Source: Oscillospiraceae bacterium (GTDB lineage: Bacteria; Bacillota; Clostridia; Oscillospirales; Acutalibacteraceae). Taken from it: a DNA stretch of 43,643 nt. The stretch is from NCBI GenBank assembly GCA_015065505.1, contig SVQE01000015.1, positions 1-43,643 of the forward strand. Reading direction: 5' to 3'. A program made the translations under genes and the position numbers. The notes below the pieces were generated by a model. It did not search any database, was not told the origin of the DNA, and saw nothing but the letters and a program-made list of their open reading frames with translations. Positions 1 through 43,643 of the stretch are shown here, piece after piece (within the stretch, counting starts at the first letter, position 1; every line of letters begins with the position of its first letter).

Positions 1-619
1 GTGATTTAAACATATAGCTCCACCAAGAATATATCCCCTCTTTATCGGGATAGAAATATCTGAAAGTATCAGTAAAGCCGCTGTCCAGAACATTTGAGAT
101 TTTTTCTCTTTCATCATCGGTAAAGCCTGCGTTCATATGATTTGTTTTCGGGTTTTTAAGGTCTATTTCCTTATGTGCAACATTCAAATCACCGCAGTAT
201 ATAACGGGCTTCTTTTCATCAAGCGCTTTGATATAGCTTAAGAAATCATCCTCCCAGACCTTTCTGTAATCAAGCCTTAAAAGCTCTCTTTTTGAATTGG
301 GAACATAAACTGTTATGAAATAATAATCCTCGAATTCAAGAGTTATGAGTCTGCCTTCCTTATCGTGCTCTTCAATTTCCATTCCGTAGGTTGCGGATAT
401 GGGCTCTTTTTTTGTGAAAATTGCAGTTCCGGAATATCCCTTCTTCTCGGCATAGTTCCAGTATGCATAATAGCCCTCGGGAGAGAAAACGGCAGGACCG
501 TCGTTAAGCTTTGTTTCCTGAAGGCAGAATATATCGGCATCGATTTCATTGAAGAAATCCTCAAAGCCCTTTGTTATGCATGCTCTGAGTCCGTTAACAT
601 TCCATGAAATAAATTTCAT
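1..619 (-). CDS. xth: exodeoxyribonuclease III (partial, runs off the window start)
   Basis: Translating the minus strand from the ATG at 617-619 gives a protein beginning [15 protein letters not shown], the N-terminus of the ExoIII/ExoA/AP-endonuclease family. The conserved LQETKL block (the catalytic Glu that binds metal), [11 protein letters not shown] and the YCGDLNVAH block (catalytic Asp and Asn) follow in order. About 206 residues are present, and the C-terminal catalytic His region (the SDHxP motif) lies outside the window. The family hydrolyses DNA 3' to 5' and cleaves at abasic sites in base excision repair, in the cytoplasm. The start is clear because the family's first residues begin at this Met. 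Two small reading frames inside the same stretch (343-564 and 365-607) are shadows. Confidence 0.93.
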
Positions 620-642
620 AATAATCACCTACCTATTCTTGA

Positions 643-722
643 CTCCCTTTACCAAAGGGAGGTGGCGGCGCAGCCGTCGGAGGGATTGAATTTCAGTCAA
701 AATCCCTCAGTCACTTCGTGAC
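643..722. repeat. short intergenic palindromic repeat
   Basis: Four hairpins sit in 80 bp: CTCCCTTT/AAAGGGAG (643-650/654-661), a GGCGGC/GCCGTC stem around 664-678, AGGGATT/AATCCCT (681-687/701-707) and GTCAC/GTGAC (710-714/718-722). The segment is richer in GC than its surroundings and holds no convincing gene. From memory, units of this look (CTCCCTTT...GGCTGCGCC...AGGGATT) are common between genes of gut Ruminococcaceae, so it is probably a dispersed repeat, but I could not check copy number. It could also end transcription or stabilise 3' ends. Confidence 0.55.
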
Positions 723-754
723 AGCTCCCACGTCAGAACAAACTTCGTGATTGA

Positions 755-1021
755 AATATATTGCTGTTTAGCAATATATTAATAATCACTTTGTATGTTC
801 TTCCTATCAGATGCGGTACAAGTATCCGCATCTGTATTGCAAATCAAAATGCCATACATTTTGATTTGAGAGGAGAAACATATGGAGCGATTTATAGCAT
901 TTTGATTTCAAAATGCTTCAATCGCATAATATGTTTCGACGAGAAGGAGCCGAGAATCTGTTACTCGCTACGCTCTGCAATATTAATATAACACATTGAT
1001 AAAACTAATTCAATGTGTTAT
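755..1021. repeat. cluster of four long perfect or near-perfect hairpins
   Basis: Consecutive dyads: 755-780 (11-bp arms, 4-nt loop); 808-834 (12 bp with one bulged base); 840-868 (12-bp perfect arms, 5-nt loop); and 875-937 (nested arms of 9, 6 and 9 bp separated by 3- and 4-nt interruptions). A further 11-bp dyad, 988-998 with 1011-1021, spans the first possible ATG of the next gene. The 938-987 stretch has no strong dyad. A plus-strand open frame at 761-991 is made almost entirely of these palindromes and does not look like a protein. The cluster may be remnants of small mobile repeats. Confidence 0.6.
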
Positions 1022-1039
1022 TATCTTATCGGTGATTGG

Positions 1040-1594
1040 ATGAGAAAAACTATTTCTGCATTTTTATGTGCAATATCATTTATATATACAATATGGTATA
1101 TGCACTTCGGAATTCCGTATAAGCACAGCGGTGCGCTTTCGAAAATAGGCATAACGCACAAGGGCTTGTTTCTTATATGGGGTGCAATAACCTTTTTGGC
1201 GCTTGCATATTCAATTTGCATTGCATACAGAAGATATCTGAAAACAAAAATATATATTCCCCTGTTAGCAATTTCGGGTATAGGAATGATTTTATTTCTC
1301 TGCTTTGATTTTGATTACGATAACAAGCTTTCCTATTATCTGCACTGCACGGGGTCGCTTTTGTTTTCGGTTGTAATGGGCACTACCATTTTTCTACTGT
1401 TTTTGCTGTGCTATAAAAAAGCGCTTGTTTTCAAGGTTTTAACTTATCTTTGCGCGGCAACACTTATTATTGATTTAGTAATGCTTTTAATTTTTAAGGA
1501 AAATGCACTTATTGAAGCTCTTCCGATTTTTGCAGGCTTCATAATGCTTAACACCGTTATTTTAAGGAGGGATAAAGTTGAAATTAAACAATAA
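1040..1594 (+). CDS. uncharacterised multi-pass membrane protein
   Basis: The 184-residue product is very hydrophobic, with about six predicted membrane spans (near residues 5-22, 40-60, 70-88, 100-122, 127-147 and 155-172). Short charged turns such as YRRYLKTK separate them. I do not recognise the family and see no catalytic motif. The start at 1040 is preferred over the in-frame ATG at 1013, because GGTGAT lies just upstream of 1040 while the 1013 ATG sits inside a palindrome with no ribosome site. The gene overlaps the next one by 17 bp, so the two are probably cotranscribed and translationally coupled. Confidence 0.7.
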   Translation: MRKTISAFLCAISFIYTIWYMHFGIPYKHSGALSKIGITHKGLFLIWGAITFLALAYSICIAYRRYLKTKIYIPLLAISGIGMILFLCFDFDYDNKLSYYLHCTGSLLFSVVMGTTIFLLFLLCYKKALVFKVLTYLCAATLIIDLVMLLIFKENALIEALPIFAGFIMLNTVILRRDKVEIKQ

Positions 1595-2894
1595 GCTCAA
1601 CAGCCTTAATTCATATCCCTTCCATATGCCCGGGCATAAACGAAATGCAAAATTCGGAATTTCGGGCAGTGAGATTGATATAACCGAAATCAATGGCTTT
1701 GATAATCTTCACAACCCAGAGGGCGTTTTGCTTGATATTGAAAACCGCCTTAAAGTGCACTATAAAGCAGAAAAATCCTTTATGCTTGTCGGCGGCTCAA
1801 CCGTTGGCATTCTTTCGGCTGTTTTTGCAGTTTGCAGCGAGGGCGACACTGTTATTATTGCAAGAAACTGCCATAAAAGCGTTTTTAACGCCTGTATGCT
1901 GAGAAAGCTAAAAGTTATCTATATCGAGCCCGAATTCAACGCTGAAAACGGATTTTATACTCGCATAGAGCAAAGAACTGTTGACGAAGCAATTAAAAAG
2001 CATCCCGAAGCTAAAGCACTTATTATCACTTCACCAACCTATGAGGGATATATTTCAGAGATTACCTCGCCTGTTCCATTGATAATTGACGCAGCACACG
2101 GCGCGCATTTCGGTATTGCGGATTTTCCGAAATATCCCAAGGGCGATATTGTTGTTTCAAGTCTGCACAAAACACTTCCTGCGCTCACACAGACGGCAGT
2201 ATTAAATGTTTTTAATAAAGAATACATTAGCAGGGTTAAGCTCTTTCTTGATATATTTGAAACAAGCTCACCGAGCTATGTTTTGATGAATTCGGTTGAT
2301 ATCTGCCTTGACTACATTGAAAACAACAAGGGTGATTTTGAAAGTTACTATGAGCTTTTAGAAGAATTCTACAACCTTGAATTAAAGCATCTTAAACTGC
2401 TTAGGGCTGATGATTTAAGCAGAATTGTTGTTTCGTGTGAAAACGCGCATATAAGCGCTGCCGAGCTTACAAACACACTTGAATTCAGATTCAATATCGA
2501 GCCTGAAGCCATAAGCAAAAGTTATATTATTCTTATCAGCACCGTTGCCGATGATGAAATCGCGCTTAAAGAGCTTTATAATGCATTAATGATAACGGAC
2601 GGCGTGCTTAATGAAAAGACAGCAGAAGTATTTAAAAAGCCCCCCTGCCCCGACGATGAAATGCTTATTTCCATTGATGAATGCTTTGAGGAAACAGAGC
2701 TTGAAAAAGCGGCAGGCAAAATTTCAAATGAATTTGTTTTTGCATATCCGCCCGATATTCCTCTTATAGTGCCGAATGAAATTATTTCAGCCAATACGCT
2801 TGAATACATAAAAGAGCTTCTCGAAAGCGGCGTAAATGTTATTTCAGACAGCGCATTATTGCCTGATAAGATATTGACAAAAACAAAGAGATAA
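1578..2894 (+). CDS. Orn/Lys/Arg decarboxylase family PLP enzyme
   Basis: The 438-residue protein opens with SYPFHMPGHKRN, the signature start of the fold-type I Orn/Lys/Arg decarboxylase family. It continues with DITEINGFDNLHNPEG, the cofactor loop VGGSTVGIL (about 71-79), D171 in IIDAAHGAHFG and the PLP lysine K198 in SSLHKT. A shortened C-terminal domain carries YPPDIPLIVPNE. Members decarboxylate arginine, lysine or ornithine for polyamines; the substrate cannot be read from sequence. It starts with TTG at 1578, seven bases after TAAGGAGG, which lies within the 3' end of the preceding gene. It is shorter than the roughly 480-residue Bacillus YaaO/SpeA type. The promoter of the next gene overlaps its last codons. 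Confidence 0.85.
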   Translation: MKLNNKLNSLNSYPFHMPGHKRNAKFGISGSEIDITEINGFDNLHNPEGVLLDIENRLKVHYKAEKSFMLVGGSTVGILSAVFAVCSEGDTVIIARNCHKSVFNACMLRKLKVIYIEPEFNAENGFYTRIEQRTVDEAIKKHPEAKALIITSPTYEGYISEITSPVPLIIDAAHGAHFGIADFPKYPKGDIVVSSLHKTLPALTQTAVLNVFNKEYISRVKLFLDIFETSSPSYVLMNSVDICLDYIENNKGDFESYYELLEEFYNLELKHLKLLRADDLSRIVVSCENAHISAAELTNTLEFRFNIEPEAISKSYIILISTVADDEIALKELYNALMITDGVLNEKTAEVFKKPPCPDDEMLISIDECFEETELEKAAGKISNEFVFAYPPDIPLIVPNEIISANTLEYIKELLESGVNVISDSALLPDKILTKTKR

Positions 2895-2902
2895 ATTATA
2901 AT
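2874..2902 (+). promoter_or_regulatory. consensus sigma-A promoter for the SCIFF peptide
   Basis: TTGACA at 2874-2879 and TATAAT at 2897-2902 are separated by exactly 17 bp, matching the vegetative consensus in all twelve positions. The -35 box lies within the last codons of the upstream decarboxylase. Transcription would begin near 2909, about 24 bases ahead of the SCIFF start codon, leaving room for the ribosome site GGAG at 2921-2924. Confidence 0.85.
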
Positions 2903-2932
2903 ACTAAAGAAATAAATTAAGGAGTGATTCCC

Positions 2933-3079
2933 ATGAAAAGAATTAAGACTTTAAGCTCAAAGAATCTTTGCGAATCTGCTAAGAAGGGCGGCTGCGGCGA
3001 GTGCCAGACATCCTGCCAGTCTGCAAGCAAAACTTCTTGCTCAGTTGCAAATCAGAAATGTGAGCAAAACAAGAAATAA
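2933..3079 (+). CDS. SCIFF ranthipeptide precursor (six cysteines in 48 residues)
   Basis: This 48-residue peptide has Cys at 13, 21, 24, 28, 36 and 43. It carries the family core KKGGCGECQTSCQSA, then KTSC and NQKCE, the pattern of the 'six cysteines in forty-five' (SCIFF) precursors that are nearly universal in Clostridia. A radical SAM SPASM enzyme follows, as expected, and would install thioether crosslinks between cysteines and nearby residues. As I recall the family, the stretch after CQSA reads C-K-T-S-C-T. Here residue 32 is Ser and residue 37 is Ser, while an extra Cys occurs at 13, so the six-Cys count is reached differently. GGAG lies 8 bases before the ATG. Its own promoter lies upstream and a terminator downstream. 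Confidence 0.93.
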   Translation: MKRIKTLSSKNLCESAKKGGCGECQTSCQSASKTSCSVANQKCEQNKK

Positions 3080-3092
3080 TTAATCCGGATTT

Positions 3093-3116
3093 ACGGCGGT
3101 TCAACCGCCGTTTTTC
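3093..3116 (+). terminator. intrinsic terminator between SCIFF peptide and maturase
   Basis: ACGGCGGT (3093-3100) pairs with ACCGCCGT (3104-3111) around a 3-nt loop and is followed by TTTTTCT. The GC-rich stem with a U-tract lies 14 bp past the peptide stop. It should give a short abundant peptide mRNA and only limited read-through to the maturase gene. Confidence 0.85.
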
Positions 3117-3124
3117 TATATGGA

Positions 3125-3159
3125 AAGTTGAGAGTTCCGCGTTCCGAGCTCCGAGTTTT
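3125..3159. repeat. degenerate heptanucleotide tandem array (5 units)
   Basis: Reading in sevens from 3125 gives AAGTTGA, GAGTTCC, GCGTTCC, GAGCTCC, GAGTTTT. All keep a G-(T/C)-T core at unit positions 3-5. It lies directly after the SCIFF terminator and contains no reading frame. Confidence 0.7.
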
Positions 3160-3207
3160 ATGGTCTTGCAGACGGCAATTATATATCGCCGACCGCAGGT
3201 CCTTAAA

Positions 3208-3235
3208 TTCGTAATTCGTAATTCGTAACTCGTAA
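3208..3235. repeat. heptanucleotide tandem array, (TTCGTAA)3-CTCGTAA
   Basis: Four consecutive 7-bp units with a single substitution in the last one. It ends 19 bp before the maturase start codon, just upstream of its AAGGAG ribosome site. It is the second period-7 array in the same intergenic space, with an unrelated unit sequence. Confidence 0.85.
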
Positions 3236-3254
3236 TTTTCGACGAAGGAGAACT

Positions 3255-4649
3255 ATGATACACGCATATAAAATGAACGGCTATAATATCATAATCGACC
3301 AGAACAGCGGATGCGTTCATTCCGTTGATGAGGTTGCCTTTGATATTATCAGTATGTATGAAGAAAAATCAAAGGATGAAATCAAAAACTTCATCCTTGA
3401 TAAATACTGCGATAAAGAGGATGTTACCGCTGAGGATATAGACCTCTGCTTTGAGGATATTGAAGCGCTGAAGGCTGAAGGCAGGCTTTTTGCAGAGGAT
3501 ACCTTTGAAGGTTTGGCAGATGAATTCAAGCAGCGTCAGAGCGTTATTAAGGCAATCTGCCTGCATGTTGCACACGGCTGTAATCTTAACTGCGAATACT
3601 GCTTTGCAGGCAAGGGCGAATATGGCGGCAGCGATAAGGGCTTAATGAGCCTTGAGGTTGGCAAAAAGGCGCTTGATTTTCTTGTTGAAAACAGCGGAAC
3701 AAGAAAAAATCTTGAAGTGGACTTTTTCGGCGGCGAGCCCCTTTTAAACTGGGGGGTTTGCAAGGAGCTTGTTAAATACGGACGCGAGCTTGAAAAAACG
3801 CATAACAAAAACTTCCGCTTTACGCTAACAACAAACGGCGTTCTTGTTGACGATGAGGTTATTGATTTCTGCAACAAAGAGATGGGAAATGTTGTTTTAT
3901 CCCTTGACGGCAGAAAGGAAATTCACGATAACCTTCGCAAAACCCCGAACGGCAAGGGCTCTTACGATTTAATTATTGATAAATTTAAAAAGTTTGCCGA
4001 TGCAAGAAATCAGCAGAATTATTATATGAGGGGCACATATACCCACTTCAACACCGATTTTTCAAAGGATTTAATACATATGGCAGACCTCGGTTTCAAG
4101 GAGCTTTCAGTTGAGCCCGTTGTTTGCTCGCCCGATGAAGCGTATGCGCTGAAAAAAGAGGATTTACCAACACTTAAAGAGCAGTATGAAATACTTGCAA
4201 ACGAGATGCTCAAAAGATACAGAAACGGCAGCGGCTTCACCTTCTATCATTATATGATAGACCTGGATTCGGGACCATGCATTGTTAAACGAGTTAGCGG
4301 CTGCGGAGTCGGCACAGAGTATATGGCTGTTACCCCGAGCGGCGAGCTTTACCCCTGCCATCAGTTTGTAGGCGATGAAAAATTCAAACTCGGAACCATC
4401 TTTGACGGTGTAACAAACCCCGAGATATTAGAGCAGTTCAAAGCCTGCAATGTTTACTCACACAAGGAATGCAAGGATTGCTTTGCAAAGCTTTATTGCT
4501 CTGGCGGCTGCGCTGCAAACGCATATCACACTACGGGCAGTGTTAACGGCGTTTACGAATTCGGCTGCGAGCTGCACAGAAAGAGAATTGAATGTGCAAT
4601 AATGTTAAAGGTGGCAGAAGCTGAAGAAAATTTAAAAGTAACCTACTAA
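3255..4649 (+). CDS. radical SAM SCIFF peptide maturase (SPASM domain)
   Basis: The 464-residue enzyme has an N-terminal peptide-binding (RRE-like) region (1-95) and the radical SAM cluster motif C109-x3-C113-x2-C116. FFGGEP (158-162) binds SAM, and a C-terminal cysteine-rich SPASM region follows (C350, C368, C398, C406, C409, C415, C419, C438) for auxiliary [4Fe-4S] clusters. The start IHAYKMNGYNIIIDQNSG is typical of SCIFF maturases (the CteB type). It would form Cys-to-residue thioethers in the peptide at 2933-3079, in the cytoplasm. AAGGAG lies 6 bases before the ATG. A terminator and two heptad arrays separate it from its substrate gene, so read-through or an unseen promoter must drive it. 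No exporter or protease gene is nearby. Confidence 0.93.
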   Translation: MIHAYKMNGYNIIIDQNSGCVHSVDEVAFDIISMYEEKSKDEIKNFILDKYCDKEDVTAEDIDLCFEDIEALKAEGRLFAEDTFEGLADEFKQRQSVIKAICLHVAHGCNLNCEYCFAGKGEYGGSDKGLMSLEVGKKALDFLVENSGTRKNLEVDFFGGEPLLNWGVCKELVKYGRELEKTHNKNFRFTLTTNGVLVDDEVIDFCNKEMGNVVLSLDGRKEIHDNLRKTPNGKGSYDLIIDKFKKFADARNQQNYYMRGTYTHFNTDFSKDLIHMADLGFKELSVEPVVCSPDEAYALKKEDLPTLKEQYEILANEMLKRYRNGSGFTFYHYMIDLDSGPCIVKRVSGCGVGTEYMAVTPSGELYPCHQFVGDEKFKLGTIFDGVTNPEILEQFKACNVYSHKECKDCFAKLYCSGGCAANAYHTTGSVNGVYEFGCELHRKRIECAIMLKVAEAEENLKVTY

Positions 4650-4675
4650 TCGAAATCACTTTAGCGCTTTAATGC

Positions 4676-4704
4676 GGACAACTGGGGACTGTCCCCAGTT
4701 GTCC
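4676..4704. repeat. perfect 14-bp inverted repeat with 1-nt centre
   Basis: GGACAACTGGGGAC (4676-4689) and GTCCCCAGTTGTCC (4691-4704) are perfect complements around a single T. It sits between the maturase stop and the ribosome site of the methyltransferase at 4719. There is no U-tract, so it is not a classic terminator. It could block translation, act as an operator, or be a small dispersed repeat. Confidence 0.75.
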
Positions 4705-4718
4705 CACATGGAGAAAAA

Positions 4719-5483
4719 ATGGAAATTGAAAAAATTGATAACGGCAGGAGCTTTGATTGGAGTTTAACCTCCGAAAGCTATGCGAAATACAGGGATATAT
4801 ATCCAAAAATCCTTTATGATGAGCTGAGAAAACTCGGTGTAGCAAAAGACGGCTCAGCGTGGCTCGATATAGGCACCGGAACGGGAGTTTTGCCGAAGCA
4901 TATGTACAATGAAAACGCAAGAATCATTGGCATTGATATTTCTGATGAGCAAATAAAATATGCTCAAAAACTCGCAAAAGAAAATAATCAAAGAATCACA
5001 TATTTAGCCTGCCCTGCCGAAAGCACGGGGCTTGAAGCACACAGCGTTGATGCAATAACCGCGGCGCAGTGCTTCTGGTATTTTGATAAAGAGGTTATCA
5101 AAAGCGAAATTCAAAGACTGTTAAAGCCAAATGGTTTGTTCATTAAGGTTTATCTCACCTGGACTCTTGATGATGAAATTGCATATAAAAGCCATATGCT
5201 GATTAAGGAATATAACCGCTCGTGGACGCCTGGCAAAAGCGGTTCAAGAGATATGTTTGACGATTTGTTTGAAGGCAGGGTTACAAAGGAATTTGAATGC
5301 TCAATCCCCTTCACGCGCGAAAGCTGGCACGGAAGAATGTGCGCCTGCCGCGGCACCCTTGCTTCAATGGATGAAAACACCTTTGAAAGCTGGAGCGCAG
5401 CACATAAAAAAATGCTTGAAGCATACCCCGAAGAGTTTGAAATCAAGCATAAGTTATACATAACATATTTCAAGGTTATATGA
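4719..5483 (+). CDS. class I SAM-dependent methyltransferase
   Basis: The 254-residue protein has the Rossmann motif I D50-IGTGTG (50-56), the acidic motif II IIGIDIS (about 69-75), a motif IV AAQCFWYF and a motif near LLKPNGLFIKVY. This is the methyltransferase-11/25 type acting on a small molecule or unknown substrate. The N-terminal FDWSLTSESYAKYRDIYP is typical of clostridial relatives annotated only as methyltransferases. ATGGAGAAAAA provides a ribosome site immediately upstream. It lies behind the SCIFF maturase but is separated from it by a strong palindrome, so a role in peptide modification is only a possibility. Confidence 0.85.
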   Translation: MEIEKIDNGRSFDWSLTSESYAKYRDIYPKILYDELRKLGVAKDGSAWLDIGTGTGVLPKHMYNENARIIGIDISDEQIKYAQKLAKENNQRITYLACPAESTGLEAHSVDAITAAQCFWYFDKEVIKSEIQRLLKPNGLFIKVYLTWTLDDEIAYKSHMLIKEYNRSWTPGKSGSRDMFDDLFEGRVTKEFECSIPFTRESWHGRMCACRGTLASMDENTFESWSAAHKKMLEAYPEEFEIKHKLYITYFKVI

Positions 5484-5520
5484 ATAGAAAAGAAAGCAGA
5501 AATAAAGATACTTATTAGCA

Positions 5521-5556
5521 AAAAGCCAAATGAGATTTCTCATTTGGCTTTTTTAT
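5521..5556. terminator. bidirectional terminator
   Basis: AAAAGCCAAATGAGA (5521-5535) pairs with TCTCATTTGGCTTTT (5538-5552), followed by a T-tract on the plus strand and preceded by A's that serve the minus strand. It separates two convergent genes. Confidence 0.88.
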
Positions 5557-6867
5557 TTAATGATATTCACAGTAATACCAGTTATCCTCAAGCGGCATAA
5601 CAAGATACCAATCGTCCCTTGTAAAAGTGCCGTTTTTATTTTTTCCGAAAAGATAAACGCCGTCTTTTTCGATATAAACAGGCTCTGTTTTATCGAGCTC
5701 GGATTCATCAAAATCAATATCCTTCGGTGTGGGTAAGCCCTCGCCCTCGTAATATGCATATCCGTTAAAATACCGAACATCAAACTCAGATGAAAAATAA
5801 ACTGCGCTTTTGGTTACATCAACACCCGTTATGCTTTCAAGAGTAATTAAATCATCATTATAATATGCTGCCCAGCCGTTTTCCTTTAAATCATTTTGAA
5901 TATCCTCATCCTTATAAACATTTTCAAGTCCCTCTTCAAACACTTCCTTATTTTCGGTGAAATACTGCGCTTTAGCATTCAGATTATAATAAAAATATTT
6001 TGCATTATTTAAATACTGACTGAAAACGAAAGTGACTATAAGAACAACCGAACAAATAATAAAAAACACCTTGGAAACCTTTATAAGCTTTCTTCTTGTT
6101 TCAGCGTTATAGATATCCTTTGCATATGAAGCAATAAAGCTTTCAAATTCGCTTTGCTCTTCGGGCTTTAAACTGCTTTTCGGTATTACAAGATGAACCT
6201 TTTTGTTAATAACAATATCGTAAACATCCGCTCCGATAATAAACTTAGTTATGCTTTCATAAAAATAATACATCCTGCCTCTTGCGTCTTCGCCGTTTTC
6301 AATATAAATCTTATCTGAAAATATGCATTTGGATTTAGGAATTTCTCCGTATCTGCTTTTAATGTTCCTCAAATGAGAAAACGCGGTGTATGCAGGTGTA
6401 AGCATTACAAGTATTGAGAAAACAATAAATGCAATACCGATGTATTTATAGAGATCTAACAAGAATTCATACTGAATATGAAACGCATTAATTTTAGCAA
6501 GCATATATAAAATCAATCCTGCAACAAATGAAACAAGATGCGGATTGCCCTGTCTTGAAACACTTTCAAAGAAGTATTTTATAGCGCTTTTTATGTCCTT
6601 TTTGTTCTCGGTAAAAACAACTTCAAATTTAATTTGCGGTGTGCTTTCTTCAACTATTATTCTTTCACCGTTTAACAACTCGTCAACCGAAACACCCAAA
6701 AGCTCTGCAAGCTCGGGCAGTATTGTTATATCGGGATAACCGTCGCCGTTTTCCCATTTTGAAACTGTTCGGTTGCTGATACTTAGCTTTTCGGCAAGCT
6801 CTGTTTGAGTTAATCCCTTTTCCTTTCGGAGAAAGGATATAAATTCACTGGTTTTTACTGCGTCCAT
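5557..6867 (-). CDS. membrane-anchored XRE regulator with YcxB-like domain
   Basis: The 436-residue protein has an N-terminal Cro/C1 helix-turn-helix (about 7-62, with LTQTELAEKLSISNRTVSKWENG). Two membrane spans follow (about 110-125 and 141-157), then a cytoplasmic stretch resembling YcxB domains (165-255: KCIFSDKIYIENG, KFIIGADVYDIVI, VHLVIPK). A third span (264-284) leads to an acidic C-terminal region of about 150 residues predicted outside. This layout suggests direct coupling of an envelope or external cue to DNA binding. The ATG at 6867 is chosen because GAGGTG lies 6 bases before it; an upstream GTG at 6876 is part of that ribosome site. The target is unknown; self-regulation is likely but unproven. 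Confidence 0.8.
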   Translation of the reverse strand: MDAVKTSEFISFLRKEKGLTQTELAEKLSISNRTVSKWENGDGYPDITILPELAELLGVSVDELLNGERIIVEESTPQIKFEVVFTENKKDIKSAIKYFFESVSRQGNPHLVSFVAGLILYMLAKINAFHIQYEFLLDLYKYIGIAFIVFSILVMLTPAYTAFSHLRNIKSRYGEIPKSKCIFSDKIYIENGEDARGRMYYFYESITKFIIGADVYDIVINKKVHLVIPKSSLKPEEQSEFESFIASYAKDIYNAETRRKLIKVSKVFFIICSVVLIVTFVFSQYLNNAKYFYYNLNAKAQYFTENKEVFEEGLENVYKDEDIQNDLKENGWAAYYNDDLITLESITGVDVTKSAVYFSSEFDVRYFNGYAYYEGEGLPTPKDIDFDESELDKTEPVYIEKDGVYLFGKNKNGTFTRDDWYLVMPLEDNWYYCEYH

Positions 6868-6955
6868 AGTTTTCACCTCAAAAAGAGTATATCATACTCA
6901 CCGTTTTACTGCAAGGAACGGAAAACAGAACATATCCACGGATAGTGGAATGGGT

Positions 6956-7205
6956 AAATTATGATTTATCTGGGCGTTGCCGATGGTGAAGTAAAGAGGA
7001 CGCGTCTATTCGTTCGCCATGGGGACGCACCTCCGTTTGCAAATTAAAAGGCAACGGTTCGGTGGAGGAACGTCCCCGTGTGCTGTGGAGGGAGCGCCCA
7101 ATTCGTTCGCCGATAGGATTGTGCTTCCAATGACGCAGGGGGGACATTCCTTCGCAGACGGTGTGTCCCCCTGCGTCATTCAGACTGCGCGATAAATCAT
7201 AATTT
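6956..7205. mobile_element. 250-bp inverted-repeat element (MITE-like), no gene
   Basis: The ends are a perfect 15-bp inverted repeat: AAATTATGATTTATC (6956-6970) and GATAAATCATAATTT (7191-7205). Inside are two large hairpins: 7021-7076 (GGGGACG-CA-CCTCC against GGAGG-AA-CGTCCCC, with an inner CCGTT/AACGG stem) and 7129-7180 (17-bp arms with one bulge). A direct repeat ATTCGTTCGCC occurs at 7008-7018 and 7101-7111. The interior is clearly richer in GC than the flanks. A minus-strand open frame inside (6959-7147) looks spurious. I found no clear target-site duplication. It ends 4 bp before the acnA -35 box. Confidence 0.65.
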
Positions 7206-7209
7206 TTTA

Positions 7210-7238
7210 TTGACAGTAAAATATTAATATAATATAAT
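7210..7238 (+). promoter_or_regulatory. consensus sigma-A promoter of the acnA-icd-rex run
   Basis: TTGACA (7210-7215), a 17-bp spacer and TATAAT (7233-7238) match the vegetative consensus exactly. Transcription would start near 7245, about 30 bases before the acnA ATG. Confidence 0.85.
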
Positions 7239-7242
7239 AACT

Positions 7243-7261
7243 TCGTTAAAATTATTAATAA
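7243..7261. promoter_or_regulatory. possible Rex-type operator
   Basis: TCGTTAA (7243-7249) and TTAATAA (7255-7261) each match the Rex half-sites TTGTTAA/TTAACAA at 6 of 7 positions. However, the spacer is 5 bp rather than the 4 bp I expect. The site overlaps the predicted transcription start of an operon that itself carries rex. This is a weak, AT-rich match and could be chance. Confidence 0.3.
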
Positions 7262-7275
7262 GTAGGAGAAGGCTT

Positions 7276-9213
7276 ATGGGACTTACAATTGCTCAGAAAA
7301 TTATCAAAGCGCATCTTGTTGAAGGCGAGATGAAGGTTGGAAGCGAAATCGGACTTCGCATCGACCAGACTCTCACTCAGGATGCAACAGGTACTATGGC
7401 ATATCTTGAATTTGAGGCTATGGGAGTTGACAGAGTTAAAACAGAGCGTTCGGTTGCATATATCGACCACAACACTCTTCAAACAGGCTTTGAAAACGCC
7501 GATGACCACAGATTTATTCAGACTGTAACTAAAAAGCACGGCATTTATTTCTCACGCCCTGGTAACGGAATCTGCCACCAGGTTCATCTTGAACGCTTCG
7601 GTATTCCCGGAAAGACCTTAATCGGCTCAGACAGCCACACCCCCACCTGCGGCGGTATCGGTATGCTTGCAATGGGTGCAGGCGGACTTGATGTTGCAGT
7701 TGCAATGGGCGGCGGAACTTACTATATTCCGATGCCGAAAATGACTAAGATTAACCTCACAGGCTACTTAAAGCCCTGGGTTTCGGCAAAGGATGTTATT
7801 CTTGAGGTTCTTCGCATTATGAGCGTTAAGGGCGGCGTTGGCAAAATCGTTGAATACGCAGGCGAAGGCGTTAAAACCCTTTCAGTTCCCGAAAGAGCAA
7901 CAATAACAAATATGGGCGCAGAGCTTGGTGCAACAACATCAATCTTTCCCTCTGATGAAATAACTCTTGCTTTCCTTAAAGCACAGGGCAGAGAGAATGA
8001 CTGGGTTGAGCTTGTTTCAGACCCCGACGCTGAATACGACGAGGTTATCGACATTGATTTATGCTCGCTTACACCCATGGCAGCTTGCCCCCATATGCCC
8101 GATAATGTTAAAACAACCGACGAAATCGGCAAGATTAAGGTTGACCAGGTTGCAATCGGCTCATGCACAAACTCATCATTTGTTGATATGATGAAGGTTG
8201 CATCAATTCTTAAAGGCAAAACCGTTTGCCCCACAGTTTCACTCTGCATCGCACCCGGTTCAAAGCAGGTTCTCAATATGCTTGCTCTCAACGGTGCGCT
8301 TTCAGATATGATTAACGCAGGCGCAAGAATTCTTGAATCTGCATGCGGTCCCTGCATCGGTATGGGTCAGAGCCCGAACAGCGCAGGCGTTTCACTCAGA
8401 ACCTTCAACAGAAACTTTGAAGGCAGAAGCGGAACAAAGGACGGTCAGATTTATCTTGTTTCTCCCGAGGTTGCAGCTGCATCGGCATTAACAGGCTATC
8501 TCACTGACCCCAGAGACCTCGGCGAAGCACCCTCAATCTCGATGCCCGAGCACTTCATCATTAACGATAATATGATTGAAGCTCCTGCATCACCCGAAGA
8601 GGCAAAGGATGTTGAAGTTCTCAGAGGACCCAACATCAAGCCCTTCCCGAAAACCGAACCGCTTCCCGAAAGCATTGCAGCCAAGGCAGTTCTTAAGGTT
8701 GGCGATAACATCACAACCGACCACATTATGCCTGCAGGCGCAAAGATTCTTCCCTACCGTTCAAATATCCCCCACCTTTCACAGTATTGCTTCGGCGTAT
8801 GCGATGAAACATTCCCCGAAAGAATTAAGGCTGAGGGCAAGGGATTTGTTATCGGCGGCGCAAACTACGGTCAGGGCTCTTCAAGAGAGCACGCAGCGCT
8901 TGTTCCGCTCTATCTCGGCGTTAAGGCTGTTATAACAAAGAGCTTTGCAAGAATTCATGTTGCAAACCTTGTTAACGCAGGCATTCTTCCCTTCACCTTT
9001 GCAAATGAAGAGGATTACGACAAGATTACTCAGGGCGACGAGCTTGAGCTTGCAGACATCAGGGATTGCATTGAAAACAACAAGCCCGTTGTTTTGAAGA
9101 ACATAACAAAGAATGAAGAATACAGCCTTGATTCTTCACATCTTTCATCAAGACAGAGAGCAATGCTGCTTTGCGGCGGACTTCTCGATTATACAAGGGA
9201 AATGAACAAGTAA
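7276..9213 (+). CDS. acnA: aconitate hydratase
   Basis: The 645-residue protein has the [4Fe-4S] ligands C297 (GSCTNSS) and C357/C360 (ACGPCIGMG), the GSDSHTPTCGGIGMLAMG block (about 117-134) and a C-terminal swivel domain (about 470-645). The swivel domain carries VGDNITTDHIMPAG and the substrate-binding GQGSSREHA. At 645 residues without a long linker it belongs to the short single-chain type (the Aquifex-like class), which is common in Clostridia. It isomerises citrate to isocitrate and pairs with the isocitrate dehydrogenase downstream to make 2-oxoglutarate for glutamate. GGAGAAGG lies just before the ATG. Homoaconitase/isopropylmalate isomerase relatives were considered, but the icd neighbour favours aconitase. 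Confidence 0.92.
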   Translation: MGLTIAQKIIKAHLVEGEMKVGSEIGLRIDQTLTQDATGTMAYLEFEAMGVDRVKTERSVAYIDHNTLQTGFENADDHRFIQTVTKKHGIYFSRPGNGICHQVHLERFGIPGKTLIGSDSHTPTCGGIGMLAMGAGGLDVAVAMGGGTYYIPMPKMTKINLTGYLKPWVSAKDVILEVLRIMSVKGGVGKIVEYAGEGVKTLSVPERATITNMGAELGATTSIFPSDEITLAFLKAQGRENDWVELVSDPDAEYDEVIDIDLCSLTPMAACPHMPDNVKTTDEIGKIKVDQVAIGSCTNSSFVDMMKVASILKGKTVCPTVSLCIAPGSKQVLNMLALNGALSDMINAGARILESACGPCIGMGQSPNSAGVSLRTFNRNFEGRSGTKDGQIYLVSPEVAAASALTGYLTDPRDLGEAPSISMPEHFIINDNMIEAPASPEEAKDVEVLRGPNIKPFPKTEPLPESIAAKAVLKVGDNITTDHIMPAGAKILPYRSNIPHLSQYCFGVCDETFPERIKAEGKGFVIGGANYGQGSSREHAALVPLYLGVKAVITKSFARIHVANLVNAGILPFTFANEEDYDKITQGDELELADIRDCIENNKPVVLKNITKNEEYSLDSSHLSSRQRAMLLCGGLLDYTREMNK

Positions 9214-9237
9214 AATCTTTGCATTGCAAGATTTTAC
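9210..9237. other. hairpin over the acnA stop codon
   Basis: GTAAAATCTT (9210-9219) pairs with AAGATTTTAC (9228-9237), with an inner GCA/TGC extension. It includes the acnA stop codon. There is no U-tract, so it more likely protects or processes the mRNA than terminates it, which fits transcription continuing into icd. Confidence 0.6.
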
Positions 9238-9271
9238 AGTGGTCAGTGGTCAGTGGTTAGTGGTCAGTGAC
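9237..9271. repeat. heptanucleotide tandem array, (CAGTGGT)n
   Basis: Five 7-bp units: CAGTGGT three times, then TAGTGGT and CAGTGAC. It starts immediately after the hairpin at the acnA stop and ends 29 bp before the icd start codon. It has the same period as the arrays at 3125, 3208 and 34832 but a different unit. Confidence 0.85.
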
Positions 9272-9300
9272 CGGTATTGATAATAATAAGGAGATATATT

Positions 9301-10476
9301 ATGACAGAGCTTGAAAACAAAGCAATAGAAGAAGCTGTTGTTAAATTCCGTTCACTTATGGAAATGCAGCTTGAAAGAGCAAAAAGAATTAAAGAGGACA
9401 AGGAATTCACCGACTTTGATGCACTTGATAAAATTGTTATCGGCATCTGCGGCGGTGACGGCATTGGTCCGATTATCACAAAGGAAAGCCAGAGAGTTAT
9501 TGAATTTCTTTTAAAGGATAAGGTTGAAAGCGGCAAGATTGAGTTCAGAGTTATCGACGGACTTACAATCGAAAACCGTGCAGCAGTGGGCAAGGCAATT
9601 CCCGACGATGTTCTTGAAGAACTTAAGAAGTGCAACGTTATTCTTAAGGGCCCGACAACCACTCCCCGTCAGGGCGACCCGTGGCCGAATGTTGAATCTG
9701 CAAATGTTGCAATGAGAAAAGAGCTCGACCTCTTTGCAAATATGCGTCCCGTTAAGGTTCCCGAAGAGGGCATCGACTGGACCTTCTTCCGTGAGAACAC
9801 CGAGGGAGGCTATGCAGTTGGCTCACACGGCGTTAATATCACAGACGACCTTGCTGTTGACTTCACTGTTGCAACACAGGAAGGCTGCGAAAGAATTGCA
9901 AAGCTTGCTTATGACTATGCAAAGAGAAACAACAAGGGCAAGGTTTCAATAATCACAAAGGCAAACATCATCAAAACCACCGACGGTAAGTTCCTTAACA
10001 TTGCAAAGAGCATCGGCAAGGAATACCCCGAAATCGTAACAGACGACTGGTATGTTGATATAACAACCGCAAAGCTTATCGACCCTGCAAGAAGACGCGA
10101 TTTCAAGGTTTTCGTTCTTCCCAATCTCTACGGCGATATCATCACCGACGAGGCTGCTGAATTCCAGGGCGGCGTTGGCACTGCAGGAAGCGCAAACATC
10201 GGTAAGAAATACGCTATGTTTGAAGCTATCCACGGCTCAGCTCCGAGAATGATTAGCGAGGGCAGAGGTCAGTATGCAGACCCGTGCTCAATGCTCAGAG
10301 CAACCGTTATGCTTCTTTCACACATCGGTTTCCAGAAGGAAGCAGACGCACTTGAAAAGGCTCTCGACATCTGCATGTTTGAAGAGAAGAAGCTTGTTAT
10401 CACAGGACGCGATACCGGCTGCACCTGCGAGGAGTTCGGCGACTACGTTATGGAAACCATAACAAAGATGGCATAA
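9301..10476 (+). CDS. icd: isocitrate dehydrogenase
   Basis: The 391-residue enzyme belongs to the isocitrate/isopropylmalate dehydrogenase family. It has the GDGIGP start, the substrate-binding S133-x-N135-x3-R139 followed by the second Arg in NMRPVK, ENTEGGY, and the metal-binding Asp in NLYGDIITDEAAE. The Ser-x-Asn arrangement fits isocitrate rather than isopropylmalate. In the cofactor loop GSAP is followed by Arg-Met, where Lys-Tyr marks NADP enzymes and acidic-hydrophobic marks NAD enzymes, so cofactor choice is unclear. An N-terminal helical extension of about 40 residues precedes the fold. AAGGAG lies 8 bases before the ATG at 9301; the upstream in-frame ATG at 9277 has no ribosome site. 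Confidence 0.9.
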   Translation: MTELENKAIEEAVVKFRSLMEMQLERAKRIKEDKEFTDFDALDKIVIGICGGDGIGPIITKESQRVIEFLLKDKVESGKIEFRVIDGLTIENRAAVGKAIPDDVLEELKKCNVILKGPTTTPRQGDPWPNVESANVAMRKELDLFANMRPVKVPEEGIDWTFFRENTEGGYAVGSHGVNITDDLAVDFTVATQEGCERIAKLAYDYAKRNNKGKVSIITKANIIKTTDGKFLNIAKSIGKEYPEIVTDDWYVDITTAKLIDPARRRDFKVFVLPNLYGDIITDEAAEFQGGVGTAGSANIGKKYAMFEAIHGSAPRMISEGRGQYADPCSMLRATVMLLSHIGFQKEADALEKALDICMFEEKKLVITGRDTGCTCEEFGDYVMETITKMA

Positions 10477-10510
10477 CGAATAATACAAACTTAACTATTT
10501 AGGTGGTACT

Positions 10511-11164
10511 ATGGAAAAAAATGAAATATCCATTTCCGTTATAAAAAGACTACCCCGTTACTACAGATTTTTGGAAAATTTAAAAAACAACGGCATTGTC
10601 CGCATAAGCTCAAAGGAGCTTGCCGAAAGAATGGGACTCACTGCATCGCAAATCCGCCACGACTTCAACTGCTTCGGCGGATTCGGTCAGCAGGGATACG
10701 GCTATAATGTTCCCGAATTATACAGTAAAATCGGTGACATTCTTCACATTGAAAGTGAAACAAAAGCCATTCTTATTGGCGCAGGCAACATAGGCAAAGC
10801 CGTTGCTTCAAAGGTTTTCACAGGAAACAGAGGCTTTAAGCTTGTTGGTATTTTTGATAAAAACGAAGCTATTTCGGGCAAGGTTATAAAAGGCATTCCC
10901 GTTCGTCATATCAATTATCTTGAGAACTTTTGCATTGATAATTCACCCAAATGTGCAATTATCTGCATTCCCTCAAACGATATGAAGGAGCTTACGGATT
11001 TGCTTTGCAAGCTCGGGATTAAGTATTTCTGGAATTTTTCAAACTACGATATTGCCATGGCTCATCCCGAGGTGCTTGTTGAAAGCGTTCATTTAACAGA
11101 TTCGCTGATGACTCTCAGCTACCTTGCAAACAGCGACGAAAACAGCGTTGGAAGTGAGGTATGA
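10511..11164 (+). CDS. rex: redox-sensing transcriptional repressor Rex
   Basis: The 217-residue protein has the Rex winged helix (1-78: VIKRLPRYYRFL, SSKELAERMGLTASQIRHDFNCFG, where most Rex proteins have RKDLSYFG). A Rossmann domain with GAGNIG (90-95) binds NADH/NAD+, and a C-terminal swap helix follows. Rex senses the NADH/NAD+ ratio and represses fermentation and other redox genes. It sits 34 bp after icd, with AGGTGG before its ATG, in the same run as acnA and icd. No terminator lies between them, which suggests redox feedback on this branch. Confidence 0.92.
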   Translation: MEKNEISISVIKRLPRYYRFLENLKNNGIVRISSKELAERMGLTASQIRHDFNCFGGFGQQGYGYNVPELYSKIGDILHIESETKAILIGAGNIGKAVASKVFTGNRGFKLVGIFDKNEAISGKVIKGIPVRHINYLENFCIDNSPKCAIICIPSNDMKELTDLLCKLGIKYFWNFSNYDIAMAHPEVLVESVHLTDSLMTLSYLANSDENSVGSEV

Positions 11165-11844
11165 GCATGGAAAAAATCAGCAATAAAGAGATTATTGATG
11201 TTGTTAAATTCTCGAAGGACAAACTTATTTTCGTTTCTAAAAATCCGCTTGAACCATCGCTTGATAAAGCCGAATACTACATAATCAATTTTGCAACAGG
11301 TGAAAAAGAGGTTGTAACAAAAAAAGCATATATGCTTAAAAAATTCGGCTCGTCATATGAAAAAATCGGCGAAAAGATTTCCGATTTCATTCAGTGCCAG
11401 GCAATGATTTTAAAGGATAAATCCGTTTTGGTTGTTTTTCCGAACGGTCAGGCAGGGCTTTTTGATTCCAACGGTGAGCTTTCGTGGATAAAGGAATTAA
11501 AGCACAATGATAGCCCCGTTTATTCCCTTGCGCCCGATGAGGATTCCTTCTGGTGCGTTTGCACGGACGAAAACTGCGTTATGAGGTTCAGCACCGATAA
11601 TTATTCGGTTGATATAAGAATCGGTTCAAAGGATGCATCAACCTTCTCAAAGCCATCCTTTGCTTCCTCAGACGGTGAATTTGTTTATATCTGCTCGCAG
11701 GACGGCAGCGTTCGCAAAATTGATAAATCAACGCTGATTGTCAGCGATGTTGTTGAAAAGGTTGTTAATCTTCAGAGATATTATAAATTCAAGGGCGTTT
11801 CAATCTTCTGTTTAACAGACGGATTATATTTTGAAAAAGCATAA
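11161..11844 (+). CDS. hypothetical protein, possible beta-propeller-like repeats
   Basis: The 227-residue product begins at an ATG that overlaps the rex stop (ATGA), with GAGGT just upstream, so it is translationally coupled to rex. It has no signal peptide or membrane span. Its sequence is a series of short beta-like strands with aromatic/Gly turns (SVLVVFPNGQAGLFDSNGEL, EDSFWCVCTDENCVMRF, GEFVYICSQDGSVRKI) that resemble blades of a WD40/PQQ-type propeller. I recognise no named family. It ends at a strong terminator, which closes the operon. Confidence 0.7.
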   Translation: MSMEKISNKEIIDVVKFSKDKLIFVSKNPLEPSLDKAEYYIINFATGEKEVVTKKAYMLKKFGSSYEKIGEKISDFIQCQAMILKDKSVLVVFPNGQAGLFDSNGELSWIKELKHNDSPVYSLAPDEDSFWCVCTDENCVMRFSTDNYSVDIRIGSKDASTFSKPSFASSDGEFVYICSQDGSVRKIDKSTLIVSDVVEKVVNLQRYYKFKGVSIFCLTDGLYFEKA

Positions 11845-11845
11845 A

Positions 11846-11880
11846 AAATAAGAGCCATTTCGGCTCTTATTTCTTATTTT
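11846..11880. terminator. terminator closing the acnA-rex operon
   Basis: AAATAAGAGCC (11846-11856) pairs with GGCTCTTATTT (11862-11872) around a 5-nt loop, followed by CTTATTTT. It overlaps the stop of the convergent glucosaminidase gene and can serve both strands. Confidence 0.85.
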
Positions 11881-14051
11881 GATGTAACGGATTTAACATT
11901 GCTCCATTTGCCGTATTTTTTCTTTTTATCAACCGTTTTATAGGTTCTTACCTTGATATAATACTTAACCCCTTTGGTGAAGTTCTTGCCCGTATAAGAG
12001 GTTGTTGCAAGTGATGTTATTTCCTTTTTGGCAACAATCTTTTTGAAATCCTTATCCCTTGCATAGTAAATCTGATAGCCATCCTCACTGCCGTTAACAG
12101 CCTCCCAGGTTGCCTTAATCTTAGTCTTTGAGGGCGAGGACAGAGATTTAAGATTAACCTTTGCCATCTTGGTTTTTGCTGAAACCTTGGCGGTTTTTGC
12201 GCTTTCCTTTGTTTTTGAATCAACTGTGAAGGCGCTAATGCAAAGAGTGTAATCAGTGTAGCTTTTCAGCGAGCTTACCTTTGCCGAGGTTGCAGCACCG
12301 TCATTAACGGTTTTAAGCTTTGTATATTTCTTCGTGGAAGCGTTGTAGCTATAGATATAATAGCCGTCCGCGCCCGGCAGGGCTTCCCAGCTCAGCTTAA
12401 TATAGTGCGAGCCCTTCGAGGTTATCGAGGGGTTATTCATTTTATCGGGCAGCGCGTGCTTAACGTTCTCATTTGAATAATCGCTCCAGCCCTTTGAAGT
12501 ATACGCCCTAACCTTAACCGAGTATTCATTCGCAGGTGTTAAGCCCTTAAGCGTTGCGCTGTTTGTTGTAACGGTTTTATCAAATGTTGTTCCCTTTGTT
12601 ACATTTCTGATATAGATATAATACTTCGTTGCACCCTCAAATTTATCCCACTTATATGTGAGGGTTTCCTTTGTTCTGCTGTCAAGGGTTAAGCCCTTAA
12701 CCTGTTTTTTTGTTTCCTCTTCAGGTGTTGAGGTATCAGCTACAACCTTGCATTTTTCCTTGGGCATATTCTTGTATACGGGAATATAGAAGGTTCTTTT
12801 CTGCGAAAGAACACTCGCGTCACTATATGCCCTGTACATAATTGCAGATTCGCTCTGAGCGCCGTCGAGATTGGTCATATATTCATGACCGTAAAGCGAA
12901 GATGAATTTTTGTTTACATTGAATTTCTGAAGATAATTCGTGTACTGATACTGCAGATAGCCGTATGCAATATACTGAGCGCCAAAGTAAATGGCTTTAT
13001 ATGGATTATTCCACGGTCTGCCGAAAATCGGCTTGCCGTACGTTGGGGTGCTGATATTAAAATATGTTGTGCTGAAATCTGTTTTAAGGATGTAGCCCGT
13101 TTTGCCGTCGGTTGTAAAACCGCCCGACTTTTCGTTATAAAGCTTAACCTTATAATACTTTCCGCAGCTTGAAATATATGAAGCATACTGCCCCATAAAT
13201 ACTGAGGTTCCGTCCGCTGTCGGAGCTTTTTTAGTTGTATCAAACTCGGATTCAAGATAAATCTTTGTTGAATTCTTTAATTTAAGGAAGCCCGATGCCC
13301 ACTGTAAACCGTCCATAGCGCCCGAATAAGCGCCGATGTTATAATAGTTATAAATACCGATAAACGGTGCTCTTGTTCCGCAGGCACCGCCCGTTGAGGC
13401 TGTTTTTGCGCCAACCTCCTGCACAATCTTTGATGCAAGATAATATGCACTCATACCGCTGTCCTTACCTGCGGTCATAATTGCCTTTGAATATTTAACG
13501 GTGTTTGAATCAGCATCCTTATAGGTTGTTGATTTTCCGCTTGTTGAATTATATGTAATATTTGCGTTTTTCATCCAGGTTGATGAAATAATCGCCTCAA
13601 CGCCGCTCTGCGTCTGCGAAGAATTATATTTTGTTGATTCAAACTGGAAAATGTATTTCTCGCTGAGTGAGTTTCTCGGGTCCATATAGTATGCAACAGC
13701 CTGCTCTGATGCTGAATACCAGCTGCTGCCCTCTTGTGCATTACCGCTGCAGTTTGAGCACTGACAAAACCACTCACTTCCCCTTGAAGAAGTTTTCTGA
13801 AGCACCTGGTCTCTGTGAGGTGAGCGCTCGCCGCTTACGGCAGTTTCCCAGTCAAGGTCTGTTTTAAACGGCTCAAACACCCAGTTAGGATATTTTTCGT
13901 GAAGCGCAACCAAATAGCTTACATAGCTTTCGGGAAAACCCTTATCTAAAAGCTGCTGCTTATAGGATTTGGCTTCAGCAGAAAAAGGCATACTGAAAAC
14001 AGATGCCGTAATAATCAAGCTCAATATTATCGATGTCAGTTTTTTCAGCAT
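11874..14051 (-). CDS. secreted N-acetylglucosaminidase with three fibronectin type III domains
   Basis: The 725-residue protein has a Sec signal peptide (1-27, ending AEA). The catalytic region (about 28-435) carries LLDKGFPESYVSYLVALHEKYPNWVFEPF, YYMDPRN, the probable catalytic Glu E212 in KIVQEVGA, and GIYNYYNIGAY. Three fibronectin type III repeats follow (about 447-541, 542-633 and 634-725). The catalytic part matches clostridial LytG/LytD-like cell-wall glucosaminidases that cleave GlcNAc-MurNAc in peptidoglycan. An unusual C-x-C-x2-C cluster (96, 98, 101) sits near its start and might bind metal or form disulfides. No LPxTG or S-layer anchor is seen. Its likely role is cell separation or wall turnover. 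Confidence 0.85.
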   Translation of the reverse strand: MLKKLTSIILSLIITASVFSMPFSAEAKSYKQQLLDKGFPESYVSYLVALHEKYPNWVFEPFKTDLDWETAVSGERSPHRDQVLQKTSSRGSEWFCQCSNCSGNAQEGSSWYSASEQAVAYYMDPRNSLSEKYIFQFESTKYNSSQTQSGVEAIISSTWMKNANITYNSTSGKSTTYKDADSNTVKYSKAIMTAGKDSGMSAYYLASKIVQEVGAKTASTGGACGTRAPFIGIYNYYNIGAYSGAMDGLQWASGFLKLKNSTKIYLESEFDTTKKAPTADGTSVFMGQYASYISSCGKYYKVKLYNEKSGGFTTDGKTGYILKTDFSTTYFNISTPTYGKPIFGRPWNNPYKAIYFGAQYIAYGYLQYQYTNYLQKFNVNKNSSSLYGHEYMTNLDGAQSESAIMYRAYSDASVLSQKRTFYIPVYKNMPKEKCKVVADTSTPEEETKKQVKGLTLDSRTKETLTYKWDKFEGATKYYIYIRNVTKGTTFDKTVTTNSATLKGLTPANEYSVKVRAYTSKGWSDYSNENVKHALPDKMNNPSITSKGSHYIKLSWEALPGADGYYIYSYNASTKKYTKLKTVNDGAATSAKVSSLKSYTDYTLCISAFTVDSKTKESAKTAKVSAKTKMAKVNLKSLSSPSKTKIKATWEAVNGSEDGYQIYYARDKDFKKIVAKKEITSLATTSYTGKNFTKGVKYYIKVRTYKTVDKKKKYGKWSNVKSVTSK

Positions 14052-14136
14052 ATCCTCACCGTTTTAACATCCTGTAATATTTCTTATTACTTATGATAAC
14101 ATTTTGTAATTTTTTTGTCAAATACTATTATTTAAC

Positions 14137-14165
14137 TTGATATTAATTATCGATTTGTGTATAAT
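14137..14165 (+). promoter_or_regulatory. sigma-A promoter of the XRE regulator
   Basis: TTGATA (14137-14142), a 17-bp spacer and TATAAT (14160-14165). Transcription would begin near 14172. This places an upstream GTG (14157) inside the promoter and fixes the true start codon at the TTG downstream. Confidence 0.8.
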
Positions 14166-14198
14166 TCATATGAAGAAAGTCGAAAAAGGGGTGTTTTT

Positions 14199-14609
14199 TT
14201 GGATATCAGCAACGCTCAGATAAAAGAAAATATTGCTCAAAACCTCAAAAACCTTCGTGAAACCTATAATTTAACTCAGAAAAATGTTTCGGACACGCTG
14301 GGAATTGATGCCGCTTCCTACAGAAACTGGGAAAACAAAAGGTCTGTTCCAAGTGTTTCGGCATTGTTTGAAATTGCCAAGATTTATAAAATATCCATTA
14401 ATCAGCTTTGCGGAATTGAGGTTAATGGAGGCGGTTCGTATTTACTTATGAGCCCAAATCAGTTTAATAAAGATATTTACGGCGAAAACAAAATAACGGA
14501 CCTTGACGCATACGAAAAACAGCTGATTATGAAGATACGCCGCCTCACAAATGATGATAAACGAAAAGTCGGCGAATGCATAAACGAGCTGCTTAAAACT
14601 GAAGAATAA
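14199..14609 (+). CDS. XRE-family transcriptional regulator
   Basis: The 136-residue protein has a Cro/C1 helix-turn-helix in its first half (NLKNLRETYNLTQKNVSDTLGI and YRNWENKRSVPSVSALFEIA). A second half of about 60 residues without a clear domain (ENKITDLDAYEKQLIMKIRRL) is probably helical and dimerising. The TTG at 14199 is chosen as start because AAAGGGGTG lies 5 bases before it and the promoter -10 box covers the earlier in-frame GTG. The target is unknown. The neighbouring glucosaminidase is divergent with about 147 bp between starts, so it is a candidate target. Confidence 0.8.
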   Translation: MDISNAQIKENIAQNLKNLRETYNLTQKNVSDTLGIDAASYRNWENKRSVPSVSALFEIAKIYKISINQLCGIEVNGGGSYLLMSPNQFNKDIYGENKITDLDAYEKQLIMKIRRLTNDDKRKVGECINELLKTEE

Positions 14610-14610
14610 A

Positions 14611-14647
14611 AAAAGAGAAAGCTTGAAAATTCAAGCTTTCTTTTTTT
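14611..14647. terminator. bidirectional terminator
   Basis: GAAAGCTTGAA (14617-14627) pairs with TTCAAGCTTTC (14630-14640), flanked by A's on the left and seven T's on the right. It lies between convergent genes. Confidence 0.88.
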
Positions 14648-14649
14648 AA

Positions 14650-15216
14650 TTATTTAAAGAATAACGGAAGCTTTTCAAGGAAAACTATATCCTCTCTTAA
14701 AGCACTCTCGCCCTCTGCAAGAGGTGCGCACATTGCAACAATGTTTCCGCTGAACTTCTTAACAAGCTCTTCAACTGCTTTAAGGCTTTCACCCGTTGAA
14801 ATAACATCATCAACAATAAGAACTCTTTTGCCTGTGAGCAAATCGCCGTCCTCGTGGCCGAGATAGAGGGTTTGCTCCTTCTGGGTTGTTATTGAGCGAA
14901 CGCTTACCTTAACGGGATTATCCATATAAACCTTAACGCCTTTTCTTGCAACAATGTATTTCTTGCCGCTCTGCTTGCTCATTTCGTATGCAAGCGGAAT
15001 TGATTTAGCCTCGGGTGTAACAATATAGTCAAACTCGGGAACCTTTTTGAGCAATTCTCTTGCACAGCACTCTGCAAGCTCAACATCACCGAAAAGGATG
15101 AAGGCTGCAATATCAAGATTATCGGATACAGAAAACTTCTGCAAGTATCTTGTAAGCCCTGCAATATGAAGCTCGTAATAATCGTTTTCGTTTCTTTTCA
15201 TTCCGTCTATAATCAT
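14650..15216 (-). CDS. phosphoribosyltransferase, adenine PRTase-like
   Basis: The 188-residue protein has the PRPP-binding signature VLIVDDVISTGES (132-144) and the type I PRTase hood/flexible-loop segments (YIVTPEAKSIPLAYEMS, YIVARKGVKVY). It resembles the apt/xpt group (COG0503) more than orotate PRTases. The usual Apt flexible-loop sequence differs, so the substrate base is unsure. The start ATG overlaps the stop of the HIT gene (ATGA), giving translational coupling. A second Met at residue 6 is possible. It is the last gene of the ackA-alaS run. Confidence 0.82.
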   Translation of the reverse strand: MIIDGMKRNENDYYELHIAGLTRYLQKFSVSDNLDIAAFILFGDVELAECCARELLKKVPEFDYIVTPEAKSIPLAYEMSKQSGKKYIVARKGVKVYMDNPVKVSVRSITTQKEQTLYLGHEDGDLLTGKRVLIVDDVISTGESLKAVEELVKKFSGNIVAMCAPLAEGESALREDIVFLEKLPLFFK

Positions 15217-15545
15217 ATCAGTTTCTCCCCTAAGCTTGTTCCTCCGATAAGGTGGAAATGCAAATGCATAACGCTCTGACCTGCATCGCTGCCGCAGTTA
15301 TTGATAACTCTGTATGAGCTAATTCCCTGCTCCTTTGCGATTTCGCCGAGCTTTTCAAATATATGAGCAACATACTTGCTGTTTTCCGAATTGATATCGT
15401 TTGCACATTCAATATGCTCTTTCGGAACTGCGAGAATATGAACGGGTGCTACGGGATTTAAGTCCTTGAAGGCAACCATCATATCATCCTCATAAACCTT
15501 TGTGCTTGGTATATTGCCGTTTATTATTTCACAAAAAACGCACAT
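15213..15545 (-). CDS. HIT family nucleotide hydrolase/transferase
   Basis: The 110-residue protein has the histidine triad H94-x-H96-x-H98 (MHLHFHLIGG), the N-terminal zinc-type Cys pair C2/C5 and H44. It starts CVFCEIINGNIPS, typical of HinT-like proteins that hydrolyse adenosine phosphoramidates and related nucleotides. AAGGAG precedes the ATG by 7 bases. It overlaps the following phosphoribosyltransferase by 4 bp and lies 11 bp after alaS. HinT proteins remove aminoacyl-AMP, which makes the position next to alaS suggestive. Confidence 0.9.
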   Translation of the reverse strand: MCVFCEIINGNIPSTKVYEDDMMVAFKDLNPVAPVHILAVPKEHIECANDINSENSKYVAHIFEKLGEIAKEQGISSYRVINNCGSDAGQSVMHLHFHLIGGTSLGEKLI

Positions 15546-15556
15546 AGCAGTTCTCC

Positions 15557-18181
15557 TTATCCTAAAATATTCTTAACTATTGAAGCTGCTGAGGAAATTG
15601 CCTCATCAAGCTTTGAAACATCCTTGGCGCCTGCCATAGCGCTGTCGGGGCGTCCGCCGCCCGAACCGCCTGCAATCTTAGCAACCTCGCGAACAACATC
15701 GCCTGCTTTAACCCCTGCTGCTATTGCGTTTTTACCGCATACTGCAAGGATTGTTGCCTTTGCGCCGTTTGAAGATGCAATAACTGCAACAGCGTTATCG
15801 TTAGATGCTTTAAGCTCATCACCCATTGAGCGAAGTGCATCAGGTGTTGCGCCGTCAACTCTTGCGCTGAATACCTCAAGTGAGCCAACTGTTTCGGGCT
15901 TCGAGAACATATCTGCGCTCTTAAGCTTTGTTATTTCTGCTTCAAGATTATTAATCTTCTTTGCGGCGTCTTTATTCTCTGTTATAAGAGCGTCTACCTT
16001 GCTTTCGATTTCATTTTCAGCGCCCTTGAGCTTGCCTGCAAGGTTCTTAAGGGTTTCAACGCTAACATTAAACATATTATAAGCATTTGTACCCGTAACA
16101 CCGGTGATTCTTCTTACACCGCTTGCAACAGATGCTTCGCTTACGATTTTGAACATACCGAGCTCACCGCTGTTTGAAACATGGGTACCGCCGCAGAATT
16201 CAATCGAATCCCCTGCTGTTACAACACGAACAACATCGCCGTACTTTTCGCCGAAGAGCATCATTGCGCCCATCTTCTTTGCTTCTTCAATAGGCATTGC
16301 CTTCATTGATACGCCGACTGCCGACATAATAACATCGTTTACTCGCTTTTCAACGGTTTCAAGCTCTTCCTTTGAAAGTGCATTGAAGTGAGTGAAGTCG
16401 AAACGAACAATGCTTTCATCAACAAGTGAACCAGCCTGCTCAACATGGTTTCCGAGAACACCTCTCAGTTCGTGCTGAAGAAGATGCGCTGCAGTGTGGT
16501 TTCTCATAATTGCGCGGCGTCTTACAGCATTTATTTCAGCCTTAACGGCATCATTCTTTGAAATAACGCCCTCTTTGATTTCACCGCTGTGAATATATAC
16601 TGAATCTGCATTCTTAACAGTATCTTCAACCTCAAACTTGCCGTTATCAGTATAGATAACACCGGTATCGCCAACCTGACCGCCCGAAAGCGCATAGAAA
16701 GGTGTTTTATCAAGAACGATAATTCCCTTCTCGCCTGCACCGAGCATATCAACAGCTTCACCGTCGGCATTGATAATTTCAAGAACCTTTGCTTCACATT
16801 CAAAATCGGTGTAGCCGACAAACTCGGTTGCAGCTGACTCAAGCTTAACAGCCGAGGATTTCCAAGCGTCTGCGCCTGCATCTTTTCTTGCGGCACGCGC
16901 TGTTTTCTTCTGATTATCAAGAAGCTCGTTAAACTTCTCTTCATCAACGGTCATACCCTTTTCTTCAAGGATATCCTTTGTTAAATCAAGCGGGAAGCCG
17001 TATGTGTCGTTAAGCTTGAATGCATCCTCACCGCTGAAAACGGTTCCGTTTGTATTCCTGATATATTCATCAAGAAGCTCAAGACCTGCGTCGATTGTTT
17101 TGCCAAAGGATTCTTCCTCGGAAAGAATAACCTTTCTGATAAGCTCAATCTTTTCGGAAAGCTCGGGATATGCGGTTTTGTTCTCATTAATAACGGTTTC
17201 GCAAACCTTATATAAGAAGGGCTCGTTTACGCCGAGAAGCCTTCCGTGACGGCAGGCACGGCGGATTAAACGCCTTAAAACATAGCCTCTGCCGTTATTT
17301 GAAGGAATAACACCGTCGCCAATCATAAAGGTTGATGAACGAACATGGTCGGTTATAACTCTTAAGGAAATATCCTTTTTGCCGTCCTCGTGATACTTAA
17401 CTCCCGAGATTTCGGAAATCTTTTTCATAATGTTCTGAACTGTGTCAACCTCAAAAATATTATCAACACCCTGCATAATGCATGCAAGTCTTTCAAGACC
17501 CATTCCCGTATCAATATTGGGATGGTCAAGAGGAGTGTAGTTATTATTTCCGTCGTTATCAAACTGGGTGAAAACGTTGTTCCAGAATTCTGTAAATCTG
17601 TCGCACTCGCAGCCGGGAGCGCAATCGGGGCTGCCGCAGCCGTATTTTTCACCGCGGTCGAAATAAATTTCGCTGCACGGACCGCAGGGACCTGAGCCGT
17701 GTTCCCAGAAATTATCTTCCTTGCCTAAGCGAACAATGTGCGAGGGGTCAACGCCGTTTTGCTTTGTCCAGATTTCAAAAGCCTCGTCGTCGTTTTCATA
17801 TATAGTTACATAAAGCTTGTCAACGGGCATATCAAGCACCTCGGTGCAGAATTCCCACGCCCAAGCTGTTGCTTCCTTCTTAAAATAATCTCCGAAAGAG
17901 AAATTACCGAGCATTTCAAAAAAGGTTCCGTGACGGTCAGTTTTACCAACCTGCTCGATATCAGGTGTTCTGATACATTTCTGACAGGTTGTTACACGCT
18001 TTCTCGGCGGTGTTATTTCACCTGTGAAGTATTTTTTCATAGGAGCCATACCCGAGTTAATCAGAAGAAGGCTCTTATCGTTATTGGGAACAAGGGAAAA
18101 GCTGGGAAGCCTTAAATGGCCCTTGCTCTCGAAAAAAGAAAGATATTTTTCTCTTAAATCATTCAGTGATGTCCATTCCAT
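15557..18181 (-). CDS. alaS: alanyl-tRNA synthetase
   Basis: The 874-residue, full-length class II synthetase starts with WTSLNDLREKYLSFFESKGH and INSGMAPMKKYFTG, typical of AlaRS. It has motif 2 (RHGTFFEMLGNFSFGDYFK), motif 3 (GMGLERL), the editing-domain zinc motif HTAAHLLQ and FCGGTHVSNSGE, and the C-Ala domain ending GGSGGGRPDSAMAG. It charges tRNA-Ala and edits Ser/Gly mischarging. GAGGT lies 7 bases before the ATG. I saw no T-box-like sequence in the 84-bp upstream space, only a hairpin at 18221-18256. Confidence 0.97.
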   Translation of the reverse strand: MEWTSLNDLREKYLSFFESKGHLRLPSFSLVPNNDKSLLLINSGMAPMKKYFTGEITPPRKRVTTCQKCIRTPDIEQVGKTDRHGTFFEMLGNFSFGDYFKKEATAWAWEFCTEVLDMPVDKLYVTIYENDDEAFEIWTKQNGVDPSHIVRLGKEDNFWEHGSGPCGPCSEIYFDRGEKYGCGSPDCAPGCECDRFTEFWNNVFTQFDNDGNNNYTPLDHPNIDTGMGLERLACIMQGVDNIFEVDTVQNIMKKISEISGVKYHEDGKKDISLRVITDHVRSSTFMIGDGVIPSNNGRGYVLRRLIRRACRHGRLLGVNEPFLYKVCETVINENKTAYPELSEKIELIRKVILSEEESFGKTIDAGLELLDEYIRNTNGTVFSGEDAFKLNDTYGFPLDLTKDILEEKGMTVDEEKFNELLDNQKKTARAARKDAGADAWKSSAVKLESAATEFVGYTDFECEAKVLEIINADGEAVDMLGAGEKGIIVLDKTPFYALSGGQVGDTGVIYTDNGKFEVEDTVKNADSVYIHSGEIKEGVISKNDAVKAEINAVRRRAIMRNHTAAHLLQHELRGVLGNHVEQAGSLVDESIVRFDFTHFNALSKEELETVEKRVNDVIMSAVGVSMKAMPIEEAKKMGAMMLFGEKYGDVVRVVTAGDSIEFCGGTHVSNSGELGMFKIVSEASVASGVRRITGVTGTNAYNMFNVSVETLKNLAGKLKGAENEIESKVDALITENKDAAKKINNLEAEITKLKSADMFSKPETVGSLEVFSARVDGATPDALRSMGDELKASNDNAVAVIASSNGAKATILAVCGKNAIAAGVKAGDVVREVAKIAGGSGGGRPDSAMAGAKDVSKLDEAISSAASIVKNILG

Positions 18182-18220
18182 AATGGTTACCTCTTAGTTA
18201 GTTTGGTTTGAACAGAATTC

Positions 18221-18256
18221 AAGGGCAACACAGTTTTTATAACTGTGTTTGCCCTT
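18221..18256 (-). other. hairpin in the ydbC-alaS spacer
   Basis: AAGGGCAACACAGTT (18221-18235) pairs with AACTGTGTTTGCCCTT (18241-18256), 15 pairs with one bulge. Read in the direction of transcription it is followed by GAATTC, not a U-tract. It is therefore more likely an RNA processing or attenuation structure than a terminator. Confidence 0.6.
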
Positions 18257-18268
18257 TAGGAATTTTGA

Positions 18269-18484
18269 TTAAAGCTTTTCAGCTATCTTAACGAGTTCGT
18301 CAAGCTCTTCCTTAGAAAAGGTTAAGCCCTTGCTCATTTTGGTATGATCGGGAGACCAGTCTCTTACGTCGATTTTGGGCTCACGGCCATTCCATGAAAT
18401 CAAATTAACCTCTCTTGTCCATCCTCTTGCAGTTTCGGAAATAACTCCGAGATGCTCTGTGATTTCATACTTAATTTCCGGCAT
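18269..18484 (-). CDS. YdbC/PC4-like small nucleic-acid-binding protein
   Basis: The 71-residue protein begins MPEIKYEITEHLGVISETA and contains KIDVRDWSPDHTKMSKGLTF. This is the pattern of the YdbC family, which has the PC4 transcription-coactivator fold and binds single-stranded DNA or RNA. The start at 18484 follows AAAGGAGGAG by about 6 bases. The longer upstream frame to 18553 runs into the end of ackA and has no ribosome site. It is 31 bp downstream of ackA on the same strand. Confidence 0.82.
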   Translation of the reverse strand: MPEIKYEITEHLGVISETARGWTREVNLISWNGREPKIDVRDWSPDHTKMSKGLTFSKEELDELVKIAEKL

Positions 18485-18515
18485 TTTTCTCTCCTCCTTT
18501 GAATTTTGATTTTGA

Positions 18516-19733
18516 TTAAAGATTTTCAACAATATTTTTTGTGTCCTGAGCAATCATAAGCTCCTCGTCTGTTGCAAGGATGAATACTCTTACTCGGTCT
18601 GTTTCCTTAGTTAATTCTGCTTCCGCACCCTTAACTGTTTTCTTATTTAACTCTTCGTCAATCTCTATTCCCATATAACCAAGATATGAGCAGATTGTTG
18701 AACGAAGCCAGAAACCGTTTTCACCGATACCGCCTGTAAATACAATAGCGTCAACGCCGTTCATTGCTGCGATATATGAACCGATGGTTTTAGCAATTTC
18801 GTATGCCTGCATTTCGTGAGCTAAGGTTGCTCTTTCGTTGCCCTCGTTCTGAGCCTTGCAGATATCTCTGTCATCTGACGAAATACCCGATACGCCCATA
18901 ACGCCCGATTTTTTATTGAGAACTGCATCCATCTCATCGGGTGTTAAGTTTTCCTTCTTCATAATGAAGGTAACAGCAGAGGGGTCAACAGCACCCGAAC
19001 GGGTTCCCATCATAAAGCCGTCAAGCGGAGTGAATCCCATTGAGGTATCAACAACCTTGCCGTTTTTAACAGCTGCAACTGATGAGCCGTTGCCGAGGTG
19101 ACAGGTAATAATCTTAAGCTCGCTGATATCTTTTCCGATTCTGTTTGCAACTCTGTTTGAAACGAATTTATGAGATGTTCCGTGGAAGCCGTAGCGGCGA
19201 ACGCCATACTTCTCATAATACTCATAAGGAATTGCATACATATATGCCTTTGCGGGCATTGTTGAATGGAATGCGGTATCAAAAACAAATACCTGAGGAA
19301 CCTTATCGCCTACAACATTAACGCAAGCCTCGTAACCCTGAATATTTGCGGGATTGTGAAGCGGTGCAAGGGGTGAAAGCGCCTTAACGGTTTCAACAAC
19401 CTCGCTTGTTGCAAGAACGGACTTTGTATATTTATCTCCGCCCTGAACAACTCTGTGACCGATTGCGTCAATCTCGTCAAATGAATTAACAACCTTGTAT
19501 TCACTCTCCGAAAGAATATATTTAACCTCATTGAAAGCGTCTGTGTGGGTGGGAAGCTCTTTATCGTAAGTGAACTTATCGGAACCCTTTTTGATAATAA
19601 CATTTTCTTCTCCGCCTTTAATCTCAAGACCGATTCTTTCAATTGCGCCTTTACATAAAACAGACTCATTATCCATATCCATAAGCTGATATTTTAATGA
19701 GGAGCTGCCGCAGTTAATAACTAAAACTTTCAA
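18516..19733 (-). CDS. ackA: acetate kinase
   Basis: The 405-residue full-length enzyme has the N-terminal INCGSSSLKYQLMDM, HRVVQGG, the FDTAFH block, VRRYGFHGTSHKFV, HLGNGSS, the TGGIGEN ATP-binding block and the C-terminal RVRVFILATDEELMIAQD. It converts acetyl phosphate and ADP to acetate and ATP, the energy-yielding step of acetate fermentation. The start is a TTG at 19731-19733, preceded by GGAGGT. Phosphotransacetylase is not in the window. Divergent from tmcAL, a neighbour arrangement often seen in Clostridia. Confidence 0.97.
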   Translation of the reverse strand: MKVLVINCGSSSLKYQLMDMDNESVLCKGAIERIGLEIKGGEENVIIKKGSDKFTYDKELPTHTDAFNEVKYILSESEYKVVNSFDEIDAIGHRVVQGGDKYTKSVLATSEVVETVKALSPLAPLHNPANIQGYEACVNVVGDKVPQVFVFDTAFHSTMPAKAYMYAIPYEYYEKYGVRRYGFHGTSHKFVSNRVANRIGKDISELKIITCHLGNGSSVAAVKNGKVVDTSMGFTPLDGFMMGTRSGAVDPSAVTFIMKKENLTPDEMDAVLNKKSGVMGVSGISSDDRDICKAQNEGNERATLAHEMQAYEIAKTIGSYIAAMNGVDAIVFTGGIGENGFWLRSTICSYLGYMGIEIDEELNKKTVKGAEAELTKETDRVRVFILATDEELMIAQDTKNIVENL

Positions 19734-19760
19734 AATCTTACCTCCGGGAATATATTATAC

Positions 19761-19788
19761 TTGAAAAAATTTTAATTAAATATATAAT
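19761..19788 (+). promoter_or_regulatory. probable sigma-A promoter of tmcAL
   Basis: TTGAAA (19761-19766), a 16-bp spacer and TATAAT (19783-19788) in a very AT-rich stretch. The predicted start near 19795 lies about 38 bases before the tmcAL ATG. AT-richness makes chance matches more likely here. Confidence 0.6.
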
Positions 19789-19813
19789 AATATATATATT
19801 ATAAAATTGTCAA
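19784..19813 (-). promoter_or_regulatory. probable sigma-A promoter of ackA
   Basis: On the minus strand TTGACA (19813-19808) is followed after 18 bp by TATTAT (19789-19784). It overlaps the tmcAL promoter, so the two genes would share a compact divergent control region. A TATAAT closer to ackA (around 19755) is an alternative -10 box with a poor -35. Confidence 0.55.
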
Positions 19814-19832
19814 GAGGAAATAAACAAAATAT

Positions 19833-20894
19833 ATGAATTTGGGAATAATTTGTGAGTTTAATCCGATTCACGAGGGTCATAAACACCTTATAAGCACTGT
19901 TAAGGGTGAAAACGATGCAGTTATCTGCGCTATGAGCGGTAATTTTGTTCAGCGCGGCGAATTTGCCGTTTATGATAAATTTGAAAGAGCTAAATCTGCA
20001 ATAGAGGCAGGCGCAGACCTTGTTATTGAAATACCTACACTGTGCTCAACCCTTTCGGCTCAGGGCTTTGCAAAGGCAGGAGTTGATATTCTTGAAGCAA
20101 CGGGAATAAGCAATGCAATAGCCTTCGGCAGCGAATGCGGAAATATTAACGAGCTTAAAAGAATTGCAAATGAAATAAAGGAAAAGGATGAGCTTATAAA
20201 AGCAGAGCTTGCAAAAGGCGTTTCATATCCTGCAGCTCGGCAGAATGTTATTGCCTCCCCCGTGCTTGAAGGGGCAAATGATATTCTTGCAATAGAATAC
20301 ATTTCGCAAACCGTTCTTGATACCATAGCCGTTAAAAGAATAGGCAAAGGGCACGACAGCGATGATGAAGAACATTCTTCAAGTGAAATCAGAAAGCATT
20401 TAAGCCTTGATGATATTTCTTCATTAAAGAACTGTGAAAAGGCTGTTTTGTATAAGCTCAGAACAATGAACGAAGCTGATTTTCTTAATATTGACGATGT
20501 TTCGGAAGGACTTGAAAACCGAATTGTCGGTGCAGTTAAAACCGCAAAAACTCTTGATGAGCTTTATGATATGATAAAAACAAAAAGATACACTCATTCA
20601 AGAATAAGAAGAATTATCCTCAGAGCGTATCTCGGAATAACAAAGGATATGCCGAAAAATCCTCAGTATCTTCGCGTGCTGGCATTTAATTCCAAAGGCA
20701 GAGAATTATTATCAGAAATGAAAAAACGCGCCGTTTTGCCCGTTATAACAAAATACGGCGACGCTAAAGCTCAGGGCGATGAAACAAAAAAGCTTTTTGA
20801 GCTTGAATCGCAGTTTACGGATATATTTCATCTGGGATATAAAATCCCACGCCCCTGTGAAGAAGAAAAAACCAAACAGATATATATAATATAG
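19833..20894 (+). CDS. tmcAL: tRNA(Met) cytidine acetate ligase
   Basis: The 353-residue protein starts NLGIICEFNPIHEGHKHLI, with the nucleotidyltransferase HxxH motif (H13, H16). AMSGNFVQRGEFA, KFERAKSAIEAGADLVIEIP and FGSECGN follow, the hallmarks of TmcAL (formerly YlbM). The enzyme uses ATP and acetate to acetylate C34 of elongator tRNA-Met. It is somewhat shorter than the roughly 400 residues of the Bacillus protein. It is divergent from ackA, an acetate link that may be coincidental or reflect shared sensing of acetate. A weak GAGG lies about 14 bases upstream. Confidence 0.92.
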   Translation: MNLGIICEFNPIHEGHKHLISTVKGENDAVICAMSGNFVQRGEFAVYDKFERAKSAIEAGADLVIEIPTLCSTLSAQGFAKAGVDILEATGISNAIAFGSECGNINELKRIANEIKEKDELIKAELAKGVSYPAARQNVIASPVLEGANDILAIEYISQTVLDTIAVKRIGKGHDSDDEEHSSSEIRKHLSLDDISSLKNCEKAVLYKLRTMNEADFLNIDDVSEGLENRIVGAVKTAKTLDELYDMIKTKRYTHSRIRRIILRAYLGITKDMPKNPQYLRVLAFNSKGRELLSEMKKRAVLPVITKYGDAKAQGDETKKLFELESQFTDIFHLGYKIPRPCEEEKTKQIYII

Positions 20895-20921
20895 AAAAAG
20901 CCCGGCATAATATATGTCGGG
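20895..20921 (-). terminator. terminator for the small minus-strand gene
   Basis: CCCGGCATA (20901-20909) pairs with TATGTCGGG (20913-20921) with one G-U pair. Read on the minus strand it is followed by CTTTTTC, so it ends transcripts coming from 21146 leftward. Confidence 0.7.
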
Positions 20922-20938
20922 TAAAAAAACATAACAAA

Positions 20939-20975
20939 GCAGAGAGAACATATTTATTCTCTCTGCTGTTTTTAT
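20939..20975 (+). terminator. terminator after tmcAL
   Basis: GCAGAGAGAA (20939-20948) pairs with TTCTCTCTGC (20957-20966) around an 8-nt loop, followed by TGTTTTTATT. Confidence 0.85.
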
Positions 20976-20996
20976 TATTACAAGTTGGTGCTGTGC

Positions 20997-21146
20997 TTAG
21001 AAGCCGCCGCCCTCATCGTTCAAATCGTATTCATCGTAGTCACCAAGGTCTTCCTCGGTTTTGTTACTGAGAACACCAGTTGAAATCGGAACGTTTAAAA
21101 AACGGGTGATTTCCCATTCAGCTTCTTTAAAATCATATTTTCTCAT
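20997..21146 (-). CDS. small acidic protein of unknown function (49 residues)
   Basis: The product, starting MRKYDFKEAEWEITRFLNVP and ending in an acidic tail DYDEYDLNDEGGGF, has no membrane span or known motif. The start is chosen at 21146 because AAGGAG lies 10 bases before that ATG; longer in-frame starts overlap the ribosome site or the promoter. A near-consensus promoter 26-54 bp upstream and a terminator downstream support a real, independently expressed gene. The family is unknown to me. Confidence 0.65.
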   Translation of the reverse strand: MRKYDFKEAEWEITRFLNVPISTGVLSNKTEEDLGDYDEYDLNDEGGGF

Positions 21147-21171
21147 AAGCCTCATTCTCCTTAACAAAAAG

Positions 21172-21200
21172 ATTATATCATAAGAAAAAATAAAAAGCAA
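21172..21200 (-). promoter_or_regulatory. sigma-A promoter of the small acidic protein
   Basis: On the minus strand TTGCTT (21200-21195), a 17-bp spacer and TATAAT (21177-21172). Transcription would begin near 21165, 19 bases before the start codon. Confidence 0.75.
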
Positions 21201-21245
21201 CCCCCAAACTCTTGTTTTTTTCAATTATTCAGTATGTTTTTTGCA

Positions 21246-21277
21246 GAAAAATCGGAAGCTCCGAAACGGAACTTCCG
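21246..21277 (-). terminator. terminator after the acyltransferase gene
   Basis: CGGAAG-C-TCCG (21253-21263) pairs with CGGA-A-CTTCCG (21267-21277) with one internal mismatch and a 3-nt loop. On the minus strand it is followed by ATTTTTC. It closes the CoA-transferase operon. Confidence 0.8.
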
Positions 21278-21288
21278 AAAGTCTACAA

Positions 21289-22209
21289 TTATTTCCAGCT
21301 GTGAATAACTGACGGGTCTGCAAAAATCTCGTCAAGCTTCTGGAAAAGCGGAACCATATCGCCGTAGTCAAGCGCTCTGTGGTCCATAGCAATGGTTATT
21401 GGCATTGTGTAGCCGATATAGATTTCATCCTCGCCCTTTTCATTTGTTCTAACAAGCGGTTTCTTCTGAGTTGCGCCGATTGCAAATGCGGTAACCTGGG
21501 GCGGAATGATTTCAAGAAGGTTGCACTCGCCTCTGTATTCACGGTAGATTGAACCGAGGTTTGTTATTGTTGTTGTTCCCTGCTCGATATCGTGCTTTGT
21601 TAATCTTTCGGTTTTGGGAATTGAATAGTATTCCTTCTTAGCCTTACCCGAAAGAGTTTTAACTCTGTGCTTACCTGTTTTAGAGCCGTATAACCTGTTG
21701 ACTGTCTGCGCAATCTTTCCGTGCCTTAAAGCAGTTAAGGTATTGTCAAGAGAAACCTCGAACATAACCTCGTTAAGGTCTGTATTCTGTGCTCTTCTTG
21801 CAGTGTCGAGAATGGTTTCGGTCATCTCGGTTAAAGACTTATCGCCCATATCGTGAAGATTAACCGTCATCATTTCGCCGTTGGGCAGAATCATGGGCAT
21901 TGAAATATCAATATGGTCGTAGGTTTTAAGACAGCCTCTTACAAGCTTTCTGTTGAATTCAAGATGCGCGTTGAGCTTCGGCGCAGCCTTAAGACCTTCG
22001 CTGATAATTTTAAGCATAACGGTGTTAATCGTTATCTTCTTTGTTTTATCGGTGCAGTCAACGTTAAGCTTTTTGTATTCTTTTAAGAACTCTGTTACAT
22101 CGGGTTCGTATGTAAGAGTTGCGTGGGGAATCTGCTCCCAGCTTTCAGAAGTCATATTGGAAACGATTTTTCTTGCGATTCCAAAATGGTGTTTGCCTGT
22201 TAATGCCAT
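21289..22209 (-). CDS. stand-alone 2-oxoacid dehydrogenase E2-type acyltransferase domain
   Basis: The 306-residue protein is the chloramphenicol-acetyltransferase-like catalytic domain of dihydrolipoamide acyltransferases (PF00198 type). It has NTVMLKIISEGLKAAPKLNAHLE, ITNLGSIYREY and the catalytic H277 in DHRALDYGD near the C-terminus, where most E2 proteins read DHRxxDG. Here a Tyr precedes the Gly. No lipoyl domain or peripheral-subunit-binding domain is present, and no E1/E3 genes are near. It therefore cannot work as a normal E2 arm and probably transfers acyl groups from CoA to another acceptor. It lies 67 bp downstream of a CoA-transferase, and AAGGAG precedes the ATG. Substrate unknown. 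Confidence 0.82.
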   Translation of the reverse strand: MALTGKHHFGIARKIVSNMTSESWEQIPHATLTYEPDVTEFLKEYKKLNVDCTDKTKKITINTVMLKIISEGLKAAPKLNAHLEFNRKLVRGCLKTYDHIDISMPMILPNGEMMTVNLHDMGDKSLTEMTETILDTARRAQNTDLNEVMFEVSLDNTLTALRHGKIAQTVNRLYGSKTGKHRVKTLSGKAKKEYYSIPKTERLTKHDIEQGTTTITNLGSIYREYRGECNLLEIIPPQVTAFAIGATQKKPLVRTNEKGEDEIYIGYTMPITIAMDHRALDYGDMVPLFQKLDEIFADPSVIHSWK

Positions 22210-22276
22210 AAATTTACTCCTTAAATAAAAGTTACCCGTGAATTATATCACAAATTTTGAAATTTATCAATATAAT

Positions 22277-23737
22277 TTATTTATCATTTTTTCTTCGTTC
22301 TTTAAACTCAGAAATTTCTTCCTTTAACTTTTCCTTGCGCTGTTCTCTTCTTTCCTTTGAAGATTCTATTGCCAGCTCAATTTTCTCTTTCGAGCGTTCC
22401 TTAAGCTCGGTTGTGAACTTCTGGAAGTCATCCTTTGTAAACGGCTCTTCCTTGAAACGCTTTTTATATTCCATAATAAGATGGGGTCTGAATGCAGGAT
22501 GTGCAATCATTATAAGCGCCTTTGCTCTTTCCTTAACGGTTTTTCCCTTAAGCTGGGCAATTCCGTATTCGGTTACAACATAGTTTACATCATTTCTCGG
22601 GGTTGTAACAGCGCTTCCCTCGGTTATAAGCGGAACAATTCTGCTGACTGTTCCCTTTCTTGCAGTTGAGGGCATTGCAATAATCGAGCGTCCGCCCTTA
22701 CTCATAGTTGCACCGCGGACGAAATCAACCTGACCGCCTACTGCTGAAAACTGCGAAAGCCCTATTGTATCGGAAACAACCTGACCCAGAAGGTCAACCT
22801 GAAGGCACGAGTTAATTGAAACCATATTATCATTAAGCGCAATCTTTGCAGGATTGTTTACATAATCGATGGGATGCATTTCAACAGAGGGATTATTATT
22901 AATATAGTTATTGAGAATTTCGGAACCGAAGGCTGCGCCGATAACGGTTCTTCCCCTTTTGGTGTTTTTCTTTTTATTGTTGATAATTCCCTCTTCAAGA
23001 AGCGGAACAACGCCGTCGCCCACAAGCTCGCTGTGAAGCCCCAAATCCTTTTTATCGGTTAACTGAGCGCATACCGCATTCGGAATACCTCCGATACCAA
23101 GCTGCAGGCAGTCGCCGTCGTGAATAAGCGAAGCGCAGTATCTTCCTATTTCCATTTCAACATCAGAAATGTTTACGGTTTTAACCTCGGGCAGCTTTTC
23201 ATCAATTTCAACAAAGCAGGTAAATTCTCTTACATGCTTAATGCTGTTGCCGAAGGTTCTCGGCATATACTTATTAACCTGCGCAATAACTATTTCGCAG
23301 TAATCGGTTGTGCCTTTAGTGTAATCAACCGTTGTTCCGAAGGAAACATAGCCGTGCTCATCGGGAGGAGAAACCATAACCAATGAAACTCTGGGGCAGA
23401 TGTAATTCTCGAGAATATCGGGAATCTCATAGAAATGCGATGTTGTGAATTCGCTGTCGCCTTCCGAAATTGATTTTCTGTTGGACGCTGACGCAAAAAG
23501 GCAGTTCAGCTTGAAATGCCCCTTCATTTTCGGCTGGCACCACGGTGAGTCACCGAGGGTGAGCATATTTATAATTTCAACATCCTGATAATCTTCAAAG
23601 TGCTCAACAAGCGCTCTTTCAATGCCGTAGGGCTCGCCGCAGCCAAAGCCTGTAACAACCTTGTCGCCGCTGTTAATAAGTTTTATAGCTTCCTCGGCGG
23701 TTTTAAGCTTTTCCTGATATATTTTCTGCCATTCCAT
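22277..23737 (-). CDS. acetyl-CoA hydrolase/transferase family CoA-transferase
   Basis: The 486-residue protein belongs to the class I CoA-transferases that include 4-hydroxybutyrate CoA-transferase and butyryl-CoA:acetate CoA-transferase. It has the catalytic Glu E237 in LHSELVGDGV, the GIGGIPNAV loop (215-223) and GGQVDFVRGA (334-343). A positively and negatively charged, probably coiled-coil tail (about 445-486) extends past the usual end near 440. It would move CoA between acetate and another short acyl chain at the end of fermentation; which acid cannot be decided by eye. The clear promoter and the E2-like gene behind it suggest a two-gene operon. The start ATG at 23737 follows GGAGTAAGATT. 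Confidence 0.88.
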   Translation of the reverse strand: MEWQKIYQEKLKTAEEAIKLINSGDKVVTGFGCGEPYGIERALVEHFEDYQDVEIINMLTLGDSPWCQPKMKGHFKLNCLFASASNRKSISEGDSEFTTSHFYEIPDILENYICPRVSLVMVSPPDEHGYVSFGTTVDYTKGTTDYCEIVIAQVNKYMPRTFGNSIKHVREFTCFVEIDEKLPEVKTVNISDVEMEIGRYCASLIHDGDCLQLGIGGIPNAVCAQLTDKKDLGLHSELVGDGVVPLLEEGIINNKKKNTKRGRTVIGAAFGSEILNNYINNNPSVEMHPIDYVNNPAKIALNDNMVSINSCLQVDLLGQVVSDTIGLSQFSAVGGQVDFVRGATMSKGGRSIIAMPSTARKGTVSRIVPLITEGSAVTTPRNDVNYVVTEYGIAQLKGKTVKERAKALIMIAHPAFRPHLIMEYKKRFKEEPFTKDDFQKFTTELKERSKEKIELAIESSKERREQRKEKLKEEISEFKERRKNDK

Positions 23738-23824
23738 AATCTTACTCCGTACTCCGAAAACAAAACGAATTCGGACTCATTTCTTTATTTTTTGTAGAAA
23801 AAAAGATATTGCCCTATTATATTA

Positions 23825-23853
23825 ATCTTACATATTTTGATAATAATTGTCAA
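23825..23853 (-). promoter_or_regulatory. sigma-A promoter of the CoA-transferase operon
   Basis: On the minus strand TTGACA (23853-23848), a 17-bp spacer and TAAGAT (23830-23825). The predicted start is near 23818, about 80 bases before the CoA-transferase ATG. Confidence 0.78.
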
Positions 23854-23863
23854 GTCAACTTGA
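23850..23863. promoter_or_regulatory. palindrome shared by divergent -35 boxes (operator candidate)
   Basis: TCAAGT-CA-ACTTGA is a perfect 6-bp-arm palindrome that overlaps the -35 boxes of both the leftward CoA-transferase promoter and the rightward glycosidase promoter. A regulator bound here would affect both. No regulator gene is adjacent, and short palindromes occur by chance. Confidence 0.4.
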
Positions 23864-23888
23864 ATTAACAATAAAAAGGTGTTAATAT
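23860..23888 (+). promoter_or_regulatory. probable sigma-A promoter of the glycosidase run
   Basis: TTGAAT (23860-23865), a 17-bp spacer and TAATAT (23883-23888). The start near 23895 is about 26 bases before the ATG at 23921, with GAGGT in between. Confidence 0.6.
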
Positions 23889-23920
23889 TAATGTATATTA
23901 TTATGCTTTGAGGTACGGTA

Positions 23921-30735
<6,815 letters not shown>

Positions 30736-30748
<13 letters not shown>

Positions 30749-31773
30749 GCGAAACAGAGCTTAAAGAGCAAATCAAAACAGGCTCTTTTTCAAATGTTTA
30801 CTTCATTTACGGTGAGGAAAGCTATTTAAAGGAATTCTATGCTAAAAAGCTTAAGGAAAAAATAGTTAACCCTGCATTTGCCGATTTCAACTTTCATCAG
30901 TATGAAACCAAAAACAGCACTCTCGACGATATACTTCAGGATGCTCAGATGCTTCCTATGATGGATGAATACACCTTCATTTTAGTTCACGATTATCCAC
31001 TTGATAAATCAACTGCGGATATTGAAGCGCTTAAGGAATTTTTCAAGGATATTCCCCAAAGCTGCGTTCTTGTTTTCTGGTTCGACAGCATTGAGGTAGA
31101 CACTAAAAAAAGCTCAAAGTGGAAGTCAATCGAAAACCTGTTTGCAAAGGCAGGAAGCAGCGTAAATCTTGAAAAGCGAAGCGAGAGCGAAACTGCAAAG
31201 CTGATTGTTAATTCAGCAAAGAAAAGAAACTGCCATATTGACACCAACAACGCAAAATATCTTATCAGCGTTTGCGGAAACGATATTCAGACGCTGTTCA
31301 GCGAGCTTGAAAAAATCTGCGCGTATGCAAACGGCAGAGAGATAACAAAGCAGGATATTGACTCACTCGCCGTTAAATCGCTTCAGGCAAGAGTTTACGA
31401 TTTATCGAAGTTCATTCTTGCAGGCAACAGTGACAGCGCTTTCGGCGTTTTAAACACGCTTTTCGCGCAAAAAGAAGAACCGCTTTCAATTCTTGCGGTT
31501 ATTTCCTCGTGCTATATTGATATGTACAGGGTTAAATGCGCCAAAGCGGCTAACGAAAATGAAAACGAGCTTGCAAACTATTATCAGTATAAGGGCAGAG
31601 AATTTCTTATCAGAAACGCTTCAAGGGATTGCAGAAACATAAGCTTCAGCGCACTGCGCGAATCAATAGACGTTTTGCAGAAAGCCGACGAGCTTATGAA
31701 ATCGAGCTCAATAGATAAAAATCTTCTGCTTGAAGAAACAGTTGCAAAGCTATTATTGCTCAGCAGGTCTTAA
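30736..31773 (+). CDS. holA: DNA polymerase III subunit delta
   Basis: The 345-residue protein has the HolA clamp-loader features: NVYFIYGEESYLKEFYAKKL (degenerate Walker-A region), LVFWFDSIE, NDIQTLFSELEKICAYA and a helical C-terminal collar domain. It opens the beta clamp within the clamp-loader complex during replication. AAGGAGGG lies upstream of the ATG, inside the end of comEC. The RNase M5-like gene starts one base after its stop. Confidence 0.93.
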
Positions 31774-31774
31774 T

Positions 31775-32362
31775 ATGGAAAAGATTAAAATCAGCCAGGC
31801 GGTTATTGTTGAGGGCAAATACGATAAAATCAAGCTTTCAAATATCATAGACGCATTTATTATCGAAACAAACGGCTTCGGAATTTTTAAGGATAAAGAA
31901 AAGCTGAGCTTCATAAAAAAGCTTGCCGATGAAAGAGGAATTATAATTCTCACAGATTCCGACCATGCAGGCTTTATGATAAGAAATCATCTATCCTCGG
32001 CAATTCCTAAAGACAAAATCACCAATGTTTATATACCCGATGTTTTCGGCAAGGAAAAACGCAAAGCCTCGCCCTCAAAGGAAGGCAAGATAGGCGTTGA
32101 GGGAATGGAAAAGGAAGCGCTCTTAAATGCATTTGAAAGAGCAAAAATCAACTGCGAGATTAAAGAGAATCCCGACCCGATAACAAACTACGATTTGTTC
32201 GAGCTCGGTCTTTCGGGAACACCAAACGCAAAAGAAAACAAAAGAAAGCTCCTTAAAAAGCTGGAGCTTCCCGAATTTCTTTCAACCTCTTCCCTGCTGT
32301 CATATCTTAATAACAATATGACAAAAACAGAATTACAAAAAATGATTAAACCCGAGAGTTAA
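31775..32362 (+). CDS. rnmV: RNase M5-like TOPRIM ribonuclease
   Basis: The 195-residue protein starts with a TOPRIM domain: E13 in VIVEGKYDK and D61-x-D63 in LTDSDHAG. A C-terminal region ending MTKTELQKMI follows, as in RNase M5. RNase M5 matures the 5S rRNA precursor. The ATG at 31775 is preferred over the frame start at 31730, which lies inside holA. Only a weak ribosome site (CAGGTC) is seen, consistent with coupling to holA. RNase M5 genes are often next to ksgA, which is not present here. Confidence 0.85.
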   Translation: MEKIKISQAVIVEGKYDKIKLSNIIDAFIIETNGFGIFKDKEKLSFIKKLADERGIIILTDSDHAGFMIRNHLSSAIPKDKITNVYIPDVFGKEKRKASPSKEGKIGVEGMEKEALLNAFERAKINCEIKENPDPITNYDLFELGLSGTPNAKENKRKLLKKLELPEFLSTSSLLSYLNNNMTKTELQKMIKPES

Positions 32363-32379
32363 TCTCGGGTTTTGATTTT
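32348..32379. terminator. terminator overlapping two convergent stops
   Basis: AAACCCGAGA (32348-32357) pairs with TCTCGGGTTT (32363-32372) around a 5-nt loop, followed by TGATTTT. The stop codons of the genes on both strands lie within it. Confidence 0.85.
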
Positions 32380-33048
32380 AAGCGTTCTTAAATATTCCTT
32401 TTGCTCATCGGTTATGCGATAGCTTTCTATCGCTTTCTGAATTGCTTTGTTATGAGTCCATTTATCAAGCACTTTGTTTTCAACAAACGGCAGCGTGCTT
32501 TCATACTGCTTTGCAAGCGCTGTTGCAAAATACCACGCAATCATCATATTTATGTAGTATTCATCTGATTTAACACCTGCAACAAGTCTCAGATATTTTA
32601 CATCAAATTCATCGTCGAGAAAATGGCTCATAAGCATACCGATTGCAAAGCGCACGGTATATGTTTCATCGCTTCTAATCCATCTATCAATATATTTCAG
32701 AAGCTCGGTTTTGTTTTTTGCAAAGCATTTGGGACTGAGCTGGTCGCAGGTTGCCCAGTTATTTATATAGGGCAGAAACCTTTCAAGCTCTTTGATGCAT
32801 TCATCAAAATCCTTTATGCCGCTGATAATAAATGCGTGAAGCTGATTTTCGTCGAAATAATCGTGAGGAAGCTCGTTCATAAAGGAAGAAACATCCCCCG
32901 TTTTCAAAAGCTCCTTTGCATATTTTCTTAAAACAGGAGTTCGCACTCCGATAAAATAATCTGAATCAACATTCGGAATCAGCTTTGACTGAAAAGCACG
33001 GTATTCCGCATCGCTGTTATCAAATAAAAACTCTCTGATTTCGTTCAT
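32359..33048 (-). CDS. DNA alkylation repair protein (AlkD-like HEAT repeats)
   Basis: The 229-residue all-helical protein matches the bacterial DNA alkylation repair (AlkD/AlkC-like) family: YFIGVRTPVLRKYAKEL, the INNWATCDQL helix, YTVRFAIGMLMSHFLDD and MMIAWYFATALAKQ. AlkD excises positively charged alkylated bases using HEAT-like repeats. This short clostridial branch is seldom characterised, so glycosylase activity is inferred from the family. It lies 12 bp downstream of the AI-2E permease gene on the same strand. Confidence 0.85.
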   Translation of the reverse strand: MNEIREFLFDNSDAEYRAFQSKLIPNVDSDYFIGVRTPVLRKYAKELLKTGDVSSFMNELPHDYFDENQLHAFIISGIKDFDECIKELERFLPYINNWATCDQLSPKCFAKNKTELLKYIDRWIRSDETYTVRFAIGMLMSHFLDDEFDVKYLRLVAGVKSDEYYINMMIAWYFATALAKQYESTLPFVENKVLDKWTHNKAIQKAIESYRITDEQKEYLRTLKIKTRD

Positions 33049-33060
33049 AGCAACCTTTTA

Positions 33061-34236
33061 TTACCCTTGGGTTTCTTCAATTTTTGCTTTCTTCTTTGCT
33101 TTATCGTGTATTCTCTGACGAATCTTGAGTGTGTAAATATCATAACAAACGGAAGCAAGAGGAACTGAGCAAATCAAGCCTATAAGACCGAACTGCTTAC
33201 CGCCGATGATAACAACAAGGAAGGTGAGAAGTCCCGGCATTTCAAGCTCTTTGCCCATAAGATGCGGATTGATAAGCTTTTCAACAAGCTGCTGAACAAG
33301 AATGCAAAGCACGCAGAAAATAACTGCTTTAATAGGACTTTTTGCAGCAATAAGCAATGCGCTTACAACTGTTCCAACAATAGCACCAACGATTGGAACA
33401 AGCTGGGTTACGGTTATAAGAAGCGATATTGAAACCTTATAAGGCATTCCCGTTACAATCATAAACAGCAAGGTGCCTGCGCCCGTTATAACAGCTTGTA
33501 CAATATTGTATTTAAGGAATATCTGGAACTTCTTATTTGTTAAATTAAGAACATAGCACGCTCTTCTGTATTCCCTGTCGGGAAGGAATCTTCTGAGAAT
33601 AACATTGAACTCTTTCACAAGCTCTTCTTTATAGAAAAGAATAATATATGCAACAACAAGACCGATACCGAAATTAGCAAGAACATTTGTCGCGCTCTTT
33701 ATTTTATCAACCGCAGTTGTAGCAATATTTGAAATATTATTTTTAACGTAGTCAATGCCTTTATCAAAGTAATTATCAAGATTATCTTCAACGCTTGTTA
33801 TCAAGCCTGCAAGCTTAGGCTGTTTTTCCTTATAATTATTAAGAAAACCAAGGAATTTTTCCCAGAGCTCGGGAGCCTGCTTATAAAGACTTACAACAGT
33901 ATCCTTAAGGTTGGGAATAACCATTCCTATTGCAAGTGCCGCAAATGCGATAAAAACAAGCACGGAAGCAAATATTGAAAAGTTTCTATGCTTTTTGATA
34001 TTGTATTCCTTGCCCTTTTTCTCTGCATGCTTTTTAAACATATTATCAAACTGCTTTGAAAGCAGATTAATAACATAGGCAATGCAAAAGCCGTAGATAA
34101 AGGGTTTAAGAATAACAACTACATAGTCAAACAAAACCTTTGCTTCCTTTGTGTTTACGGCGATAAACAGCACTGCTCCCAAAAACAGAATCAGCGCAAG
34201 TATTTCTAAAAATAACTTCTTATCAATCTTTTTCAT
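33061..34236 (-). CDS. AI-2E/PerM family membrane permease
   Basis: The 391-residue protein has about seven or eight membrane spans in the UPF0118 arrangement: spans near 8-26 and 31-52, one at 68-90, a long cytoplasmic helical stretch (95-175), then spans through the C-terminus. The C-terminal part contains VPIVGAIVGTVVSALLIA and NPHLMGKELEMPGLLTFLVVIIGGKQFG, the family signature. Members export or import varied small molecules; quorum-signal transport should not be assumed. The ATG at 34236 is chosen because TTGGAG lies 6 bases before it; a frame start at 34248 is within that site. Confidence 0.88.
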   Translation of the reverse strand: MKKIDKKLFLEILALILFLGAVLFIAVNTKEAKVLFDYVVVILKPFIYGFCIAYVINLLSKQFDNMFKKHAEKKGKEYNIKKHRNFSIFASVLVFIAFAALAIGMVIPNLKDTVVSLYKQAPELWEKFLGFLNNYKEKQPKLAGLITSVEDNLDNYFDKGIDYVKNNISNIATTAVDKIKSATNVLANFGIGLVVAYIILFYKEELVKEFNVILRRFLPDREYRRACYVLNLTNKKFQIFLKYNIVQAVITGAGTLLFMIVTGMPYKVSISLLITVTQLVPIVGAIVGTVVSALLIAAKSPIKAVIFCVLCILVQQLVEKLINPHLMGKELEMPGLLTFLVVIIGGKQFGLIGLICSVPLASVCYDIYTLKIRQRIHDKAKKKAKIEETQG

Positions 34237-34285
34237 AACTATCTCCAAACATCACATAGTTAAAGGCTTCGCCCGACAATTAGTA

Positions 34286-34314
34286 ATTATACCAAAATTT
34301 AAACAATTAATCAA
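34286..34314 (-). promoter_or_regulatory. sigma-A promoter of the permease-alkD pair
   Basis: On the minus strand TTGATT (34314-34309), a 17-bp spacer and TATAAT (34291-34286). The start near 34279 is about 43 bases before the permease ATG. Confidence 0.75.
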
Positions 34315-34408
34315 ATAATATTTAATTAAGATATTTCCCGAATAATTGGAATAAAATGCATAATTCGCCCTGCGCTGAACAAAATACTATCAAGCGGAGG
34401 TGAAACAA

Positions 34409-34582
34409 ATGACATCAAAAGAGCTTTTATATGTTGAGGATGCGCTCGGACACGAGCAGTATTTCCAGACAAAATGCAATGAAATTACAAACAGCATTCA
34501 GGATTCCGAGCTCAGAAACACAGTTCAGACCATGACGGGAAAGCATCAGCAGATTTTTCAGAACTTTTTAAATCTTCTTTAA
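34409..34582 (+). CDS. small spore-coat-like (CotF-associated) protein
   Basis: The 57-residue protein, MTSKELLYVEDALGHEQYFQ..., is helical and rich in Gln/Asn. It resembles the short partner proteins that precede CotF-domain proteins in Clostridia. GGAGGTG lies about 6 bases before the ATG at 34409; a GTG at 34400 is part of the ribosome site. I could not identify a convincing sporulation sigma-factor promoter upstream, where the 34315-34400 spacer is AT-rich. It is followed 15 bp later by the next CotF-like gene. Confidence 0.65.
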   Translation: MTSKELLYVEDALGHEQYFQTKCNEITNSIQDSELRNTVQTMTGKHQQIFQNFLNLL

Positions 34583-34597
34583 AACGAAAGGATTATT

Positions 34598-34843
34598 ATG
34601 GACGACAGAAATCTAATGCAGGATATTCTTCTGCTTGAAAAGGGTGTTTGTGATTTATATATGCACGGCGCCATTGAATCATCAACACAGAACATCAATC
34701 AGGTTTTCAAAAATGCGCTTAATGAATCGCTTACAATGCAGGACGACATCTATAAAAAGATGGAAGCAAAGGGCTGGTATCAGACCGAAACTGCACAGCA
34801 GGATAAGATAAACACTTTGAAGCAAAAATATAGTGTTCAGTGA
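34598..34843 (+). CDS. CotF-like spore coat protein
   Basis: The 81-residue helical protein (QDILLLEKGVCDLYMHGAIE, ALNESLTMQDDIYKKMEAKGWY) matches the coat F domain found in clostridial and bacillary spore coat proteins. GWYQTETAQQ is typical of its end. It probably acts in the spore coat. Its last codons run into a heptanucleotide repeat array, and the stop TGA is itself inside a repeat unit. Confidence 0.75.
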   Translation: MDDRNLMQDILLLEKGVCDLYMHGAIESSTQNINQVFKNALNESLTMQDDIYKKMEAKGWYQTETAQQDKINTLKQKYSVQ

Positions 34844-34893
34844 TCAGTGATCAGCAAAGTATATACTACCCACTGTCAACTACCTGCTACCAA
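34832..34893. repeat. two adjacent heptanucleotide arrays after the CotF-like gene
   Basis: First array (34832-34852): AGTGTTC, AGTGATC, AGTGATC. Second array (34866-34893): CTACCCA, CTGTCAA, CTACCTG, CTACCAA. Both have period 7, with different units, and lie directly before the terminator at 34896. The first overlaps the end of the CotF-like coding region. Confidence 0.75.
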
Positions 34894-34895
34894 CT

Positions 34896-34924
34896 AAAAA
34901 ACACCTCTTTTCGAGGTGTTTTTT
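34896..34924. terminator. bidirectional terminator between CotF-like gene and nrdR
   Basis: AAAAAACACCTC (34896-34907) pairs with GAGGTGTTTTTT (34913-34924) around a 5-nt loop, with A and T tracts giving termination on both strands. Confidence 0.9.
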
Positions 34925-34928
34925 GATA

Positions 34929-35378
34929 TCAGTCGTTAAGTTTAGCAAGCTCTTCTCTGAAGCTTTCAGCACTGTCGAACTCTTTATAAACGGATGCAAA
35001 GCGAACATATGCAACCTCGTCTATTTCCTTAAGCTTTTCCATAATAAGCTCGCCGATTCTTGCGGAAGTAACCTCTCTGTCAACCGAGGACTGAAGAGCA
35101 GCCTCAATCTCGGAGATTTTAGCCTCAAGCTCTGCAACGGTTACATGCCTTTTTTCGCATGCACGAAGCATTCCCTTGAGAATCTTGTTTCTGTCGAACA
35201 CTTCACGGGACTTATCCTTTTTAATAACAATAATCGGAACATCCTCAATAATTTCATATGTTGTGAAGCGCTTTCCGCACTGAAGGCATTCCCTTCTTCT
35301 TCTTATGCGTTCATTTTCATCCGTGGGTCTTGAATCAATAACCTTGCTGTCCGTAAAAGAACAAAATGGGCATTTCAT
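34929..35378 (-). CDS. nrdR: ribonucleotide reductase regulator NrdR
   Basis: The 149-residue protein is full length for NrdR. It has a zinc ribbon with C3, C6, C31 and C34 (CPFCSF ... CLQCGKRFTTYE) followed by an ATP-cone (about 49-139: VIKKDKSREVFDRNKILKGMLRAC, VTSARIGELIMEKLKEID). It represses ribonucleotide reductase genes when dATP is bound. No nrd genes or clear NrdR boxes are near. A near-consensus promoter lies upstream. Confidence 0.95.
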   Translation of the reverse strand: MKCPFCSFTDSKVIDSRPTDENERIRRRRECLQCGKRFTTYEIIEDVPIIVIKKDKSREVFDRNKILKGMLRACEKRHVTVAELEAKISEIEAALQSSVDREVTSARIGELIMEKLKEIDEVAYVRFASVYKEFDSAESFREELAKLND

Positions 35379-35416
35379 AATATCATTTCTCCTTATGAAA
35401 AATTATCACAAAACGC

Positions 35417-35445
35417 ATTATAACACAATATATAGAAAAATGCAA
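35417..35445 (-). promoter_or_regulatory. sigma-A promoter of nrdR
   Basis: On the minus strand TTGCAT (35445-35440), a 17-bp spacer and TATAAT (35422-35417). The start near 35410 is about 32 bases before the nrdR ATG. Confidence 0.78.
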
Positions 35446-35478
35446 GTGTTTTTACTTTACAACAATATATTGATAAAA

Positions 35479-36366
35479 TTATTGCTTTTGAAGTTTGTTT
35501 TCCTTGTTGTTGTATACGAACATCCAAACAGCCATCAAACATATGATAATATAACCCACAATCGATAGAATATCGGGTATTTGCTTGCCTAAAAACAGGT
35601 ATCCTTCTATTGCAACAAAAACGATATTTGAATAATCGTAAACCGATATTTCCCTGCTCGGCGCATATGTGTAAGCCGCAGTTATTCCGAACTGACCGCC
35701 TGCTGCACAAACGCCGACAAGCAAAAGATATACAAGCTGTTTTGTTGTCATCGGCTGAAATGTTAATATAAAGAACGGAAGAGTAACCGCGATTGAAAAA
35801 GCCGAGAAGTGAAACACCGTAAACCTTGAGTTTTCGCCCATTGTGCCGAGCTTGCGAACGCAGGTATATGCAGCGCCTGCACCGAGTCCGCCTATAAGTC
35901 CTGCGAGTGACGGAAGCAGCTCAACATTCGATAAAGTCGGCTTTATTACAAACATCGAGCCTATGAAAGCGCCGATAATTGCAAGCGCCTGCTTCGGCTT
36001 AACCTTTTCCCTAAGGAACAGCGCCGAAAACACAAGAGTGAAAAAAGGGCTCAGCTTATTAAGCATTGCGGCATCGGCAGTATGCGACATATGCGTTGTT
36101 GCATAGAAATTGCCGTATACGCCCAGAAGTCCGATAGCGGAACGCAGAAAATGAAACTTTAGCGCGCCTTTAACAGGCTTAAAGCTTTCGCGGTTTTTAA
36201 TCAGAGCCGCAGCGGCAATAAAAAATGCAACAAGATTACGAAAGAAAACCTTCTGAGCAACCGGTAGGTCGCCCGAAAGGTTAATAAATGAACTCATTCC
36301 GCTGAAGCTGAGCGCGGAAAAGAGAATACATATTATTCCTTTCGTCTTGTTGCTTATTTTTTTCAT
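35479..36366 (-). CDS. DMT superfamily (EamA) transporter
   Basis: The 295-residue protein has ten membrane spans arranged as two EamA halves. The first half includes FFRNLVAFFIAAAAL and LNKLSPFFTLVFSALFLREKVKPKQALAIIGAFIG, and the second half ends with YSNIVFVAIEGYLFLGKQIPDILSIVGYIIIC. Members move metabolites, often exporting amino acids or purines; the substrate is unknown. It lies 20 bp downstream of the sugar isomerase-like gene on the same strand and probably belongs to that operon. AGGAAAAAAC before the ATG is a weak ribosome site. Confidence 0.88.
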   Translation of the reverse strand: MKKISNKTKGIICILFSALSFSGMSSFINLSGDLPVAQKVFFRNLVAFFIAAAALIKNRESFKPVKGALKFHFLRSAIGLLGVYGNFYATTHMSHTADAAMLNKLSPFFTLVFSALFLREKVKPKQALAIIGAFIGSMFVIKPTLSNVELLPSLAGLIGGLGAGAAYTCVRKLGTMGENSRFTVFHFSAFSIAVTLPFFILTFQPMTTKQLVYLLLVGVCAAGGQFGITAAYTYAPSREISVYDYSNIVFVAIEGYLFLGKQIPDILSIVGYIIICLMAVWMFVYNNKENKLQKQ

Positions 36367-36386
36367 TGTTTTTTCCTGTTATTTAA

Positions 36387-37169
36387 TCAAAAATTCTCTT
36401 CAAAAAACCTTCTGCTTGTAAGCAGTTCCTTTTCAACATCAAAGCCCTTTGAATATATTTCAATAACATAATCGCCCTGATAGTCCGCCTTTTCAAGCTC
36501 ACTGAAAAGCCTTGCAAAATCAAAGCTTCCCTTTCCGGGCGGCAGGCAGTCGAAATCAGGCGTGTTATCGCTGATGTGAACATGAACAATATCATCCTTC
36601 ATTTCATCAATAACATAAAACGGGTCGTAGCCCGAGCGGATAGCCTGCTTAATATCGAAAACCATATTGAAGTCGCTGCCGAGAGCTTTTTTCATTTCCT
36701 TCAAAAACTCTGTTGATTCACTCAGAAAGCGAACAACATTTTCCTGACAAACCTTTATTCCCTCCTGCTTGCCGAGCTCTATCAGCGAAGCAAAGCGCTC
36801 TATATACAGCTCTTTGGGAATATCCCTCTTCTGTCTTGCAAGTGCACCGTGAATAACAACAAACTTTGCGCCGAGCAGCGCCGCAGCGTGAAAATGCTTT
36901 TTATATAAATCGATGTAATCATCATAGCGCCTTTGGTATTCGCCGAAGATGCAGGTGTTTTCAAGTGCAGCGGAAAATGGGTGCAGCGAAACAACCTCAA
37001 GTCCCGAATCATCAGCCTGCTTTTTCATTGTGTTAACAAAATCAGGCTCAAGCTCACTCGGAGAATTGAAGAAAATTTCTGCCTTTTTAAATCCTAAATC
37101 TATAACCTTACCCAGTGATTTTTCCGTTTCAAGCGGATAAAAGCACGAGGTTGAAGCACCAATATTCAT
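36387..37169 (-). CDS. sugar phosphate isomerase/epimerase family TIM-barrel protein
   Basis: The 260-residue protein fits the AP-endonuclease-2/xylose-isomerase-like TIM barrel family. It has STSCFYPLE at the start, KFVVIHGAL, CQENVVRFL, NMVFDIKQAIRSG and HVHISDNTP with metal-ligand His/Asp/Glu residues, and ending YQGDYVIEIYSKG. These enzymes epimerise or isomerise sugars or act on inositols; the exact substrate is open. Its ATG shares a base with the preceding aminotransferase stop (TAATG), so translation is coupled to it. Confidence 0.85.
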   Translation of the reverse strand: MNIGASTSCFYPLETEKSLGKVIDLGFKKAEIFFNSPSELEPDFVNTMKKQADDSGLEVVSLHPFSAALENTCIFGEYQRRYDDYIDLYKKHFHAAALLGAKFVVIHGALARQKRDIPKELYIERFASLIELGKQEGIKVCQENVVRFLSESTEFLKEMKKALGSDFNMVFDIKQAIRSGYDPFYVIDEMKDDIVHVHISDNTPDFDCLPPGKGSFDFARLFSELEKADYQGDYVIEIYSKGFDVEKELLTSRRFFEENF

Positions 37170-38431
37170 TATCCTACCAACTTTTCAATGCATGCAAGCT
37201 TAACGCTTACACAGAGTATTCCTGCTGCCAAATCAAGCTCCTCAACGGGCGGGAAAGACGGCGCAATTCTGATATTGCTGTTATTCGGGTCGTTTTTATA
37301 AGGATAGGTTGCGCCTACGGGAGTTAAAACTACGCCTGCTTCCTTGCAAAGCTCCCCTGCTCTTTTCGCACAGCCGTTCATAACATCAAGGCTTATGAAA
37401 TATCCGCCGTTCGGCTTAACCCATGAAGCAACTCCGAGTCCGCCGAGTTCGTTTTCAAGATGCCTTAAAACAATTTCAAACTTGGGCTTAAGAATTGCAG
37501 CGTGCTTTCTCATATGCTCTTTAACAGCGCTTGCGTCCTTGAAGAATCGTGAATGGCGAAGCTGATTCATTTTATCATAGCTGATTGTCTGGCAGTTGAG
37601 TCTGCCCATAATCTGCTTAACATTTGCTTCACTTGCAGCTATTGCCGAAACGCCCGCACCCGAGAAGGTTATTTTTGAAGTTGAACAAACCTCGATAACC
37701 ATATCCTCGTTGCCGTATTCCGGAAGAACATCAAAAATGTTGAGAAGCTCATCGCCGTTCTCATCAAGGTCGTGAATGAAATATGCGTTATCCCAGATAA
37801 TTCTGAAATCCTTTGCGGCAGGCTTAAGTGCTGCGATTTCGCGAACGGTTTTATCGCTGTAGGTTATTCCTGTGGGATTTGAATACTTCGGAACGCAGAA
37901 CATACCCTTAACGCAGGGGTCTTTGATAAGCTCTCTGATTGCATCCATATCAGGACCCTCGTCGTTCATAGGAACATTAATCATTTCGATATCGAAGTAT
38001 TCAAGAATGGTGAAATGTCTGTCGTAACCCGGAACGGGGCATAAAAACTTAAGCTTTTCATATTCACGCCAGGGCTTCTCACCGAGAACGCCGTGAGCAA
38101 AGCACTGTGTTATGTAGTCAAACATAAGGGTTAAGCTTGCGTTGGGTCCCGCAATAATATTCTTAACATCAACACCCAAAAGCTCTGCAAAAAGCTTTTT
38201 GCAGCTCGGAATACCGTCAAGAATACCGTAGTTTCTTGTGTCGATAGCGCCTTCCATATAATCAAAATCGGGTGTGAACATACCCATTGATAAATCAAGC
38301 TGTTCCTTGCAGGGCTTACCTCTGGACATATCAAGCGCGAGTCCCATTGCCTTATATTCATCAAATTTCTTCTGAAGAGCTTCCTTTTCTCTGAGCAGCT
38401 CTTCCTTTGTCATATCAATATACTGTGCCAT
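37169..38431 (-). CDS. aspartate-aminotransferase-like PLP enzyme (class I/II, PF12897 type)
   Basis: The 420-residue fold-type I aminotransferase has ALDMSRGKPCKEQLDLS, typical of the PF12897 branch. AGPNASLTLMFDY, PGYDRHF, FCVPKYSNPTGITYSD and WDNAYFIHD follow, then the PLP lysine K253 in CSTSKITFSGAG. It transfers amino groups between amino acids and 2-oxoacids, probably aspartate or alanine. It heads a run with a sugar isomerase-like protein and a transporter. A promoter lies about 45-73 bases upstream. Confidence 0.9.
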   Translation of the reverse strand: MAQYIDMTKEELLREKEALQKKFDEYKAMGLALDMSRGKPCKEQLDLSMGMFTPDFDYMEGAIDTRNYGILDGIPSCKKLFAELLGVDVKNIIAGPNASLTLMFDYITQCFAHGVLGEKPWREYEKLKFLCPVPGYDRHFTILEYFDIEMINVPMNDEGPDMDAIRELIKDPCVKGMFCVPKYSNPTGITYSDKTVREIAALKPAAKDFRIIWDNAYFIHDLDENGDELLNIFDVLPEYGNEDMVIEVCSTSKITFSGAGVSAIAASEANVKQIMGRLNCQTISYDKMNQLRHSRFFKDASAVKEHMRKHAAILKPKFEIVLRHLENELGGLGVASWVKPNGGYFISLDVMNGCAKRAGELCKEAGVVLTPVGATYPYKNDPNNSNIRIAPSFPPVEELDLAAGILCVSVKLACIEKLVG

Positions 38432-38475
38432 ATTTTTCTCCTAAAACAGTAAAATCTTAAAATTTACGATTAAAT

Positions 38476-38504
38476 ATTTTATCACTTTTTATATAATATT
38501 GCAA
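38476..38504 (-). promoter_or_regulatory. sigma-A promoter of the aminotransferase operon
   Basis: On the minus strand TTGCAA (38504-38499), a 17-bp spacer and TAAAAT (38481-38476). The predicted start is near 38469. Confidence 0.65.
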
Positions 38505-38583
38505 TAATGTTATATTTATAAAAATATTTTCTAATGCAAACGCTTTATTGTTGTAAATTACTAAATTGAATTATATATATTTG

Positions 38584-38612
38584 TTGAAAAGAATAAGGAT
38601 TAATGATAATAT
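38584..38612 (+). promoter_or_regulatory. probable sigma-A promoter of the RNA methyltransferase
   Basis: TTGAAA (38584-38589), a 17-bp spacer and TAATAT (38607-38612). The start near 38619 would coincide with the first in-frame ATG. This implies either a leaderless mRNA or use of the second ATG at 38634. Confidence 0.55.
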
Positions 38613-38618
38613 TATTCT

Positions 38619-39788
38619 ATGGAAAAGAATGTAATGAAATGCAAACAATTCAAAAAATGCGGTGCGTGCAGATTTCAATGCGATGAATACGAGCACTCGA
38701 TTGCGTACAAGCAAAACTATTTGAATAATCTGCTGTCAGAGTTTGGAAGGGTTAACGGCATTATTCCGATGGAAAAACCTTTCAACTACAGAAACAAGGT
38801 TCAGGCGGCTTTTTATTTTGATTTCAAAAAGAAAAAGACTGTTTCCGGTGTTTATCAGAGCAACTCAAAAAGCATAACGCCGATTGATTACTGCGCGCTT
38901 GATAACAGGCAGGCGGATGAAATAATTCTGACCGTCAGAAAGCTTGCTGATGATTTTAAGCTCAGGGCTTATGACATAAGAAGCAAAACGGGATTTCTGC
39001 GCCATATTCTTGTAAGAAAAGGCTTTAACACGGGCGAAATTATGGTTGTTATTGTCAGCGCAACGCCCGTTTTTCCGTCAAAAAACAATTTTGTTAAAGC
39101 GCTGCTTGAAAAGCACCCCGAGATAACAACTGTCGTTCATAATATCAATCAAAGCAACACAAATTTAGCACTCGGTGAGCAGAGCCACACGCTTTACGGA
39201 AAAGGATATATTGAGGATACGCTTTGCTCTTGCACCTTCAGAATATCCCCTGCTTCGTTCTATCAGATAAACCCTGTTCAGACCGAAATTCTTTATAACA
39301 CGGCAATAGACTTTGCAGGACTTACGGGCAAAGAAGCGGTGTTTGACGCATACTGCGGAACGGGAACAATAGGAATTATTGCATCAAAATCGGCAAAACA
39401 GGTGCTTGGTGTTGAGCTTAATGAAAACGCCGTTAAGGACGCTGTTTCAAACGCCAAAAGAAATGGCGCCGAAAACATTTTCTTTATTGAAGCCGACGCA
39501 ACTAAGCTCATCAATGATTTAGCAAAGGAAAAAGAGCATTTTGATGTTGTTTTTATGGATCCGCCACGAGCAGGCGCAAGCAAGGAATTTCTTTTATCAC
39601 TGCTTAAACTCAAACCCGAAAAAATCGTTTATATTTCATGCAATCCCGAAACACTTGCAAGGGATTTGAAGACGCTTAATAGAAAATACAGGGTTGAAAA
39701 AATTCAGGGCGTTGATATGTTTCCTTTCACAAGGCATTTAGAGACGGTTGTGCTTTTGAGAAGGTATGTAAAAGAGGAAAAGAAATAA
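38619..39788 (+). CDS. RNA 5-methyluridine methyltransferase (RlmD/RlmCD/TrmA family)
   Basis: The 389-residue protein has an N-terminal cysteine cluster (C8, C14, C17, with C93 in DYCALDN) for a [4Fe-4S] centre. RISPASFYQINPVQ, the SAM motif FDAYCGTGTIGI, MDPPRAG and the catalytic C341 in YISCNPETLARD follow, then the C-terminal VDMFPFTRHLETVVLL. It methylates a uridine at C5 in 23S rRNA or tRNA. The TRAM domain of the longer RlmCD proteins is absent. The first ATG at 38619 has no clear ribosome site; the start may be the Met at 38634. Confidence 0.88.
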   Translation: MEKNVMKCKQFKKCGACRFQCDEYEHSIAYKQNYLNNLLSEFGRVNGIIPMEKPFNYRNKVQAAFYFDFKKKKTVSGVYQSNSKSITPIDYCALDNRQADEIILTVRKLADDFKLRAYDIRSKTGFLRHILVRKGFNTGEIMVVIVSATPVFPSKNNFVKALLEKHPEITTVVHNINQSNTNLALGEQSHTLYGKGYIEDTLCSCTFRISPASFYQINPVQTEILYNTAIDFAGLTGKEAVFDAYCGTGTIGIIASKSAKQVLGVELNENAVKDAVSNAKRNGAENIFFIEADATKLINDLAKEKEHFDVVFMDPPRAGASKEFLLSLLKLKPEKIVYISCNPETLARDLKTLNRKYRVEKIQGVDMFPFTRHLETVVLLRRYVKEEKK

Positions 39789-39842
39789 GAAAAGCATACG
39801 ACAGAAACGATAAAATTATAAATTAAAAATCACTGCAAATCA

Positions 39843-39875
39843 AAAAGAGTGTTGACTGATTGTCAACACTCTTTT
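39843..39875. terminator. bidirectional terminator
   Basis: AAAAGAGTGTTGAC (39843-39856) pairs with GTCAACACTCTTTT (39862-39875) around a 5-nt loop. It ends the methyltransferase mRNA and the convergent unknown gene, whose stop overlaps it. Confidence 0.88.
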
Positions 39876-40464
39876 AGTTTTCTGCCTTTTCGGTTTTTTC
39901 GGTTTTCTCTGTTCTTGCGATTGCAAAGAGAGTAATAAATATCAAATCAAGCTTTTTCTCGTATGTTCTGAGAGAATAAACAGGCTTTGAATTCTTGGTT
40001 TTAGACTTTCTTTTTTTAGCAAAAGCAATCGGCTGACCGTCGGAATGTATTTTATACATTGTTATGTTGTTATCAATAATGGTTGCCCCAACGGTTATCC
40101 TGTATTTTTTAAGATAATCCCAAATATCAACATTATCGAATAAAAACGATTTCTTTGAAAAATTGGGTGCCTGTGTGTTTGTTCCGAGACCTGAAATTCT
40201 GTGCTTGTGGGCGCTTTTTGTTTTGCCGTTCACAAATTTATACACAGCACATTTATCTTCTTCGCCCGTTTTAAGCGCATAGTAAACATGCTTTTTATTG
40301 TCATCATCCAAAGAGTAGCCGTGCTTATCTTCCTGCTCGAAGGAATAAAAGGTGTAGTGCCGCTCAACATTTCTTTTTCTTAGAATCTTGTCGACTATGT
40401 AAAGCACACCGAGCAGTAAAACAATACTGAATACTACTATTATTGCTATTACGAAAAATTTCAA
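39874..40464 (-). CDS. hypothetical protein with N-terminal membrane anchor
   Basis: The 196-residue protein has one N-terminal hydrophobic span (about 4-26) and then a basic cytoplasmic-type domain with alternating strands (HYTFYSFEQEDKHGYSL, HVYYALKTGEEDKCAVYKFV, YRITVGATIIDNNITMYKI). It ends in a short TEK/TEKAEN repeat. I do not recognise the family. The anchor followed directly by Lys/Arg suggests the domain stays inside. It stands alone between two convergent or unrelated genes. A 93-bp AT-rich spacer upstream holds no promoter I would commit to. Confidence 0.7.
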   Translation of the reverse strand: MKFFVIAIIVVFSIVLLLGVLYIVDKILRKRNVERHYTFYSFEQEDKHGYSLDDDNKKHVYYALKTGEEDKCAVYKFVNGKTKSAHKHRISGLGTNTQAPNFSKKSFLFDNVDIWDYLKKYRITVGATIIDNNITMYKIHSDGQPIAFAKKRKSKTKNSKPVYSLRTYEKKLDLIFITLFAIARTEKTEKTEKAEN

Positions 40465-40557
40465 ATTATCACCTTAATCGTATCTATACAAATTATTAAC
40501 ATATAATATTATACTCTTAAATGTAAATATTGCAAGGAAAAAGTGAAAAAACCTATA

Positions 40558-41229
40558 TTATTTTAAGAATGCAAGCACTTCCCTGTTGAATTCCTTCGGA
40601 TTAATTCTTGCAGCGGCGTGGTTTCCGTTGATGAAAACAAGCTTTGAATCAGGAATTAGCTCGGCGATTTTTTCGGTATGTTTTTTCTTGATTAAATCCT
40701 TTTTGCCTGCAATAACAAGCGTTGGCACATTAATTGATTTAAGCTCTTCCTCCGAAATATCGGGTTCGTTAATCATAAGCGAAAGAAACTCGTTTTTCTG
40801 ATTTTTCTTCTCGCTGCTTTTGCCGAGCTTAAGCAAAAGATAACGGATTTTAAGCGTAAAATTAAAGAATTCCTTCAAACCGTTCGGGTTATAATTTGCG
40901 CTGTTTAAAATAAGCTTGTTGATTTTTTCGGGATGTTTTAATGCAAAGAGCAAAGCGATATTACCGCCATCTGAAAAGCCGAGAATATGCGCTTTTTCAA
41001 TTTTATGCTCAAGCATAAAATCATATAAATCATCGGCAAACTGATTAAGCGTGAAGGGCTTTTCACCGCGTGGCGTTTTTCCGTGACCGCGTGTATCGGG
41101 CGCAATAACCTTATAATGCTTTTCAAATCCTTCTATCTGCTTTGAAAATATTTCATTGCTCTCGCCGTTGCCGTGAAGCAGTATTAAGGGCTCGCCCTCC
41201 CCTTTTTCAACATAATAAAGCTTTATCAT
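40558..41229 (-). CDS. alpha/beta hydrolase
   Basis: The 223-residue protein has the oxyanion-hole HGNGESNE (19-26), DTRGHGKTPRG, the nucleophile S86 in GFSDGGN, the acid Asp in IAGKKDLI and the catalytic His in GNHAAAR. The family includes esterases and C-C hydrolases; the substrate cannot be assigned. There is no signal peptide, so it is cytoplasmic. The ATG at 41229 follows AAGGCAT, a weak ribosome site. Confidence 0.88.
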   Translation of the reverse strand: MIKLYYVEKGEGEPLILLHGNGESNEIFSKQIEGFEKHYKVIAPDTRGHGKTPRGEKPFTLNQFADDLYDFMLEHKIEKAHILGFSDGGNIALLFALKHPEKINKLILNSANYNPNGLKEFFNFTLKIRYLLLKLGKSSEKKNQKNEFLSLMINEPDISEEELKSINVPTLVIAGKKDLIKKKHTEKIAELIPDSKLVFINGNHAAARINPKEFNREVLAFLK

Positions 41230-41299
41230 AATGCCTTTAACTCCAAAAAATCAAATCTTTGTTTTATTATATCACATCGCCTGTTTTATGTCACCAAAA

Positions 41300-41325
41300 A
41301 AAAGAGAGGATTAATCCTCCCTTTT
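41300..41325 (-). terminator. terminator of the sigma/anti-sigma operon
   Basis: The stem AAAG-A-GAGGA/TCCTC-C-CTTT spans 41300-41325 with one mismatch and a 4-nt loop. On the minus strand it is followed by a run of eight T's. Confidence 0.82.
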
Positions 41326-42196
41326 AATTCGCCGATGAACGAACGGTTACTCTGAAAGAAAACGATTTGCCCTTATAGCTTACGGTAACATTCTTTGTTC
41401 CGGGCATTGCGCTGCTGAAACCGCTTATCGAGCAGTTATCAAGAGGAATGCTTTTAGTGGTTTTATCACTGTATACCGCAACAACCTCTAAACCGCTTGA
41501 ATCAAAGCGTTCGCCAACTCTGTAAACAGTTTTAAATTCGCCGCCGAAGCTTCCGCTTATAGATACAAGCTTTTTGTTTATTTTTATTGATTTGGTTGTT
41601 GTTTCGGTTGTGGTTTCATCCGAATCGTCCGCATCTTCGGTTGTTTTTTCACTCTTTTTGCTTGTTTCTTCTGTTACCTCTTCTTCCTGCTTTTCTTCGG
41701 TTGTTTCCTCTTTCTTATTATTTGGTTTCTTCTTTGTTTTTCTTTTTGCCGCAACGCGGTTTGAAGCGCTTGTTTGGCTTTCATCGGGATTCTTTGTTGT
41801 AGTTTCCTTTAATGTGCTTTCGCCGTTGACAGATGCCTGCACCGATGAAGCGGTTTCCTCGGGAACAACGAAGGAATCGTGGTTAAAGGTGTTGTTAATA
41901 AAAACAACGGCAAGCGCAATAACAAGCACGGCAACAGCAGTTCCAAAGCCCTTTGCCAGCCTTGAAAGCTTAAGCTTTTTATTAAAGCCTTTAACGGTTT
42001 TTTGAGTAAGAAACGCTTCGCGTTCTTCGTATTCATTAAGATATGCCAGCGCGTCAACGCAATCGCTTATCAATTCCAAATCCATTTCAGCTTCGGGCTT
42101 TTCGCTTTCTTCGTTCAATATTCTATTGATTTCTTCTTTAAGCTCCGATGCAAACACTTCGCCGCTTTCGAATTCTTCCAAAAAACGATTTTTCAT
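41324..42196 (-). CDS. anti-sigma-type membrane protein with exported Ig-like domain
   Basis: The 290-residue protein has a cytoplasmic helical region (1-80) containing ELISDCVDALAYLNEYEE, one membrane span (about 85-101) and a Thr/Glu/Lys-rich linker (about 115-205) of very low complexity. The C-terminal bacterial Ig-like (Big_3 type) domain carries YRVGERFDSSGLEVVAVYSDKTTKSI and MPGTKNVTVSYKGKSFSFRVTV. Starting 4 bp after the ECF sigma factor stop, it is most likely the cognate anti-sigma factor, sensing at or outside the wall. No zinc-binding ZAS motif (HxxxCxxC) is seen, so the inhibitor domain is atypical. GGAGGGGG precedes the ATG. Plus-strand open frames here (41574-42005) are shadows of the low-complexity linker. 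Confidence 0.75.
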   Translation of the reverse strand: MKNRFLEEFESGEVFASELKEEINRILNEESEKPEAEMDLELISDCVDALAYLNEYEEREAFLTQKTVKGFNKKLKLSRLAKGFGTAVAVLVIALAVVFINNTFNHDSFVVPEETASSVQASVNGESTLKETTTKNPDESQTSASNRVAAKRKTKKKPNNKKEETTEEKQEEEVTEETSKKSEKTTEDADDSDETTTETTTKSIKINKKLVSISGSFGGEFKTVYRVGERFDSSGLEVVAVYSDKTTKSIPLDNCSISGFSSAMPGTKNVTVSYKGKSFSFRVTVRSSAN

Positions 42197-42200
42197 TTTC

Positions 42201-42728
42201 TTACCCCCTCCACTTATTGATTTCGTCGCGAATTTTCGTTCTGAAACGAGTCATCCGCGTTGTTATGTTTGTTATGCTGAGCCCTGTTTTTTCGGATATT
42301 TCCTTAAGGCTTTGTTCTTCAATATATCGAAGAATGAATATTGTTTTATCGGGCTCACCGAGCTTATTCTTAATCAACTCAACAAGCTCATTATATTCAA
42401 CATTCCCGAAACGGATTTCGGATGTATCATTTTCTGCAATTTCACTCTTAACCTCATCAATATACACGGTGTCGGAATGCTTTGAAGAAAGCTTTTTTAG
42501 AATTATGTAGTTTGCCGTTTTAATCAAAAAGGCTTTCGGGTTTTCAATCTTAACATTATTGCGATATTTGCGGTAAAGAATAAAGAAAGTCTCCTGAGCG
42601 CATTCCTCAGCATCATCAATACTGCCGCCGAGCTTAACCTGGCAGTATTTAACAATAAAAGGATAATAAGAGCTGTATGCAACTGTAAATTCAGCGTCCA
42701 TGTTTGAAACATCAACTGTTTTCACCAA
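42201..42728 (-). CDS. ECF-type RNA polymerase sigma factor
   Basis: The 175-residue protein has a sigma-2 region (about 16-80: YYPFIVKYCQVKLGG, DAEECAQETFFILYRKY, NPKAFLIKTANYIIL) and a sigma-4 helix-turn-helix (about 115-172: DKTIFILRYIEEQSLKEISEKTGLSITNITTRMTRFRTKI). It lacks regions 1 and 3, as ECF factors do. The start is taken as TTG at 42728, 9 bases after AAGGAG; a GTG one codon later is possible. It forms a two-gene operon with the anti-sigma-type protein. Its leader carries a long hairpin and its promoter looks vegetative rather than autoregulated. Confidence 0.9.
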   Translation of the reverse strand: MVKTVDVSNMDAEFTVAYSSYYPFIVKYCQVKLGGSIDDAEECAQETFFILYRKYRNNVKIENPKAFLIKTANYIILKKLSSKHSDTVYIDEVKSEIAENDTSEIRFGNVEYNELVELIKNKLGEPDKTIFILRYIEEQSLKEISEKTGLSITNITTRMTRFRTKIRDEINKWRG

Positions 42729-42754
42729 ATAACATCACTCCTTTTCATCATCCT

Positions 42755-42835
42755 TTAGGCATTAGGGATTCGAACCCAGCAAGGTTTTGCCCGTCCCTTT
42801 TTCACAAATACTGGGTTCGATTCCCTAATGCCTAA
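42755..42835. repeat. 25-bp inverted repeat in the sigma factor leader, tRNA T-arm-like
   Basis: Arms 42755-42779 and 42811-42835 pair at 24 of 25 positions around a 31-nt loop. Each arm contains GGGTTCGA-TCCC, a tRNA T-loop-like core, but no D-arm, anticodon or complete cloverleaf is present on either strand. Read on the minus strand it falls between the promoter at 42873 and the sigma factor start, so it would fold in the mRNA leader about 27 bases before the start codon. Confidence 0.75.
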
Positions 42836-42872
42836 GCATAATATATGCCGTCTCATTATAATAGTCCCGAAT

Positions 42873-42901
42873 ATTATAGCATTTGTCACACATTTTTTCA
42901 A
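42873..42901 (-). promoter_or_regulatory. sigma-A promoter of the ECF sigma operon
   Basis: On the minus strand TTGAAA (42901-42896), a 17-bp spacer and TATAAT (42878-42873). A second TATAAT occurs at 42862-42857 without a good -35. The leader would be about 138 bases and include the inverted repeat at 42755-42835. Confidence 0.7.
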
Positions 42902-42956
42902 AAAACTTAATTTTTCTAAAAAACAAGGCTTCGGATTATCTTTCCGAATGCCTTCC

Positions 42957-43070
42957 CTATTCCTTATTTTCTTCCTTTTTGTTTGATAAATCGGGAACAT
43001 TTGAAATAATTATTTTACTTATATCTTCCTCGTCGTCCTCACTTAACGGCATTAAATATAATTCGTCCAT
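42957..43070 (-). CDS. possible small acidic protein (37 residues)
   Basis: Reading from the ATG at 43070 gives MDELYLMPLSEDDEEDISKI and continues to a Lys/Glu-rich end at 42959. AGAAGGGG lies just before this ATG. An upstream in-frame ATG at 43106 has no ribosome site. The short, acidic product has no known motif. I include it because of the ribosome site and coding-like composition, but it may not be real. The gap to the sigma operon promoter is about 55 bp. Confidence 0.4.
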   Translation of the reverse strand: MDELYLMPLSEDDEEDISKIIISNVPDLSNKKEENKE

Positions 43071-43159
43071 TTTACCCCTTCTTTCTTTATTAGTATCATT
43101 CTCCATATGTATGTACTTTCAAAGTGGTAAAATCTTACAGATTTTTAATAATAATTGAA

Positions 43160-43465
43160 AAAGGATACCGCAAGGGGCATCCAACATAAATATGGTTAGC
43201 CCTAAAATGGCATATTTTTCGCTATAATTGCGTTAAAAATCAGGTCAAGGCGTCAAGCCTTAACCTGATTTTATGCCTTATTCTAACAAAAAATCTGCTC
43301 ATTTTAGGGTGCTTTGCAGTTTTGGCAAAGTAATTTTAGGTCATAAAAGGATTATAAAACCGCTTGCATACTTGCGTATTCAAGCGGTTTTTAATGCTTT
43401 TAGGGGCAAAAGGACAAAGCCAAAACCTAACCCTATTTATGTCGGGTGCCCCAAGGGTATCCTTT
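43160..43465. mobile_element. 306-bp inverted-repeat element with nested hairpins (MITE-like)
   Basis: The ends (43160-43199 and 43427-43465) are inverted repeats about 39 bp long matching at 34 positions with one gap, beginning AAAGGATACC and containing ACATAAATA and GGTTAG. Inside, CCCTAAAATG (43199-43208) pairs with CATTTTAGGG and encloses a 14-bp AATCAGGT.../...ACCTGATT hairpin. Further right, AAAACCGCTTG pairs with CAAGCGGTTTT (around 43357-43391). The plus-strand open frame that starts at 43273 overlaps these structures and looks spurious. No transposase is present and no clear target duplication was seen. Confidence 0.65.
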
Positions 43466-43505
43466 GTTTAATGGTGCGAGTAACAGGACTTTCTTCTCAA
43501 CTATC

Positions 43506-43637
43506 GAAAGCTCCACTGGAGCTTTCTCCCAAATCATATGCCATCTACAGAACGGTGCCAAAATTATAACGACCATCCGACCAACGGTTCCCAAAATTTG
43601 TTTCGGCTTGGAGCGCCGACAAATTTTGACCGTTCGG
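43506..43637. repeat. two further hairpins at the window end
   Basis: GAAAGCTCC/GGAGCTTTC (43506-43514/43518-43526) is a perfect 9-bp hairpin. A larger one spans 43577-43637, where CCGA, ACGGT, CAAAATTTGT and CGGC on the left pair in order with GCCG, ACAAATTTTG, ACCGT and TCGG on the right, with small interruptions. On the minus strand short open frames enter from beyond the window end, so this may be the tail of a gene or of another repeat element cut by the window. Confidence 0.5.
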
Positions 43638-43643
43638 CAGTTC

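Follow-up and report, generated by a model that had tools for sequence, protein, structure and literature searches.

What does a dedicated maturase make of a SCIFF peptide from which the reported thioether donor, Cys32, has been lost? SCIFF peptides belong to a widespread RiPP system of Clostridia, with matches in 245 of the 291 genomes in our sample of that class, whose product is disputed and whose role is little known. The family was reportedly first described by Haft and Basu in 2011. Natural peptides that lack Cys32, Thr37 or both and that are encoded beside an intact dedicated maturase form a ready-made test set. One such peptide is encoded in the window, by which we mean the whole 43,643-nucleotide stretch of DNA analysed here, and the following features define its gene.

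2874..2902, + strand: sigma-70-type promoter-like site, TTGACA-17-TATAAT, with 12 of 12 consensus matches.
2919..2924, + strand: ribosome-binding-like AAGGAG, read directly from the sequence.
2933..3079, + strand: SCIFF precursor peptide gene of the Ser32 type (scfA), 48 amino acids plus stop; TIGR03973, 75 bits (cut-off 50); Pfam PF13165 SCIFF, 77.2 bits (cut-off 27).
2969..2971, + strand: codon 13, Cys, in the leader-like part; Cys in 72 of 73 genus loci.
3026..3028, + strand: codon 32, AGC (Ser); Cys at this position is the reported thioether donor of characterised SCIFFs in the available excerpts of two reviews (PMC8326336, PMC8172795).
3032..3034, + strand: codon 34, ACT (Thr), retained in 440 of 442 unique loci; acceptor for CteA in E. 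coli co-expression, according to the same excerpts.
3041..3043, + strand: codon 37, TCA (Ser); Thr37 is the in vitro acceptor of CteA and Tte1186a, again according to the excerpts.
3093..3111, + strand: terminator-like hairpin with a T run between the peptide and maturase genes; 8 pairs, 6 of them G-C.

Translation of 2933-3079 gives cysteines at residues 13, 21, 24, 28, 36 and 43 and serine at both 32 and 37, as the initial annotation had read them, and threonine at 34. Five of the canonical six cysteines (21, 24, 28, 32, 36 and 43) are present and are joined by Cys13; the sixth, the thioether donor Cys32, is serine. A threonine that could act as acceptor is found at 34, not at 37. Homology places the window peptide in the SCIFF family, but it is not a canonical six-cysteine SCIFF.

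The stop codon of the peptide is separated from the maturase gene by 175 bases. Three promoter-like sites occur in the region versus 1.4 expected in shuffled sequences, and four terminator-like sites versus 0.6. A tandem repeat of an AATTCGT-like heptamer lies just 5' of the maturase gene at window positions 3206-3235 (three overlapping matches, 0.1 expected), and a near-perfect palindrome, a GGGGACTGTCCCC-type hairpin, lies 3' of that gene at 4675-4705. Among five neighbouring proteins scanned with Pfam, one is Orn/Lys/Arg-decarboxylase-like, one, of 193 residues, has no match, and the others are a methyltransferase, a helix-turn-helix protein and an aconitase; none of the five matched a transporter or protease family. 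In the source genome, which is 88.95% complete, a single TIGR03973 match was obtained at E ≤ 10, and a second, canonical SCIFF was not found there.

The serine at residue 32 is fixed in the genus. TIGR03973 matches are present in 71 of the 80 genus genomes, and every place at which they fall was read, 72 loci by script and one (L519 of genome G005) by eye; all 73 have Ser32. An error of sequencing or assembly, which the initial annotation had entertained for this codon, is ruled out by this uniformity and by the use of three codons among the 72 script-read loci (AGC in 60, AGT in 6 and TCA in 6), and the loss of the reported donor that it had noticed is real. Two serine codon families, AGY and TCA, are found within the one genus, which fits selection for serine at residue 32. 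Thr34 and Cys13 accompany Ser32 in 72 of the 72 script-read loci, with residue 37 being Ser in 70 and Ala in 2; L519 has Ser32, but it has Gly21 and lacks Cys13. The extraction script required Cys21, Cys24, Cys28 and either Cys or Glu at 36, and left Lys33 and Thr34 free to vary. No two of the 72 loci share a 69-nt core, yet only 3 amino-acid cores occur among them, and codon differences summed over all pairs amount to 23,706 synonymous versus 347 amino-acid-changing. Omitting the 119 pattern-found loci, since the pattern fixed much of the core, leaves 104 script-read non-Cys32 loci from the family model; in these, 103 nucleotide cores encode 13 amino-acid cores, and Thr34 is present in 104 of 104. 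As judged from these codon comparisons, the Ser32 peptide is under strong purifying selection and is a working peptide, not one in decay.

Ser32 is also found beyond the genus. Contigs were scanned for the core motif with a codon 32 that does not start with T, a design that excludes TCN serines, and at least 119 stretches were returned. Named records with Ser32 include Mogibacterium kristiansenii, Eubacterium brachy ATCC 33089, Mobilibacterium timonense, Baileyella intestinalis, Gallibacter intestinalis DSM 108706, Alterileibacterium massiliense and Clostridium aminobutyricum DSM 2634; M. kristiansenii, C. aminobutyricum DSM 2634 and G. intestinalis DSM 108706 are named strains in which a Cys32-independent product could be sought. 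In the window's family, peptides were obtained from 103 genera, 93 of them with Cys32 and 10 with a non-Cys32 peptide; the latter have Ser32 with Ser37 or Ala37 in eight cases (the window's genus among them), Ser32/Thr37 in one and Val32 in one. Elsewhere in the order, Ser32 was seen in one genus of family f20 and one of f16. No canonical copy was found in the 17 non-Cys32 genomes searched; 16 of these have one SCIFF match and the other (G931) has two, both Ser32.

Residues 32 and 37 were tabulated for 442 loci unique by 135 nt, a set in which Ser32 is over-represented because it was what the motif scan selected for and because all loci of the genus were included: Cys/Thr in 191, Ser/Ser in 152, Cys/Gly in 92, Ser/Ala in 5, Ala/Ser in 1 and Ser/Gly in 1. 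Six loci fell outside the extraction pattern and were read by eye, namely L519, L315 (Ser32, Val34, Asp35, Asn36, Thr37), L317 (Val32, Ser36, Ala37), L390 (Cys32, Ala36), L456 (Cys32, Gly at 23) and L316, which is truncated; L314 has Cys32 with Glu36. The association between residues 32 and 37 is strong, yet it is indistinguishable from shared descent. A strict coupling, with Cys paired to Thr or Gly and Ser paired to Ser or Ala, is broken by L330 (Ser/Gly) and L315 (Ser/Thr). Independent-pair tests of residue 32 against residue 37, and of residue 32 against maturase residue 352, gave three starred pairs each, too few to reach significance.

We are nearly certain that Ser32 SCIFFs are a conserved subclass in which the reported donor Cys32 has been lost. 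Because Cys32 is absent, the reported Cys32 thioether is impossible in this subclass. The initial annotation had allowed that serine here might prove common among SCIFF peptides with the known crosslink. It is common in some lineages, but CteA and Tte1186a, the characterised peptides in the review excerpts, have Cys32, and no Ser32 SCIFF with a known crosslink was found. Our literature search returned no description of the Ser32 subclass, and four core strings were without a match; the first description of the family lay outside this search, and absence from print is not claimed.

The maturase gene downstream of the peptide gene has the following features.

3255..4649, + strand: SCIFF maturase ScfB (P0002), radical SAM/SPASM, 464 amino acids; TIGR03974, 738.6 bits (cut-off 425); best solved relative 5wgg_A (CteB), E 1.6e-173.
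4308..4310, + strand: maturase codon 352 (Val), two residues after Cys350, a marker of the Ser32 type; among readable rows, Val in 122 of 122 for Ser32/Ser37-or-Ala37 and in 5 of 258 for Cys32.
4575..4577, + strand: maturase codon 441 (His), three residues after Cys438, a second class marker; His in 101 of 110 readable Ser32/Ser37-or-Ala37 rows.

P0002 qualifies as a SCIFF maturase on three counts: a TIGR03974 score above the cut-off, the radical SAM CxxxCxxC motif and the SPASM cysteines. The model TIGR03942, which stands for anaerobic sulfatase-maturase-like chemistry as the rival, gives 100 bits, below its cut-off of 349.45. A maturase match was found for 435 of the 472 peptide loci, every one on the same strand and no more than 1 kb downstream. 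Of the other 37 loci, 15 have less than 1.3 kb of DNA downstream and 22 have about 1.5 kb or more; with these 22, constant adjacency of peptide and maturase is not upheld. Twenty of them are Cys32 loci and the other two come from the Ala32 genome, and there is no Ser32 locus with at least 1.3 kb of downstream DNA that is without a maturase. For the 20 Cys32 loci, which have at least 1.5 kb downstream (L083, L220, L233, L237, L271, L273-L275, L286, L312, L349, L350, L364, L365, L367, L433, L448, L451, L452 and L458), the maturase may sit elsewhere or gene order may differ. The Ala32 peptide (L136 and L256, genome G933) has 4.4 kb of downstream DNA without a maturase match in the locus and is possibly an orphan precursor.

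We compared 382 maturases, 124 from Ser32, 87 from Cys32/Gly37 and 171 from Cys32/Thr37 loci. Across all three classes, cysteines 102, 109, 113, 116, 342, 350, 368, 406, 409, 415, 419 and 438 of P0002 are conserved; positions 415 and 438 have single exceptions. In the Ser32 class, all twelve, which include the radical SAM CxxxCxxC, the SPASM cysteines and Cys102, are present in every readable row apart from Cys438 (111 of 112). The most class-specific positions are 352 and 441, near Cys350 and Cys438. In the available text of PMC6231123, the cysteines of the SPASM motif are auxiliary-cluster ligands, and by that motif we assign Cys350 and Cys438 of P0002 as predicted ligands. Residue 441 is Phe in most Cys32/Gly37 maturases and mostly Glu or Gln in Cys32/Thr37 maturases. 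A strict co-change of maturase residue 352 or 441 with peptide residue 32 is not upheld: the maturase of L330 (Ser32/Gly37) has Ser352/Phe441, and those of L394, L403 and L408 (Cys32/Gly37) have Val352/His441. Cys352 is found in 61 of the 171 Cys32/Thr37 maturases, where it makes a CxC beside the predicted ligand Cys350 and is a possible extra cluster ligand. Cys36 of the peptide is lost in L390 (Ala), L314 (Glu), L315 (Asn) and L317 (Ser), and all four loci adjoin Cys352-type maturases. The Cys32/Thr37 peptide of L380 (genome G161) has a maturase of the Gly37 type (Ser352/Phe441) as its neighbour; since two SCIFF matches occur in G161, the partners may have been exchanged.

With Cys32 absent, the change fixed and the maturase intact, either the register of the crosslink has moved or the product differs, which upholds the proposal of the initial annotation. 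CteB, which together with CteA makes thermocellin in Clostridium thermocellum (PDB 5WGG/5WHY), is homologous to the window maturase over nearly its full length; CteB has Ser where the window maturase has Val352. The leader of the window peptide aligns only weakly with CteA 1-21 (E 0.23), and the donor Cys32 and in vitro acceptor Thr37 given for CteA in the excerpted reviews are both serine here. In the available text on CteB, Aux I turns its open site towards the active site, and Cys21 of the CteA fragment was bound there (PMC8326336, PMC6231123). Tte1186a and Tte1186 of Caldanaerobacter subterraneus are, in the material available to us, likewise a SCIFF precursor and a SCIFF maturase; the Cys32-Thr37 crosslink reported there for Tte1186a cannot form in the window peptide. 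Freyrasin (PapA/PapB), as excerpted, is a ranthipeptide system with a related SPASM maturase, and P0002 scores 277.8 bits against NF047865, below the cut-off of 340. The Cys32/Gly37 SCIFFs of the same family and order have a near-identical core, and their maturases fall on the same side of the tree as the Ser32 type; they differ from the window system in keeping Cys32, in having Gly37 and in a maturase that is mostly Ser352/Phe441.

The acceptor of the SCIFF link is reported in two ways, as Cys32-Thr37 in vitro and as Cys32-Thr34 in E. coli co-expression, in the excerpts of both reviews (PMC8326336, PMC8172795). Gly37 is found in 92 of the 283 unique Cys32 peptides. Thr34 is missing from only two of the 442 unique loci, L301 and L312, which have Val34 and keep Thr37. 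Because Thr37 is missing so often among Cys32 peptides and Thr34 almost never, Cys32-Thr34 is favoured over Cys32-Thr37. The comparative data therefore speak against Thr37 as the general acceptor and favour Thr34, and the loss of Thr37, which the initial annotation had treated as a critical change of acceptor, loses that meaning.

Our preferred reading, to which we give a probability of about 0.4, is that Ser32-type SCIFFs would carry a shifted thioether on Thr34 with sulfur from a neighbouring invariant cysteine. As in CteB, the RRE domain of the maturase would bind the leader, and the enzyme would abstract a hydrogen atom at the side chain of Thr34. A single link from sulfur to side chain would then form on this invariant threonine, with the sulfur coming from another invariant core cysteine. 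Cys36 would be the first candidate donor and Cys28 the second; Cys36 follows Thr34 by two residues, a mirror of Cys32, which precedes it by two. Val352, beside an auxiliary-cluster ligand, may be part of a changed active site. A donor on the C-terminal side of its acceptor is described for NxxcA, in which Cys23 is linked to Asn20 (PMC8326336, as excerpted). PapB accepts many spacings, Cys-Xn-Asp with n from 0 to 6, in the available text of PMC9413430, and this tolerance makes a changed register chemically plausible. Conservation of Cys36 does not mark it as the donor, since Cys32 peptides conserve it just as well. L315 and L317 lack Cys at both 32 and 36, and L315 also lacks Thr34, yet both sit beside intact maturases, which counts against the shifted link. 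In L330, L394, L403 and L408, Val352 tracks the clade and not the peptide, which also counts against this reading. No mass spectrometry of a Ser32 SCIFF was found in our literature search.

The history of the maturase bears on a second reading, the strongest rival, which treats the Cys32 thioether as clade-limited or as a partial product and places the conserved modification elsewhere, at Cys21, 24, 28 or 43 and their neighbours, where it would still be made on Ser32 peptides. In a maturase tree of 65 rows, Cys32/Thr37 is split from the rest (100/99), except for L380. The Ser32/Ser37 rows appear as a grade surrounding those of Cys32/Gly37, with many inner forks of Cys32/Gly37 open, and L330 is placed inside Cys32/Gly37, indicating that residue 32 changed more than once. 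The test rejects a single clade of all 28 sampled Ser32 rows, and with it a single origin of Ser32 for those rows (p-AU 0.0004), but does not do so when L330 is removed (p 0.168), so that the apparent nesting of Cys32/Gly37 groups, above all L394, L403 and L408, within Ser32 is not firm. L315 and L317, which have Cys352 maturases and lie outside this tree, would add further losses of Cys32.

Non-Cys32 peptides thus occur in at least four unlike settings with intact maturase cluster cysteines (Ser32/Ser37-or-Ala37, L330, L315 and, with Val32, L317), and the one Ala32 genome is a fifth setting, with no maturase found in the locus. The rejection of a single Ser32 clade, the four losses of Cys36 and the structure of CteB, in which Cys21 and not Cys32 is at the Aux I cluster, are consistent with a product formed away from residue 32, although the crystal held only CteA 1-21 (PMC8326336 and PMC6231123, as excerpted). 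Against this stand the review excerpts, according to which CteA and Tte1186a each have just one link, at Cys32 (PMC8326336, PMC8172795), and the retention of Cys32 in 93 of the 103 genera of the family. On balance we regard the second reading as rather unlikely. The broader proposition, that the Cys32 thioether is not the universal SCIFF product, that it has been repeatedly lost with retention of the maturase and most of the core, and that the conserved product needs no Cys32, we hold to be possible but doubtful. If it were true, Ser32 lineages would show the Cys32-independent SCIFF product uncluttered.

The shifted link on Thr34 must also be weighed against the absence of any crosslink, with the free cysteines acting by themselves, for example in metal or thiol chemistry, and the maturase serving as a binding partner or catalysing another reaction. 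Only five cysteines are present in 57 of the 159 unique non-Cys32 peptides and four in one, and no cysteine at one fixed site was found in non-Cys32 peptides that would make up for Cys32. Cys46 as a general substitute is rejected, being present in only 23 of 145. These counts would suit uncrosslinked peptides, but the cluster cysteines of the Ser32 class are intact, including those of the radical SAM CxxxCxxC, Thr34 is kept throughout the model-found, script-read non-Cys32 set, and every Ser32 locus with enough downstream DNA adjoins a maturase. We consider uncrosslinked peptides unlikely.

A further suggestion makes Ser32 itself the reaction site, oxidised as by the anaerobic sulfatase maturases, which convert Ser or Cys to formylglycine, so that Cys32 and Ser32 would be interchangeable. 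The excerpt of PMC8326336 describes anSME, a SPASM radical SAM enzyme, as working on either residue, and the retention of Ser32 in the genus across the AGY and TCA codon families would agree with a need for serine. The thioether reported at Cys32 of the characterised peptides in the excerpted reviews (PMC8326336, PMC8172795) and the existence of Val32 and Ala32 variants make oxidation of Ser32 quite improbable.

That Cys13 is the replacement donor in the window's genus, where 72 of 73 loci have it, is very improbable indeed: it is absent from 84 of the 159 unique non-Cys32 peptides, it is present in 29 of the 92 Cys32/Gly37 peptides, it falls where the peptide matches the RRE-bound leader of CteA, and extra cysteines of any kind are about equally frequent in non-Cys32 (84 of 145) and Cys32/Gly37 (49 of 88) peptides. 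The corresponding counts for Cys32/Thr37 are lower, 16 of 193 for extra cysteines (the four tandem loci being omitted from these three counts) and 1 of 191 for Cys13, which the remaining 75 of the 159 non-Cys32 peptides carry. This distribution across classes marks Cys13 as a lineage feature and not a substitute for Cys32, and compensation by this cysteine, as the initial annotation had envisaged, is rejected. Two features thus go beyond that annotation, the retention of Thr34 and the occurrence of Cys13 in peptides that keep Cys32 as well.

Two minor observations concern the precursors themselves. A genus-type Ser32 SCIFF (L146) occurs in a record titled Bacteroides sp., a title that is probably mislabelled. 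At L259, L366, L368 and L444, from four genomes, tandem double SCIFF precursors have two complete cores in each open frame.
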